Positions 1-64,000 of a stretch of 64,000 bases of DNA are shown here, piece by piece. A model generated the notes under the pieces. That model was given only the letters and a program-made list of their open reading frames with translations, had not been told where the DNA came from and did not search any database. Location: positions 1 through 64,000 of the forward strand of contig VHAT01000001.1 of NCBI GenBank assembly GCA_016872195.1, written 5' to 3'. The stretch comes from Sphingomonadales bacterium. Lineage in GTDB: Bacteria > Bacteroidota > Bacteroidia > Chitinophagales > Chitinophagaceae. The position numbers and the translations under genes are program-made. The stretch's first letter is position 1. Each line of letters opens with the position of its first letter.

Positions 1-897
1 CAAGTGCTCTATAACAAAGAAACCCAAAAAGCCTCCGGAGTTGAGGTGCTTGATGCCATTGACAACAAGACCTATACTTACCAAGCCAAGCTGATCTTTC
101 TTTGTGCCTCTTCGTTCAACTCTACCTGGATCTTGATGAATTCTGCCCAACAGATATGGCCCGACGGATTAGGGAGCAGCAGTGGCGAACTGGGTCACAA
201 TGTAATGGATCATCATTTTCGGTTGGGCGCCAGTGGAAAGACCATGGCTTTTTCTGATCGCTATCAATATGGACGCAGACCCACCGGTATTTATATTCCC
301 CGATTCAGAAATCTGTACAACGATAAAAGAGACTATGTCCGTGGATTTGGGTACCAAGGTGGTGCGGGTCGCGGGCGGGGTATCGAAGTAGCCGAGTTCA
401 CTATCGGTAAATCACTCAAAGAAGCCTTGAGCGTACCCTCGGATCATTGGGGAATGGGTGTAATGGGCTTTGGCGAGATGCTCCCCTATCATGAAAATAA
501 GATCTCGCTAGACCGATCGGTTAAAGACAAATGGGGACTACCGGTACTGAATATGGACGTAGAGATAAAAGAGAACGAAAAGAAGATGCGTCAAGATATG
601 ATGAATGATGCGAAAGAGATGCTCGAAGCCGCCGGGCTTGAAGACGTGCATACCTATGACTATGGATATGAGGTAGGCATGGGCATCCATGAAATGGGAA
701 CCGCCCGCATGGGAAGAGATCCTAAAACTTCCGTGCTGAATGGAAACAACCAGGTATGGGATTGCAAGAACGTTTTTGTAACCGATGGAGCTTGCATGAC
801 AAGCGCCTCTTGCGTCAATCCCTCTCTTACTTATATGGCGATGACAGCCCGGGCGACTGATTTTGCCGTTAGCGAACTTAAAAAAGGTAACCTTTAA
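1..897 (+). CDS. GMC-family oxidoreductase (FAD-dependent dehydrogenase), 3' part
   Basis: The reading frame is open from base 1, so the N-terminal part, including the FAD-binding GxGxxG region, lies outside the window; about 298 residues remain. The visible part is the GMC C-terminal domain: a histidine-containing GIHEMGTARMG segment followed by NVFVTDGACMTSASCVNPSLT, the His...Asn-Pro region that forms the active site and flavin contact in this family. Family knowledge: in Bacteroidota such dehydrogenases pair with a small subunit of the gluconate 2-dehydrogenase subunit 3 family and oxidise sugars or glycosides in the periplasm, passing electrons to the respiratory chain. That small subunit is the next gene, 10 bases downstream. 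The substrate cannot be read from the sequence. The GTG at base 4 is not a real start. Confidence 0.9.
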   Translation, partial: QVLYNKETQKASGVEVLDAIDNKTYTYQAKLIFLCASSFNSTWILMNSAQQIWPDGLGSSSGELGHNVMDHHFRLGASGKTMAFSDRYQYGRRPTGIYIPRFRNLYNDKRDYVRGFGYQGGAGRGRGIEVAEFTIGKSLKEALSVPSDHWGMGVMGFGEMLPYHENKISLDRSVKDKWGLPVLNMDVEIKENEKKMRQDMMNDAKEMLEAAGLEDVHTYDYGYEVGMGIHEMGTARMGRDPKTSVLNGNNQVWDCKNVFVTDGACMTSASCVNPSLTYMAMTARATDFAVSELKKGNL

Positions 898-907
898 TAT
901 CCTTCAC

Positions 908-1474
908 ATGAACAGAAGAGAACTGCTAAGATCAATTGCCCTGCTTACCGGAGCATCAGTGGTGGGAGCTGATTTTTTATTGATTGGTTGTACTAATCCG
1001 GCGGCCGGCCCCGCGTTGCTTTCCGCAGCTGATATCGCATTGCTAAATGAAGTGGCAGAAACTATTTTACCGGCCACGGACACCCCCGGAGCCTAAGCCG
1101 CCGAGGTAGGTTCCTTTATGTCTGTTATGGTAACTGATTGTTATACCAAGGAGCAACAAGCGGTAATTATAAACGGTCTAAAAGAGCTCGATGTAAAAGC
1201 CACATCTACAGCCCAGCAATCTTTTATGAACTGTACGGCCGAAAAAAGACACGAGGTATTGACCGTACTCGAAAAAGAAGCTAAGGCCTTTAATGAGGCC
1301 CGATCCGACAATGAGAAGCCCGTTCACTATTATACCATGATGAAACAGCTCACACTCTGGGGATTTTTCAGCTCCAAGACCGGTATGACCGAGACCCTTC
1401 GTCATATACCCGTACCGGGTCGTTATGATGGGAATGTCCCTTATACAAAAGGAGAAAAGGCCTGGGCCGAATAA
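908..1474 (+). pseudogene. Gluconate 2-dehydrogenase subunit 3 family protein, interrupted by in-frame TAA
   Basis: The ATG at 908 begins a twin-arginine signal (NRRELLR, then a hydrophobic stretch ending in a Cys), followed by the family's ILPATDTPGA segment. A TAA at 1094-1096 then stops the frame after 62 codons. The same frame resumes at once and runs to the TAA at 1474 with good family sequence: a DCYTKEQQ segment, MMKQLTLWGFF and a C-terminal PVPGRYDG...GEKAWAE. One nonsense codon, probably a former Lys or Gln codon, is therefore the only lesion; there is no frameshift. Family knowledge: the small subunit carries the Tat signal and brings the GMC partner to the periplasm. Loss would silence the pair, unless the stop is read through or is an assembly error. 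An alternative start within the second half, at 1118, would lack the signal. Confidence 0.85.
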
Positions 1475-1481
1475 ACCGATT

Positions 1482-2354
1482 ATGGCAATGCAAAACAGAA
1501 GAACTTTTATTAAAGAGACTGGATCGCTGGTTGCAGGCGTATCCCTTTTTCCCCACTGGGTTCAAGCCATGGAAGATCGTGGCAAGCCCCGACCCTTCGG
1601 CATTCAGCTCTACACCCTGCGCAATGAATTACCCGGAAAAGCCCGAGAATTATTACAACAGTTGGCCAAGCAGGGTTACACCTATATCGAAAGTTATGAG
1701 GGGCCGGAGGGCATGTTTTGGAATCATAGTGCCAAGGCATTCAAGGAGTATCTTGACAACCTGGGCTTACAAATCGTATCCTCACACTGCGAGGTGCAAA
1801 AGAATTTTGAAAAAAAGGTGGTCGATGCCGCCTCTATTGGTATTAAATACCTGATATGTCCCTGGGTTGGACCGCAGCCAACGATCGAATCCTATAAACG
1901 AATAGCCCAGCAATTCAACCAACTGGGATCGATCTGTCAAAAAAATGGAATTCGCTTTGCCTATCATAACCATGATTATTCCTTTAAGCCGATTGAAGGA
2001 CAGTTACCCCAAGAAATACTCCTTAAAGAAACCGATCCACTATTGGTAGATTTTGAACTTGATATCTACTGGGCACATTATGCAGGGCAAGATCCGGCTA
2101 CCTGGTTCGCCAATTATCCTAATCGATTCAAGCTTTGCCATGTAAAAGATAAAAGCCGGGCGCCCTATCCTAAAGAAGGCTATCAGTCCGTTGACTTGGG
2201 AACGGGCAGTATCGATTTTAAAAAAATACTTCCCCGCGCTGTAAAGCAGGGCCTCGAGTACTTACTGGTAGAACAAGAATTTTATCCAAACGGAAGTCAG
2301 ATCGAAGCCGCCGCTGCCGGAGCATCTTATATGAAGCGACTACGCTTTGGATAA
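1482..2354 (+). CDS. Tat-exported sugar phosphate isomerase/epimerase-like TIM-barrel protein
   Basis: This 290-residue protein begins with a twin-arginine signal (QNRRTFIKE, then a hydrophobic run ending near Trp-Val-Gln-Ala) and continues into a xylose isomerase-like TIM barrel, family AP_endonuc_2. Visible pieces are GIQLYTLRNELP (first strand), YHNHDYSF (metal and substrate region), LVDFELDIYWAHYAG and FKLCHVKDKS, the usual Glu/Asp/His metal ligands. I chose the ATG at 1482, which lies 7 bases after the previous stop; a second ATG follows two codons later. The longer frame from 1425 lacks the signal at its N-terminus and overlaps the upstream gene. Being exported, it more likely isomerises a free sugar or ketosugar than a phosphate. 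The neighbouring GMC dehydrogenase suggests it handles an oxidised sugar, which is inference. Confidence 0.8.
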   Translation: MAMQNRRTFIKETGSLVAGVSLFPHWVQAMEDRGKPRPFGIQLYTLRNELPGKARELLQQLAKQGYTYIESYEGPEGMFWNHSAKAFKEYLDNLGLQIVSSHCEVQKNFEKKVVDAASIGIKYLICPWVGPQPTIESYKRIAQQFNQLGSICQKNGIRFAYHNHDYSFKPIEGQLPQEILLKETDPLLVDFELDIYWAHYAGQDPATWFANYPNRFKLCHVKDKSRAPYPKEGYQSVDLGTGSIDFKKILPRAVKQGLEYLLVEQEFYPNGSQIEAAAAGASYMKRLRFG

Positions 2355-3104
2355 GGTTTTGAATGCGTCTGTAAACGCTTTGACCCGTTGTGGATCGATA
2401 TAAGGATTCTGATAACTCTCACTACCACTCGCAAATGAAGGATGCTGAAACTCCATAGCCGAAGGCGTTAAGGAGCGAAGAGAAGAGTGAAACTCCACAC
2501 AACCCGTTTGTATCGCTAAATCGATCACATTGTCGGGCCTGACCCCGCTACCGGGCATTATAATGATCCTATCGCCCGCTTGCTGTTGCAAGGAGGCGAT
2601 TTGAGAAACGCCTTCCGGAGCCGTAAGCTGTTGACCAGAGGTAAGCACTCGCTCACAGCCGATACTGATCAGTTGCTCTAGGGCTGCTTCTGGATCGACA
2701 CAACGATCAAAGGCACGATGAAAGGTTACTCCCAAGGGATAGGCCAATTCGATCAAGGCTGCAGTACGGTCCCGATCGATCTTTCCATCGGAGTGTAACA
2801 TACCGATCACCACACCATCGCACTGAAGGGATTTACACAACAAGACATCTTGCCTCATTATCGCAAATTCTTGTTCGCTATATAAAAAGTCTCCGCCCCG
2901 GGGACGAATGATAGGATAAAGCGGCACGGTAAACGACTCGCGACAAAGACGAATCGTTCCATAACTGGGGGTAACACCGCCTTCGGATAGCGAGGCACAA
3001 AGTTCTATGCGATGCGCTCCACCTGCTACAGCCAGACGAGTGGTCTCAAAGTCGGTAGTGGCGATCTCGATCAGGTAGGGAGAAGTCAATACAGATGAAC
3101 TCAT
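2340..3104 (-). CDS. cutC: CutC family protein
   Basis: The 254 residues match the CutC TIM-barrel family in length and in order of motifs: an N-terminal EIATTDFETTRLAVAGGAHR, then IELCASLSEGGVTPSYG, PLYPIIRPRGGDFLYS and CDGVVIGMLHSDGKID, with RIIIMPGSGVRPDN towards the end. CutC is historically linked to copper tolerance in Escherichia coli, but its biochemical role is unsettled. The start codon overlaps the stop of the upstream asparaginase by four bases (ATGA), so the two are translationally coupled on one transcript. The 3' end overlaps the convergent isomerase gene by 15 bases. Confidence 0.9.
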   Translation of the reverse strand: MSSSVLTSPYLIEIATTDFETTRLAVAGGAHRIELCASLSEGGVTPSYGTIRLCRESFTVPLYPIIRPRGGDFLYSEQEFAIMRQDVLLCKSLQCDGVVIGMLHSDGKIDRDRTAALIELAYPLGVTFHRAFDRCVDPEAALEQLISIGCERVLTSGQQLTAPEGVSQIASLQQQAGDRIIIMPGSGVRPDNVIDLAIQTGCVEFHSSLRSLTPSAMEFQHPSFASGSESYQNPYIDPQRVKAFTDAFKTLSKA

Positions 3105-4126
3105 TTAAAATAACTTTTGGCAACCACTAATTTTTCTTGATCAGCCGTGCGTAATGCATAACTAAAACCCGGATGGATCGAAAAAGACCCCACGGCTCCT
3201 TTTTTATCGATGGCCAAAAAAGCAACTTGAATATCCTTGGCCTTTTCTTTTTTGATCCGCACCACCCTTTCTATCAACTGGCGACAGGCCGCCTCCGGCG
3301 ACTTGCCCGAACGCATGGCCTCTACCACAGCACTTGAACCCGCTACCCGTATCACATCTTCTCCTTGCCCGGTGGCGACACAGGCTCCAACTTCATTATC
3401 CACATAGAGACCGGCGCCAATAATGGGCGAATCGCCAATTCGACCACGCATCTTGAAGCCCGCTCCACTGGTGGTGCAACTACCACTGAGATTCCCGAAC
3501 GCATCAAGAGCCAGCATGCCGATCGTATCGTGATTCCATTCACCACTAGACAACTTAGCAGGGGCAAAGGGGCCGTGTTCTTTTTGATTTTCTACGTTGA
3601 TACGGGGCGAACGATAGTTGGACTTCTGCAGCCACTCTCGATATGATCGTTGCGCCGATTCGGATAATTGCTGTGGCTCCAATGAAAATCCCTCGGCCAG
3701 GGCAAATTGTTGCGCTCCCTCGCCTACCAGCATCACATGCGGTGTTTTTTCCATAACGCGTCTGGCTACCGATATCGGGTGCTTGATCCTTTCCAAAAAA
3801 GCAACCGCTCCACAATTAAAAGCCTCATCCATAATACAGGCATCGAGTGTGACCAATCCATCCCGATCGGGGTTAGCACCCAAGCCAACACAGCAACTGA
3901 GAGAATCCTCCGTTACCATCACCCCTCTTTCAACCGCATCGAGTGCTCGCCCGTTAGCAGATAAAACAGCCCAGGCAGCCTTATTCGCTTCCAAACCGGC
4001 ATCCCATGTAGAGATCACCACAGGACTTTTCGATAGCCCTTCTTGCGCCCTGGCTTTGTTTCCAGTCGCTATGGCCGCTGAAATACCAAGGGCCGAGGTC
4101 TGAATAAATTTTCTTCGATTATACAT
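3101..4126 (-). CDS. Tat-exported N4-(beta-N-acetylglucosaminyl)-L-asparaginase (glycosylasparaginase)
   Basis: This 341-residue Ntn-hydrolase has a twin-arginine signal (YNRRKFIQTS, then an Ala-rich hydrophobic run to about residue 27). The autocleavage site is plain: NHDTIGMLALD, with the nucleophile Thr at residue 201, so maturation would give an alpha chain and a beta chain starting at Thr201. Further family segments are STWDAG near residue 40, DACIMD near 95, MRGRIGDSPIIGAGLYVDN and GVGACVATGQGE-like sequence (here EVGACVATGQGED). The family cleaves the GlcNAc-Asn bond left from N-glycoproteins. That fits the nearby hexosaminidase and GlcN-6-P deaminase. The exported Flavobacterium (Elizabethkingia) enzyme is the closest type I recognise. 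It is likely first in an operon with cutC. Confidence 0.92.
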   Translation of the reverse strand: MYNRRKFIQTSALGISAAIATGNKARAQEGLSKSPVVISTWDAGLEANKAAWAVLSANGRALDAVERGVMVTEDSLSCCVGLGANPDRDGLVTLDACIMDEAFNCGAVAFLERIKHPISVARRVMEKTPHVMLVGEGAQQFALAEGFSLEPQQLSESAQRSYREWLQKSNYRSPRINVENQKEHGPFAPAKLSSGEWNHDTIGMLALDAFGNLSGSCTTSGAGFKMRGRIGDSPIIGAGLYVDNEVGACVATGQGEDVIRVAGSSAVVEAMRSGKSPEAACRQLIERVVRIKKEKAKDIQVAFLAIDKKGAVGSFSIHPGFSYALRTADQEKLVVAKSYFK

Positions 4127-4130
4127 TGTT

Positions 4131-4138
4131 TAAAGATA
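4131..4138 (-). promoter_or_regulatory. -7 promoter box TATCTTTA of the asparaginase gene
   Basis: The minus strand reads TATCTTTA, one base from the Bacteroidota consensus TAnnTTTG. Only four bases (AACA) separate it from the ATG at 4126, so the transcript would start at or next to the start codon. I see no clear -33 TTTG. Confidence 0.5.
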
Positions 4139-4195
4139 GTACGATAGACTTACCAACAAAAACACAAAGCAAGAAGTCCGAAAAAAAACTATCGA

Positions 4196-4203
4196 TAACT
4201 TTA
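4196..4203 (+). promoter_or_regulatory. -7 promoter box TAACTTTA of the pirin gene
   Basis: TAACTTTA lies exactly four bases (CCGC) upstream of the pirin ATG at 4208. It is divergent from the asparaginase box about 60 bases away, so the 81-base gap carries both promoters. Confidence 0.5.
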
Positions 4204-4207
4204 CCGC

Positions 4208-5080
4208 ATGTCAAAAAGAACCATAGAAGCTGTTTTTGCTCCTCCTGCCCCCCACATGGTGGGCGACGGATTTAGAGTCCATCATTTTTTTCCCGACGGC
4301 GTGATTGCTGACAAGCAACGTATGAGTCCTTTTTTTATGCTGGACTATGCCTCGCCCTTTCATTTTACGCCTACCCAAACGCCACGAGGCGTGGGCGTAC
4401 ATCCCCATCGGGGTTTTGAGACAGTAACGATCGCCTACCAGGGAAAGATCGCCCATCACGACAGTGCCGGTCATCATGGCATTATTCAGGCAGGGGACGT
4501 GCAATGGATGACGGCGGGCGCTGGTGTTTTGCACAAAGAATATCATGACAAAGAATTCGCTGAACAAGGAGGCCTATTTCAAATGGTCCAACTTTGGGTC
4601 AACTTGCCAATGGCGTATAAAATGACACCTCCTTGCTATCAAGAGCTTACGGCCGCTTCCATGACCAGGGTGCCGATCGAAGATGGTGAGGTAGAAATTA
4701 TCGCCGGCGAATACCAGGGAAAAAAAGGGCCCGCCCATACATTTAGCCCGCTCAACGTGTTCAATCTGCATCTTCAGGAAAAAGGACGTTGTATACTCCA
4801 TTTTCCCGCCCATTTTAATACAGCGCTGCTGGTGATCAAGGGATCGCTGCTGGTAAATGAGCAAACCGCTGCAGCCAACCAGTTTGTCTTATTAAAAAAT
4901 GATGGAGAGAAAATAGAAGTGCATGCCCTTGAGCAGAGTATAGTACTAGTATTGTCAGGTGAACCACTTGGTGAGCCCATTTCTGCCTATGGCCCCTTTG
5001 TAATGAACAGCTGGAAAGAGATCGAGCAGGCCGTACTCGATTTTAACGAGGGAAAATTTGGTGTATTGTCCGATAATTGA
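4208..5080 (+). CDS. Pirin family protein (bicupin)
   Basis: The 290 residues show the pirin signature in the first cupin: GVGVHPHRGFETVT, followed by HHDSAGHHG and the GDVQWMTAGAGVLHKE segment. His in HPHRG and in the H-x-D-S region and the following Glu are the iron ligands of the family. The second cupin (about residues 180-280) is less conserved, as is usual. Known pirins are iron proteins with varied roles, among them quercetin dioxygenase activity and redox sensing, so the function here is open. It is followed 19 bases later by the hexosaminidase gene and is probably co-transcribed with it. Confidence 0.9.
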   Translation: MSKRTIEAVFAPPAPHMVGDGFRVHHFFPDGVIADKQRMSPFFMLDYASPFHFTPTQTPRGVGVHPHRGFETVTIAYQGKIAHHDSAGHHGIIQAGDVQWMTAGAGVLHKEYHDKEFAEQGGLFQMVQLWVNLPMAYKMTPPCYQELTAASMTRVPIEDGEVEIIAGEYQGKKGPAHTFSPLNVFNLHLQEKGRCILHFPAHFNTALLVIKGSLLVNEQTAAANQFVLLKNDGEKIEVHALEQSIVLVLSGEPLGEPISAYGPFVMNSWKEIEQAVLDFNEGKFGVLSDN

Positions 5081-5099
5081 TCCAATTAAAAAACATAAC

Positions 5100-7463
5100 A
5101 TGCAAAAACGATTTCGTTTTTCACTATTTGTAGCCGGATGCTGTTCGTTATTTTTTTTAATGACCAACCTCCTGCTGGCTCAAGATGTCTTACCCTTGAC
5201 CCCCTACCCGAATCGGGTACAGATCGGTACCGATAAATTTACTCTACCCAGCAAGCTGTCCTTTTTTATAGAGGGTGAAGCCAAGGAGAGTCTATCGCTT
5301 AGCCAACTTCTGCAACAGGATTTCAAGCAGGCTTGGTATATCGACGTAGAATCCACGAGTCGTTCCACAGAGGCGCTACTTCATATTACCCTAAAGGGAA
5401 ACATACAAACCGATAAGCCCGCTTATGAATTGCGTATTGACCGCAGTACTATTTCAATAAAGGCCAGTAACCTCGAGGGCGTATTTTATGCCTCGCGTAC
5501 ACTACTACAATTATTACAGCAAAATAAAAATGAACAGTGGGAATGCCCCACCGTTTTCATAGAGGATTATCCTCGCTTTTCGTATCGGGGTATGCACCTC
5601 GATGTAGGTCGTCATTTTTTTCCCGTTTCGGTCATCAAGCAGTATATCGACTGGCTGGCCTATCATAAACTCAATAAATTTCACTGGCACCTGACCGAAG
5701 ACCAGGGCTGGCGAATAGAGATCAAACAATTTCCTCTTCTGACTAGCGTGGGGGGGTGGCGTAACGGTACCCTCATCGGACGTTATCCCGGAAAAGGAAA
5801 CGATAATACAAGACATGGTGGATACTATACGCAAGAAGAGATCAGCGAGGTAGTAGCCTATGCCCAACAACGATATATCGACGTAATCCCCGAGATCGAG
5901 ATGCCCGGTCATAGTAGTGCCGCCATTGCAGCGTACCCCTGGCTAAGTTGTTTTCCCGACAAGCCCACTGCGATACCGGCCAATATGATCTCGCAACGCT
6001 CTATTGACCAACAAAAGCAAGGGGGTATAAAACTGGTACAAGAGACATGGGGCGTTTTTGACGATGTCTTTTGCGCCGGAAATGACTCCACTTTTCTTTT
6101 TTTAGAAAAGGTGATCGATGAGGTGAGCGCCCTATTTCCCTCCAAGTATTTTCATATTGGCGGAGATGAATGCCCTAAGACGCATTGGAAAAAATGTGCT
6201 CGCTGTCAACAACGCATGCAAACATTACAGCTAAAGGATGAGCATGAATTGCAGAGTTATTTCATAAAGAGGATCGAGAACTACCTGGCAAAAAAGGGAA
6301 AAATATTGATCGGCTGGGACGAAATCTTAGAGGGAGGGCTGGCACCCAAGGCCATTGTAATGAGTTGGCGCGGGGAGAGCGGTGGTATTGAGGCGGCCAA
6401 GCAAGGTCACGAAGTGATCATGACACCGGGCAATCCGGTATACTTCGATCATTCGCAAAGCGAAAATGAAGACTCTGTTACGATTGGAGGATACAATTCG
6501 CTTGAAAAAGTATATCGCTACGATCCGGTTCCTCAAGCATTAGCAGGACAATTCGAGAACTATGTACTGGGTACACAAGCCAATGTCTGGACAGAGTACA
6601 TGGACAATCCCTCAAAAATTCAGTACATGGTCTTTCCGCGCATCGCCGCGCTAAGCGAAGTATGTTGGACCCATCTTGCACAAAAGGATTGGACGGCCTT
6701 TGAAAAAAGACTGCCCACCCTTTTCGATCGCTATCGTCAATGGAAGATTCAGGTTAGTCCGGCCTATTATGATATTATTGCCACCGTGCAGCCAAGATCC
6801 GATCATAGCGGTATTGAACTTTCTTTACAAAACAAGGCTCCGGGAACCATCTTGCAATGCGAAGCCAATAATACAATGAGCCCGTATGCACAGCCGATTT
6901 CAATTACAAAGAGCGGTCTGATCAAAGCACAAACCGTAGATGCTGAAAACGGGTCTATAAAAAGTCGCTATCAGCAAAAATTTCAGCTGCATAAAGCGGT
7001 GGGTAAGCAAATTACCCTCTCCACTGCTGCCTCCAAGAGTTATCCGGGAGATGGGGCCTTTACCCTTGTCAATGGCATTGCCCAAAACAAAGGATATAGT
7101 AAGACGCGCGATTACCTTGGTTTTAGCGGCACTTCAGCAGAGGCGCTGATCGACCTGGCGACACGAACGGAGATAAGCAAGCTTGAGATTTCTTACTTAC
7201 AGCAGACAAGCAGCTGGATCTACCCTCCCGCCGCCATTGAGGTTTTGGGTTCATCAGACGGAAAGCAGTTTACAAGATTAGCTGCCGCTGAACTGGATAA
7301 AGGCGATTTATCAAAAAATCAAATTAATTCTAAATCATTGACAGTAAACGGAAAATACAGGTTTATTAAAGTTTTGATCAAGAATTATGGATTGATCCCG
7401 GCAGGCCAACCCGGTGAAGGCAAAGGAGCCTGGCTCTTTTTGGACGAGATCGCCGTTTATTAA
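5100..7463 (+). CDS. Beta-N-acetylhexosaminidase, glycoside hydrolase family 20
   Basis: I start at the ATG at 5100 because it opens a clear signal peptide (FRFSLFVAGCCSLFFLMTNLLLAQ); an upstream in-frame ATG at 5058 overlaps the pirin gene. The 787-residue protein has an N-terminal GH20b domain (about 30-150), then the GH20 barrel starting at YRGMHLDVGRHFF and KFHWHLTEDQGWR. The catalytic Asp-Glu pair is in HIGGDECPKTHW (D356, E357), and a WDEILEGG segment follows. The C-terminal region (about 630-787) has a chitobiase-like tail and an F5/8-type (discoidin) beta-sandwich. It removes terminal GlcNAc or GalNAc from glycans or chitooligosaccharides in the periplasm or at the surface. It feeds the NagB fusion encoded next. 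Confidence 0.93.
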   Translation: MQKRFRFSLFVAGCCSLFFLMTNLLLAQDVLPLTPYPNRVQIGTDKFTLPSKLSFFIEGEAKESLSLSQLLQQDFKQAWYIDVESTSRSTEALLHITLKGNIQTDKPAYELRIDRSTISIKASNLEGVFYASRTLLQLLQQNKNEQWECPTVFIEDYPRFSYRGMHLDVGRHFFPVSVIKQYIDWLAYHKLNKFHWHLTEDQGWRIEIKQFPLLTSVGGWRNGTLIGRYPGKGNDNTRHGGYYTQEEISEVVAYAQQRYIDVIPEIEMPGHSSAAIAAYPWLSCFPDKPTAIPANMISQRSIDQQKQGGIKLVQETWGVFDDVFCAGNDSTFLFLEKVIDEVSALFPSKYFHIGGDECPKTHWKKCARCQQRMQTLQLKDEHELQSYFIKRIENYLAKKGKILIGWDEILEGGLAPKAIVMSWRGESGGIEAAKQGHEVIMTPGNPVYFDHSQSENEDSVTIGGYNSLEKVYRYDPVPQALAGQFENYVLGTQANVWTEYMDNPSKIQYMVFPRIAALSEVCWTHLAQKDWTAFEKRLPTLFDRYRQWKIQVSPAYYDIIATVQPRSDHSGIELSLQNKAPGTILQCEANNTMSPYAQPISITKSGLIKAQTVDAENGSIKSRYQQKFQLHKAVGKQITLSTAASKSYPGDGAFTLVNGIAQNKGYSKTRDYLGFSGTSAEALIDLATRTEISKLEISYLQQTSSWIYPPAAIEVLGSSDGKQFTRLAAAELDKGDLSKNQINSKSLTVNGKYRFIKVLIKNYGLIPAGQPGEGKGAWLFLDEIAVY

Positions 7464-7473
7464 TTTTTTTAAT

Positions 7474-7547
7474 ACTTACGCAAAATCCTGCATATACCCG
7501 CAGTTACCTTGAACTTAATAAATTATTTTCGTAAGTAAAGATTTTGC
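7474..7547. promoter_or_regulatory. nagB promoter with flanking inverted repeats
   Basis: The 84-base gap upstream of nagB contains a possible -7 box TACCTTGA at 7505-7512. It is bracketed by inverted repeats: GCAAAATC at 7480-7487 is the exact complement of GATTTTGC at 7540-7547. The wider ACTTACGCAAAAT at 7474-7486 matches ATTTTCGTAAGT at 7525-7536 apart from one base. The arrangement suggests an operator for a sugar-responsive repressor; no such regulator gene is in the window. Confidence 0.4.
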
Positions 7548-9476
7548 ATGCCCAAAAGAAAACCCATCCCCAACCTGGCCGATAGTTTTGAGAAAATACC
7601 GGTAAAGATCGTTCAGGACGCTAAGGAAGGCTCTCGTTGGGTAGCGCAGCAAATAGCCTCGCTGATCAGGGAGAAGCAGAAAAAAAAGGAGAAATGTGTG
7701 CTAGGGCTTGCCACTGGCTCAACGCCCAGATCACTTTACGCTGAACTGGTGCGTCTACACCGCGAAGAAGGACTCAGTTTTAAAAATGTGATCAGCTTTA
7801 ATCTCGATGAGTACTACCCCATCGAGCCCCAAGCGCTGCAAAGTTATCATCGCTTTATGCACTTGAATTTGTTCGATCACATTGATATTCTTGCTAAGAA
7901 TATTCATATTCCCAATGGAGAGACACCAAAGGATAAGATCAAAGAACATTGCAGGGCCTATGAAAAAAGAATTGAAGAAGCCGGGGGAATCGATTTGCAG
8001 ATATTAGGGATAGGAACAAATGGCCATATCGGTTTTAACGAACCCGGCTCGGGACTCTATTCAAAAACGAGACTTATAACCCTCGACAACTCGACCAGAA
8101 TGGCGAATGCCTATGAATTCGCCAATATCGCAGAAGTGCCACGCCTGGCGATTACCATGGGCATCAGCACCATCTTGAAATCGAGAAAAATAATTCTTAT
8201 GGCCTGGGGCTCGGCCAAGGCCGCTGTGATCAAACAAGCCGTAGAAGACGATGACAGTGAAAGTGTGCCGGCTTCGTTGTTGCAAAATCACGAAGATGTC
8301 ACCTTTGTTACCGATGAATCTGCCGCTGCCGAGCTAACCCGTAACAAATCTCCCTGGTTAACGGGCGATTGCGACTGGACGCCCCGCATGATCAAGAAGG
8401 CCGTGGTTAATATGGCCCTCAAGTTGCAAAAGCCTGTCCTGAGTTTGACCAGCAGCGATTATAATGAATTCGGTTTGGGCGATCTGTTGGTGGATCAAGG
8501 CGACGTATACGAGATCAATCTCCAGGTGTACTATATGCTGCGTGATACCCTGACCGGATGGCCCGGAGGAAAACCCAACGCCCACCTTCCCGCGCATCCA
8601 GAACGCTCTGAACCTTGGCCAAAGAAAATAGTTATTTTCTCTCCCCATCCGGATGATGACATCATTAGCATGGGAGGAACCTTTCAGCGATTGCAAGACC
8701 AGGGGCACGATCTACACGTAGCCTATCAAACCAGTGGAAATATTGCCGTAACCGATGAGTTCGTAACCCGTTACCTCGATTTTGCCATCGGCTTTGAGTC
8801 GATCGCGGGCATCAATACGACCAAAACAAAAAAGATTCTGGCCGATGCCCAGCGCTTCTTGGCCAAAAAGAAATCACACCAGGTTGATACGGCCATGATC
8901 CGTAATGTCAAAGGACTCATTCGACGCGGAGAAGCCAAAGCCACTTGCCGCTATGTGGGTATTCCGGAATCGAATGTCCATTTTATGCACCTCCCCTTCT
9001 ATGAGACAGGCACCATCGAGAAAAAGCCGCTCGCAGAAAAAGATATTAAACTGACCATGGAATTACTTCGCAAGATCCAACCTCAGCAAGTTTATTGCGC
9101 AGGCGATTTTGCCGATCCCCATGGCACACATCTTATTTGCTTTAATGCCATTGTTGAGGCACTACGCCGTATCAAAATGGCCGGCGATGGTTGGATCCAG
9201 GATTGCTGGCTTTGGCTTTATAAAGGAGCTTGGCAAGAATGGAACATAGAAGAGATCGATATGGCTGTACCAATGAGTCCTGATCAGGTATTGAAAAAAC
9301 GCTACGGCATTTTCATTCATCAATCTCAAAAAGATATGGTTCCGTTTCAGGGGGCCGATTCAAGAGAGTTTTGGCAACGCGCCGAAGAACGAAATGCACG
9401 AACCGCCAGCTTGTATGCTGACCTGGGCCTTACCCACTATGCAGCCATCGAGGCTTTTGTGCGCTGGCATTATTAA
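7548..9476 (+). CDS. nagB: Glucosamine-6-phosphate deaminase fused to a PIG-L/LmbE deacetylase domain
   Basis: This is a 642-residue two-domain protein. Residues 15-275 are NagB: GLATGSTPRSLY (phosphate loop), FNLDEYYPI and GIGTNGHIGFNEPGSG with the catalytic His160 and Glu165. Residues 360-600 are a PIG-L/LmbE domain: SPHPDDDIISMGG with the zinc-binding HPDD at 367-370 and a DPHGTHL segment carrying the third ligand. NagB converts glucosamine-6-P to fructose-6-P and ammonia. PIG-L enzymes remove acetyl from GlcNAc-type substrates, so the fusion may deacetylate GlcNAc-6-P and then deaminate it; no nagA is seen in the window. Fusions of this type are widespread in Bacteroidota. The gene lies downstream of the GH20 gene but has its own promoter region. 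Confidence 0.92.
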   Translation: MPKRKPIPNLADSFEKIPVKIVQDAKEGSRWVAQQIASLIREKQKKKEKCVLGLATGSTPRSLYAELVRLHREEGLSFKNVISFNLDEYYPIEPQALQSYHRFMHLNLFDHIDILAKNIHIPNGETPKDKIKEHCRAYEKRIEEAGGIDLQILGIGTNGHIGFNEPGSGLYSKTRLITLDNSTRMANAYEFANIAEVPRLAITMGISTILKSRKIILMAWGSAKAAVIKQAVEDDDSESVPASLLQNHEDVTFVTDESAAAELTRNKSPWLTGDCDWTPRMIKKAVVNMALKLQKPVLSLTSSDYNEFGLGDLLVDQGDVYEINLQVYYMLRDTLTGWPGGKPNAHLPAHPERSEPWPKKIVIFSPHPDDDIISMGGTFQRLQDQGHDLHVAYQTSGNIAVTDEFVTRYLDFAIGFESIAGINTTKTKKILADAQRFLAKKKSHQVDTAMIRNVKGLIRRGEAKATCRYVGIPESNVHFMHLPFYETGTIEKKPLAEKDIKLTMELLRKIQPQQVYCAGDFADPHGTHLICFNAIVEALRRIKMAGDGWIQDCWLWLYKGAWQEWNIEEIDMAVPMSPDQVLKKRYGIFIHQSQKDMVPFQGADSREFWQRAEERNARTASLYADLGLTHYAAIEAFVRWHY

Positions 9477-9485
9477 AATTTAGCG

Positions 9486-9493
9486 TATATTTG
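9486..9493 (+). promoter_or_regulatory. -7 promoter box TATATTTG of the tRNA-Arg gene
   Basis: TATATTTG is a perfect TAnnTTTG box 46 bases upstream of the tRNA. The spacing leaves a 5' leader of about 40 bases to be removed by RNase P. No clear -33 element is visible. Confidence 0.55.
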
Positions 9494-9539
9494 CAGCCCT
9501 TTGGTACTTATTCCATCCACTTGGGAACGGTACCGGTTC

Positions 9540-9613
9540 GGCCCCGTAGCTCAACTGAATAGAGCATTTGACTACGGATCAAAAGGTTTCAGGTTTGAAT
9601 CCTGACGGGGTCA
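9540..9613 (+). tRNA. tRNA-Arg(ACG)
   Basis: The 74 bases fold into a cloverleaf: acceptor GGCCCCG pairs with CGGGGTC (one G-U), D stem GCTC/GAGC, anticodon stem TTTGA/TCAAA around loop CTACGGA, T stem TCAGG/CCTGA around TTTGAAT-type loop sequence, and discriminator A. The anticodon is ACG (9574-9576), which after A34-to-I editing reads CGU, CGC and CGA. The 3' CCA is not encoded; CGA follows instead. Confidence 0.96.
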
Positions 9614-9617
9614 CGAA

Positions 9618-9648
9618 AACCCTCAGCACAATAAGCTGGGGGTTTTTT
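9618..9648 (+). terminator. Rho-independent terminator after tRNA-Arg
   Basis: AACCCTCAGC (9618-9627) pairs with GCTGGGGGTT (9635-9644) with one G-U pair and a 7-base loop, followed by a run of T. It starts four bases after the tRNA and ends it. It lies between the tRNA and the convergent MurI-like gene. Confidence 0.85.
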
Positions 9649-9669
9649 AATGGATGATACGAAGACCCA

Positions 9670-11067
9670 TTACAATGTCTTTCTGATTCGTTGGTAGCAT
9701 GCGGGTAAAAGTAATCGAAAACGATCGTAGGTAGCGGCAGCAATATTGGTGGTATCGAAAGGAACGAACTGTACAAACGATTTACTCTCGCCTGCATTAC
9801 GGCCATACTTGTACGTGTTCGTAAACCAACCATCTTCTTGTAATTGCACCTCAGGCAATAAGGTGTTGGGAACGCTGATAAAAAAAGCATCCCCTTTCAA
9901 CGAAGTGGAAGAAGTTGATGCGCTCGCTGAAACAGTAGCCAGGGAATATTGATGCAAGGTCAGATAGGCTTCCTTAGCGGTCTCCACGGCCGGATCGATC
10001 AATTCTACCCGAGGAGCCAGCACCCCACGATAGCGATATCCATTGGTATCCTGGTAAGCATATAATTCTTGCAAGACAGCGGCGATCGTATCGCGCATGT
10101 ACGGATAATGCGTACAGCCCAGTATCAAGGTGTTTAAGGGAATGCGATATTGTTGCGCCCGCATTTTCTCTAGCAAAGAGACCAGGTGGTATCGTACATA
10201 ATTGACCGGATCGTTTAGCTGCATCTCCACACAACGCCCGGCATCATCGTATTCGCAGAGCAGACTGTTACCGCTTTTAATAAACCCATATATACCCAGC
10301 AATGAAGTATCGATCGGATAGGTCGGATGGCGAAAAGAGGGTCCCTTGTATAAACTACGAGGGGCTTGCGCCTGATCGGCTATAAAACTCCAATCTCGAT
10401 CGATACTTTCTGCTAACCCAAATCCACCCTGACTTGCAATGGAGAGCGGTCCTAATTGTAACGAATCGGCCATGGCTTGCAAAACCAGGGGATAGCCATT
10501 CGAAGCCACCGTACCGGCGGTGGCAAACACCCCTACCGTACCCCAATTCTGCTGCAAATGACGAATAGCCGCCAGGGAGCCGGCATTGATAACGCCTACG
10601 ACAGGTATGGCTCCACCAGGTAGATTAGCCGTGTATTGCTTGATATCGGGCAATGCATAAGCGGTGGCCGTATTGCAGGCGATGACCAACATCTTTACCG
10701 CTTCCTTTTTTTGCACCACAAAACTCTTTCCGCTACGTAGGGAAGCGGTTTTTCCTAAAAGAAAACGCATATTTTTCAATACATGCTCCTTTAGCAAATT
10801 TGTTTTCCCGGCTGCGGCATAGTTACCATAGGGCATATTGGCCTGGTCGGCCAAGTATTGAAATCGCTCTTTCGAAAAATCGGGTATGCCATCAGCGCCG
10901 GGTTTGCCATCCTTATTGTTGTATGCATCAAGCGTCAACATAGCTTCCAAAACAGTAAGTCCACCGGTACCAGAATCAAAAACACCTATGGGAAGTGCGG
11001 GACGCTGAGCCGCGACGGAATAAAGTAGAAAAAGGGAGACGAACAGCGAGCAAGACTTGTTGATCAT
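9670..11067 (-). CDS. Exported glutamate racemase (MurI)-like protein
   Basis: This 465-residue protein keeps the MurI landmarks: GVFDSGTGGLTVLEA (residues 28-42), IACNTATAYAL with Cys131 and LILGCTHYPYM with Cys318, the two catalytic cysteines of the Asp/Glu racemase fold. Unlike MurI it has a signal peptide (INKSCSLFVSLFLLYSVAAQ, cleavage near residue 20) and is about 200 residues longer. Insertions include a KDGKPGADGIPDF stretch near residues 52-64 that resembles a calcium-binding loop, and a long C-terminal part. It should act in the periplasm or be lipid-free secreted, where ATP and UDP-MurNAc-L-Ala are absent, so a role in D-amino-acid turnover is possible but unproven. No T9SS sorting domain is evident. 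It is transcribed alone, divergently from rlmH. Confidence 0.82.
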   Translation of the reverse strand: MINKSCSLFVSLFLLYSVAAQRPALPIGVFDSGTGGLTVLEAMLTLDAYNNKDGKPGADGIPDFSKERFQYLADQANMPYGNYAAAGKTNLLKEHVLKNMRFLLGKTASLRSGKSFVVQKKEAVKMLVIACNTATAYALPDIKQYTANLPGGAIPVVGVINAGSLAAIRHLQQNWGTVGVFATAGTVASNGYPLVLQAMADSLQLGPLSIASQGGFGLAESIDRDWSFIADQAQAPRSLYKGPSFRHPTYPIDTSLLGIYGFIKSGNSLLCEYDDAGRCVEMQLNDPVNYVRYHLVSLLEKMRAQQYRIPLNTLILGCTHYPYMRDTIAAVLQELYAYQDTNGYRYRGVLAPRVELIDPAVETAKEAYLTLHQYSLATVSASASTSSTSLKGDAFFISVPNTLLPEVQLQEDGWFTNTYKYGRNAGESKSFVQFVPFDTTNIAAATYDRFRLLLPACYQRIRKTL

Positions 11068-11071
11068 AGTG

Positions 11072-11079
11072 GAAAGTTA
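11072..11079 (-). promoter_or_regulatory. -7 promoter box TAACTTTC of the MurI-like gene
   Basis: The minus strand reads TAACTTTC, ending four bases (CACT) before the ATG at 11067. It is a two-thirds match to TAnnTTTG; the exact 4-base spacing shared with other genes here supports it. Confidence 0.4.
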
Positions 11080-11090
11080 AGGATATTATC

Positions 11091-11098
11091 TACTTTTA
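11091..11098 (+). promoter_or_regulatory. -7 promoter box TACTTTTA of rlmH
   Basis: TACTTTTA ends four bases (AGTT) before the rlmH ATG at 11103. It is divergent from the box of the MurI-like gene, which lies 12 bases away. Confidence 0.45.
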
Positions 11099-11102
11099 AG
11101 TT

Positions 11103-11576
11103 ATGAAAATAGCTTGCTGGTCCGTTGGTAAGGCCCATGAATCGTATGTGAAAGAAGGAGTAGAACAATTTACGGTCCGCCTACAGCATTATTTCAAAAC
11201 CGAATGGACCCTATTGCCCACCCCCCGCTCTACGGGCATGCTTAGCGAAATGGACCTTCGTCGTAAAGAGGCAGATTGCATCTTAGAATGGTTGGAAAAG
11301 GATGATTACCTGGTGCTGCTCGATGAAAAAGGAAAATCCCTGAGCTCCGAAAAACTAGCGTCCTTCTTACAATCTCGTGCCAATGAGAGCACAAAAAGAG
11401 TGGTATTTCTAATCGGAGGAGCCTTTGGAGTAGATGATAGGATAAAAAAAAGAGCCCAGCTAATGTGGAGCCTCTCGGCGCTGGTCTTCCCGCATCAACT
11501 GGTAAGACTGATCTTGGCCGAGCAACTTTACAGGGCCGCTACTATTTTACGAAACGAAAAATATCACCACCCCTAA
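11103..11576 (+). CDS. rlmH: 23S rRNA (pseudouridine1915-N3)-methyltransferase RlmH
   Basis: At 157 residues this has the normal RlmH length and the SPOUT fold landmarks: LVLLDEKGKSLSSEKLA, FLIGGAFGVDD (the SAM-binding knot) and the C-terminal RAATILRNEKYHHP, which is nearly diagnostic of RlmH. It methylates pseudouridine 1915 in helix 69 of 23S rRNA at the subunit interface, acting on assembled 70S ribosomes. A rhomboid gene follows 12 bases downstream and is probably co-transcribed. Confidence 0.96.
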   Translation: MKIACWSVGKAHESYVKEGVEQFTVRLQHYFKTEWTLLPTPRSTGMLSEMDLRRKEADCILEWLEKDDYLVLLDEKGKSLSSEKLASFLQSRANESTKRVVFLIGGAFGVDDRIKKRAQLMWSLSALVFPHQLVRLILAEQLYRAATILRNEKYHHP

Positions 11577-11588
11577 TATAACAGACAC

Positions 11589-12233
11589 ATGCTGAGTATC
11601 ACGTTGCTGATTGTCCTTTTTACCACTTTAGTGTCCATTAGCGCTTTTGGAAACCGGACTGTTATCGATCAGTTCATATTTGACCCGGTGACCATTAGCC
11701 GAAGACAACAATGGTATCGTTTTTTTACTTGTGGGCTAATACATGCAGATTGGGAGCATCTCTTATTCAATATGCTATCGCTTTATCTGTTCGGGCAAAT
11801 GGTCGAATCTGCTTTTCAAAGCGATATGCTTTTTGGAGAACAAGGCAAACTGTTTTACGCGCTGCTGTATCTTTCGGCACTTTTCCTATCGTTAGTTCCC
11901 ACGTTCTGGCAAGAAAGAGAGAATCGGTATTACAGAAGTCTGGGCGCATCCGGGGCCGTGAGTGCCATTGTATTTGTGGGTATCCTATTTAATCCAACGG
12001 CCAAGATTGGACTTTTTCTGATACCACCCATTATACCCGGTTATATTTTTGGTCCGCTTTATTTGTTGCTCTCGGCCTGGCTTGGAAAACGAGGAGGAGA
12101 CCAAATCAACCATAGTGCGCACATCAGTGGTGCCATCGCTGGTGTAGTACTAACTTGCCTGATCTGCTGGTGGCTGCAAACCGATTATCAACCCTGGCAA
12201 CAGTTTATACTAAAGGTCAAAGGCGAATTCTAA
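11589..12233 (+). CDS. Rhomboid family intramembrane serine protease
   Basis: The 214-residue polytopic membrane protein has the rhomboid pattern: HADWEHLLFNMLSLYLFGQ (loop 1 and TM2 with the conserved HLxxNM), a GASGAVSA segment with the catalytic Ser121, and NHSAHISGAIAG with the catalytic His178. About six hydrophobic segments are visible, the minimal rhomboid core. Substrates are unknown; rhomboids cleave transmembrane segments in the bilayer. It follows rlmH closely and its last four bases overlap the convergent tilS. Confidence 0.92.
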   Translation: MLSITLLIVLFTTLVSISAFGNRTVIDQFIFDPVTISRRQQWYRFFTCGLIHADWEHLLFNMLSLYLFGQMVESAFQSDMLFGEQGKLFYALLYLSALFLSLVPTFWQERENRYYRSLGASGAVSAIVFVGILFNPTAKIGLFLIPPIIPGYIFGPLYLLLSAWLGKRGGDQINHSAHISGAIAGVVLTCLICWWLQTDYQPWQQFILKVKGEF

Positions 12234-13606
12234 TCTACAGCAGTAAATTGTATCGATAGAACCTTACGGGTCTTCGGACTGATCTTGAAACGATCATCGA
12301 TGCGCATACCGATAACCCAAACGACCTTTCCTTTCGACTCCAATACCCAGACATTTTCCTTTTCAGAAAGAGAACGTTTTTCGTCTATAAAAAAACGTGA
12401 TAGTTTTTTCTTTTTCCGCATCCCCAAGGGATAAAAATAATCGCCTGCTCTCCAAGGACGAAGCAGCATGGGAAAACCGATCTGTTTTGCATCGAGCCAG
12501 GCAACCGTGTTGGCGGTTGGGATCTTTTGCTCCTGGTATAAGAAGTTCGTAAATGCTAAGCGCCCCCGGCAAAAAGAAATGTTGGATGGAGACGTTTCGA
12601 TGGTGTGCACCCCCGATGCAGTGGCTTTGATGGGCCCAAGCAAAAGAGAATTTCGATCCCGGATCAAACGATACGTTCCGCTTGCCGCTACTAACTGAGC
12701 TCCGCTGCCCGCCTGTAAGAGTTTCTGGATCTCGGTTAGTTGACCCACCGAAAATCCATAAGGAGAGAAGAGCTCAAAAAATAAGGCCCGACCCTGATAT
12801 GGCTGCAAGGCGCGGACGGCGATTTTAAATTCCTTTCCTTTTTTGACCAGCAAAGACTTTCGTAAACGATCTACCCCGAGTCGGTAGAGCGATTCTATGT
12901 CCGTAAAGCGTTCTATGGAGGCTACCAGATTTTCTTTAACACTAGGAAAAACTTTTTCTACGGCCGGCAAAATGCTATGTCGAAAATAATTCCGCGTATA
13001 CTTTTCACTGGCATTCGAAGAATCTTCCGCAAATCGAACTTGTCTCTCGGCCCCCCATTGCAAAATATCTTTTCTCCAAAGAGAAAGCAGGGGTCGCAAA
13101 ATCTTACCCTGTCGGGGCGGGATCCCTGTCAACCCGGCCAGACCGGTACCTCTAAAAAAATGCATAGCCACTGTCTCGGCATTATCATCGGCATGATGCG
13201 CAGTCAAGATCCAAGTAGGAGAATTAGATCCTGCTGATTCGAAAGAAGATTCTCCGGCAGCTCGACTGGCCAGTTGATCGAACCACTGGTAACGATAGGC
13301 GCGGGCTGTTTCTTGAATGGAAGACTTTTGGGCGGTGGCCAAGGCTGCCAGATCGACTTTATTGACATGCAAGGGGACTTTCCAGTTTGCAGCCAATGCA
13401 CTGACAAGGGCCTCATCGCGATCACTCTCTGCTCCCCGTAGTTGAAAATTGCAATGAGCCAGTTCTATGTGTAGCGAAGCCTCCTTGCATAAGGTAGCCA
13501 ACACCACAGAATCCACCCCCCCACTGATCGCAACAATAAAGCGATCGGTGGAATGAATGGGAGCGCATTGCTGTAGCGCGATCAATATATCAAAGCGTGG
13601 CTTCAT
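12230..13606 (-). CDS. tilS: tRNA(Ile)-lysidine synthase TilS
   Basis: The 458-residue protein opens with the PP-loop IVAISGGVDSVVLATL (SGGVDS at 28-33), then AHCNFQLRGAESDRDE and LTAHHADDNAETVAMHFFRGTG, which together identify TilS. The C-terminal half holds the substrate-binding domains, with LLRPWRAGDYFYPLGMRKKKKLSRFF near the end split by Lys-rich sequence. The enzyme uses ATP to attach lysine to C34 of the AUA-reading tRNA-Ile and is usually essential. The gene lies three bases downstream of the TPR gene on the same strand, suggesting one transcript. Confidence 0.95.
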   Translation of the reverse strand: MKPRFDILIALQQCAPIHSTDRFIVAISGGVDSVVLATLCKEASLHIELAHCNFQLRGAESDRDEALVSALAANWKVPLHVNKVDLAALATAQKSSIQETARAYRYQWFDQLASRAAGESSFESAGSNSPTWILTAHHADDNAETVAMHFFRGTGLAGLTGIPPRQGKILRPLLSLWRKDILQWGAERQVRFAEDSSNASEKYTRNYFRHSILPAVEKVFPSVKENLVASIERFTDIESLYRLGVDRLRKSLLVKKGKEFKIAVRALQPYQGRALFFELFSPYGFSVGQLTEIQKLLQAGSGAQLVAASGTYRLIRDRNSLLLGPIKATASGVHTIETSPSNISFCRGRLAFTNFLYQEQKIPTANTVAWLDAKQIGFPMLLRPWRAGDYFYPLGMRKKKKLSRFFIDEKRSLSEKENVWVLESKGKVVWVIGMRIDDRFKISPKTRKVLSIQFTAVD

Positions 13607-13609
13607 AGA

Positions 13610-13921
13610 TCAATAGCTAAGTTCTTCCCAGGCACTTCGCAGCTCATTATAAGCGTGATTGTCTTGCTGCGTCTTGGCCTGCTCCATCCCCTTTTCGTAC
13701 ACAGCAAGGGCCGCCTCGACCTGCTCTTCGGCCGCGAGTAATTTTGCAAGATGATAGTAACTGCCCACATAACCCGGATTTTCGGCCAATAACTTTTCAA
13801 ACAGCGACCTTGCCTTATCGATGTCTCCGATCTTTTGGTATTCCAAGGCCAAGGCATGCTGCAAAAAAGAATCCGTAGGCGTCTCCTTCAAAAAAGTCTG
13901 TAGTTTATCGATTCTGGACAT
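13610..13921 (-). CDS. Small TPR protein
   Basis: From the ATG at 13921 the product is 103 residues and consists of tetratricopeptide repeats: residues near SFLQHALALEYQKIGDIDKA and YVGSYYHLAKLLAAEEQVEA show the TPR pattern of small and large residues (W/L-G-Y-A-P). There is no signal peptide. Upstream in-frame ATGs exist at 13927 and 13948; I prefer the one that opens SRIDKLQTFL, since small Bacteroidota TPR proteins of this type begin this way. It may act as a protein-binding adaptor; no partner is evident beyond co-transcription with tilS. Confidence 0.75.
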   Translation of the reverse strand: MSRIDKLQTFLKETPTDSFLQHALALEYQKIGDIDKARSLFEKLLAENPGYVGSYYHLAKLLAAEEQVEAALAVYEKGMEQAKTQQDNHAYNELRSAWEELSY

Positions 13922-13987
13922 GGCCATTACACAATTTAAACAACTCAAAAAAGAGAACAGGAAAAACCAGTTTTATCCGGCATGGCT

Positions 13988-13995
13988 TATCTTTG
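13988..13995 (+). promoter_or_regulatory. -7 promoter box TATCTTTG of etfBA
   Basis: A perfect TAnnTTTG box lies 42 bases upstream of the etfB ATG. A tandem duplication TTGCATAG-TTGCATAG (13993-14008) overlaps the box and the predicted start of transcription. Confidence 0.6.
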
Positions 13996-14037
13996 CATAG
14001 TTGCATAGACAACTAATAAACGCTCAATTACGCCACT

Positions 14038-14781
14038 ATGAAAATTCTGGTCTGCATCAGCAAAACACCGGATACGACAGCAAAAATAGCTTTCACCGAT
14101 AACAACACGAAATTCGATACGGCCGGGGTACAATGGATCATCAATCCCTACGACGAATGGTATGCCCTGGTTCGAGCCATCGAGATCAAGGAATCCAAAC
14201 CCGATACCGTATTACACCTGGCAACGGTTGGAGTGGCCGATGCCGACCCCATTATCAGAAAGGCCCTGGCCTTGGGGGGAGATGAAGCCTTCCGAATTAA
14301 CCTGGACGGAGCCGATAGCTTTCAAGTGGCCTTTCAACTTGCACAACTGATCGCCAAGGGTGGTTACGACCTGATATTGACCGGTAAAGAGACCATCGAT
14401 TTCAATGGATCGTCGCTGGGCGGCTTGATCGCCGGAATCAACGACCTACCCTACATTAGCTTAGCGACCAAACTCGATATTGCCGATGCAAAAGCGATCG
14501 TTACCCGAGAGATCGAAGGCGGCGAAGAAGTATGCGAGGTTAACTTTCCGGTCGTGGTCAGCGCTCAAAAGGGAATGGCCGAAGCCCGTATCCCAAATAT
14601 GCGAGGGATCATGGCAGCGCGTACCAAACCCCTGACCGTAGTGGAGCCGGTTACGCAAGAGCCCCTGACGAGTGTTACCGCATTCGAACTTCCCCCTGCC
14701 AAAGCCGGTGTAAAACTGATCGCCCCCGACCAGGTAGAGGAACTGGTACGCTTATTGAACCAAGAAGCAAAAGTCCTTTAA
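14038..14781 (+). CDS. etfB: Electron transfer flavoprotein beta subunit
   Basis: This 247-residue protein has the ETF beta pattern: MKILVCISKTPDTTAKI at the start, WIINPYDEWYALVRAIEIKE, DLILTGKETIDFNGSSLGG, and VVVSAQKGMAEARIPNMRGIM, the recognition-loop and AMP-binding region. The subunit pairs with EtfA to take electrons from acyl-CoA dehydrogenases, such as the one encoded near 46-47 kb, and passes them to the quinone pool. It is the first gene of the etfB-etfA pair. Confidence 0.96.
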   Translation: MKILVCISKTPDTTAKIAFTDNNTKFDTAGVQWIINPYDEWYALVRAIEIKESKPDTVLHLATVGVADADPIIRKALALGGDEAFRINLDGADSFQVAFQLAQLIAKGGYDLILTGKETIDFNGSSLGGLIAGINDLPYISLATKLDIADAKAIVTREIEGGEEVCEVNFPVVVSAQKGMAEARIPNMRGIMAARTKPLTVVEPVTQEPLTSVTAFELPPAKAGVKLIAPDQVEELVRLLNQEAKVL

Positions 14782-14804
14782 TAAAATTTTTGAAAAATAT
14801 ACTT

Positions 14805-15767
14805 ATGAGTGTTCTCATCATCATAGACGCTGCGGAGGGCAGTATCAAAAAATCGGCTTTTGAAGCGCTTTCCTATGGAGCCGATCTGGCCGCTCAGCTG
14901 GGAGTTACTGCCACGGGTGTTGCATTGGGAAAGACAGAAGGAGACTTGAGTGCGCTCGGCCAATATGGGGTCAATAAGATCGTACAGGTCAATGGCGATC
15001 AAGCCCGTAGTGATGACCCAAGCGTACTGGCGAGTCTACTCACAGCGTTAGTAACACGTGAGCAAGCCACTGTGGTCGTATTCTCGCATTCGCTTGCCGG
15101 TAAGGCAATAGCGCCCTTACTGAGTGCCAAATGCAAAGCCGGCTTGGTAACGGGCGCAGTGGGATTGCCTACGACAGAAAACGGGTTTGTGGTCAAGCGA
15201 TCTGTTTTTTCGGGTAAGGCCTTTGCGCATGTTCGAATCGACAGCGCTCTGAAATTGATCAGCATCAACCCGAACTCCTATAAAATTAACACGGGAGGCT
15301 CCGCTGCCACCGTCGAATCGGTATTGCTTACCGCCGCTGCACCCCGCATCACTATAACTAAAAAACAAAAGTCGAGCAATGAGCTACTGCTTACCGAAGC
15401 GGAAACCGTGGTAAGTGCCGGAAGAGGTATGAAAGGCCCGGAAAACTGGGGCATGATAGAAGAGCTTGCCAACGTAATGGGTGCGGCCACTGCTTGTAGT
15501 CGTCCGGTGGCTGATGCGCATTGGAGGCCACATAATGAACACGTAGGTCAAACCGGAATTGCGATTGCCCCAACCCTCTATATTGCTATTGGCATTTCGG
15601 GGGCCATTCAGCATTTGGCCGGTGTAAACAGAAGCAAGGTGATCGTGGTCATCAATAAAGATCCGGAAGCACCGTTCTTTAAGGCAGCAGATTATGGAAT
15701 TGTGGGCGATGCCTTTGAAGTAGTACCTGCCTTTACAGCCGCAGTCAAAAAACTCAAAGGAGTTTAA
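14805..15767 (+). CDS. etfA: Electron transfer flavoprotein alpha subunit
   Basis: I start at the ATG at 14805 (320 residues), since the longer frame needs a TTG. The C-terminal FAD domain is clear: VVSAGRGMKGPENWGMIEEL, SRPVADAHWRPHNEHVGQTG and YIAIGISGAIQHLAGVNRSK with VINKDPEAPFFKAADYG following. These contact the FAD shared with EtfB. The start is 23 bases after the etfB stop, so the two form an operon. The protein works in fatty acid and amino acid oxidation. Confidence 0.96.
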   Translation: MSVLIIIDAAEGSIKKSAFEALSYGADLAAQLGVTATGVALGKTEGDLSALGQYGVNKIVQVNGDQARSDDPSVLASLLTALVTREQATVVVFSHSLAGKAIAPLLSAKCKAGLVTGAVGLPTTENGFVVKRSVFSGKAFAHVRIDSALKLISINPNSYKINTGGSAATVESVLLTAAAPRITITKKQKSSNELLLTEAETVVSAGRGMKGPENWGMIEELANVMGAATACSRPVADAHWRPHNEHVGQTGIAIAPTLYIAIGISGAIQHLAGVNRSKVIVVINKDPEAPFFKAADYGIVGDAFEVVPAFTAAVKKLKGV

Positions 15768-15788
15768 GCCCATAGCCTGCTGTTTTTT

Positions 15789-15796
15789 TATATTTG
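15789..15796 (+). promoter_or_regulatory. -7 promoter box TATATTTG before the bifunctional nuclease gene
   Basis: A perfect TAnnTTTG match ends seven bases before the ATG at 15804, predicting an mRNA with almost no leader. Confidence 0.55.
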
Positions 15797-15803
15797 TAAG
15801 GGC

Positions 15804-16418
15804 ATGAAGAAAATTGAACTCGAAATAGTAGCGATCTCGCACAGCATTACACAGACTCATTCCTATGCCGTTGTCCTTGGTGAGGTAAATGGGATTCGGC
15901 GTCTTCCTATTATTATCGGCGGATTCGAGGCGCAAGCCATTGCCGTTGCCTTGGAAAAAATGAACCCTTCGCGCCCTCTCACGCACGACCTGATGAAAAA
16001 TTTCATGACAGCGTTTGGAGTAGAGCTCCATGAAATTATCATCAATGACCTGCAAGAAGGGGTGTTTTATTCAAAATTGGTTTGCTCAAACGAAAATGAC
16101 ACGATCGAAATAGATTCCCGCACCTCCGATGCCATTGCCATGGCCGTTCGATTTGGATGCCCTATCTATACACTCGATACTATTTTGGAAAGTGCCGGGA
16201 TCTTATTCGAGGAAACAGAGGAAACGGGCAAGAAAAAAAGAAAGAAAAAGGAACCCCTGCCCGAAGCCATGCCCCCTGCCGGAAATGAAGATCTTAAACA
16301 AATGACCCTGACCGAGCTAAATAATCTCCTTAACGAAGTGCTGGATAGCGAAGACTATATTCGTGCCATTGCCATCCGTGACGAGATCAATAGTCGTAAT
16401 ATCGAGGGAAAGTCATAA
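15804..16418 (+). CDS. Bifunctional nuclease family protein (BFN/DUF151) with UVR motif
   Basis: The 204-residue protein has an N-terminal BFN/DUF151 domain (about 1-135): SYAVVLGEVNGIRRLPIIIGGFEAQAIAV-type sequence and IEIDSRTSDAIAMAVRFGCPIY, the most conserved stretch of the family. A Lys-rich linker leads to a UVR-like motif near the C-terminus (LNNLLNEVLDSEDYIRAIAI), found in UvrB/UvrC-interacting proteins. Plant homologues show DNase and RNase activity; the bacterial role is not settled. The ispE gene follows six bases downstream. Confidence 0.88.
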   Translation: MKKIELEIVAISHSITQTHSYAVVLGEVNGIRRLPIIIGGFEAQAIAVALEKMNPSRPLTHDLMKNFMTAFGVELHEIIINDLQEGVFYSKLVCSNENDTIEIDSRTSDAIAMAVRFGCPIYTLDTILESAGILFEETEETGKKKRKKKEPLPEAMPPAGNEDLKQMTLTELNNLLNEVLDSEDYIRAIAIRDEINSRNIEGKS

Positions 16419-16424
16419 TCCCGC

Positions 16425-17249
16425 ATGATCGTTTTTCCCAACTGTAAGATCAATCTTGGCCTGTATATAACGGCTAAAAGAGAAGATGGATATCATGCTA
16501 TAGAAACGATATTTTATCCTGTTCCTTTTTGCGATATGCTCGAAGTGGTTCCTGCCAAAGCACAAGCGGATTATCGCTTAGAGCAAACCGGACTCTCCAT
16601 TGCAGGAGACACTGACCAAAACCTGTGCGTAAAGGCCTACCAACTGCTGAAAAAAGATTTTCCCTCGTTGCCCTCCGTGGCCATTTATCTGCATAAGCAA
16701 ATTCCCACCGGTGCCGGCTTGGGAGGTGGTAGTGCCGATGGCGCATTTATGCTTTCGTTACTTACCGCGCGCTTCAAATTGTCTGTCAACAAAGAGCAAC
16801 TGCAAGATTACGCCCTGCAATTGGGTAGTGACTGTCCATTTTTTTTGGAGAACAAGCCGGTATTGGCTAGCGGCAGAGGAGAAAAAATGCAACCGGTTTC
16901 GCTGCCCCTAAAAGGATGGCACTTGGTCTTACTTTTTGCGGGCCTTCATATAGCCACAAAGGAAGCATTCGACGGTTGTCGACCCCGACAAGCACCTGGT
17001 GCATGGGAGCAACTCATACAAGGGCCTGTTTCGCGGTGGAAGGATTCCATTCAGAATCAATTCGAAGAAACGGTCTTTGTAAAGCATCCTCCGTTAGCCA
17101 CCGCTAAGCAACTACTCTACGATCTAGGAGCCGTCTACGCCTCTATGACCGGAACGGGCAGTACCCTATTCGGTCTTTTTTCTGACAAGCCCGATCTGCA
17201 GCTGCTTAGTGCCCGAAGCGGATACACAGCACGCCATTTTATCCTATAG
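16425..17249 (+). CDS. ispE: 4-diphosphocytidyl-2-C-methyl-D-erythritol kinase IspE
   Basis: The 274-residue GHMP kinase has CKINLGLYITAKREDGYHAI at its N-terminus and the ATP loop PTGAGLGGGSADGAF at residues 94-108, with LGSDCPFFL and a MTGTGSTLFGLF motif near the C-terminus. The order and length fit IspE, which phosphorylates CDP-ME in the non-mevalonate isoprenoid pathway. It is transcribed with the nuclease gene. Confidence 0.95.
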   Translation: MIVFPNCKINLGLYITAKREDGYHAIETIFYPVPFCDMLEVVPAKAQADYRLEQTGLSIAGDTDQNLCVKAYQLLKKDFPSLPSVAIYLHKQIPTGAGLGGGSADGAFMLSLLTARFKLSVNKEQLQDYALQLGSDCPFFLENKPVLASGRGEKMQPVSLPLKGWHLVLLFAGLHIATKEAFDGCRPRQAPGAWEQLIQGPVSRWKDSIQNQFEETVFVKHPPLATAKQLLYDLGAVYASMTGTGSTLFGLFSDKPDLQLLSARSGYTARHFIL

Positions 17250-17495
17250 GGCATTTGCCAAAAATCGGATTTACCGCACCGATAAGTTTCATACCTTTAC
17301 AATACAATGTTACTAATACTCCATAGCGAAGGTCCAGCCTTTTTGCAGCAACATCTCGATCTACTCAATCACTAACGTGATTCCGCTGCTGTTTGCGTAG
17401 TGTGCCTTTTACGCCAGTAGCCGAACGGATTTTCTTTTCTTTTCTTTTTTCTGCTTCGTTTCTATCTACTTCAATTACCTACTCAATCATTTATC
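17250..17495 (+). promoter_or_regulatory. Leader region upstream of rocD, with a possible 22-codon ORF
   Basis: This 246-base gap contains a probable -7 box TACCTTTA at 17292-17299, which would leave a leader of roughly 190 bases. A short frame starts at the ATG at 17307, ends with a TAA at 17373-17375 and codes for 22 residues. Downstream are a repeated CTACTCAATCA (17361 and near 17482) and a pyrimidine tract of TTTTC units near 17433-17455. No riboswitch I know is recognisable, and the short frame has no supporting evidence of translation. Confidence 0.35.
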
Positions 17496-18716
17496 ATGCA
17501 GATGGTCGATACACCGTTGCAAATAGCATTGGAAGAAAAATATGGCGCCCATAATTATCATCCCCTGCCCGTAGTATTAAGTCGGGGCAGCGGCGTCCAC
17601 GTTTGGGATACCCAAGGAAAAAAATACCTTGATTTTTTAAGTGGCTACTCTGCCCTTAACCAGGGACATTGCCATCCGTCCATTATCGAAGCACTGGTCT
17701 GCCAAGCACAACAACTAACCTTGACCAGTCGGGCTTTTTATAATAACAAATTGGGGCCCTATGAAAAATTTCTTTGTACCTACTTTGGATACGACAAGCT
17801 TCTTCCGATGAACACAGGAGTAGAGGCCGTGGAGACAGCCATCAAGATCTGCCGAAAATGGGCCTATCAACACAAAAACATACCGGAAAACCAAGCCATC
17901 GTGATCGTTTGCGAAGGAAATTTTCATGGCAGGACCTCTACTGTCATCTCCTTTAGCAGCGATCCGGATTCAAAACACCAATTTGGTCCTTACATGCCGG
18001 GGTTTGTTTCGATACCCTTTGATGATATCGAAGCCCTTCGCCATGCACTTCAAAATCCTTGTGTAGCTGGCTTTTTAGTAGAACCCATACAAGGCGAAGC
18101 CGGAGTGATTGTACCCACCGATGGATATCTGAGAAAGGCTTGGGAGGCCTGTCAGGAGGCCCGAGTCCTCTTTTTGGCAGACGAGATACAGACTGGTTTA
18201 GGCAGAACCGGAGCCAGGCTGGCTTGTGATCATGAAAATGTCAGGCCGGATATACTAATACTCGGTAAAGCCCTTAGCGGGGGTACGCTACCCGTCAGTG
18301 CGGTATTGGCCGATAACGAGATCATGCTCGTTATTCAACCTGGTCAGCACGGTTCTACCTATGGGGGAAATCCCCTGGCCTGTGCGGTGGCAGAGGCCAG
18401 TATTACCGTTCTGGAAAAAGAGAAAATGGCCCTCAATGCAATGGAGATGGGGCAAAAATTTAGAAAAAGGATAGAACAACTCAATAGCCGACATATTGCG
18501 GTAGTAAGAGGTAAAGGACTAATGAACGCCATTGTGATCGATCATTCGGATATCGATGCGGCTTGGCATCTTTGCCTCGAAATGATGCAGCAAGGACTAC
18601 TGGCTAAACCCACGCACGGAGATAAGATCCGATTTGCACCTCCACTGATCATAATGGAGCCTCAAATAGAAGAAGCGGTGTCGATCCTTGAAAAGAGTCT
18701 ATTGATACTCGATTAG
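17496..18716 (+). CDS. rocD: Ornithine aminotransferase
   Basis: The 406-residue PLP enzyme begins with ALEEKYGAHNYHPLPVVLSR, the conserved ornithine aminotransferase opening. It has MNTGVEAVETAIKICRKWAY, GNFHGRTSTVISFSSDPDS, LADEIQTGLGRTG and the Schiff-base lysine segment ILILGKALSGG, then HGSTYGGNPLACAVAEA. It converts L-ornithine and 2-oxoglutarate to glutamate semialdehyde and glutamate in arginine catabolism or proline formation. It is a single-gene unit; its last four bases overlap the convergent T9SS gene. The predicted long leader upstream may regulate it. Confidence 0.95.
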   Translation: MQMVDTPLQIALEEKYGAHNYHPLPVVLSRGSGVHVWDTQGKKYLDFLSGYSALNQGHCHPSIIEALVCQAQQLTLTSRAFYNNKLGPYEKFLCTYFGYDKLLPMNTGVEAVETAIKICRKWAYQHKNIPENQAIVIVCEGNFHGRTSTVISFSSDPDSKHQFGPYMPGFVSIPFDDIEALRHALQNPCVAGFLVEPIQGEAGVIVPTDGYLRKAWEACQEARVLFLADEIQTGLGRTGARLACDHENVRPDILILGKALSGGTLPVSAVLADNEIMLVIQPGQHGSTYGGNPLACAVAEASITVLEKEKMALNAMEMGQKFRKRIEQLNSRHIAVVRGKGLMNAIVIDHSDIDAAWHLCLEMMQQGLLAKPTHGDKIRFAPPLIIMEPQIEEAVSILEKSLLILD

Positions 18717-19897
18717 CGTATCAACAATGCTTGCCCCTTTGTTCGGTACCTGGAACTTACCGCAACCAGGTAATAGACACCCGGCAATAAACCGGCTATA
18801 TCTATTTTGACAGAGGCCATGTTGGCTGATCGGAAAATTTCTTCAGGGATCAATTGAGCCCTAACACATTGCCCGCGTAAATTGTATAGCTCAAGTTTTT
18901 TCCACGAAGCTCCCCTGTCTACTAGTAATTCCAAGCGTCCGGAGAAAAGATCGGCATAAAGAAGTCGAATGGCGAATAAAGACAGATCGTTCCCCAGTGA
19001 CACCTTTAGAATGGTGCTAAAGGAATAAGAACCATCCTGATCAAGTTGCTTGATGCGATAAAAAACACTTCCCTGATGGTGAGTAGTATCCAAAAAAGAA
19101 TATTCTCGGGTAGCGTCAGGAGCTAACTGGTGGGCATCAGGATAGATAGTACCGAGGGTCTGGTATTCGTATCCATTGAATGAGCGCTGCACAAGAAAGC
19201 ATTTATTACGGTGCTCCGACGCGGTTCCCCAAAATATGGAGAGACCGCTTGTATTTTTTTGATGCCGAAAATAGAGCCATTGTACCGGCAAAGAGATCGG
19301 CTCAACCTGGTAGTGTATGGTCAGATCATCGATACGCCAATTGGTTACGTTGATCGCCGTCGTTCCCACTCCCTCATACCCGTAAATCCGAAGTTCGAGT
19401 GGCTGCGAAGAAAAAAGTGTTAGCGCAGCGGAAGATTGCCAGACCCAAACACTATTAGTGGAAAGGACAGAAGAATAAGCCGGAGCAATAAATTGATCGA
19501 CACTGGAAAAAAGACCCCAACGGGCAGGTCCTGTGGACGTAGAGCGCGATCCAAAGGCCACCGATAAAATTCGAATGCGATAACCCGCCGCGGGCGCAAT
19601 GGTCAATCCGAAATAAGCCGATCCGGATGTTCCTGTGGTCCGTGCTCCGGAACGTGCCGCCACCCCTGCATTATGTCCGCCTGAAGCCCCTGCATACTGC
19701 TGTGACGGAGATAACGAAGTAAAAAAGGTAGTTGTCCCGTTATTATTACCCTGCACCAAGGAAGAAACTTGTACTAATGAAATGACTCCGGTTGGAGTAG
19801 CTTCTTGCATATCCCAATACAAAGTAGACTGCGCGATACTACTTACCCAGCTGCTATTGAAATAGAAAAGAAATAAAAAAATAATGATCGCCCGCAT
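18713..19897 (-). CDS. T9SS-secreted protein with C-terminal sorting domain
   Basis: Starting at the ATG at 19897, the 394-residue product has a signal peptide (RAIIIFLFLFYFNSSWVSSIAQ). Residues about 25-190 form a beta-rich domain with Gly/Ser/Thr-rich sequence such as SLSPQQYAGASGGHNAG and VTNWRIDDLTIHYQ, resembling the PEP-like or lectin-like beta-sandwich of secreted Bacteroidota proteins. A linker with VQWLYFRHQKNTSGLSIFWGT leads to VQRSFNGYEYQTLGTI, typical of the segment before a T9SS sorting domain, and the last 90 residues (KLELYNLRGQCV...LPGVYYLV) match that domain. Its function is unknown. Confidence 0.8.
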   Translation of the reverse strand: MRAIIIFLFLFYFNSSWVSSIAQSTLYWDMQEATPTGVISLVQVSSLVQGNNNGTTTFFTSLSPSQQYAGASGGHNAGVAARSGARTTGTSGSAYFGLTIAPAAGYRIRILSVAFGSRSTSTGPARWGLFSSVDQFIAPAYSSVLSTNSVWVWQSSAALTLFSSQPLELRIYGYEGVGTTAINVTNWRIDDLTIHYQVEPISLPVQWLYFRHQKNTSGLSIFWGTASEHRNKCFLVQRSFNGYEYQTLGTIYPDAHQLAPDATREYSFLDTTHHQGSVFYRIKQLDQDGSYSFSTILKVSLGNDLSLFAIRLLYADLFSGRLELLVDRGASWKKLELYNLRGQCVRAQLIPEEIFRSANMASVKIDIAGLLPGVYYLVAVSSRYRTKGQALLIR

Positions 19898-19947
19898 GTT
19901 AACAAAATAGCAGGGGCATAATGGCAAGTCAAGAAATTAAACCCGTA

Positions 19948-20334
19948 TCAGGAAGGTTTTTTGGGAAAGAGAGCCGTTACTAACATCAGTACCCCCGCCA
20001 TCGCTAAAAGATAGAGCCCCGCCTGGCGCTCCGGGCATTCCCCTCCCCTACAGAGAGACAGGATCAAAAAATTACGAAGGGTCCAAGCCAGGTTAAAGGC
20101 TACGACCAAGAGATTGAAACGCTTGGCCCAAACGGCCGGGATCAGCGTAAAGACCAAATAAAAAAATCCAAGAAGCAAATGCAGATAGCCCGGTTTACCA
20201 TAGCGGGTCCCACTGGCATCCATACCCGAAATGACCAGTTGTTTAGAGGGGATCAGTACCCAAGGCATAAAACAGGCGATCACCAATAAGAGGACAGCTG
20301 CTATTCCCAACCCCGTAGAATACCGCATATTCAT
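19948..20334 (-). CDS. Small integral membrane protein of unknown function
   Basis: The 128 residues contain about four hydrophobic segments: GLGIAAVLLLVIACFMPWVL, GYLHLLLGFFYLVFTLIPAV, LLVVAFNLAWTLRNFLIL and AGLYLLAMAGVLMLVTALF. A CRGGECPE loop has two cysteines. I recognise no family. It sits 18 bases after the amino-acid permease gene on the same strand and is probably in its operon. Confidence 0.7.
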   Translation of the reverse strand: MNMRYSTGLGIAAVLLLVIACFMPWVLIPSKQLVISGMDASGTRYGKPGYLHLLLGFFYLVFTLIPAVWAKRFNLLVVAFNLAWTLRNFLILSLCRGGECPERQAGLYLLAMAGVLMLVTALFPKKPS

Positions 20335-20352
20335 TGAATTTACTGCGGCAAG

Positions 20353-21783
20353 TTAATCAATTTTATCAGCGCTGCTTCGGTGCTTTGATGAAAAAAAATA
20401 GAGTGGCACACCTGCCACTACGATAAGCAATGCCAATAACGAGTTGATCACCGGCTGCTTATTTTCAAGATACAAGGAGATGTCTTTGTAGACCGTGGCC
20501 ACTAAATACGCGGCTGAGAAGAGAATAAAGAGTAAGGTTAGATAAGGATGACCCTTTACCCGGTAAGGCCTTTCCCGAAGCGGTTCTTTAGTTCTCCAGT
20601 AAAAAAGTCCAATGGCCCCCAGCAAATACACCAGCCAGGTAATAAAGACATACATATCGGCCAAGAGATCGAATGAGCCACTAAAGATCAATAGGGAGGT
20701 CCAAGTGCCATGCAACATCAATGCATTTTTAGGGGTGCCCGACTTTTCCTCGAGCCGGCCAAACCAACTGGATAAGACACGGTCTCTTCCCATAGCATAG
20801 GTCACTCGAGCCGTGGCCATCACATTGGCATTGATAGCCCCGATGGTGCAACAAACGATCATGCCACCGGCCAAAAGGGCAAACGATTCTCCTTGTGCTA
20901 AACGCATGGCATCTGCAGCCACTAAGTCGGATGTGGCCATCACATTGACCGGCAAGACATAGAAATAAGAAAAATTAATGAGGATATAAATACCCATGCA
21001 GATAGCGACCCCCCACCATAAACTTCGAGGGATATTTTTTTGTGGTTCCCTGATCTCTCCTGCCATGGAAACAATATTGATCCAACCATCATAGGCAAAA
21101 AAAGCACCTGTAAAAGCCGCTACGATACCTGATAATAAACTAATACTGTCGGTAAAGGAATAGGCAGTAGAAAGATTAGCGATCGATCCTGTTTTGGCGC
21201 TGAGCAATCCAATGGACAATAAGGCGATAATGGAAAAATTGATGATGGCCGAAACCTGTTGAAATCTACCACCGGCCTTTAGACTCTTTGCGTTTATATA
21301 GCTAAATCCCATGACCAAAAAGATCGCCACCGCCTTGATCCCTATATCCTTTAAAGGGTATAATGTACCCAAACCGGGCAAGGGCAAGGCAAAGCGTTGT
21401 ACTAGATCAGAAGGGCATTCAGGAAGAGGAACAAATTGACCAATATAAGAGGCACAGACAAAGGCAATGGCGGCAACAGAAGCCGTATTGATAATGGAGA
21501 AAGCAGACCAACCGTATAGAAAGGCCGTGGGGCCTCCAAAAAGATGATTGAAATGAACAAATAATCCTCCAGTCTTGGGCATCATCGCCCCCAACTCGGC
21601 AAACAATAGGGCCCCGAGCAAGCTCATCAATCCAGCTAGTACCCAGATCAACAATAATAATGATGGAGAGCTAAGCTGCTGCGCCATCGAAGCAGGCCGT
21701 ATAAAAAGCCCCGACCCGATAATGCTACCCACCACAATGGCAACACTGGTAGCAAGTGAAATACGGGGAGTAGAAGACGACAT
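20353..21783 (-). CDS. APC-family amino acid permease
   Basis: This 476-residue protein has 12 likely transmembrane segments and APC landmarks: an N-terminal SLATSVAIVVGSIIGSGLFIRP, where GSGxF is the broken helix 1 that binds substrate, FAYDGWINIVSMAGEIREPQKNIPRSL in helix 6-7 and a MATARVTYAMGRDRVLSSWF segment. It resembles the L-type/serine-threonine exchanger group (YhdG, SteT), but substrate is not readable. It lies 8 bases after the upstream membrane gene. Confidence 0.9.
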   Translation of the reverse strand: MSSSTPRISLATSVAIVVGSIIGSGLFIRPASMAQQLSSPSLLLLIWVLAGLMSLLGALLFAELGAMMPKTGGLFVHFNHLFGGPTAFLYGWSAFSIINTASVAAIAFVCASYIGQFVPLPECPSDLVQRFALPLPGLGTLYPLKDIGIKAVAIFLVMGFSYINAKSLKAGGRFQQVSAIINFSIIALLSIGLLSAKTGSIANLSTAYSFTDSISLLSGIVAAFTGAFFAYDGWINIVSMAGEIREPQKNIPRSLWWGVAICMGIYILINFSYFYVLPVNVMATSDLVAADAMRLAQGESFALLAGGMIVCCTIGAINANVMATARVTYAMGRDRVLSSWFGRLEEKSGTPKNALMLHGTWTSLLIFSGSFDLLADMYVFITWLVYLLGAIGLFYWRTKEPLRERPYRVKGHPYLTLLFILFSAAYLVATVYKDISLYLENKQPVINSLLALLIVVAGVPLYFFSSKHRSSADKID

Positions 21784-21791
21784 TCCTTTAT

Positions 21792-23042
21792 TTAGCTAAA
21801 GCTAAAGATAAAGGGAAGAACGACAGCCACAAAAAAAGCCCAGCCTGCATACAAAGGCAAAAAGACGGCGATGGTCCTTTCTATGGCGCTATACTCTACC
21901 GCCTGTTGACGATACTGCTTAAAGAGCTGCATGGCGATCAGCACTAAATGAGAAAAGAAAAGAAGATTAGCGCCCATTACGGCTATGCGATTAGGCGTAA
22001 AGCCCCAACTGGCGATACGATAGAGAATGGCCAATAACGCAATGGAATTGACCACGATCGTTACTACGGAAAGGAGCAGCGTTATCAATAAAGCCCCTTT
22101 GCCGGCAGCGGCCCGCGGCAATTCCACCAACGAAAAGAATACGATAGCCAATACCCCGATCAGCAAAATATTGAAGAGTAATAAAAACTCGCGATCATTA
22201 AAGGGATCCTTACTAGCCAGGGTAAACCCGATCAAATAACCGACCAAGGTTACCAACACCAAGGGACTAAAGATCCGCGCAATGATGGGCGAAACCTTAT
22301 TGATCAAGTTGGGGTTCGTGTCTAAAATATAAGTAGCCACCAGGGGACAAGCCGATAATTCCAAGACTAAGATCCACTGAGCATAGAACTCTCCTATTTC
22401 GATTCCGATAAGACTAAAAAGTCCGATGGTAACGCCACTCAATACTCCCACCGCACTGGTCAATAAAGAGGTCATTACGATCAGATCGCCATTGTAACGA
22501 AGAAAAGCAGGTTGTTGTTGCCAGACAGCTAGCGGCTGGGCCCCGGTAAAGACAAAACCTAGGAGGGCCCAAAAAAATAAGGGCAGATGGATACAAGACA
22601 ACATCAAGGTGTTACTCTCATCAGTACCAGGCAACCAATTGATGAATAAGACACCTACCAATAATATCGAAGCAATACCGACAGAGGTCCTTACGCTGAG
22701 CACATGCTTACGAACAAAATAGATCAGCAATGCCGTAAATAAAATAAAACTGATATTACGCGGATAATATCTCTCTTCGTCAAGACCAAAAAAGGCTGGC
22801 AGTTTCACAAGAAAGCCCGTTATCAGCGCAGCGGAAAGAACAAAGAACCAGGATATCCTTTTTCCGATCTCGGGCGCAGTGGGTCGATATGATAAGCGAT
22901 GGTGCCAGAACCTAGCTTCTGTACGGTCTGCGTTCGAATCGCACAGTTCATAAAATGCTACGCGAAAGGCCTGTCGATCGGATCGATACAAGTCTTCTAG
23001 AAAAGCGGCATCATTAAGATGCTCGATAATTTTATCTTTCAT
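21792..23042 (-). CDS. DUF4153-like multi-pass membrane protein
   Basis: The 416-residue protein has a hydrophilic N-terminus (about 65 residues, with KDKIIEHLNDAAFLEDLYRSD and a WHHRLSYRPT segment) and about 11 hydrophobic segments. The layout and the opening resemble Bacteroidota proteins carrying DUF4153, whose function is unknown. A TACTTTTA box at 23069-23076 on the minus strand may start it. It leads an apparent operon with the permease and the small membrane protein, and lies 72 bases downstream of the ABC-F gene. Confidence 0.6.
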   Translation of the reverse strand: MKDKIIEHLNDAAFLEDLYRSDRQAFRVAFYELCDSNADRTEARFWHHRLSYRPTAPEIGKRISWFFVLSAALITGFLVKLPAFFGLDEERYYPRNISFILFTALLIYFVRKHVLSVRTSVGIASILLVGVLFINWLPGTDESNTLMLSCIHLPLFFWALLGFVFTGAQPLAVWQQQPAFLRYNGDLIVMTSLLTSAVGVLSGVTIGLFSLIGIEIGEFYAQWILVLELSACPLVATYILDTNPNLINKVSPIIARIFSPLVLVTLVGYLIGFTLASKDPFNDREFLLLFNILLIGVLAIVFFSLVELPRAAAGKGALLITLLLSVVTIVVNSIALLAILYRIASWGFTPNRIAVMGANLLFFSHLVLIAMQLFKQYRQQAVEYSAIERTIAVFLPLYAGWAFFVAVVLPFIFSFS

Positions 23043-23068
23043 GGAATAGTTGCCTTAATGCAACACCA

Positions 23069-23076
23069 TAAAAGTA
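23069..23076 (-). promoter_or_regulatory. -7 promoter box TACTTTTA before the DUF4153-like gene
   Basis: The minus strand reads TACTTTTA 26 bases upstream of the ATG at 23042, a seven-of-eight fit to TAnnTTTG if A replaces the final G. Confidence 0.4.
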
Positions 23077-23114
23077 AAGATTAGCCTGAAAACGATGCTT
23101 ACCACTCATCCTTT

Positions 23115-28437
<5,323 letters not shown>

Positions 28438-28527
28438 GGGTGGATTTAATTAAATGAGATGTTAAAATATCCGATAGTATAAAAATAGGAATATTTGAGA
28501 AAAAAGGCCTTTCTCTACCGTGTAAAA

Positions 28528-28566
28528 ACTAAAAAAGGCCTCTCCCGGAACAGGGAAAGGCCTTTG
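28528..28566 (-). terminator. Terminator after groEL
   Basis: On the minus strand AAAGGCCTTTCCC-TGTTCC-GGGAGAGGCCTTT forms a 13-base stem with one mismatch, followed by a T-rich run. It lies 26 bases after the groEL stop. A second AAGGCCTTT copy lies at about 28503-28512. Confidence 0.85.
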
Positions 28567-28591
28567 AAATGAATTTGTAACTGTATGATTA

Positions 28592-30229
28592 TCAATAACC
28601 ACCCATGCCACCCATATCAGGGGCCGGATGAGCATATGGCTCCTCTTTCTTTGGCTTGTCGGCTACCACGCACTCGGTGGTCAGCAACATACCGGCAATA
28701 GAGGCCGCGTTCTCGAGCGCTACACGGCTAACCTTGGTAGGATCGATAACCCCTGCCTTGAATAGGTTCTCGTATACATCGGTGCGGGCATTGAAACCAA
28801 AATCAGCTTTTCCTTCTTTGATGCGCTGCACAACAATTGAACCATCGATACCGGCATTGGCGGTCAGAATACGCATTGGCTCTTCCAGCGCGCGGCGTAC
28901 GATCGACATGCCGGTCTGCTCATCTTCGATCTGTCCTTTTACCTTCGCATCGAGCGATTCGATAGCACGGATATACGCAACGCCACCACCTGGAACAATA
29001 CCCTCTTCTACCGCAGCACGTGTGGCATGCAAGGCATCATCAACACGGTCTTTCTTCTCTTTCATTTCCACTTCGGTTGCGGCTCCAACGTAGAGAACGG
29101 CCACACCACCACTCAACTTGGCAAGACGCTCTTGGAGCTTCTCACGATCGTAATCAGAAGTGGTAGTATCGATCTGTGCTTTGATCTGATTCACGCGAGC
29201 AGTAATATCTTCTTTCTTTCCTTTACCGCCAACGATGGTTGTGTTGTCTTTGTCGATAGTAACAGAAGCAGCTTGACCCAAATAGGTAAGATCCGCATTT
29301 TCGAGCTTGAAACCTTGCTCTTCGCTTACTACGATTCCCTTGGTCAGGATCGCGATATCTTGTAACATCTCTTTACGACGATCTCCAAAGCCAGGCGCTT
29401 TTACGGCAGCCACTTTAAGGGTACCACGCAGCTTGTTAACGACCAAGGTAGCGAGTGCTTCACCCTCGAGGTCTTCTGCAATGATCAACAGCGGACGTCC
29501 GCCTTGGGCGACTTTCTCGAGGATGTGCAAGATATCCTTCATGTTGCTGATCTTCTTGTCATAGATCAGGATGTAGGGATTTTGCAACTCCGCCTCCATT
29601 TTTTCGCTGTTAGTAACGAAGTAGGGAGAGATATATCCGCGGTCAAACTGCATACCCTCTACTACATCCACGGTAGTATCGGTTCCTTTGGCCTCTTCTA
29701 CGGTAATAACACCCTCTTTGCCCACTTTAGCAAAGGCTTCGGCAATCAACTTACCAATGGTCTCGTCGTTGTTGGCCGAGATGGTGGCTACTTGCTGAAT
29801 TTTTTTACTGTCGCTGCCTACGGTCTGGCTTTGCGCATGCAAGTTGGCCACAACCAGAGAAACAGCTTTATCAATACCTCTTTTCAGATCCATAGGGTTG
29901 GCACCGGCCGCCACCATCTTAAGTCCTTCGCTGATAATAGACTGAGCCAAAACGGTTGCCGTAGTGGTACCGTCTCCGGCAATATCAGCGGTCTTAGAGG
30001 CCACTTCCTTTACCATTTGAGCACCCATATTCTCAATGGGATCTTCGAGTTCAATTTCTTTAGCAACACTTACGCCGTCTTTGGTCACTTGAGGTGCACC
30101 GAATTTTTTTTCGATGACCACATTGCGACCCTTGGGTCCTAAGGTCACTTTAACTGCATTAGCGAGTGTATCCACCCCCTTTTTCATTCTGTTTCTTGCT
30201 TCGATATCGAAGAAAATCTGTTTTGCCAT
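28592..30229 (-). CDS. groEL: Chaperonin GroEL
   Basis: This 545-residue protein has the full GroEL sequence: [30 protein letters not shown] with the catalytic ATP-binding loop, [31 protein letters not shown] and a C-terminal GGMGGY. It folds proteins in the cytosol as two stacked seven-member rings with GroES. The order groES-groEL and the 36-base gap show one operon. No CIRCE sequence is visible upstream; see the regulatory cluster near 30.7 kb. Confidence 0.98.
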
Positions 30230-30265
30230 ATTGTTGGATTTGATAGTTTACGTTGAGTTAAAAAT

Positions 30266-30547
30266 TTATACAATGGCGAGAATATCCGATTCGCGCATGA
30301 TCAAATAGTCGACACCTTCGATCTGAATTTCGGTGCCGGCATATTTTCCGTAGAGTACGGTATCGCCCGCCTTGACCGTCACGGGCTCATCTTTTTTGCC
30401 GGGTCCGGCCGCAACAACCGTACCACGCTGAGGCTTCTCTTTTGCGGTGTCGGGGATGATGATACCACCAGCTGTTTTTTCTTCGGCGGCAGCGGCTTTC
30501 ACGATTACACGGTCGTGAAGCGGAGTAACGTTGACTTTCTTAGCCAT
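30266..30547 (-). CDS. groES: Co-chaperonin GroES
   Basis: The 93-residue protein has the GroES length, with the N-terminal [20 protein letters not shown], the mobile-loop [16 protein letters not shown] and the C-terminal [13 protein letters not shown]. It caps the GroEL ring. The promoter box TATATTTG lies 59 bases upstream of its ATG. Confidence 0.98.
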
Positions 30548-30606
30548 AGCTTAAATTGATTTAGTTTTTAATGGTTTACCCACTGGGATGGACCCACTTG
30601 CGGGCG

Positions 30607-30614
30607 CAAATATA
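30607..30614 (-). promoter_or_regulatory. -7 promoter box TATATTTG of groESL
   Basis: A perfect TAnnTTTG match on the minus strand; a TTTG 23 bases upstream of it on the same strand may be the -33 element. Confidence 0.6.
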
Positions 30615-30656
30615 TCCTAAATACTATGCCAGGGCTTCAAACCGGTATTCTGGAGT

Positions 30657-30730
30657 AATTTTTGTCAGTAGAAATTGTCAGAAATGACTTAATCACCTTA
30701 AAAAACACACCAGCGCTGACAATTTTTCAG
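30657..30730. promoter_or_regulatory. Cluster of TGTCAG/CTGACA repeats between groES and nusB
   Basis: The stretch holds TTTGTCAG (30661-30668), AAATTGTCAG (30672-30681), the palindrome GTCAGAAATGAC (30677-30688) and CTGACAATTT (30716-30725), the last being the exact complement of the second. Its position upstream of both groES and nusB promoters suggests an operator. The regulator is unknown. Confidence 0.4.
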
Positions 30731-30765
30731 CAGCTCAATTTCTAACTCCCTACCCCTAAATAGCT

Positions 30766-30773
30766 TACCTTTG
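30766..30773 (+). promoter_or_regulatory. -7 promoter box TACCTTTG of the nusB operon
   Basis: A perfect TAnnTTTG match 21 bases upstream of the nusB ATG. Confidence 0.6.
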
Positions 30774-30794
30774 CAACCACTAAGTTCTTAGAAA

Positions 30795-31721
30795 ATGATC
30801 AGCAGACGTACCATTCGGATTAAGGTGATGCAAACCCTCTACACGATATCCACTTTTGAGGCCACCCCCGCCCCTGCCGTTCATACCTCGTTACTAAAGC
30901 AACATTTTGATCAACCCCGCCGTCTTTTAGTTCATTTACTCTGGTTACTGACCGAGGTGCTTCGCTATGCCGAAAAATATGCGCACCAAAAGGCCTCCAA
31001 ACATTTACCAACCGAAGCAGACTTGAATGTAAACACCAAATTGGCCGGCAATGAGCTACTCTGGCAAATGATGGAGGATCCAAAATTGCTTAAACAGATC
31101 GAACAGCTGAAGCCACAGTCGGAACCAGCTCAAGAGCTTATCAAAGCGATCTACCTGCAATTGACCGAAACTGAAATCTACAATACCTACATTGCCACCC
31201 CCTCTCGCGACAAGAAAACAGAGCGAAAAATTGCTGAGTTCATCGTAAACGATCTGATGCTGGCCAACCCCCACTTTGTTGCCTACATCGAAGAATTATT
31301 TGCTGATTGGGATGATGACGGCGAAGGGGTGGTACAGTTGTTAGCGGCCTACATGCATAAGCCCGGCCAGCTCAACTTTGAGCAACTTATCGATCGTGAT
31401 AAAGAGCAATTTGGACTTGAACTGCTAGAAACGGTGTTGAATAAACAAGAACAACTTCAGTCGTACATCATCCCCAAACTAAAGAACTGGGATCCCGAAC
31501 GAATCGCCCAACTCGATATGATCATGATGAAAATGGGCGTAGCTGAATTTTTATTTTTTGAGACGATCCCCCCCAAGGTCACCATCAACGAGTACATTGA
31601 CCTGGCCAAAGACTATAGCACCGCACAAAGTGGTCAGTTCGTGAATGGAATTCTGGATGGGATCCACAAAGAGTTGACGGCCGCCGGCCAGCTTCACAAA
31701 GTCGATTTTCGTAAATCCTGA
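30795..31721 (+). CDS. nusB: Transcription antitermination factor NusB
   Basis: The 308-residue protein is about twice the length of E. coli NusB but typical of Bacteroidota, whose NusB has a long N-terminal and middle extension. The first residues ISRRTIRIKVMQTLY are conserved, and the C-terminal core holds PKVTINEYIDLAKDYSTAQS and GQFVNGILDGIHKEL, the NusB helical signature. It binds boxA RNA with NusE and helps rRNA transcription. It leads the nusB-DUF1573-yajC-coaE operon; the next gene begins 45 bases later. Confidence 0.92.
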   Translation: MISRRTIRIKVMQTLYTISTFEATPAPAVHTSLLKQHFDQPRRLLVHLLWLLTEVLRYAEKYAHQKASKHLPTEADLNVNTKLAGNELLWQMMEDPKLLKQIEQLKPQSEPAQELIKAIYLQLTETEIYNTYIATPSRDKKTERKIAEFIVNDLMLANPHFVAYIEELFADWDDDGEGVVQLLAAYMHKPGQLNFEQLIDRDKEQFGLELLETVLNKQEQLQSYIIPKLKNWDPERIAQLDMIMMKMGVAEFLFFETIPPKVTINEYIDLAKDYSTAQSGQFVNGILDGIHKELTAAGQLHKVDFRKS

Positions 31722-31766
31722 TTTTTGTAACCCTGATAAGTTATTTTTGTCCTTTATCGATAGGCT

Positions 31767-32231
31767 ATGAAAAATTATCTACTCGTAATTAGTGCTTCAC
31801 TGTTGGTAGCAACAGCTTGTAAGCAAACACCCACTGTAAACCAAACGGACCCTAACTCCGCCCCTCTTATGACGGCACCGGCCGAAACCAAGGAGTACGA
31901 TTCCGCCAGTCTTACCACCATTGAATGGCTTGATTCTACCGAAAAAGAAGTGGGACAATTGGCCGGAGGAAAGGAAACGGAAATCACCTGGCGTTTTCGG
32001 AACAACGGAGATCGTCCGCTCTATATCGATCACGTGGGTGCCACCTGTGGCTGCACCATTCCGGAGAAGCCTGACCAACCTTTTGCACCCGGTGAGGTCG
32101 GAACCATCCGTGCCAAATTCAATGGAAGTGGAAGTGGCTTTATTCTAAAGCAGGTATATGTAACCGCCAATACCAAACCGGACCGTGAGCATACCCTTAT
32201 TTTTAAAGGAGAAGTAATCGAGAAAAAATAA
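31767..32231 (+). CDS. DUF1573 lipoprotein
   Basis: A lipobox ending in Cys18 (LVATACKQ) follows a short hydrophobic stretch, so it is anchored to the periplasmic face of a membrane. The 154-residue protein has the DUF1573 beta-sandwich: WRFRNNGDRPLYIDHVGATCGCTIP with the conserved CGC, and PGEVGTIRAKFNGSGSGF. DUF1573 is common in Bacteroidota and its function is unknown. It lies between nusB and yajC. Confidence 0.85.
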   Translation: MKNYLLVISASLLVATACKQTPTVNQTDPNSAPLMTAPAETKEYDSASLTTIEWLDSTEKEVGQLAGGKETEITWRFRNNGDRPLYIDHVGATCGCTIPEKPDQPFAPGEVGTIRAKFNGSGSGFILKQVYVTANTKPDREHTLIFKGEVIEKK

Positions 32232-32241
32232 ATCAACCAAT

Positions 32242-32589
32242 ATGCAATCATTCTATCTGCTAGAAGCCGCTGCCTCAGGAGGCTTCTTATCAGGCCCCTA
32301 CTCTACGTTTATCCTAACGCTCTTGATCATACTGACCATGTGGCTTTTCTTACTACGCCCCCAAGCAAAGCGTGCTAAAAGTCAGAAGTCCTTTGTAGAT
32401 AACCTTGCAAAAGGTGACAAGATCGTGACCATCGCCGGAATACACGGTATCGTCAACAAAGTAAACGAAGACGGTACTACCCTCCAGATCGAAACCAGCC
32501 CGGGCAGTTACCTCAGAATAGAAAAGTCTGCCATCAGTTTGGATTGGACCACGGCGCTGAACAAATCGGCTGACACCGAGAAAAAATAA
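32242..32589 (+). CDS. yajC: Preprotein translocase subunit YajC
   Basis: At 115 residues the protein has one transmembrane helix (about 17-37: FILTLLIILTMWLFLLRP) and the conserved KRAKSQKSFVDNLAKGDKIVT and IAGIHGIVNKV. YajC associates with SecDF. It lies 10 bases after the DUF1573 gene, and coaE follows in the next two bases. Confidence 0.94.
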   Translation: MQSFYLLEAAASGGFLSGPYSTFILTLLIILTMWLFLLRPQAKRAKSQKSFVDNLAKGDKIVTIAGIHGIVNKVNEDGTTLQIETSPGSYLRIEKSAISLDWTTALNKSADTEKK

Positions 32590-32591
32590 AG

Positions 32592-33194
32592 ATGCTCCGC
32601 GTTGGTCTTACCGGTGGAATCGGCAGTGGCAAGACCACGGTGGCCCGCATGTTCGAAACCTTGGGCATTCCCTTGTATTATGCTGACGATGCCGCTAAAC
32701 GTTTGCTCAATACTGACCCCGCATTGAAGTCGGCCGTTCAGCAACTGTTTGGAGAAGCGTGCTATACCAACGGGGTGCTAAACCGTTCGTACTTGGCCTC
32801 GATCGTTTTTAATGACGCAGAAAAATTGGCCGCTCTAAACCAATTGGTGCACCCGGCCACGATCGCCGATGCGAATGCCTGGTTTTTGAATCAAGAATCC
32901 ACTTATGCCATACGAGAAGCCGCCTTACTCTTTGAAAGTGGAGCGGCAGAAGGACTTGACTATGTGATCGGGGTTTCAGCCCCAGCCCCCTTGCGTATAC
33001 AACGGGTTATGCATCGGGATGGAAGCAACGAAGTAGATGTAAAAAAAAGAATGGCCACCCAACTGCAGGACACTATAAAATTAAAATTGTGCGATTGGGT
33101 AGTGACCAACGATGAACGGGAGGCGCTCCTTCCACAAGTGTTGTCACTGCATGAACAACTCACGCTTCGCGCAACGCAGCCAAGGCTGCAGTGA
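32592..33194 (+). CDS. coaE: Dephospho-CoA kinase CoaE
   Basis: The 200-residue P-loop kinase has GLTGGIGSGKTTVARMFE at residues 5-22, YYADDAAKRLL and AALLFESGAAEGLDYVIGV, matching CoaE. It phosphorylates dephospho-CoA to CoA, the last step in the pathway. The 3' end overlaps the convergent aminotransferase gene by 35 bases, so both proteins' C-terminal codons share DNA. Confidence 0.95.
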   Translation: MLRVGLTGGIGSGKTTVARMFETLGIPLYYADDAAKRLLNTDPALKSAVQQLFGEACYTNGVLNRSYLASIVFNDAEKLAALNQLVHPATIADANAWFLNQESTYAIREAALLFESGAAEGLDYVIGVSAPAPLRIQRVMHRDGSNEVDVKKRMATQLQDTIKLKLCDWVVTNDEREALLPQVLSLHEQLTLRATQPRLQ

Positions 33195-34356
33195 TCCGAC
33201 TCCACCCCTCTTGAATATTGGCACGGCTATTGGCAAAGGAAAACCGCACACAGCGAGGTTCTCCAAAGGCGTCTCCCATTACCGAAGACACATGGGCCTT
33301 ATTGAGCAGGTACATACTCAGGTCAGCAGCATTCCGAATCGTTGTCTCGCCATCGGTCTTTCCAAAGTAATAGCTGAGATCGGGAAACACATAAAAAGCG
33401 CCAGCCGGAGCAGGACATTTAATTCCGGGAATAGCTTGTATCAATTCTAATACAAGTTCTCTTCTTTTTGCAAATTCCTCGACCATCTCGTGTGTAGGAC
33501 GCAGGTCGGCACTAAGGGCCGCCACGGCAGCTTTTTGGGTAATGGAATTAGCGCCACTGGTAAATTGACCCTGTACTTTTTCGCAGGCCTTCGCTATGGC
33601 AAGGGGAGCCGCCATATAACCGAGCCGCCAACCGGTCATAGCAAACCCCTTGCTTAATCCATTGATGATAATGACGCGGTCTTTGAGGGAACTAAAAGAG
33701 GCAATACTGGCATGCGTCCCAATAAAATTGATATACTCATAGATCTCATCCGAAATAATATAGACATGAGGATATTGCTCGAATATGGCGGCCAATTGAG
33801 CTAATTCTTCTTTTGTGTACACCGCTCCACTAGGATTACACGGAGAGGAAAACATAAAAAGTTTGGTGGCTGGACCAATGGCCTCTCGCAGTTGCTGAGG
33901 AGAGATCTTAAATCCACTTTCTGTAGTAGTATGCACCTCCTTTACTTTTCCTCTAGCTATTTTGACCAATTCACTGTACGTAACCCAATACGGGGTGGGT
34001 ATGATCACCTCTTCTCCTTCATCTACCAAGGAGAGAATGGCATTCGCGAGACTTTGCTTGGCACCCGTAGAAACGACGATCTGTTCGGGATTGTAGTCAA
34101 GTTGATTATCCCGCTTCAGCTTTTGACAAACGGCCTTCCGCAGGTCCGGTAAACCCGCTACGGGCGTATAATGTGTCCAATTTTCGTGGATCGCATTGAT
34201 CGCGGCTTCTTTGATATGCTGTGGCGTATCAAAATCCGGTTCTCCCAGACTCATATCGATCACATCAATTCCTTTGGCCCTCAATTCGCGACCCAATTGG
34301 GCCATGCGAAGTGTCTCGGGTTCGTTGAAGCGATTCAAAAAAAGGGATAATGCCAT
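33160..34356 (-). CDS. Pyridoxal phosphate-dependent aminotransferase, class I/II
   Basis: From the ATG at 34356 the product is 398 residues; a longer frame needs a TTG. The class I fold shows SLGEPDFDTPQHIKEAAI, YTPVAGLPDLRKAV, SSPCNPSGAVYTKEEL, YIISDEIYEYINF and the Schiff-base segment IINGLSKGFAMTGWRLGY. The motif set is that of aspartate or broad-specificity aminotransferases of subgroup I-gamma. The exact substrate is not readable. A C-terminal part overlaps coaE by 35 bases. Confidence 0.9.
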   Translation of the reverse strand: MALSLFLNRFNEPETLRMAQLGRELRAKGIDVIDMSLGEPDFDTPQHIKEAAINAIHENWTHYTPVAGLPDLRKAVCQKLKRDNQLDYNPEQIVVSTGAKQSLANAILSLVDEGEEVIIPTPYWVTYSELVKIARGKVKEVHTTTESGFKISPQQLREAIGPATKLFMFSSPCNPSGAVYTKEELAQLAAIFEQYPHVYIISDEIYEYINFIGTHASIASFSSLKDRVIIINGLSKGFAMTGWRLGYMAAPLAIAKACEKVQGQFTSGANSITQKAAVAALSADLRPTHEMVEEFAKRRELVLELIQAIPGIKCPAPAGAFYVFPDLSYYFGKTDGETTIRNAADLSMYLLNKAHVSSVMGDAFGEPRCVRFSFANSRANIQEGWSRITAALAALREA

Positions 34357-34447
34357 AGGATCGGCTTTAATAGTAGGCAAGTTACAATATCTGCTTCATA
34401 GCAATACAACCCGAGCGCTCCTGCAAGCAGCGCTACAGTAAGGCACG

Positions 34448-35710
34448 CTATTGAAAAGACCGTTCTGCGAAAGAGGCACGGTACAGGGTTTGTCCCAAGT
34501 TCTGTAGAAACGGGAATCCTATCCTGTCGTAATCATAGATATCATCATTGAATATGCCATCACTGTTACAGTAGATCACCGCACTCAGCATAAATTTCTT
34601 TCCGGAGCGTCTTTCCTCGATACAAGCTGCGTCGATCAAGAAACCATAGGCATTTCCAACCTTATTGTATATGCGAATAGAATCATCAGGTTTCTGCTGG
34701 GATGACCCATAGTATAAAAACTTTACATAATTATCCCATATCGTGGTGCTATCATAAGATGGATAGCGGCTCTGAGAAGGCAAGCGACTCATATAATCGC
34801 GCAAAAAATCAAGGTCTTCTTGCGTAAGTAAAAAGCGGCGAGACGCCGGGACAGAGGAGGGGAACATGACCTGTCTGATCATATGATGTAGGGCAGGCAA
34901 TGGCAATCTATTCTTATTGGAAAAATCAAAGGGCTCCTCAACTACTTTTCCCCGACTTATGTACCCCTTACCCATTTTTATAGTCATCGGCCGAGCCTCG
35001 TGTAATGCCAATTGGCCATCTTGCCTATGCAGCAAATTGCCTACCGTATCAAAGAATAAAACCGGATTCGTATACCGGTTTTCCTCGACACTGAGTGGCA
35101 AGCTGAGTCGATGTACTATTTCCACATCGCCATACCCCAAGCGGTGCAGAGACGCGTTAATATAATCTTGCCCCAGCCATTCATAGAGACGGTTATAGGC
35201 ATCATTATCGCTAACCAACAATATCTTCTTAATGTAATGGGCAATCGTGGGGCGGCCATCGGGGGTAGTAGGGTCGTTGAAAACCTCGGTTTGCCGATCT
35301 CGGTCCTTTTCGGTAATAAAAGTGCTATTGCGATCAAGACCGGGTATGGCAAGCTCCCGGAGCCGTTGAAGGGCCAAAATGGCAATCGGAAACTTAACGG
35401 TAGAGGCCGGATAAAAATATCGGCTCTTGTCTACGTTAAAATAATGATCTTGAAAATCCCTAGCCCTATTTCCTGTCTTTTTGACCCGCGTGTAGACAAT
35501 CTGGATACCCCATCGATCAGGATCATTAAGTAATTGGCGGGTAAGGGAATCGCCATTTTTATATAAGTATTTGTATAGTAAGCTATTATGCTCCTTATTT
35601 TTATTTTTTATAAAAGAGCGGCTTAGATCAGAATCAGGGGCCTGCGCCAGCGCTACTCGGTCTAATCCGCAGAGGATCAGGATCAAAAAAAAGAAGGATT
35701 GGCGCTTCAT
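34448..35710 (-). CDS. Serine hydrolase of the class A beta-lactamase fold
   Basis: The 420-residue exported protein has a signal peptide (residues 1-22, ending VALAQA). Active-site motifs are intact: PASTVKFPIAILAL with the S103xxK106 tetrad, SDNDAYNRLYEWLG (SDN-like) and YNKVGNAYGFLIDAA (the KxG element). Middle and N-terminal insertions make it longer than a typical class A enzyme (about 290). It may hydrolyse beta-lactams, but the family also contains peptidases and esterases. It is monocistronic and has no regulator nearby. Confidence 0.85.
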   Translation of the reverse strand: MKRQSFFFLILILCGLDRVALAQAPDSDLSRSFIKNKNKEHNSLLYKYLYKNGDSLTRQLLNDPDRWGIQIVYTRVKKTGNRARDFQDHYFNVDKSRYFYPASTVKFPIAILALQRLRELAIPGLDRNSTFITEKDRDRQTEVFNDPTTPDGRPTIAHYIKKILLVSDNDAYNRLYEWLGQDYINASLHRLGYGDVEIVHRLSLPLSVEENRYTNPVLFFDTVGNLLHRQDGQLALHEARPMTIKMGKGYISRGKVVEEPFDFSNKNRLPLPALHHMIRQVMFPSSVPASRRFLLTQEDLDFLRDYMSRLPSQSRYPSYDSTTIWDNYVKFLYYGSSQQKPDDSIRIYNKVGNAYGFLIDAACIEERRSGKKFMLSAVIYCNSDGIFNDDIYDYDRIGFPFLQNLGQTLYRASFAERSFQ

Positions 35711-35807
35711 CAGGAACTCAAAATACAACAGAATCCGCAATCAGGTAAGGATTTAAAAATCAGCGTTTACTAAGCGCTTCTTATTAGGGCGGTTCGGCCA
35801 AAAAAAC

Positions 35808-35815
35808 TATCTTTG
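35808..35815 (+). promoter_or_regulatory. -7 promoter box TATCTTTG of secDF
   Basis: A perfect TAnnTTTG match 33 bases upstream of the secDF ATG, in an AT-rich stretch. Confidence 0.6.
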
Positions 35816-35848
35816 CAATCCTTAAAAAATTAGTAAATCAACCAACGT

Positions 35849-38800
35849 ATGCAACTCAAAGGTCTGGTCATTGGCTTTACCCTGCTGCTCACTTTATATT
35901 CGCTCCACCAGCTGTCTTTTACCTGGGTGGTCCGCGATTTTGAGAACAAGGCAGATGAAAAGGCAATCAAATACGTAAAGTCCGCTTATCCTACCGCTAC
36001 GGCAAAGTATCCTGGAAATAAAGATTCACAGGCTGTCTGGCAAGAATACCTGGACAAAAGACAAAGCCAGTATCGTGACAGTTTGATCAAGCTAGAAGAG
36101 AACACTACCGTTACATACGGACTCAATGGCGCCATAAGCTACAAGAAAGCTAAAGAAGAAGAGCTGAACTTGGGTCTTGACTTGCAGGGAGGGATGAATG
36201 TGACCCTCGAGGTGGAAATGTCTGGATTGCTTCGTTCCCTTGCGAATAATACGACCGATCCAAACTTTTTAAAGGCCCTGCAAAATGCAGACCAGCGCAA
36301 GGCCAATAGCGATGCCGATTTTATCACCCTGTTTATTCAGGAATACCGTAAGCTAGAACCCAATCGCGCACTCGCTACGCTTTTTTCAGGGGGAGGATCG
36401 GATGAGATCAATATCACCTCCAGCGACAATGCGGTAGAGAGCTATATACGCAAACAAGCCCGCTCGGCCTTCGATCTTACCTATGACCGTCTCACGACTC
36501 GTATCGATCAATTCGGAGTAGCTCAACCCTCAATCAACCCTATTCCCAGCCGCGGGCTTATTAATGTGGAACTCCCAGGTATTAAAGACAAAGACAGGGT
36601 GAGAACACTCTTACAGAGCACGGCTAACTTACAATTCTGGGAAGTGTACACGCTTAAGAATAATAATTATGCCAATGGTTGGCAACGGACTATCAATGCC
36701 TTTAATGCCAAATACGGAGGAAAAGCCGATACGACTGCAGCCAAAAAAGACACGGCCCTTACTGCTAAGACTCCGAGCACCACAAAAGACACTGCAAAGA
36801 CCAAGACACTCTCTGAGGCGATCACCAAGACGCCGGTGGATACCAGCAAGGCCAAAAAGGAAACCGCTAGCGCTACCACTACCAATACCATTGACCGCTA
36901 TCTGCAATTCATGCAACCTTACCAAGACGAGAAAGGAGGCATTGGCTTTCCCGCCGCCATTGGTATGGTCAAAGTGGTCGATACGGCGCAACTACGTTCT
37001 TACCTGAATGAGTTCAAAGGCAACTTTCCCTCCGACGTGGTATGGGCCTATGGAATAGCTGAAAAGGATAATAACGGAGTGGCTGCCCCATCGGTACCCC
37101 TCTACGCTTTAAAAACGTACAACCGAACACAAGCTAAATTAGAAGGTGATGCCATTGCGGATGCTCGGGCTGAATTCGATCAATTCAACAGAGTACAGAT
37201 CGAAATGACGATGCGACCTGCCGGTGCGGCCGTTTGGAAAAGAATGACAGAAGACAATATCGGCAATCCCATCGCTATCGTTCTTGATAATGTTGTGTTC
37301 TCTGCCCCCAATGTAATCAACGCTATTCCGAATGGGGTCTCTTCGATTTCTGGAAGTTATTCGCAGCAAGAAGCCAATGACCTGGCCAATATTCTTAAGA
37401 TCGGTAAACTGCCAGCCCCCGCCAAGATCGTACAAGAGCAACAAGTGGGTCCCACCCTTGGGGATGAAGCCATTCGGGGCGGATCGCTCAGCTTTATCAT
37501 TTCTTTCGTGGTCATCATTATACTGATGCTACTTTACTATAACACCAGCGGATTGATCGCCAATATCGCTCTTATTTTGAACCTGCTCTTTACCGTGGGG
37601 ATCTTGGCTGGTTTAGGGGCGACCTTAACGGCTCCCGGTATTGCCGGTCTGGTACTGACCATCGGTATGGCGGTGGACACCAACGTATTGATCTATGAGC
37701 GCATCAAAGAAGAGCTCAATAAAGGAAAGGGATACTTGACCGCCATCAACGAGGGGTACAGCCGTTCGCTCCCCCCCGTATTGGATGGTCACGTTACCAC
37801 CTTGCTGACCGCGATCATTCTCTTTTATTTTGGACTAGGTCCCGTTAAGGGATTTGCGACCACACAGATCTTAGGTCTGTTGCTATCACTGTTCTGCGGT
37901 ATCCTGGTTAGCCGTTGGGTAAGCGACCTGTTTACGAATAAGAAAAAACATGTGGAGTATTTTACAGGCATCTCCAGAAAAGTTTTTCAACATGCCCAAT
38001 ACAAATTCATTGAATATAGAAAGGTAGCTTACGGAATCTCGATCTTTATTTTGATCGGAGGTATCGCCTCTTTCTTCAATGGATTTAACTACGGAGTGGA
38101 GTTCAACGGAGGAAGGAGTTATACGGTTCAATTCCCCCAGCCTGTCAATGTCGAGGCCATCAGAACAGAATTGAATAAGACCTTTGAGGGTGAGAATACG
38201 ATCATCAAGACCATTGGAGATAACTCCAAGCTCGATATCACAACTTCGTACCTGATTGAGGACAGCCGCGGCGCAACTGTCGATTCGATCGTTGAATACA
38301 AGTTGTATGAGGGACTTAAACAATATATTCCCTCCGGAACCAGTTTCCAGGACTTCAAGTCTGACCGCTTTGTACAACAAACCAAAAAGGTTTTACCTAC
38401 TATCTCCGATGATCTAAAGTCAGGAGCCGTAACGGCTACGCTTGTGGCCCTACTGGTCATCTTCTTGTACATCTTTATCCGATTCCGTGATTGGCGCTAC
38501 TCGCTGGGAACGATCGTGGCCCTGTTGCACGACGTGTTCGTTACCCTGATCATTTTCTCTTTTGCCAAAGATCTTGTACCGTTTCCGCTCGAGATCGACC
38601 AACACTTTATCGCTGCCGTGTTAACGGTGATCGGATTTTCCATGAACGATACGGTGATCGTATTTGATAGGATACGCGAAGACTCCCGCCTGATGCCAAA
38701 CGCTCCTCGAGGCGAGGTTATCAATCGCGCTATCAACCAGACCTTAAGTCGTACCATTATGACAGCATTGACGGTGTTTCTGACCATCCTGATCCTCTTC

Positions 38801-38944
38801 TTGGTGGGTGGAGAAGTAACTCGTGGTTTTGCTTTTGCCATGCTGATTGGGGTGCTGACCGGGGTCTATTCCTCGATCTTTGTGGCCTCCCCTATCTTGG
38901 TAGACCTGGAGTTCAAAAAAAGCAAAGCAAAAAAGAGCGTTTAA
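35849..38944 (+). CDS. secDF: Protein translocase subunit SecDF (fused)
   Basis: SecD and SecF are fused in 1031 residues, as in many Bacteroidota. The N-terminal TM is followed by the SecD periplasmic domain, with GLDLQGGMNVTLEVEMS and FGVAQPSINPIPSRGLINVELPG. At about residues 290-348 is an Ala/Thr/Lys-rich insert. Then come KLPAPAKIVQEQQVGPTLGD, TM helices with VDTNVLIYERIKEEL, and the SecF half from about residue 710 (FNYGVEFNGGRSYTVQF, and FSMNDTVIVFDRIRE). The complex uses the proton or sodium gradient to complete export. Expression is likely from the box at 35808. Confidence 0.96.
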   Translation: MQLKGLVIGFTLLLTLYSLHQLSFTWVVRDFENKADEKAIKYVKSAYPTATAKYPGNKDSQAVWQEYLDKRQSQYRDSLIKLEENTTVTYGLNGAISYKKAKEEELNLGLDLQGGMNVTLEVEMSGLLRSLANNTTDPNFLKALQNADQRKANSDADFITLFIQEYRKLEPNRALATLFSGGGSDEINITSSDNAVESYIRKQARSAFDLTYDRLTTRIDQFGVAQPSINPIPSRGLINVELPGIKDKDRVRTLLQSTANLQFWEVYTLKNNNYANGWQRTINAFNAKYGGKADTTAAKKDTALTAKTPSTTKDTAKTKTLSEAITKTPVDTSKAKKETASATTTNTIDRYLQFMQPYQDEKGGIGFPAAIGMVKVVDTAQLRSYLNEFKGNFPSDVVWAYGIAEKDNNGVAAPSVPLYALKTYNRTQAKLEGDAIADARAEFDQFNRVQIEMTMRPAGAAVWKRMTEDNIGNPIAIVLDNVVFSAPNVINAIPNGVSSISGSYSQQEANDLANILKIGKLPAPAKIVQEQQVGPTLGDEAIRGGSLSFIISFVVIIILMLLYYNTSGLIANIALILNLLFTVGILAGLGATLTAPGIAGLVLTIGMAVDTNVLIYERIKEELNKGKGYLTAINEGYSRSLPPVLDGHVTTLLTAIILFYFGLGPVKGFATTQILGLLLSLFCGILVSRWVSDLFTNKKKHVEYFTGISRKVFQHAQYKFIEYRKVAYGISIFILIGGIASFFNGFNYGVEFNGGRSYTVQFPQPVNVEAIRTELNKTFEGENTIIKTIGDNSKLDITTSYLIEDSRGATVDSIVEYKLYEGLKQYIPSGTSFQDFKSDRFVQQTKKVLPTISDDLKSGAVTATLVALLVIFLYIFIRFRDWRYSLGTIVALLHDVFVTLIIFSFAKDLVPFPLEIDQHFIAAVLTVIGFSMNDTVIVFDRIREDSRLMPNAPRGEVINRAINQTLSRTIMTALTVFLTILILFLVGGEVTRGFAFAMLIGVLTGVYSSIFVASPILVDLEFKKSKAKKSV

Positions 38945-38962
38945 GACGATTTTCTTTTCGCA

Positions 38963-39000
38963 TAAAAAAACCCGCCTCTAAAAGAAGCGGGTTTTTTTAT
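38963..39000. terminator. Bidirectional terminator between secDF and iscA
   Basis: AAAAAACCCGCCTC-TAAAA-GAAGCGGGTTTTTT forms a strong stem with A- and T-runs on both sides. It serves the two convergent genes. Confidence 0.88.
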
Positions 39001-39014
39001 GATCCTCTGTAAGG

Positions 39015-39359
39015 TTATACAGCAAAACTGGTACCACAACCACAGGTCTTACTGGCATTAGGATTAGAAAAGGTGAAACCGCGATTATCGAGTCCGTCAT
39101 GCCAATCGATCTCCATGCCTACCAAGTAGATCTCATGCGCTTTTTCCATGGCACAAGGAATACCTTCTACCAAAAAAAGTTGATCTTTTTCAGTAGGCAT
39201 ATCAAAACCGAGCACATAGGTCATACCCGAGCAACCACCCCCCTTTACACCGATCCGTAGCCGCTGGGCAGGGTTAAAGTCTGGAGCCTCCATCAATTTT
39301 TTTATCGCCTTAATGGCACCCGCTGTAAGGGTCACCGGCAGCGTATTTATCATTTCCAT
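39015..39359 (-). CDS. Iron-sulfur cluster assembly protein, IscA/HesB/ErpA type
   Basis: The 114-residue A-type carrier has the three invariant cysteines: Cys43 (KGGGCSGMTYVLGF) and Cys106, Cys108 (KTCGCGTSF). It passes Fe-S clusters from the scaffold to apoproteins. Whether it is IscA, SufA or ErpA cannot be decided from the sequence. A single-gene unit between a terminator and the next gene on the opposite strand. Confidence 0.93.
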   Translation of the reverse strand: MEMINTLPVTLTAGAIKAIKKLMEAPDFNPAQRLRIGVKGGGCSGMTYVLGFDMPTEKDQLFLVEGIPCAMEKAHEIYLVGMEIDWHDGLDNRGFTFSNPNASKTCGCGTSFAV

Positions 39360-39420
39360 ACTGCAAAATTATAAAAACCTGGGATTTCGCTATACTTTTA
39401 CAAGACTGAGACTTTTTACC

Positions 39421-39921
39421 ATGAATATGGAACTTACCACCATCTTGCTTTTTGCCTTATTGACCCTATGTATAGCAGGACTCATCTTTTTAAAGTTTCG
39501 CACACCGACAGCCGCCCCCACCAAGGACTTTCAAACCCTTCAACTTCGATTACAGGCCTATGAAAGGCTGGTCCTGCTCACCGAGCGTATTTCGTTACCT
39601 CACCTGATCAGTCGTCTCAATAATCCGGTGGCCAATGCCGACGAAATGAAGGCCTTGCTGATCGAAACCATCAAACAAGAATTTGATTATAACAGCACAC
39701 AGCAATTATACGTGAGTGCTACCGCTTGGGAGGCCGTTCGAAATTTTAAGGAGCAAAATATATTATTGATCAATCAAGTGGCCGCCAGCTTGGGCATGCA
39801 CGCTACGGCCCTTATACTCAACAAGAAATTGATGGAGCTTTTGCTTTCGCAACAAGAACAACCCTTGCAAGACATTGTCAAGGAGGTATTGAATAAAGAA
39901 GCTAAACAACTAATGGGCTAA
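39421..39921 (+). CDS. Single-pass membrane protein of unknown function, upstream of methylmalonyl-CoA mutase
   Basis: From the ATG at 39421 the product is 166 residues with an N-terminal transmembrane helix ([19 protein letters not shown]) and a helical soluble tail containing [20 protein letters not shown] and [20 protein letters not shown]. Such single-pass helical proteins occur next to mutase genes in Bacteroidota, but the function is not known to me. It ends 14 bases before the mutase gene and is likely co-transcribed. Confidence 0.75.
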
Positions 39922-39935
39922 CCATTAATAAGCAC

Positions 39936-41498
39936 ATGAACGAAGACCAACGCCATACCGATTCGCTGATTCCCATAAAAAAAATCTATACAAAAGAGGA
40001 TCTGCCAACGACCGACCCCGGACAACCGGGAACTTACCCCTATACGAGAGGCGTTCAATCCGATATGTATCGGGGTAAACTCTGGACCATGCGTCAATAT
40101 GCCGGGTTCTCCACGGCAGCCGAAAGTAATAAGCGCTATCATTATCTGCTATCGCAAGGGGTCAGTGGGCTTAGTGTAGCTTTTGATCTTCCCACTCAAA
40201 TTGGTTACGATAGTGATCATCCGCTGGCCGATGGCGAAGTGGGTAAAGTGGGCGTTGCCATTGACTCTATCGAGGACATGCAGATTTTATTCGATGGGAT
40301 CCGCTTAGAGGACGTGAGCACCTCCATGACCATCAATGCCACTGGATATATCTTGCTGGGACTATATGCCGCCGTGGCCAAACAGCAAGGGGCCGATCTT
40401 TCGAAACTCAATGGTACGATACAAAATGATATTTTAAAGGAATATGCCGCTAGGGGCACCTATATCTACCCGCCTAAACCCTCGATGCGCATTATTACTG
40501 ATCTATTTGAATGGTGCAGCCATGAAGTACCCAAGTGGAATACGATCTCTATTTCAGGATACCATATCCGAGAAGCGGGTAGCACGGCCGTACAAGAAAT
40601 TGCTTTTACCTTGAGCAATGGAAAGGCCTATGTGCAAGCGGCCCTGGCAAAAGGACTTGATATCAATGTATTTGGACGCAGACTTTCATTCTTCTTTAAT
40701 GCGCACAATAATTTGTTCGAAGAAGTGGCCAAATTCAGGGCCGCTCGTCGCATGTGGGCGCAGCTGATGAAAGAGATGGGGGCTACCGATCCTAAGGCCA
40801 TGATGCTCCGCTTTCATGCCCAAACAGGTGGTAGTACGCTAACCGCACAACAACCCCTTAACAATATCGCCAGAGTAACGGTGCAGACATTGGCCGCCGT
40901 GTTAGGCGGAACACAATCCCTTCATACCAATGGGTATGACGAGGCCCTGAGTCTTCCTACCGAGCAAGCTGCGGCCATTGCCTTGCGAACCCAACAAATA
41001 ATCGCCTTCGAAAGCGGGGTAGTCGATACGGCCGATCCCTTGGCTGGTTCTTTCTTTGTGGAATCGCTTACCGACTCTATTGAGCAAGAGGCCTGGAAGC
41101 TGATGCAGACCATCGACAGCATGGGTGGCAGCGTAGCCGCCATTGAAAATGGTTTTATGCAAGAGGAAATCGCTCAAAGTGCCTATATGTTTCAGCAGCA
41201 ACTGGAGCAAGGAAAAAAGATCATCGTGGGCGTAAATAAATTCCAGACAAACGAAAAGAGCAATACCCCCCTGTTTCGGGTAGATGACAGTATTCGTTTA
41301 GCCCAAATAGAAAAATTAAAACAACTCCGACAACACCGTGATCAAAAGACTTGCTTATCGATATTATCTACCCTTCGTCAACAAGCGGTGGATGGAACCA
41401 ATATCATGCCGTCGGTGGTAGCGGCCATTGAGGCAAAATGCACCTTGGGAGAAATTTCTGATACCCTGCGGGAGGTCTTTGGTGAATACCGTCAATAG
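39936..41498 (+). CDS. Methylmalonyl-CoA mutase family protein, large catalytic subunit without B12 domain
   Basis: The 520-residue protein covers only the mutase TIM barrel: [71 protein letters not shown] and [20 protein letters not shown] match the substrate and B12 contact regions. The cobalamin-binding C-terminal domain (about 130 residues, DxHxxG) is absent, so a separate small subunit must supply it; none is in this window. It could be methylmalonyl-CoA mutase or an isobutyryl-CoA-type mutase. Electron flavoprotein and acyl-CoA genes nearby fit branched-chain or odd-chain fatty acid use. Confidence 0.9.
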
Positions 41499-41516
41499 AA
41501 CAGACTATCCCCTCTC

Positions 41517-43175
41517 CTATTTTTTTTGACTGGCTGAGGCCCAATTATCTTTTAAACCAACGGTCCGATTGAAGATCAATTTTCCGTCTTGACTATCGCG
41601 ATCTAAGACAAAATAGCCCTTTCTAATAAATTGAAAACGTTCTTGGGCATGTGCTTGCGCCAAAGCCGGTTCGGCATAAACCTTCGGCAATGTGGTTAGG
41701 GATTCTTTATTCAAGTATTGTAAAAAATCAGCGGACTCATCCGTGGGATCTTCTACACTAAAGAGTCGATCATATAACCGTACCTCGAGCGGGATGGCAT
41801 GCGGTACGCTCACCCAATGCAAGGTGCCTTTTACATTTATCCCACTGGTATCGGAACCGCTCTTGCTGTTGGGCAGATGGCTGCAACGAATTTCCTGGAT
41901 AGTACCTTGGGCATCTTTAATGACCTCGTCGCAACGAATGATATATGCACTTTTAAGACGAACCATTTGTCCCGGGGCCAGGCGGAAATATTTCTTGGGA
42001 GGCTGCTCCATAAAATCGTCCCTCTCTATATAAAGTGTATTACTAAAAGGGATCTGCCGGTGGCCGGCTTCGGGATCTTCCGGGTTATTCTCGGTACTGA
42101 GCCATTCCTCTCCACTATAGTCGGTCAACACCAGCTTGACCGGATCAAAGACCACCATTCGACGCAATGCGATCTGATTAAGGTCTTCGCGTACACAGAA
42201 TTCAAGCAAGCCCATATCGACCATATTGTCTCGCTTTGCAATGCCGATCCGTTCACAAAACGCTCGAATACTATGGGGGGTGTAGCCTCGTCTGCGCAAT
42301 CCGCTGATCGTAGGCATCCGGGGGTCGTCCCATCCACTTACCCTTTTCTCATTGACCAATTGTAATAATTTCCGTTTGCTGGTAACGGTATAGTTGATAT
42401 TTCTACGAGCGAACTCATATTGATGCGAGGGATAGATCCCTAATTGTCTGATGAGCCAATCATACAGCTCGCGGTGTGGAACGAACTCCATGGTACAGAT
42501 CGAATGTGTGACCTCCTCGATGGCATCGCTTTGGCCATGGGCAAAATCATACATGGGATAGATACACCACTTGTTGCCCGTACGGTGATGATGGGCATGT
42601 TTTATACGATAGAGAATAGGATCACGCATCAGCATATTGATGTGCTGCATGTCAATACGAGCCCGCAGGGTGCGAGCGCCATCGGGAAACTCTCCATTGC
42701 GCATCCGCGTAAACAAGTCGAAATTCTCTTCGATGGTACGATTTCTATACGGGCTATCGGTACCGGGTGTGGTAGGCGTTCCTTTTTGTGCGGCAATTTC
42801 CTCGGGTGTACTATCATCGACATAAGCAAGTCCCTTTTCGATCAACTGGACGGCAAAACCGTATAGCTGATCGAAATAATCGCTCGCATATCGCTCATGC
42901 TTCCACTCGAATCCCAGCCAACGAACATCTTCCTTGATGCTATTGACATACTCCGTTTCTTCGGTAGCGGGGTTAGTATCGTCAAATCGTAGGTTGGTGT
43001 ACCCTGGAAATCGTTGTGTAAGCCCAAAATTCAAACAAATACTCGAGGCATGCCCAAGATGCAAATATCCATTGGGCTCGGGAGGAAAACGGGTGACGAT
43101 CGCAGCGTGCTTTCCCGCTTGCAGATCCCCTTCTATGATCTCCTCAATAAAATTCAGACTTTTTTCTTCGGACAT
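41517..43175 (-). CDS. glnS: Glutaminyl-tRNA synthetase
   Basis: Starting at the ATG at 43175, the 552-residue class I synthetase has RFPPEPNGYLHLGHASSICL with the HIGH motif, FRDDTNP-like FDDTNPATEE, LRLRFD-type segments such as FDLFTRMRNGEFPDG, and VTSKRKLLQLV as the KMSKS equivalent. The length and SICL and VTSKRKL motifs identify GlnRS rather than GluRS. It charges tRNA-Gln directly. It lies 32 bases after the cupin gene and is the last gene of the minus-strand run from 47.5 kb. Confidence 0.96.
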   Translation of the reverse strand: MSEEKSLNFIEEIIEGDLQAGKHAAIVTRFPPEPNGYLHLGHASSICLNFGLTQRFPGYTNLRFDDTNPATEETEYVNSIKEDVRWLGFEWKHERYASDYFDQLYGFAVQLIEKGLAYVDDSTPEEIAAQKGTPTTPGTDSPYRNRTIEENFDLFTRMRNGEFPDGARTLRARIDMQHINMLMRDPILYRIKHAHHHRTGNKWCIYPMYDFAHGQSDAIEEVTHSICTMEFVPHRELYDWLIRQLGIYPSHQYEFARRNINYTVTSKRKLLQLVNEKRVSGWDDPRMPTISGLRRRGYTPHSIRAFCERIGIAKRDNMVDMGLLEFCVREDLNQIALRRMVVFDPVKLVLTDYSGEEWLSTENNPEDPEAGHRQIPFSNTLYIERDDFMEQPPKKYFRLAPGQMVRLKSAYIIRCDEVIKDAQGTIQEIRCSHLPNSKSGSDTSGINVKGTLHWVSVPHAIPLEVRLYDRLFSVEDPTDESADFLQYLNKESLTTLPKVYAEPALAQAHAQERFQFIRKGYFVLDRDSQDGKLIFNRTVGLKDNWASASQKK

Positions 43176-43207
43176 AGCCAATAAAAATGGTCACGAAGAT
43201 AGACCAA

Positions 43208-43714
43208 TTAAGGCAAGCGACAACGAGAAAGGATCAGCTCTTGGTAGTGTGGAAACTGTGCGCACAACCTGGCAGCACCCGCCATCTCAAAATCAGAAAA
43301 GTCAAAACCGGGCGATACTGTACAACCCACAAAACAATAAGCAGATCCAGGGGCCGGCTCACTGGCAAACCAGGTGCCAGCCGGAACCACCAACTGACAA
43401 AGTCTGTCTACCGCAATACCTGCTCCCAATGTATGGAGCTGATACCGACCCTGTGCATCCAGACAATGTATCCATAGCGGATCGCCCTGATAAAAATGCC
43501 AGCACTCATCACTTTTAAGCCGATGAAAGGCCGAAAATTCACCCGCTTGTAATAAAAAATAAATGGCCGTGGACACTACCCGATCGCCTGTAAAATCCGC
43601 AGGCAACGAGGTAGCCGGTACTACTAACGAAGAGCGGTAGCTCGAACGGTAATGCCCGCCCTCGGGATGCGGCTCCAATTGGTATTTATCGATCAGTGTA
43701 CGGGCGACAGACAT
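43208..43714 (-). CDS. Cupin domain protein, DUF985 family
   Basis: The 168 residues have the DUF985 cupin pattern: YQLEPHPEGGHYRSSYRS near the start, STAIYFLLQAGEFSAFHRLKSDECWHFYQGDPL and a late FDFSDFEMAGAARL segment. His and Glu in SDECWHF are likely metal ligands. The function is unknown. Its first base overlaps the stop of the upstream hydrolase gene by one base, so they are coupled. Confidence 0.85.
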   Translation of the reverse strand: MSVARTLIDKYQLEPHPEGGHYRSSYRSSLVVPATSLPADFTGDRVVSTAIYFLLQAGEFSAFHRLKSDECWHFYQGDPLWIHCLDAQGRYQLHTLGAGIAVDRLCQLVVPAGTWFASEPAPGSAYCFVGCTVSPGFDFSDFEMAGAARLCAQFPHYQELILSRCRLP

Positions 43715-45606
43715 CAGAATCCTTTCTTTGTGCTGGAAGCGGCACCCCCTACGGTAACGGAAGAGCTTCCTAAGACCTTAATTTCTGCGCTTATAAAATC
43801 AGTGGCCTTTGCCTTGTAAATATTCTCTACGTATTGCTGGGGATTACGATCGATATAGGGAAACCAGGTGCTATGAATTTGGATCATCACCCGATGTCCT
43901 TTTTTGAAAGTATGCAAGATATCTTGTAAAGGAATCTGCAGATCCGTTGGCTCCCCCGGAACAAAGGGCTCGGGTTTTTCAAAGCTATTACGAAACCTTC
44001 CCCTGAACACTTCGTGACGTACCAGCTGCTGATATCCCCCCATTTTTACAGTGGGCGGATTATGCGGATAATCTGGATGATCGTTGGGATAGACATCGAT
44101 AAGCTTTACGATAAAATCGGCATCGGTGGTCGATAAGATCACTTTTAGTTTGGCCAAGATCTCGCCGGCCAGGGTAAGATCATCTTGCAGCACTGGGGTA
44201 CTAAAGGTGAGTACATCCGGACGTCTTGAGGCTTCGCGTTGATCATCGCTCATAAAATTTCGGGGCGTAAACGTAAGCCCTTCGGTTTGCGATGTGTACG
44301 GCACGGGTTTGGCCGGATCCGATACGTAGCGAAATTGCGCATCACTGCGCAAGGGCTTATTGATACTGAGTTGTCCCTGCTCACCGAAGTAAAGTTGAAC
44401 GGGAGCGATATCGGCAGGAGGCCATTGAGCGAAACGCTCCCACTTTTTTGTTCCTGTATTGTACATCAGGGCCTCGGGTAGGGCGGGATCTTTTTCGTCC
44501 TTTAGGTGAAAGGCAAAGAAACGAGCTTCTACATCACGCTGAAAAAAGTAGGCAATGCTATCCCCGAAATACAAATTATTATGTATCGAACGGGGATTAT
44601 CCCTTGACCAATCACCATGCCCCCATGGACCCATCACAATCGCATTTTTGGCTCCCGGGGTAGACTGCTCTATTTTCTTGTAGATATTCAAGGGGCCGTA
44701 AAGATCCTCAGCATCGAACCAGCCCCCCACTGTAAGAACAGCAGGCTTGATATTAGTAAGATGAGGCAACAAACTGCGTTTTTGCCAAAAGCTGTCGTAA
44801 TTGGGGTGATCGTTGATCTGCTGCCAGAAAAAATTATCATGATGATACTTTTCGGTGAAGGAACTGAGTGGACCTTGTTGCAGATGAAAATCGTATCCGT
44901 CGGCCACTGGCTTCTCATAAAAACGCATCAACTGCGGAGCATACCAATCTTCGCGAGTGGTATCGGTCTTTTGGTATCCAAACACCGCAAAAGCGGCCGT
45001 ATAGCTTTGAAGATATGCGCCCATGTGATGAAAATCATCAAAGAAAAAATCCGAAATGGGTGCTTGGGGAGAAACCGCTTTTAAAGCGGGGTGTGCATCC
45101 GGAAGCGACGCAGCGGAGTAAAACCCGGGATAGGAGATCCCATAGATACCCACACGGCCATTGTTTCTGGGTAAGTTACGCGTCATCCAGTCTATTGTAT
45201 CCCAGGTATCGGAACTCTCATCGATATCTTTTTTATTACGAGGATCGTTACCCGGAATATTAGGGGTCATATTATTAAAGACCCCTTCGCTCATATAACG
45301 GCCTCGCACATCTTGAAACGCCAGGATATAACCTTGCTGAACTAGGTATCGGGAGGGATGATTATAGGTGTTGAAATCGCCGTAAGAAGACGCATTGTAG
45401 CAGGTCCTGTTTAGCAAAACCGGATATTTTTTTGTGGTGTCCTTTGGCGTATAGACCAATAAGAATAGATGCACACCATCTCGCATCCGCACACGATACT
45501 CCGCCTTGGTATAATGGGTACGCATGTACAACGAGTCTTGATTGATAGATTGAGCATAAAGTGATACGCTCAAAAAAATAAGACTAAGCAGTAGGATCCT
45601 TTGCAT
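43714..45606 (-). CDS. Exported CocE/NonD family hydrolase (X-Pro dipeptidyl-peptidase-like)
   Basis: The ATG at 45606 opens a signal peptide (QRILLLSLIFLSVSLYAQ) and yields 630 residues. An alpha/beta-hydrolase core holds the nucleophile in VGIYGISYPGFYSAASLPD, preceded by QDVRGRYMSEGVF. The C-terminal jelly-roll (about 400-630) includes VMIQIHSTWFPYIDRNPQ. Members cleave X-Pro peptides, cocaine or beta-lactam acyl groups, so a periplasmic peptidase or acylase is likely. It lies 34 bases downstream of yggS and is translationally coupled to the cupin gene. Confidence 0.88.
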   Translation of the reverse strand: MQRILLLSLIFLSVSLYAQSINQDSLYMRTHYTKAEYRVRMRDGVHLFLLVYTPKDTTKKYPVLLNRTCYNASSYGDFNTYNHPSRYLVQQGYILAFQDVRGRYMSEGVFNNMTPNIPGNDPRNKKDIDESSDTWDTIDWMTRNLPRNNGRVGIYGISYPGFYSAASLPDAHPALKAVSPQAPISDFFFDDFHHMGAYLQSYTAAFAVFGYQKTDTTREDWYAPQLMRFYEKPVADGYDFHLQQGPLSSFTEKYHHDNFFWQQINDHPNYDSFWQKRSLLPHLTNIKPAVLTVGGWFDAEDLYGPLNIYKKIEQSTPGAKNAIVMGPWGHGDWSRDNPRSIHNNLYFGDSIAYFFQRDVEARFFAFHLKDEKDPALPEALMYNTGTKKWERFAQWPPADIAPVQLYFGEQGQLSINKPLRSDAQFRYVSDPAKPVPYTSQTEGLTFTPRNFMSDDQREASRRPDVLTFSTPVLQDDLTLAGEILAKLKVILSTTDADFIVKLIDVYPNDHPDYPHNPPTVKMGGYQQLVRHEVFRGRFRNSFEKPEPFVPGEPTDLQIPLQDILHTFKKGHRVMIQIHSTWFPYIDRNPQQYVENIYKAKATDFISAEIKVLGSSSVTVGGAASSTKKGF

Positions 45607-45640
45607 GATAAAACTGAATTTGTGATTGAAGCTAAGAAGA

Positions 45641-46300
45641 TTAGGGACGTGCGCCAAACAGAAGACTCCCCACCCTGACCATATTACTACCACAGGAAAT
45701 GGCAATTGGATAATCGCTGCTCATCCCCATAGAGAGTATACGAAGCGGACTATCCGCTCGCAGGCTATTGCACCGATCAAAGATCGATCTCAATGCCGTG
45801 AACTCCGCTTTGATCTGCTCCGTATTCTCCGTAAAACTGGCCATACCCATCAACCCTATAATTCGAATAGATGGATAGTGTACGGCCTGCTGTAACAGAT
45901 CCAGTACTTCTTCTTGGTCCAACCCGAACTTGGTTTCTTCGGTTGCAATATGGACCTGGAGCATGACGTCCAAGATACGGCCGCACTTTTGAGCCTGTTT
46001 ATTGATCTCTTGTAAAAGAGATGGACTATCCACTCCTTGTATGGAGGCACAGAAGGGCGCAATGTACTTGACCTTATTTCGTTGAAGATGCCCTATAAAG
46101 TGCCAGCGTATATCGGAGGGAAGCTGAGGCTGTTTTTCTACCAGCTCTTGCACATAATTTTCTGCAAAGTCGCGATGCCCTAATTGATAGAGCTCCTCGA
46201 TATCCTCTACCGGCTTTTTTTTGGATACCGCTAACAAGCTGACCCCTTGCTCATCCAATTCTTTTTTTAGCTGATGGTAAGCGACTACATTGACCGGCAT
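45641..46300 (-). CDS. yggS: YggS family pyridoxal phosphate homeostasis protein
   Basis: At 219 residues this is a PLP-binding alanine-racemase-fold protein: SLLAVSKKKPVEDIEELY with the PLP lysine, RDFAENYVQELVEK, WHFIGHLQRNKVKY and SMGMSSDYPIAISCGSNMVRVG near the end are family-defining. It buffers PLP and has no known catalytic role. It lies nine bases after the acyl-CoA dehydrogenase stop. Confidence 0.95.
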   Translation of the reverse strand: MPVNVVAYHQLKKELDEQGVSLLAVSKKKPVEDIEELYQLGHRDFAENYVQELVEKQPQLPSDIRWHFIGHLQRNKVKYIAPFCASIQGVDSPSLLQEINKQAQKCGRILDVMLQVHIATEETKFGLDQEEVLDLLQQAVHYPSIRIIGLMGMASFTENTEQIKAEFTALRSIFDRCNSLRADSPLRILSMGMSSDYPIAISCGSNMVRVGSLLFGARP

Positions 46301-46309
46301 GCCGCAAAT

Positions 46310-47464
46310 TTACTTTAAAATACCCCTACTGATCACAATGCGTTGCACCTCACTGGTGCCCTCATAGATCTGCGTGATCTTGGCATCGCGCATTAGGCGT
46401 TCTACATGATATTCCTTTACATAGCCGTAGCCACCATGTATCTGAACGGCCTCGGTGCTGGCCCACATGGCCGTCTCGGAGGCAAATACTTTGGCCATAG
46501 AGGAACTGATCGTATAATCCTGCCCGTTGTCCTTTTGCCAGGCGGCCTTAAGACAAAGCAAACGAGCGGCATCAACGCGAGTGGCCATATCGGCCAACTT
46601 AAAGGCGATGATCTGATGATTCATGATCTCGGTACCAAAGGCCTTTCTGGTTTTAGCATACTCGGTAGAAAATTCCAGGGACCCACTTGCTATTCCGAGG
46701 GCTTGGGCCGCAATTCCAATCCGACCACCAGCCAGGGTTTTCATGGCAAAGGTAAATCCGAACCCATCGGCACCGATCCGGTTTTCCTTGGGCACTTTTA
46801 CATCGTTGAACATGACCGTATGCGTATCACTGGCGCGAATGCCCATTTTATTTTCTTTGGCAGCCACGACCACTCCTGGCCAGTTCTTCTCGACGATCAG
46901 ACAATTGATCCCCTTGGGACCTTTGGCAGGATCGGTTTGCGCCATCACCAGGTATACAGAGGCTGTTCCACCATTGGTGATCCAATTTTTAGTTCCGTTC
47001 AACAAATAATAATCGCCCTTATCTTCAGCGGTTGTACGCTGCGAAGTAGCATCACTTCCGGCCTCGGGCTCACTTAACATAAAAGCCCCAATGTAGAGGT
47101 CATTGTCTTTTTTTCCGCGAGCCAACGGAGTCAGATATTGTTTCTTTTGTTGTTCGGTGCCGTACTCCTGCAAACCATAGCACACCAAACTATTGTTGAC
47201 ACTCATACAAACGCTGGTGCTGGCATCTAGCTTACTGATCTCTTCCATGGCCAGCACATAGCTGACCGTATCGAGACCGGCTCCACCATAGGCCGGATCG
47301 ACCATCATTCCCATAAATCCCAGATCGGCCAATTGCAGGACCTGCTCTTTGGGAAACTGCTGTATTTCGTCTCTTTCGATAACGCCAGGCAGACATTGCT
47401 GACGAGCAAAATCGCGAGCAGCTTGTTGGATCATCAACTGTTCTTCGGTAAACTGAAATTGCAT
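46310..47464 (-). CDS. Acyl-CoA dehydrogenase
   Basis: From the ATG at 47464 the protein has 384 residues. It has EEQLMIQQAARDFARQQCLPG at the N-terminus, FMLSEPEAGSDATSQRTTA, NGTKNWITNGGTASVYLV, FDKMGIRASDTH-type KMGIRASDTHTVMFNDVKVP and the catalytic Glu in ITQIYEGTSEVQRIVISR. This is a short/branched-chain acyl-CoA dehydrogenase of the FAD-dependent family; EtfAB encoded at 14-15.8 kb should accept its electrons. It leads a minus-strand run acd-yggS-cocE-cupin-glnS. Confidence 0.93.
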   Translation of the reverse strand: MQFQFTEEQLMIQQAARDFARQQCLPGVIERDEIQQFPKEQVLQLADLGFMGMMVDPAYGGAGLDTVSYVLAMEEISKLDASTSVCMSVNNSLVCYGLQEYGTEQQKKQYLTPLARGKKDNDLYIGAFMLSEPEAGSDATSQRTTAEDKGDYYLLNGTKNWITNGGTASVYLVMAQTDPAKGPKGINCLIVEKNWPGVVVAAKENKMGIRASDTHTVMFNDVKVPKENRIGADGFGFTFAMKTLAGGRIGIAAQALGIASGSLEFSTEYAKTRKAFGTEIMNHQIIAFKLADMATRVDAARLLCLKAAWQKDNGQDYTISSSMAKVFASETAMWASTEAVQIHGGYGYVKEYHVERLMRDAKITQIYEGTSEVQRIVISRGILK

Positions 47465-47500
47465 AGGGACAATTTTGAAAGCAAACAAGTGTTAGTTTTG

Positions 47501-47508
47501 CAAAGATA
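47501..47508 (-). promoter_or_regulatory. -7 promoter box TATCTTTG of the acyl-CoA dehydrogenase operon
   Basis: A perfect TAnnTTTG match on the minus strand, leaving a 36-base leader. Confidence 0.6.
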
Positions 47509-47586
47509 AGGTGCCGCAACAGACCAACCGGCTGAATTTTAACGAATCACAGGAGGTAGCCGACCGGAGCAGAGCCGAAATTGACC

Positions 47587-47594
47587 TACCTTTG
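47587..47594 (+). promoter_or_regulatory. -7 promoter box TACCTTTG of ccmE
   Basis: A perfect TAnnTTTG match 17 bases upstream of the ccmE ATG. Confidence 0.6.
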
Positions 47595-47611
47595 TAAAGA
47601 ATTTTCAGACT

Positions 47612-48046
47612 ATGAAAACGATGCATATCATCTTATTGGTCCTGATCGCGGCCAGTATAGCCGTACTGGTGAGTTTTACCAATACCACCAGCACCTACGA
47701 TACCATCGAAACGGCCAAAGAAAAATCGGGAACCTATGTGCATCTGATGGCAAAACTCGATAAATCGGCCCCCATTGAGTATGATGCGCTCAATAATCCC
47801 AATTACCTGAGCTTTACGGCGGTCGATTCGCTGGGTTCCTCAGTCAAAGTTGTTTATCACAGTGCCAAGCCGGATAATTTAGAAATGAGTGATAAACTGG
47901 TCTTAAAAGGAAAATTCAATAATGGATACTTTGAATGTGAAGAGATCCAAACCAAGTGTCCCTCAAAATACAAAGAGGCCGAAGCCCAAGGCAAAACGCA
48001 TCCCGGCAACGTACCTGACCCCCGTAATGGCAATGCCACCAATTAA
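47612..48046 (+). CDS. ccmE: Cytochrome c maturation protein CcmE, CxxxY variant
   Basis: The 144-residue protein has an N-terminal transmembrane helix (IILLVLIAASIAVLVSF) and the CcmE/CycJ OB-fold (TYVHLMAKLDKSAPIEYD to LVLKGKFNNGYFECEEI). The heme-binding site, HxxxY in E. coli, is here CPSKY, with Cys116 and Tyr120. Such CxxxY forms are known in archaea and some deltaproteobacteria, where heme is attached through Cys. CcmE shuttles heme to CcmF, encoded next. CcmA, B, C and H are not in the window. Confidence 0.88.
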   Translation: MKTMHIILLVLIAASIAVLVSFTNTTSTYDTIETAKEKSGTYVHLMAKLDKSAPIEYDALNNPNYLSFTAVDSLGSSVKVVYHSAKPDNLEMSDKLVLKGKFNNGYFECEEIQTKCPSKYKEAEAQGKTHPGNVPDPRNGNATN

Positions 48047-48055
48047 AATAAGCGC

Positions 48056-50587
48056 ATGAGCTACACCGGCGAGCATCTTGTTTATGGGCAATTTGGAAAT
48101 TTCTTTATAGTACTGTCACTGCTAGCCGCGGCGGTTGCCGCCATCTCCTTTGCACGGGCCACCGTTGTGCAGGAACCCTCTGACAAAAAAGCCTGGTTGA
48201 CACTTGGACGCATCGCGTTCATTTCGCAAACGCTAGCCGTCTTTGCCATCTTTGGCTTGATCTTTTACATTTTACAACAGCACCTATTTGAATATCATTA
48301 TGCCTGGAAACACAGCAGTCGCTCCTTAGAATTCAAATACCTGCTGGCTGCCATCTGGGAGGGGCAAGAAGGCAGTTTTCTTTTATGGATGACCTGCCAT
48401 AGCGTGCTGGGCCTTGTCTTACTTACAAAAAGATCAGAATGGGGCGCTCCGGTCCTGAGTGTGCTCAGTATGGTTCAATTCGCCCTTTCGACCATGATCA
48501 TGGGATTGTACATTTTCGGATGGAAAATGGGATCGAACCCCTTTATATTGTTACGCGATAGTGGGGTGCTCGATAATGCCCCTGCCCTGCATGTAAATTT
48601 TGATATCACCCAAGCACTTCGCCCTGACTATCTCAGCAGCATAAAAGATGGAAACGATCTAAATCCCTTGCTTCAAAACTACTGGATGGTCATTCATCCT
48701 CCGGTACTCTTTATGGGATTTGCCTCTACCAGCATTCCGTTCGCTTTCGCCATGGCCGGTCTTTGGAAAAAAAAGTATGGAGCCTGGGCAGAAGAGGCAC
48801 TCCCCTGGGCTCTTTTCTCAACCGCCGTATTGGGGGTGGGTATCATGATGGGTGGCATGTGGGCCTATGAGTCGCTCAGTTTTGGTGGCTACTGGGCCTG
48901 GGATCCGGTGGAGAACGCTTCATTGGTACCCTGGCTGATCGGTGTAGCCGGTTTGCACACCCTTTTGATCTATCGCGCTACGGAGCAATCCCTGCGCGCC
49001 ACTTATCTTTTTTTTATACTGGGATTCCTTTTCATATTGTATTCTACTTTCTTAACACGCAGCGGCATCCTTGGCGAAACTTCTGTACATGCCTTTACCG
49101 ACCTGGGAATGAATTGGCAGTTGCTGGCCTTTCTCAGCGTATTTACCTTGCCTTCACTTGCCTGGTTTCTGCAAGCATATAAACGCATTCCAAGCCCACA
49201 GAAAGAAGAAGAGATCAGTAGTCGCGAATTCTGGATGTTCATTGGATCGTTGCTCTTCTTTTTATCAGCCATGGTGATCATTGGCCAAACATCGCTTCCT
49301 GTTTACAATAAATTATCTACTTTTTTCTTTGAGCAGATACGTTCCATTCCTCTCCTTAAGGATTGGCTGGGGCCAAACGCTACCCCATTGAATCTGGCTC
49401 CTCCCAACGATTTGGAGTTCTCTTACAATAGTGTTCAGATCTATGTTGCCATTATTGTGGCGTTGCTGACCGCCCTTACGCAATACTTCAAGTATCGTCA
49501 TACAGAGACCCGCTATTTCTGGAAGAAGATGTTGATCCCTGTACTGGTAAGTGGCATTCTATTTGCCCTTTTTTCTTGGCAAGTTGGTATCGACTACCCC
49601 CGCAAGGGTCCCGTATTTGAAGGATCGATCTGGCTGGCCGTATTGCTTAGCATTTATGCGCTGGTGGCCAACCTATCGTATATCTGGATCGGCGCCCGAG
49701 GGAAGCTTCAGCATGCCGGAGGATCGATTGCCCATGTGGGCTTTGCAATGGTATTACTTGGAATATTCATCTCCTCTTCCAATAAAGAAATTATCTCTAA
49801 TAATATCGATGGGATACCCGCTCCATTGGCCGAGGGTGAAAACCCCAGGGAAAATCTGACGCTGATCCAAGACATGCCGGTCAATATGGCGAACTACACC
49901 CTCACCTACCTGGGGGATTCTGCGCATCCCAAAAAACAATTATGGTACTATAAGATCCGTTTTGTTAACAAAAATGGTACCGACTCCTTCTTACTTACCC
50001 CTAATGCCTTTGTGAATTATAAAGGGAACGAAGGATTGATGGCTAATCCGGATGCCAGACATTATTGGGACCATGATGTATTTACCTACATTACCTCCAT
50101 ACCTAACCCGGAGAATACCGCAGACACCAGTCGCTTTGTACCCTATGTCAGAAAAACAGGAGATACGCTTTACTATTCCAAAGGCACCCTGCTAGTACAA
50201 TCTCTGGGGCTGCGTGATAATGTGCCCGACTCGTTGTTTGGCCAAAATGGAAAACTCTATGAACTTCCTGTATCGGTACAAGCCGCTACGGGCACCTCGT
50301 ACCAGCTAACCTTACGGGCCGCGCTGGCCAAAGGACAATGGATCTCTTTGCCTGACACTCTCACTACCGAAGGCATGATCTTGAAATTGCAAAAAGTATT
50401 ACCTGATGGCTCGGTCGAACTCGGCATCAAAGAAAGTGATGCCTTATTGAAGTATGTAACACTTAAAGCGTACCGTTATCCCTGGATCAAGTTACTTTGG
50501 TACGGCGTTTGGATCACGGCCATTGGTCTGCTGATCAGTATGATTCGCCGTATTCGAATCCGCAGACTTCGGATCGCCAAATCATAA
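48056..50587 (+). CDS. ccmF: Cytochrome c heme lyase CcmF-type protein
   Basis: The 843-residue protein has more than ten transmembrane segments. The heme-handling tryptophan-rich WWD motif is seen in FGGYWAWDPVENASLVPWL, with the surrounding conserved WAYESLSFGG. A periplasmic loop of about 215 residues lies between about 600 and 815. It attaches heme to apocytochrome c with CcmE and CcmH. It follows ccmE by nine bases and precedes the DUF4294 gene by three. Confidence 0.93.
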   Translation: MSYTGEHLVYGQFGNFFIVLSLLAAAVAAISFARATVVQEPSDKKAWLTLGRIAFISQTLAVFAIFGLIFYILQQHLFEYHYAWKHSSRSLEFKYLLAAIWEGQEGSFLLWMTCHSVLGLVLLTKRSEWGAPVLSVLSMVQFALSTMIMGLYIFGWKMGSNPFILLRDSGVLDNAPALHVNFDITQALRPDYLSSIKDGNDLNPLLQNYWMVIHPPVLFMGFASTSIPFAFAMAGLWKKKYGAWAEEALPWALFSTAVLGVGIMMGGMWAYESLSFGGYWAWDPVENASLVPWLIGVAGLHTLLIYRATEQSLRATYLFFILGFLFILYSTFLTRSGILGETSVHAFTDLGMNWQLLAFLSVFTLPSLAWFLQAYKRIPSPQKEEEISSREFWMFIGSLLFFLSAMVIIGQTSLPVYNKLSTFFFEQIRSIPLLKDWLGPNATPLNLAPPNDLEFSYNSVQIYVAIIVALLTALTQYFKYRHTETRYFWKKMLIPVLVSGILFALFSWQVGIDYPRKGPVFEGSIWLAVLLSIYALVANLSYIWIGARGKLQHAGGSIAHVGFAMVLLGIFISSSNKEIISNNIDGIPAPLAEGENPRENLTLIQDMPVNMANYTLTYLGDSAHPKKQLWYYKIRFVNKNGTDSFLLTPNAFVNYKGNEGLMANPDARHYWDHDVFTYITSIPNPENTADTSRFVPYVRKTGDTLYYSKGTLLVQSLGLRDNVPDSLFGQNGKLYELPVSVQAATGTSYQLTLRAALAKGQWISLPDTLTTEGMILKLQKVLPDGSVELGIKESDALLKYVTLKAYRYPWIKLLWYGVWITAIGLLISMIRRIRIRRLRIAKS

Positions 50588-50590
50588 GCA

Positions 50591-51316
50591 ATGAAAGGTG
50601 TGCCTACACCATATCGAGTAAAACCTGCACGCTATTGCATCAACATAGGATTGATCATCTTGCTGGCGGGATCTCTTTTTTCTTTACAGGCACAACCTCC
50701 TTCGTCTCTTCCTGAAAAAGACAGTCTCTTACCGATCCCTCCCCTTTCCGAACGAATGAAAAGATGGGGCCCAAACGACACGATCGTAGTCAATGCTATA
50801 TGGTACAAAAATGAAGTGCTTAGCTACCGCGAAGAAGAAATGGCCTGGGTATCGAACCTAAGCCCCGAACAACTCGAAAAGCATATAGCCGCCTGGAACC
50901 GACTTCGGAATGCCGTTTATGTCACCTACCCCTATGCTAGAGTAGCGGGTGCTACCATCAACCAGATCAACCTGGAGTTGGAAAAGAGCTCCTCTAAAAA
51001 AGATCGAAAACAGATCATAAAGGCCCGCGAAAAAGAGTTGCGTGATCAATTCACCGAACCGCTTACCAACCTCTCGGTGTATCAAGGAAAGATACTTATG
51101 AAGATCATCAACCGCCAAACGGGTAACAATTGCTATGAATTGGTCAAGGAATTCAAGGGAGGCATCAATGCCAGACTGTACCAAACCGTTGCTTTTTTCT
51201 TTGGGGGAAATCTTAAGCAAGAGTGGGATCTTGCGCAAAACAAAACAGACCGGGATATCGAAAATATAATTCGCGAAATTGATGGATCTTGGTACAACAA
51301 TCCCTATCGCCGCTAA
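50591..51316 (+). CDS. DUF4294 family exported protein
   Basis: The 241-residue protein has a signal peptide (NIGLIILLAGSLFSLQAQ near residues 18-36). The DUF4294 signature is present: DTIVVNAIWYKNEVLSYREE and YPYARVAGATINQINLELEK, and INRQTGNNCYELVKEFKGGINARLYQ-type sequence in the second half. The function is unknown. It is coupled to ccmF (three-base gap) and to bshB1 downstream. Confidence 0.85.
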   Translation: MKGVPTPYRVKPARYCINIGLIILLAGSLFSLQAQPPSSLPEKDSLLPIPPLSERMKRWGPNDTIVVNAIWYKNEVLSYREEEMAWVSNLSPEQLEKHIAAWNRLRNAVYVTYPYARVAGATINQINLELEKSSSKKDRKQIIKAREKELRDQFTEPLTNLSVYQGKILMKIINRQTGNNCYELVKEFKGGINARLYQTVAFFFGGNLKQEWDLAQNKTDRDIENIIREIDGSWYNNPYRR

Positions 51317-51327
51317 AAAACTACGAC

Positions 51328-52065
51328 ATGCAAGCACATATATTGGCCTTTGGAGCCCACCCCGACGATGTGGAGTTAAGCTGTTCAGGAACCCTTATCA
51401 ACGAGATCAGACAGGGCAAAACAGTGGCCATTGTCGATCTGACAGAAGGAGAATTGGGCACGCGTGGTACGGTCGCCACCCGCTACGAAGAAGCCGCCGC
51501 TGCTGCCAGCATCATGGGAGTAAGTTGTAGAGAGAATTTAAAAATGAAAGATGGTTTTTTTGAAAACAACGAGGCGCACCAGCGGGCTGTTATCTCGGTC
51601 ATTCGCAAATACCGACCTTCGATCGTGCTGGCCAATGCCCCACAAGATCGTCATCCGGACCATGGCAGAGCCGCTCAATTGATCGAACAGTGTTGCTTCT
51701 TGGCGGGCTTATCAAAAATTATAACTAAAGATGCAAGTGGTAATCCGCAGCCTCGCTGGCGACCTGCTTATGTCTTTCACTATATACAAGACCGATACAT
51801 CGAGCCCGACTTTGCAGTAGACATCAGTGATTCCTTCGAAACCAAGATGCGATCTATACAGGCCTACGGCACGCAATTTCACGATCCTGAAAATCAGTCC
51901 GGAGAACCCCAAACCTATATATCTGCCCCCCATTTTCTGGAAGGCATAACAGCAAGGGCCCATTTGATGGGTAAAAAGATCGGGGTCGCCTATGCAGAGG
52001 GATTTCTATCGACCAAGAAACTAGGAATTAACAGTTTTGATGCATTCATTCAAAACGAAACCTGA
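51328..52065 (+). CDS. bshB1: Bacillithiol biosynthesis deacetylase BshB1
   Basis: From the ATG at 51328 the 245-residue PIG-L protein has AFGAHPDDVELSCSGTL (HPDD at residues 11-14), DLTEGELGTRGT and PDRHPDHGRAA-type QDRHPDHGRAAQLIEQ. In Bacteroidota the closest group deacetylates N-acetylglucosaminyl-malate in bacillithiol synthesis, an alternative thiol to glutathione. The other bsh genes are not visible here. It follows the DUF4294 gene by 11 bases. Confidence 0.9.
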   Translation: MQAHILAFGAHPDDVELSCSGTLINEIRQGKTVAIVDLTEGELGTRGTVATRYEEAAAAASIMGVSCRENLKMKDGFFENNEAHQRAVISVIRKYRPSIVLANAPQDRHPDHGRAAQLIEQCCFLAGLSKIITKDASGNPQPRWRPAYVFHYIQDRYIEPDFAVDISDSFETKMRSIQAYGTQFHDPENQSGEPQTYISAPHFLEGITARAHLMGKKIGVAYAEGFLSTKKLGINSFDAFIQNET

Positions 52066-52113
52066 TCTTTTAGCGTCCAATTGAGTATCTTCATCATTGA
52101 CTAACCCCCTTTC

Positions 52114-53217
52114 ATGACATTACCCAAATTCCTGGGCACGGCTTCCTTGTCGGGCAAGCACAAATTGACCGCTGCTCCATTTACTTTTCATGCTGAACTA
52201 AAAAAGCGCATCCAGTCTTATTTCGAAAAAGGAAATATAAAAAGCACCGGCAACTGGAAACTCTACAGCAAGGCTCTTTTATTGCTCTTAGGTTATGTAG
52301 CCGTTTACGTTCATCTTGTTTTTTTTACTCCTGGTTCGCTTTGGGCCCTCGCGGAATGTTTACTCTTAGGAGGACTCACCGCCGCAGTAGGCTTTAATAT
52401 AATGCACGATGGCATACACGGGTCTTTTAGTAGCCGCAAATGGGTTAACCGCTTAGCAGGTCTGACCCTGAATTTGCTGGGCGCCAATAATTTTATGTGG
52501 AAGACAAAACATAATATCGTTCATCATACATATACCAACATTGCTGGGGTAGATGACGATATCGAGGCCCGTCCTTTACTACGCCTATGTTCTTCGCAAC
52601 CCCACTATGGAATACACCGCCTTCAACATTGGTATTTTTGGGCGGCCTACTCACTGCTATACCTTTGGTGGATCTTTTTTACAGATTATAGAAAGTACTT
52701 TACCGGTCGTATCGGAGGCGTGGCCCTGCAGTCAATGACGCTCCGGGAACATGCCAGTTTTTGGGGCTTTAAAATGCTGCACCTCTTCCTTTTTGTGGCT
52801 TGTCCTATCTATGTAGTTGGGCTCAGTAATTGGCTATGGGGCTTTTTGGCCTTTAGTTTATTTACCGGCTTTATCCTCAGTATCGTCTTTCAACTGGCTC
52901 ATACGGTAGAAGGCACTCACTTTGTTGAAGCAGACCAAAATAAGCAACCCATCGAAGACGAATGGGCTATCCACCAACTTAAGACCACCGCCAACTTTGC
53001 CACACATAATCGTATACTGTCTTGGTGGCTGGGGGGCTTGAATTTTCAGATCGAACACCACCTTTTTCCCCGCATCTCACATGTCCACTACCCCGCCATC
53101 AGTAAGATCATTCGAGACACCTGCCGGGAATTCAATATTCCTTACCTCGAGTATCCCAAAGTTCGGCTGGCCCTGGTTTCGCATGTGGCTCATTTGCGCG
53201 AATTAAGTCGACCCTGA
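52114..53217 (+). CDS. Fatty acid desaturase, membrane type
   Basis: The 367-residue protein has three histidine clusters of membrane desaturases: MHDGIHGSF (H98-H102), HNIVHHTYTN (H133-H138) and the late QIEHHLFPRISHVHYPAI. The arrangement HDxxH, HxxHH and QxxHH is that of acyl-CoA or front-end desaturases (linoleoyl-CoA type). About four transmembrane segments are visible. It needs electrons from cytochrome b5 or ferredoxin; no donor is adjacent. A stretch TATCTTCA at 52086 is a weak possible -7 box. Confidence 0.92.
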   Translation: MTLPKFLGTASLSGKHKLTAAPFTFHAELKKRIQSYFEKGNIKSTGNWKLYSKALLLLLGYVAVYVHLVFFTPGSLWALAECLLLGGLTAAVGFNIMHDGIHGSFSSRKWVNRLAGLTLNLLGANNFMWKTKHNIVHHTYTNIAGVDDDIEARPLLRLCSSQPHYGIHRLQHWYFWAAYSLLYLWWIFFTDYRKYFTGRIGGVALQSMTLREHASFWGFKMLHLFLFVACPIYVVGLSNWLWGFLAFSLFTGFILSIVFQLAHTVEGTHFVEADQNKQPIEDEWAIHQLKTTANFATHNRILSWWLGGLNFQIEHHLFPRISHVHYPAISKIIRDTCREFNIPYLEYPKVRLALVSHVAHLRELSRP

Positions 53218-53232
53218 TCTCTCTGGGATTAT

Positions 53233-53263
53233 TTTGTCCCCATACAATTTGCCAGTAACTTGC
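53233..53263 (+). promoter_or_regulatory. Possible promoter before the agmatinase-family gene
   Basis: TTTG (53233-53236) and TAACTTGC (53256-53263) are separated by 19 bases, the usual Bacteroidota spacing, with the ATG 25 bases later. The -7 box deviates in its last three bases. Confidence 0.4.
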
Positions 53264-53288
53264 ATCGCCAAAAGAGCGGCATCGTCTC

Positions 53289-54332
53289 ATGAAAGACCTT
53301 TCTCAGCACAATCCGAATTGCGTCAGCAACCCCAACCATAATCTGTTTGGGATTCCCACCTCCGAAGAAAATGCAAAACTGATCATCTTACCTGTTCCCT
53401 GGGAGGTAACCGTAAGCTATGGAGCCGGGACGGCCAGAGCACCAGAGAGCATCTTAAAGGCCAGTCATCATATGGATATTTATGATGATGAATTACCCGA
53501 TGAGTGGAAAGCAGGATTTTATCTGCAACCTTGCGAGAAAAAGATCCTGATGAAAAGCGATTACCTCAGAAGGGAGGCCGAGCTTTATATTGATTACATC
53601 TCGAAGGGTGATGACGTTAAGGATAATCGTTTCATGACCAAGAGCCTGAATGAGGTCAACGAGGGAAGCGCTTTTTTGAATCAATGGGTGTATGAACAAT
53701 GCATGCGTCTTTTATCCCAACATAAATTGGTCGGACTGTTGGGAGGAGACCATAGCACGCCACTGGGATACATGAAAGCCCTGGCGGAAACTAAAGGATC
53801 GTATGGAATTTTACAGATCGATGCCCATTGTGACTTGCGCAAAACCTACGAAGGGTTTAATTACTCTCATGCGGGTATCATGTATAATGCCCTGCAGGTA
53901 ATACCTCAGATCGAAAAACTGGTCCAAATCGGCGTACGCGATTATAGCCAAGAAGAATATCGCTATATACAGGAGAGTAATGGACGGGTACAAACCTATT
54001 TTGAAAAAGAGATCAGACATCGACAGCTAAGAGGAGAAAACTGGCACCAAACGACGCAAGAGATCATCGCCGCTATTCCTCAACAGGTCTATATTAGTTT
54101 TGATATTGATGGGCTAGACCGTAGTCTTTGTCCCGATACCGGAACACCTGTTCCAGGAGGTTTTCAACTCGAGGAGCTCTATCTTCTTTTTTCCGGCATC
54201 TTGTAAAGCGGACGTACCATCATCGGCTTTGATCTTTGCGAAGTGGGTGTCAGCGATAACGAATGGAATGCTAACGTAGCCGCCCGACTTCTGCTTAAAC
54301 TTTGTAACTTGCTTTCCGGCGCTAACCGCTGA
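53289..54332 (+). pseudogene. Arginase/agmatinase-family hydrolase, interrupted by in-frame TAA
   Basis: The frame from 53289 gives 305 residues with the ureohydrolase metal motifs: GGDHSTPLGYMKAL, IDAHCDLRK and SFDIDGLDRSLCPDTGTPVPGG. A TAA at 54204-54206 interrupts it just before the conserved final segment. The same frame goes on to a TGA at 54330-54332, reading SGRTIIGFDLCEVGVSDNEW and then AARLLLKLCNLL, the C-terminal helix of the family. So a single nonsense codon, probably a Lys codon, separates 305 from about 347 residues. The next gene starts eight bases after 54332, consistent with the full-length gene. Without the tail the fold would lose its last strand and helix. The substrate (agmatine, guanidinobutyrate or formimidoylglutamate) is unclear. 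Confidence 0.85.
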
Positions 54333-54339
54333 TCGCTGC

Positions 54340-54912
54340 ATGCAAAACCCCTTTTTGAACTTTCCACTACTGCTGATCAATACGCGAAAAAGGCAGTACC
54401 TGGTTCTGGGTAGGTTTCTAGTGTTACTAAGTGCTTCCCTACTAATTTATTCTGCCTTGCTTGCCGATCCCTCAAATAAATACAAAATGCTATTCGCGGG
54501 CATCATCCTTCCACTGATTCTATTGATCTGCCAACGCATCCTTTTTGCAAAAAAGAAAATCACAGCCGAAAGACAGGTCGATGTTTTCTTATTTATCATG
54601 ACCTATACCTGGCTTATCCATAGTTTTTACATTTTATTCGCCTTGTTACTACTATTACATTTCCTTTTTAAAATTTCGCTTAGAACGCTTAGGCTGGTAG
54701 TGGCCCCCGAAGGGATCCGCTATCCTTCTTTTCCTGCCAAGATGATCCCCTGGTCGCAGATCGAGAACCTGATCGTTAAGGACGATCTGCTGACGATCGA
54801 CACCAAAAAAAATACACTAATTCAGCAACTGATCGAGCCAAATAGCTTTATCGATTCCCAAGAGCTGGAAGCGTTCAACACGTATTGCCAACAGCAAATC
54901 AAAGCCGCCTAA
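54340..54912 (+). CDS. Membrane protein with soluble tail, coupled to a radical SAM gene
   Basis: The 190-residue protein has about four hydrophobic segments between residues 18 and 115 (for example VLGRFLVLLSASLLIYSALL, GIILPLILLICQRILFA and FYILFALLLLLHFLFKI). A C-terminal tail of about 70 residues, from LVVAPEGIRYPSFPAKMIPWSQIENLIVKD, resembles a small PH-like (bPH) domain. I recognise no named family. Its stop is immediately followed by the ATG of the next gene, so the two are coupled. Confidence 0.7.
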   Translation: MQNPFLNFPLLLINTRKRQYLVLGRFLVLLSASLLIYSALLADPSNKYKMLFAGIILPLILLICQRILFAKKKITAERQVDVFLFIMTYTWLIHSFYILFALLLLLHFLFKISLRTLRLVVAPEGIRYPSFPAKMIPWSQIENLIVKDDLLTIDTKKNTLIQQLIEPNSFIDSQELEAFNTYCQQQIKAA

Positions 54913-56202
54913 ATGTCATCGCCCTATCTTTTATACTCCGACGCGAATGGTACTATTTTTGAAGACCGCTCACTCTATGTAACCGGACGCACGGGTTGGG
55001 ATGCTGTTCCCATTCCCGACGAGGACTGTATCGAGCTGCCCAATGGAGGAACGCTGTATGAACTTCCGGGGCGTAAAGGGATCGGAATAGATGTGGAAAC
55101 GGGAGAGATGAGACTTTGTGAAAAAGGCTGGGCCGTTGCTGCCTTTATACCGCCGGCCCATACCGGATTTTATCTCTCAGCCTACGAAACCGATCCGGGT
55201 GCCCCGACTCTTCCTCTTTTTTGCTACACGGCTGTGGGATGGAAAGCCGATACCTTCTATGTGCCGGCCACGCGTATAGAGCGCGACATCCGACAAGACT
55301 GCGCTGGATACGACCAGCAAAAGATCAACGAGGGAACGAAACATCTAGTAGAGAACTACCCCCATAACCGACTGGTCAAGCACTTGATGGAAAATTGCTG
55401 TCAGACTTATCAATGTCCTGCAGCTCGTAATTTTTCGTTAGGAAGATGGGAATGCCCGGTACCTGTCTCACCCGCTTGTAATGCCAATTGTGTGGGCTGT
55501 ATATCCTTACAACCAGACGAAGAAACGATCGTCTCTACGCAAGACCGTCTGCAATTTAAACCCAGTGCGGAAGAGATCGTAGAGTTTACGGTTCCGCACT
55601 TAGAGACGGCGCCCTACCCCATTATTAGTTTTGGACAGGGTTGCGAGGGAGAACCCCTGCTCATGTGGGAGACCATCCGCGATGCTATCGTAGAGATCAG
55701 AAAGCACACCGCTAAAGGAAGCATCAATATCAACACAAACGGATCGAATCCCGATGCTGTAAGGGCTCTGTGCAAGGCGGGGCTAAATTCGATACGAGTT
55801 AGTACCAATTCGGCCCGTCGTGAGATCTATATGCCCTACTATCGCCCCAACAACTATCAGTTTGAGGATATTGTGGAGAGCTTGAAAGTAGTAAATGCAT
55901 TTGGGGGGTGGACCTCGATCAATTATTTTGTCTTTCCGGGTATGACCGATTCGATCGAAGAATATGAGGCCCTACGAAAACTGATCAGAGAGACCGGACT
56001 AAACATGATACAGTGGCGTAACTTTAATATTGACCCGGATTGGTATCTTGGGAAGATCGGGGTAAGCGAAACCGGAGAGTGTATGGGAATCAAGGCCCTG
56101 CAAGAAGCGTTGCGAAAAGAGTTCCCTGCCCTTCGATTTGGTTACTTTAATCCACCTATTGAAAGAATCCGCGGTAATTTTGATCTGGCTTTTGCACATT
56201 GA
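54913..56202 (+). CDS. Radical SAM enzyme of unknown function
   Basis: The 429-residue protein has a radical SAM cluster motif CNANCVGC (Cys189, Cys193, Cys196) preceded by several more cysteines (Cys162, 163, 168, 181), which could bind a second cluster. The barrel contains ISFGQGCEGEPLL (the GGE-like SAM-binding loop) and ININTNGSNPDAVRAL. The first 170 residues have no match I recognise. A typical substrate-binding tail follows to residue 429. It is translated directly after the preceding membrane gene, which suggests a shared job. A role in modification of a small molecule or peptide is possible but not shown. Confidence 0.8.
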   Translation: MSSPYLLYSDANGTIFEDRSLYVTGRTGWDAVPIPDEDCIELPNGGTLYELPGRKGIGIDVETGEMRLCEKGWAVAAFIPPAHTGFYLSAYETDPGAPTLPLFCYTAVGWKADTFYVPATRIERDIRQDCAGYDQQKINEGTKHLVENYPHNRLVKHLMENCCQTYQCPAARNFSLGRWECPVPVSPACNANCVGCISLQPDEETIVSTQDRLQFKPSAEEIVEFTVPHLETAPYPIISFGQGCEGEPLLMWETIRDAIVEIRKHTAKGSININTNGSNPDAVRALCKAGLNSIRVSTNSARREIYMPYYRPNNYQFEDIVESLKVVNAFGGWTSINYFVFPGMTDSIEEYEALRKLIRETGLNMIQWRNFNIDPDWYLGKIGVSETGECMGIKALQEALRKEFPALRFGYFNPPIERIRGNFDLAFAH

Positions 56203-56283
56203 AATGATATGATTTAACAAGTTATTGTGCTAAAACAATCGATAAAAAAATAGCTTAGCCGTTAATACAATAAGTCTAACCGA

Positions 56284-57141
56284 ATGGCCACTACGTCTTT
56301 TTTAACATCGGATAACAGAGCCAAAGCCGTTACGGGGGCAACTGCCCTGGCTATTTTATTATTGCTACTCTTTATCCGTTGGAAAATTCCCGTGTTTGAG
56401 CCCACTGCCGCTGCCAGCAGTGTAGAAGTGGAGGTGAACTGGCCACCAGACCCGCCCTCCGAAATCGATGGGGGCGGTGGAGGAGGTCAACCGACCTTGG
56501 CCAATGGAGCAGCCGGCATGGCCAGCGAAGCACCGATGGCCACTGGCACACCAGATCCTGCTGCTGCTACCGAAACAGACGAAAATAGCACGGCCGCAGC
56601 TTTGCCGCCTACCAAAACCGTAGCGCCAAACAAAAAAACGATCAAACCCACCAGCACTACCACCAAACCCGTTCCGGTCGTAAAGACACCCTCCCCTCCA
56701 CAACCCAGGGCCGTTATGGGGAGAACCAATTCGGGTGTAGCTAGCGGTGGTGGAGCCACGGAGTCGTTTGAACAAACTGGAGGAAGAGGTAATGGCTTAG
56801 GCGCGGGAGATGGGGACGGCTCCGGTGGAGGAAGCGGTGGTGGATTGGGGGGCGGCAATGGAACAGGAGCCGGATTGGGAACCGGACCTCGCGTAACCAA
56901 AGGAGATAGAAGAATCGTCAAAACCTATGCCTTCGAAGGTGATCTAAGCAAGGCTACGATCTATGCTACTATTGCCGTGGCCCCCGATGGTACCGGAAAG
57001 TTGATCAATTTGGCCAAGGGCTCCTCTACTACCGGCACGGCCTACAAGCAAGCTATTGTGCGCTATCTCGAAAAAATGCGATTCAATACTTCCGATCATG
57101 AGTCGGTCGTAACGGTACAATTTAATTTCAAGATCAATTAA
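56284..57141 (+). CDS. TonB-like energy transducer, Gly-rich
   Basis: The 285-residue protein has an N-terminal TM (residues 16-32, TGATALAILLLLLFIRW), then a Pro-rich linker with TVAPNKKTIKPTSTTTKP and PPQPRAV, a Gly/Ser-rich stretch (about 155-205) and a C-terminal TonB-like domain with ATIAVAPDGTGKLINLAKGSS and VRYLEKMRFN. The order is that of TonB, but the FPGG motif is missing. In other Bacteroidota an exbB-exbD pair precedes such a gene; here radical SAM precedes it. It lies 22 bases upstream of folC. Confidence 0.75.
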   Translation: MATTSFLTSDNRAKAVTGATALAILLLLLFIRWKIPVFEPTAAASSVEVEVNWPPDPPSEIDGGGGGGQPTLANGAAGMASEAPMATGTPDPAAATETDENSTAAALPPTKTVAPNKKTIKPTSTTTKPVPVVKTPSPPQPRAVMGRTNSGVASGGGATESFEQTGGRGNGLGAGDGDGSGGGSGGGLGGGNGTGAGLGTGPRVTKGDRRIVKTYAFEGDLSKATIYATIAVAPDGTGKLINLAKGSSTTGTAYKQAIVRYLEKMRFNTSDHESVVTVQFNFKIN

Positions 57142-57162
57142 GTATAAGGTAGTGCCCTTCCG

Positions 57163-58473
57163 ATGAATTACCTGCAAACGCTAGACTACCTTTTTTCGAA
57201 GCTGCCCTTATTTAGCAGGGTGGGTCCCGCTGCCTATAAAAAAGACCTGACCAATACGCTTTTGCTGTGTGAGGTACTAGGTAATCCACAAGATTCTCTT
57301 CGTACCGTTCATGTGGCCGGCACCAATGGAAAAGGCTCCGTAAGCCATATGCTGGCTGCCATCTTTCAACTAGCCGGATACAAAACAGGATTGTATACCT
57401 CTCCCCACCTTTACGATTTTAGGGAACGTATCAAGATAAACGGAGAGATGATCGGCGAGCAACAAGTAGTGGACTTTACAAAGAATATATTGCCCACCAT
57501 CGAGAAGATCGAACCCAGTTTTTTTGAGCTAACGGTCGCCATGGCCCTGGATCATTTTAAAAAGGAAAATGTAGATATCGCCATTATAGAGACCGGCTTG
57601 GGTGGACGACTCGATAGCACCAATATCATTACGCCCGACCTTTCGGTGATCACCAATATCGACTGGGATCATATGCAGTTGCTGGGTGACAGCCTAGAAA
57701 AAATTGCTTTTGAAAAGGCGGGTATCATCAAGGCCGGCATACCGGTGGTAATCGGAGAATCCAGTTCCACTACCCTGCCTGTTTTTCAACAAAAGGCTCA
57801 AGCAGAAAATACCTCACTAACGATCGCCAGTCAAGAAAGAACGATCAAGCAGTACGAGTGGAAAGACGATTACCTATGGGTGACCGTTGCGCAACAAAAG
57901 GATTCGATCCTATCCTTGAAGTTGGACCTACCCGGTATTTATCAAACAAAAAATGTACTGACCGTACTGGCTGCCATCGATCAACTGCAAAAAAAAGGCT
58001 GGAGACTGCACCAAGACCACATAGCAAAGGGACTCTCTTCTACGCGGCTCCTGACCGGATTGCATGGAAGATGGCAAAAGATCGCTTCGTCTCCAACGGT
58101 CATTATCGATGTGGCGCATAATGAGGCTGGAATAGGTCAGTTAATAAACCAGTTACAGCAAACTCCTTATGACCATTTGCATATCGTATTGGGAGTCGTT
58201 AAAGACAAATCCATAACCCCCATGCTTTCGCTACTTCCCAAAGAAGCCACCTACTACTTTACAAAAGCATCTTTACCCAGGGCATTACCCGAAACAGAAT
58301 TAAGATCACTTGGTGAACAAGCCGGCTGTGTGGGAGAAGCGTTCGCCCATGTCAACCAGGCCTTAACGAAAGCGCGGTCTGCTGCTGGTAAGCATGACCT
58401 GATCGTTGTGTGCGGAAGTATTTTTTTGGCAGCCGAAGTCAATCTTCACGAAGGGAATGTCCCGTTAGATTGA
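57163..58473 (+). CDS. folC: Bifunctional folylpolyglutamate synthase/dihydrofolate synthase FolC
   Basis: The 436-residue Mur-ligase-fold protein has VAGTNGKGSVSHMLAAIFQ (P-loop at 53-60), YTSPHLYDFRERIKINGE and IIETGLGGRLDSTNIITP with LSVITNIDWDHMQLLGDS, and a DVAHNEAGIGQLINQL segment in the C-terminal domain. It adds glutamates to folates. The 3' end overlaps the convergent ABC ATPase gene by 35 bases. Confidence 0.95.
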   Translation: MNYLQTLDYLFSKLPLFSRVGPAAYKKDLTNTLLLCEVLGNPQDSLRTVHVAGTNGKGSVSHMLAAIFQLAGYKTGLYTSPHLYDFRERIKINGEMIGEQQVVDFTKNILPTIEKIEPSFFELTVAMALDHFKKENVDIAIIETGLGGRLDSTNIITPDLSVITNIDWDHMQLLGDSLEKIAFEKAGIIKAGIPVVIGESSSTTLPVFQQKAQAENTSLTIASQERTIKQYEWKDDYLWVTVAQQKDSILSLKLDLPGIYQTKNVLTVLAAIDQLQKKGWRLHQDHIAKGLSSTRLLTGLHGRWQKIASSPTVIIDVAHNEAGIGQLINQLQQTPYDHLHIVLGVVKDKSITPMLSLLPKEATYYFTKASLPRALPETELRSLGEQAGCVGEAFAHVNQALTKARSAAGKHDLIVVCGSIFLAAEVNLHEGNVPLD

Positions 58474-59200
58474 TAAACACATCTTCGAGCGTAGCGAGTT
58501 TCATTTCTTTTTTACGTTCAAATCCCGAGGCAATCAGATCGTCGATCAACTTACCCGGAGGATCGAGTGCAATGATCTTACCCGTATCGATAATGGCTAC
58601 CCGATCGCATAAGTATTCGGCTTCATCGAGATAATGGGTCGTCAAGACCACCGTGGTGCCCTGTTGATTGATCGAACGAATAGTTTCCCAAAGACTGCGA
58701 CGGGCCTGGGGGTCTAAGCCGGTAGTGGGTTCATCCAAAAAAATAATGCGCGGCGAATTGATGAGTGTGGTGGCCACCGAAAAACGCTGACGCTGCCCCC
58801 CGCTTAGTTCCTTTACCTTGGCTTTGGCCTTGTCTTGCAAGTTGACTTTTGTCAACAACTGCATGGGATCTACAGCAGCATTATAAAGGCCGGCAAAAAG
58901 TTCGATCAATTGAATCAAATTGAGTCCAGGATAATAACCGCTACTTTGTAATTGAACGCCGATCAGCTTCTTGATGGCACCGGGTGCATCATCCAACGAA
59001 TAGCCTGCCACTTTTACTTCGCCCGCGGTTTTCGTACGTAGCGTTTCGATAATCTCCAACGTGGTAGACTTACCGGCTCCATTCGGACCCAACAGACCAA
59101 AGATCTCTCCTTCTTGTACAGCAAAGCTGATCCCATCTACAGCTACCAGTTCGCCGTAGCGTTTTACCAGCTTGTTGACCTCTATGATATTTGATCTCAT
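58439..59200 (-). CDS. ABC transporter ATP-binding protein
   Basis: The 253-residue protein has Walker [18 protein letters not shown] (residues 38-46), the signature [15 protein letters not shown], and Walker [16 protein letters not shown] with the D-loop. No membrane subunit is adjacent on this strand. It is of the DrrA/NatA type, common for drug or lipid exporters. Its start overlaps the fbp stop by four bases (ATGA), so it is coupled to fbp. Confidence 0.88.
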
Positions 59201-60210
59201 TTTGTACGTATATGAGTTTCCAATTCTTCCATCATCAATTTACTCCCTACAAAAAAAGGACAACGCTCATGCAGCGAGTTCGGAACGATATCCAAGGTTC
59301 TGATCTTTCCATTCGTGGCCTTGCCACCGGCTACCCCAACAATAAAGGCGAAAGGATTGCACTCATAAAGCAGACGCAATTTTCCCTCGGGCTTGCTTTG
59401 GGTACCTGGATACATAAAAATACCGCCCTTGATCAAATTGCGATGCACATCGGCCACCATACTGCCGACATAACGCTGCCGTAAGGGACCACCCTCGCCT
59501 TTGGCTTTTTGCTGACAAGCCGTAATGTAAGACCGCACTCCCTCTTCGAATTCAAAATAACTACCATGATTGACCGAATAGATCTTTCCCTTTTCGGGGC
59601 AACGAATATCGGGATGACTCAGCGTCCACTCTCCAATGGAGGGGTCAAGTGTAAAGCCATTTACACCCCTGCGAGTAGCATAGACCAACATGGTTGATGA
59701 ACCATACACCACATAGCCGGCCGCGACCTGGTTGCTGCCAGGCTGTAAAAAATCTTGTTGCGTGACGACCGTACCCACGGGTGTAACCCGCCGGTAAATA
59801 CCAAAAATAGTTCCGATGGAAACATTCACATCGATATTTCCGCTTCCATCTAGCGGATCGAACAAACACACATATTTAGAATGAATACTTTTCTCGTCTT
59901 CAAAGGCTACGAAATCATCCAACTCTTCACTGGCAATACCGGCACAACTGATCCCGTGTTGCAATACCTTAATGAACTGATCGTTGGCAAATACATCAAG
60001 CTTCTTTACTTTTTCTCCCTGCACGTTTACCGTGCCGGCATCGCCTAAGATATCGACCAATCCGGCCTTATTGACCTCTACATTGACGCGCTTGGCCGCT
60101 AGTCCAATATTACGCAGCAGATTGGAGAGTTCGCCCGTAGCATGCGGAAAGTCGCGCAACTGCTGTATCGTAAATTCATCGAGGGTTTGAACCTTTCTAT
60201 TGATGGACAT
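59197..60210 (-). CDS. fbp: Fructose-1,6-bisphosphatase class I
   Basis: The 337-residue enzyme has the class I core: [21 protein letters not shown] (metal site with the DPLDGS motif), [20 protein letters not shown] and [24 protein letters not shown] with the active-site segment for the phosphate. It hydrolyses fructose-1,6-bisphosphate in gluconeogenesis. Its stop overlaps the ABC ATPase gene start by four bases; the L,D-transpeptidase gene ends six bases upstream. Confidence 0.96.
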
Positions 60211-60216
60211 GCTGTA

Positions 60217-61479
60217 TTATTTTGAATCGATAGTTAGCGTTTGTACGATTTTCTTGGCCACGGGTTTTTTTGCGAGTAAGGCAGGCGACCAGGTGGGCAT
60301 GGTCTCTAGTTTTTCGATCAGTTGACGATGCAGCTCATCGGCACCGGCAATTCCCTTTATCACTCTAAAATTTACTGCGGCGCCATCTGTATCCACCACG
60401 AATTCTATTTGTATGAATGCTCTTTTTGTCGTCTCAGGAAGATAGGAGGCTACTGCACGACCCGTCTGATCAAGAAATTGAGTAAAGGCCTCGCTGCCGC
60501 CCGGAAATCGAGGCCACTGATCGACATACTCTGGTATCGAAGCGATTTGCCGGACCTTTCGAGGGGGAACGACCTTAGTGGCACTTACGCCTCTTTGATC
60601 GAGTGTGGACATTGGCGCAGCGGACCCGGCTTTAAAAGAAGGGGTACCCTTATCGGTATTGACATGATAGCGCCCATCGTCCGTGATCATGACAATCGGT
60701 AAGCGGCGGTATCGTTCAAAATAATCATAGGCCCCTTTCAACTGGTCTGAAAAATCCTTCAATACAGGGTCATCCTTGGTCAGTTCGCTCAAATAGGCCG
60801 CACTCTTGGGTATATCAAATCGACAGGGAAAAATATGGACAGGAATATAATGCTGTCCTTGGTCGCGTGCATAGGCCGCTAGTACGTACAACTCATCGAT
60901 CTGCTGATCGGTGATAGGAATGCATCCTACCGTAACACAACTGCCATGAATATAGATCTCCCCACCAGGCTTGATAGAATCACTCAACACCTTGTCGCTG
61001 GCATTGGGATAGTTAAGTCCCAGAGAGAGATAATAATTACTAGTAGGATTGAACTCGTTGATGTAATAAAACCCTTCGGGCACCTGAAAATCGCCCTGCA
61101 TTCGCTTTGGGCCCAGCGAACCGGCCAAGGCACAAACAGGGTAGGTTTTGAATAAACGGAACGAATCTGCAGCACGTTGCTTGACCCACACCTCGAGTTG
61201 ACTGTCGAATTTAAAAGATCGTATATACAAGTAACGGGCCGGCCAATCAAGCTTTTTTGCGGCAAACTGCTTTTGAAGCGTATCCGTCTTGCGGGTCATC
61301 GCCTCTTGTGGACGAACATAGGTTCGCTGGTAATCGATAAAGGAATAATAGGTAGTACCCCCTTTGGAGACCCCATATCCCGTTTGTGACCTAGCGGAAA
61401 GCGGTAGAATAAAGAGTAAACACACCCAACCCATCCATCTTGCTGCAGTAAAAGCACGTCTGGGGGGTAATAAATGCAT
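60217..61479 (-). CDS. L,D-transpeptidase (YkuD) fused to a TonB C-terminal domain
   Basis: The 420-residue protein has a signal peptide (residues about 11-31, ending SARSQ). The YkuD-family catalytic site is clear: GGEIYIHGSCVTVGCIPITD with His178 and the nucleophile Cys186, as in murein L,D-transpeptidases of the YafK type. After a linker, residues 325-418 have the TonB_C pattern: PRFPGGSEAFTQFLDQTG, IQIEFVVDTDGAAVNFRVIKG and MPTWSPALLAKKPVAKKI. So a peptidoglycan cross-linking or hydrolysing enzyme and a TonB domain are joined. It lies six bases upstream of fbp. Confidence 0.88.
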   Translation of the reverse strand: MHLLPPRRAFTAARWMGWVCLLFILPLSARSQTGYGVSKGGTTYYSFIDYQRTYVRPQEAMTRKTDTLQKQFAAKKLDWPARYLYIRSFKFDSQLEVWVKQRAADSFRLFKTYPVCALAGSLGPKRMQGDFQVPEGFYYINEFNPTSNYYLSLGLNYPNASDKVLSDSIKPGGEIYIHGSCVTVGCIPITDQQIDELYVLAAYARDQGQHYIPVHIFPCRFDIPKSAAYLSELTKDDPVLKDFSDQLKGAYDYFERYRRLPIVMITDDGRYHVNTDKGTPSFKAGSAAPMSTLDQRGVSATKVVPPRKVRQIASIPEYVDQWPRFPGGSEAFTQFLDQTGRAVASYLPETTKRAFIQIEFVVDTDGAAVNFRVIKGIAGADELHRQLIEKLETMPTWSPALLAKKPVAKKIVQTLTIDSK

Positions 61480-61520
61480 ATGATTTTTTATGCGAGATAC
61501 AGGTGAAGGGATCGATCGTG

Positions 61521-62660
61521 TCAGATATTTCCTCGGGCCTCTTGTTCTCTTTCGATCGCCTCAAACAGGGCCTTGAAGTTACCTTTTCCAAAACTCTTGG
61601 CCCCTTTTCGCTGAATGATCTCAAAAAACAAAGTAGGGCGGTCTTCGACCGGCTTAGAAAAAAGTTGTAAAAGATATCCCTCGTTATCGCGATCCACGAG
61701 AATACCTAACTCTCGAAGTGGCGCCAGATCCTCATCAATAGCCCCTACCCGATCGATCAGATCATCGTAGTAGGTAGTGGGCACTTTCAGGAACGTGACA
61801 CCCCGGCTCATCAATGCACGAACGGTCTTAACAATATCATTGGTGGCTAGCGCCACATGCTGGCATCCCTCTCCTTTATAAAACTCCAGAAACTCCTCGA
61901 CCTGGCTTTTTCGTTTTCCCTCGGCGGGTTCATTGATGGGAAATTTTACGAACCCATTTCCACTGCTCATTACCTTGCTCATCAAGGCAGAATATTCGGT
62001 GGAAATATCCTCATCATCAAATGTGAGAATGTTTTTAAACCCCATGACCTCTTCGTAGAACTTTACCCAGGGATTCATCTGGTTCCACCCAACGTTTCCC
62101 ACGCAATGATCGACATAGAGCAGCCCACAATCTGTGGGCGCAAAATCGGGATTGGACCAGGCGCGATAGCCGGGCATGAATACGCCGGTATAATTTTTTC
62201 GTTCAATAAATAGATGAACGGTATCTCCATACGTATGAATGCCACTCATAACAAGTTCTCCGCCCTCATCGGATAATCGGGTGGGCTCCAGATAACTTTT
62301 AGCCCCGCGGCTTGTGGTCTCCTGCCAGGCCTTGGTAGCATCCTGAACACGAAGAGAGAGCGCCTTGACTCCATCTCCGTGGAGATGCACATGCTCAGCG
62401 ATAGGATGTTCCGGACGCAGCGCCGTAGTTAAAACGAACGTGAGCTTATGTTGGCGAACGGCATAGCTAGCGCGGTCTTTAACACCCGTTTCAGGACCTG
62501 CATAGGCCAGGGCCTGAAAACCAAAGGCGCACATGTAGTAATGAGCTGCCTGCTTGGCATTGCCCACATAAAATTCTACGTAATCTGTTCCCTCCAGGGG
62601 AAGAAAATCGGTTGCTGCAGCTTGACTGACAGAGGAAGAAGCGGTGGCAGGAGCATTCAT
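61521..62660 (-). CDS. hppD: 4-hydroxyphenylpyruvate dioxygenase
   Basis: From the ATG at 62660 the enzyme has 379 residues. The metal ligands are visible in VDHCVGNVGWNQMNPW, CQHVALATNDI and the Glu of PTLFFEIIQRKGAKSFGKGNF, a nearly diagnostic C-terminal segment. The N-terminal vicinal-oxygen-chelate half has DYVEFYVGNAKQAAHYY. It turns 4-hydroxyphenylpyruvate to homogentisate in tyrosine catabolism. It is divergent from purK. Confidence 0.95.
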   Translation of the reverse strand: MNAPATASSSVSQAAATDFLPLEGTDYVEFYVGNAKQAAHYYMCAFGFQALAYAGPETGVKDRASYAVRQHKLTFVLTTALRPEHPIAEHVHLHGDGVKALSLRVQDATKAWQETTSRGAKSYLEPTRLSDEGGELVMSGIHTYGDTVHLFIERKNYTGVFMPGYRAWSNPDFAPTDCGLLYVDHCVGNVGWNQMNPWVKFYEEVMGFKNILTFDDEDISTEYSALMSKVMSSGNGFVKFPINEPAEGKRKSQVEEFLEFYKGEGCQHVALATNDIVKTVRALMSRGVTFLKVPTTYYDDLIDRVGAIDEDLAPLRELGILVDRDNEGYLLQLFSKPVEDRPTLFFEIIQRKGAKSFGKGNFKALFEAIEREQEARGNI

Positions 62661-62664
62661 TGCA

Positions 62665-62672
62665 CAAAAATA
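62665..62672 (-). promoter_or_regulatory. -7 promoter box TATTTTTG of hppD
   Basis: The minus strand reads TATTTTTG, a perfect TAnnTTTG match, ending exactly four bases (TGCA) before the ATG at 62660. It supports both this start and a leaderless mRNA. Confidence 0.55.
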
Positions 62673-62716
62673 AAGAAAATTAACTGCGCTGATCAAGACG
62701 TTGCAGCCCTAGCGGC

Positions 62717-62724
62717 TATCTTTG
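62717..62724 (+). promoter_or_regulatory. -7 promoter box TATCTTTG of purK
   Basis: A perfect TAnnTTTG match ending exactly four bases (CGCC) before the purK ATG at 62729. It is divergent from the hppD box about 45 bases away. Confidence 0.6.
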
Positions 62725-62728
62725 CGCC

Positions 62729-63859
62729 ATGCTAAAAGTGGGTATTTTGGGAGGGGGACAATTGGGCCGAATGCTCCTGCAAGCGGCCACCGATTACCCT
62801 GTTGAGACCGCTGTTTTGGAAAATGATCCGGATTGTCCGGCCGCCCCCTACTGCCATCACTTTACCAAAGGAGATATTCGAAATTTCAACGATGTTTACT
62901 CTTTTGGTCGAACACTTGACCGACTCACCATTGAAATAGAGGATGTCAATATTGAGGCCCTCGAGAAGCTAGCCCAAGAAGGTGTGGTCGTGATCCCCGA
63001 TCCGAGCGTTCTTCGGCTTATAAAAAATAAGGTCCTTCAAAAAAATTATTATCAGGAGCACCGGATTCCTACGGCCGCATTTTTGATCACTCAATCGAGA
63101 GCGGAGCTAAAGGACCATATTTCTTTTCTTCCCGCTGTTCATAAGATCGGAGAAGGGGGTTACGATGGAAAGGGCGTACAGATCATCAGTGATGCCAGCG
63201 CTATCGAAAAGGGTTTCGATGCCCCGTCGGTGTTGGAAAAAAAGGTTCAGATAACAAAAGAACTGGCGGTGATGGTGGCCATCGATCAAAAGGGAGAAAC
63301 GGTGGTGTATCCTACAGTAGAGATGTGCTTTGATCCCTTGCTTAACCTACTCGATTATCAACTTTGCCCAGCTCAGATCGATGAGGCCACTACCCTTCGC
63401 GCATCAACGATCGCCTTGCAAGTTGTAAAAGGATTTCAATCGCCAGGCCTATTTGCGGTAGAGATGTTCTTAGATCAAAACAACGAGCTCTTTGTCAATG
63501 AAACGGCCCCCCGGGTCCACAATAGCGGTCACCATAGCATCGAAGCCATCGCCTCTTCACAATTCGATATGTTGTGGCGGATCTTGTTATCCCTTCCATT
63601 AGGATCCACACGCTTGATCAGCCCCTCAATCATGATCAATTTAGTGGGCAATGGCGCTACCGGACAAACCTGCTACCAGGGAATTACCGATGTGGCTTCT
63701 ACCCCCGGACTTTTCATTCATCAGTATGGTAAAAAAATAAGCAAACCCGGGCGCAAGATGGGTCATATGACATTACTAGGCCCTGATCCCAACGAACTGA
63801 TAAAACAGGTTCCCTTCTTGAAAAGCCAGGTGTCTGTTTGCGGCAAAATCGAAAGCTAA
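62729..63859 (+). CDS. purK: 5-(carboxyamino)imidazole ribonucleotide synthase
   Basis: The 376-residue ATP-grasp enzyme has KVGILGGGQLGRMLLQAA at the N-terminus, HKIGEGGYDGKGVQIISD for ATP binding and AVEMFLDQNNELFVNETAPR with the metal-binding NETAPRVHNSGHHSIEA. These are PurK-specific. It makes N5-CAIR from AIR, bicarbonate and ATP in purine synthesis. purE is not in the window. Confidence 0.96.
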   Translation: MLKVGILGGGQLGRMLLQAATDYPVETAVLENDPDCPAAPYCHHFTKGDIRNFNDVYSFGRTLDRLTIEIEDVNIEALEKLAQEGVVVIPDPSVLRLIKNKVLQKNYYQEHRIPTAAFLITQSRAELKDHISFLPAVHKIGEGGYDGKGVQIISDASAIEKGFDAPSVLEKKVQITKELAVMVAIDQKGETVVYPTVEMCFDPLLNLLDYQLCPAQIDEATTLRASTIALQVVKGFQSPGLFAVEMFLDQNNELFVNETAPRVHNSGHHSIEAIASSQFDMLWRILLSLPLGSTRLISPSIMINLVGNGATGQTCYQGITDVASTPGLFIHQYGKKISKPGRKMGHMTLLGPDPNELIKQVPFLKSQVSVCGKIES

Positions 63860-63907
63860 TCAAGATTTTATCGTCAAATTTCTAAGGTCATTTTGGCCTA
63901 ACAACGC

Positions 63908-63915
63908 TATCTTTA
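63908..63915 (+). promoter_or_regulatory. -7 promoter box TATCTTTA of the last gene
   Basis: TATCTTTA, seven of eight bases of a TAnnTTTG form, 17 bases upstream of the ATG at 63933. Confidence 0.45.
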
Positions 63916-63932
63916 TTAGCCAATTTGCTTTC

Positions 63933-64000
63933 ATGAGAAAAAACCTTTCAACCGGGGCGTTTGCCCTACTTCTTTTTGCCGGTATGGGATGCGGCGAATC
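63933..64000 (+). CDS. Lipoprotein, N-terminal part only
   Basis: The visible 22 codons have a positively charged start (RKN), a hydrophobic stretch (AFALLLFAGMG) and a lipobox Cys at residue 20 (AGMGC), so a lipoprotein is likely. The gene leaves the window; nothing else can be said about it. It is preceded by a TATCTTTA box. Confidence 0.6.
   Translation, partial: MRKNLSTGAFALLLFAGMGCGE

Follow-up and report, generated by a model that had tools for sequence, protein, structure and literature searches.

The window, the whole 64,000-nucleotide stretch of DNA that was analysed, carries a gene of the agmatinase/ureohydrolase family whose reading frame is interrupted by a TAA codon, together with a similarly interrupted homologue of gluconate 2-dehydrogenase subunit 3, which sits just downstream of a GMC oxidoreductase gene (Table 1). 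The agmatinase-family frame opens with an ATG at 53289, meets the TAA after 305 codons and runs on for 41 more to a TGA at 54330-54332, and the ATG of the downstream gene at 54340 lies 7 bases past this tail. The original prediction had described both the interrupting TAA and a conserved C-terminal tail ending 7 bases before the next gene; the former is borne out by the ORF reading, the latter by alignment and by a gain in profile score. The dehydrogenase subunit gene is the only other interrupted gene found in the window, of which the relative's DNA used for comparison spanned a part, and its orthologues in the three nearest relatives contain no stop.

Table 1. Features of the two interrupted genes of the window, and two further lesions found elsewhere in the same genome
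Feature	Location	Strand	Basis
Agmatinase/ureohydrolase-family (PF00491) gene, interrupted	53289..54332	+	Profile match and same-genus orthologues without internal stop
Shortened ORF, 305 codons	53289..54206	+	ORF reading
In-frame TAA, agmatinase-family gene	54204..54206	+	CAA (Gln) in nearest relative, GAC (Asp) in next two
Homologous tail, 41 codons and TGA stop, holding the invariant F-D-L-x-E segment	54207..54332	+	Alignment, profile
Downstream gene, 190 aa, without Pfam family	54340..54912	+	ORF reading, Pfam search
Gluconate 2-dehydrogenase subunit 3 homologue (PF13618), interrupted	908..1474	+	PF13618 match, 3.8e-35 with X at the stop
In-frame TAA, dehydrogenase subunit	1094..1096	+	AAA/AAG (Lys) in three nearest relatives
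Cation P-type ATPase pseudogene	Own contig 5, 64611-66294		TAA at codon 8 and out-of-frame loss of ~233 codons
Lipoprotein-like gene with in-frame TGA	Own contig 5, from 40875 (875-1954 of that piece)		Relative G015 has TGG (Trp)

The tail was compared with 28 homologues. Against the three nearest relatives its alignment is free of gaps, against others the length differs by at most 3 columns, and the columns F314, D315, L316, E318, W326, N329, V330, A332, R333, and L335 are invariant in all 29 aligned sequences. The tail is therefore taken to be real, as is the interruption in the sequence as given. When X is placed at the stop, the TIGR01230 score increases from 131 bits for the shortened form to 149.4 bits, and the end of the match moves from profile position 232 to 272 of 275. 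A match from genome G054 that contains one TAA was kept out of the alignment; its stop falls at aligned position 338, at the protein end, and it has Glu at the column of the TAA considered here.

Family membership is clear from the part before the stop, which matches PF00491 with 150.8 bits (gathering cut-off 22; 6.9e-44). The GGDHS, DAHxD, and SFDID motifs, which we take to bind the two metals, are all kept upstream of the TAA, where the alignment columns H155, D178, H180, D182, D272, and D274 are invariant; the conserved Glu of FDLxE, presumably in contact with the guanidinium group of the substrate, lies in the tail. Neither TIGR01230 score given above reaches the agmatinase equivalog cut-off of 174.3, and the two intact relatives that were scanned likewise stay under it (158.2 and 157.5), so the substrate of the protein is putative. 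The genome itself holds a second, open family member (C14), which is arginase-like with a score of 208.6 against an arginase cut-off of 227.6, and redundancy between the two genes is possible.

The gene was searched for in 34 of the 41 same-genus genomes that exist besides its own (all except G058-G064). An orthologue without internal stop is found in 23 of them, including G010 where it is cut at a contig end; one further orthologue is split over two frames, and the remaining ten genomes contain at most a distant family member. Among genomes no larger than 2.1 Mb, 9 of 14 lack the gene or carry it broken, as against 2 of 20 among those of 2.6 Mb or more (Fisher p = 0.002, uncorrected for relatedness), with incomplete genomes (72-87%) present in both size groups, among them the gene-less G006, G012, and G016. 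This pattern of absence and breakage indicates that the gene is dispensable. The genus as a whole falls into a group of small genomes (1.5-2.1 Mb) and a group of large ones (2.6-5.5 Mb), the gene being absent, within the 34 genomes searched, from most of the small ones. The copy lying over two frames (G023 contig 2, 66754-67787) appears from its match coordinates to be an independent breakage. The presence of arginine decarboxylase was considered as an explanation of the losses and turned out to be uninformative, since 41 of the 42 same-genus genomes have matches, none of which reaches the family cut-off. The single match from a related-locus search of genome contigs was weak and came from an unrelated bacterium, and a plasmid search gave only matches below 60% identity.

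According to the original prediction, both TAA codons had replaced Lys. This agrees with the dehydrogenase subunit, where the three nearest relatives have Lys codons, and does not agree with the agmatinase-family site. There the nearest relative (G002, 87% identical) has CAA for Gln, G013 and G034 have GAC for Asp, and the column read by eye over the 28 homologues is variable (E 10, Q 6, D 3, R 3, A 2, M 2, K 1, H 1), with a stop in none of them. Judging from this distribution, Lys is not likely to be the ancestral residue of the site.

Substitution patterns were compared between the genome and its close relatives. For the whole agmatinase-family gene against three of them, dS is at or close to saturation (1.6 to infinite) and dN is 0.04-0.10. 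Within the 41-codon tail, dN is 0.05-0.07 in pairs that include the own genome and 0.03-0.04 among the relatives, with dS of 0.3-0.6; the corresponding dN/dS values of 0.08-0.16 vs 0.04-0.07 come from very few changes. Codons changed in the own genome alone amount to 4 nonsynonymous and 33 synonymous ones in the agmatinase-family gene (2-3 and 18-27 in each relative) and to 8 and 20 in the dehydrogenase subunit gene (0-2 and 7-17 in each of G002, G013, and G034), the latter a hint that constraint on that subunit may be looser here. On these counts both interrupted genes, the agmatinase-family tail included, would still seem to be under selection, with no clear sign of relaxation. A tail that had long been free on this branch would be scrambled; either the stop is very young, or it is a base error, or the tail is still translated, and sequence alone cannot separate these three.

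The rest of the genome was sampled for similar lesions. The stop scan compared 859,432 bases of the own genome (45%, window included) with 1,402,099 bases of the near relative G034, where 1,299 ORFs of the relative, a few of them possibly spurious, gave 606 usable comparisons; the first two versions of the scan had been flooded by antisense ORFs and by ORFs beginning before the true start. Of 46 stop rows, two were judged by eye to be real internal stops flanked on either side by conserved sequence, both of them in the window, and the other 44 were discarded by eye as positions ahead of the start or within the final codons, antisense matches, or non-coding DNA, one of them having been looked up. 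A stricter listing, also judged by eye, gave 9 rows for the own genome (the same two kept) and 7 for G034 (none kept), while the reverse scan of 607 own ORFs against G034 gave 56 rows with none judged by eye to be an internal stop, the zero for G034 being a soft one. The count of 2 against 0 is not significant (p = 0.25). The wider search for in-frame TAA codons thus found no other single internal TAA judged real in the 45% of the genome sampled.

Two more damaged genes, both of which had escaped the 606-ORF scan, surfaced in a frameshift scan and in a scan of codon usage. The frameshift scan listed 4 rows for the own genome and 3 for G034, and of the two examined out of these seven, the other being L185 9325-10516, the cation P-type ATPase pseudogene was taken; G034 may hold comparable lesions. 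The codon of its stop is counted from the likely start, and long open copies are present in G013, G034, and G016 (838, 839, and 833 codons, respectively). A first version of the codon-usage scan detected neither of the known cases and was dropped. After tuning, the scan recovered the agmatinase-family case but not the dehydrogenase one, and it returned 67 junctions, of which 59 with an ATG within 12 codons were set aside; among the 8 viewed, six looked by eye like ordinary neighbouring genes and one more, with a TGA, was followed. This gene, named lipoprotein-like by eye from its start and without a Pfam family, is matched in 2 of 42 genomes, its own included. It was thus probably acquired or is rarely kept, and the only same-genus relative found, G015 (61% identity), has no stop. 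Its TGA means that TAA is not the only internal stop of this genome, and the out-of-frame deletion in the ATPase puts at least one gene beyond rescue by a suppressor or by readthrough. None of the three genes with a single stop (agmatinase-family, dehydrogenase subunit, lipoprotein-like) showed a second lesion.

With regard to decoding, the genome is a 1.90 Mb draft in 51 contigs with an estimated completeness of 100%. All anticodons were read for the 33 tRNA genes found with the Rfam model, and TTA does not occur among them. The 33 also include neither a tRNA for Ala nor an Ile tRNA with a GAT anticodon, which indicates that the assembly or the tRNA search is incomplete; the missing tRNAs probably reflect an unassembled rRNA operon. 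Both release factors score above their cut-offs (RF1 493.5 bits, RF2 463.5 bits) and have no internal stops. TAA terminates 286 of 559 orthologue-supported ORFs, in line with the earlier remark that other genes here stop at TAA normally. Global or partial recoding of TAA was rejected on the tRNA set, the normal release factors, the use of TAA as terminator and the small number of internal TAAs in the 45% of the genome sampled. Given the codon usage of the genome, TAA is expected to make up ~37% of chance nonsense changes, and two TAAs out of two (0.14) are therefore unremarkable.

The reading we prefer, at a probability of roughly 0.73, is ordinary decay, in which a nonsense mutation of very recent date produced the TAA in an agmatinase-family gene that is dispensable; it is favoured by the relatives examined, none of which shares the stop, by the lack of a detected suppressor and by the other lesions of the genome. 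A new nonsense mutation would have created TAA at codon 306, where ribosomes would terminate to give a 305-residue product, and this product, having lost the stretch at the C-terminus that carries the conserved FDLxE Glu, would most likely be inactive. On this reading the tail has not yet had the time to drift and so would still look intact. The TAA allele would be real in the living strain. What speaks against decay is that the interrupted genes look selected, which readthrough or a sequence error would explain as well, that the part of the agmatinase-family gene before the stop has no second lesion, and that the accessible part of Belinky et al. 2021 (PMC7918605) favours readthrough for such cases. 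Of the options first put forward, namely decay, error, and suppressor-based readthrough, decay or a recent nonsense mutation is the one favoured here, and suppressor-based readthrough is left unsupported.

The most serious competitor, to which we give a markedly smaller though still appreciable chance, is that the TAA comes from a base-call or assembly-consensus error, or from a minority allele of the strain, the gene being intact in the living organism. The otherwise sound frame and selection signature of the agmatinase-family gene are compatible with such an error, as are the draft state of the assembly, with its 51 contigs and undetected Ala and Ile(GAT) tRNAs, and the single-stop genes without a second lesion. 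However, the large out-of-frame deletion plus stop in the ATPase is hard to obtain by base error, the rate of internal stops accepted as real is low, at two in 606 ORF comparisons, and the absence or breakage of the agmatinase-family gene in relatives marks it as dispensable.

Low-level readthrough by near-cognate tRNAs, or by an unseen suppressor, would supply some full-length enzyme and let selection keep the tail, and a tail that looks selected is what it would predict. We nevertheless hold it to be improbable. The suggested suppressor tRNA does not fit a set of 33 tRNAs without a TTA anticodon, intact RF1 and RF2, the lack of a stop in the 28 aligned homologues, and the lack of any further single internal TAA judged real over the 606 ORFs compared. 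As to near-cognate decoding, the idea of tRNAs with 4-bp anticodon stems, taken from the accessible portion of PMC13092985, was rejected here, the stems of the Gln, Lys, Tyr, and Glu tRNAs being drawn with at least 5 bp. Nothing obvious by eye is common to the contexts of the two internal TAAs, and the triplets that follow them also follow terminal TAAs (AGC in 2 and GCC in 8 of the 286). A stop conserved in relatives, as in programmed readthrough, is seen neither in the 28 agmatinase homologues nor in the three nearest dehydrogenase subunits, and the third single in-frame stop of the genome is a TGA.

That the 305-residue protein is itself functional seems more doubtful still: the GGDHS, DAHxD, and SFDID motifs do all precede the stop, but E318 and other columns of the lost tail do not vary over the 29 sequences, and the alignment of solved agmatinases and arginases runs through this stretch. 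We consider it just as improbable that this small, shrinking genome tolerates a few in-frame stops (TAA, TAA, TGA) in genes still under selection, with termination leaky enough for useful amounts of protein to be made and the stops acting as short-lived dampers of expression ahead of gene loss.

If the stop is real, the genome has been caught losing a ureohydrolase that is already missing from many of its small-genome relatives, which makes the locus an ordinary snapshot of genome reduction. Two stops of the same type with well-kept tails in one window are not evidence of recoding.

The protein resembles the solved members of PF00491 (3lhl, a putative agmatinase, and 3pzl, an agmatine ureohydrolase) in its motifs and in the C-terminal FDxxE segment, and differs from the family in that its C-terminus is cut off by the TAA and its score lies below the NCBIfam agmatinase equivalog cut-off. 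In-frame TAA codons within conserved genes are also a mark of the reassigned-stop codes described, in the part of the text available, by an eLife 2021 screen (PMC8629427); unlike those codes, the present genome has such sites only rarely, lacks a detectable suppressor tRNA, uses TAA as its commonest terminator and has normal release factors. The closest comparison is with young pseudogenes and segregating nonsense alleles. As far as the available sections of Belinky et al. 2021 (PMC7918605) go, in-frame stops are widespread in bacterial genes that keep dN/dS below 1, and are interpreted there as frequent readthrough that may be useful for short periods. The pattern seen here is compatible with that view as well as with decay, and the genome offers no additional support for readthrough. 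The stops in that study are common to at least two genomes, whereas here one genome represents the species and the stop occurs in no relative examined; the single in-frame stop, the conserved flanks and the low dN/dS are alike in both.
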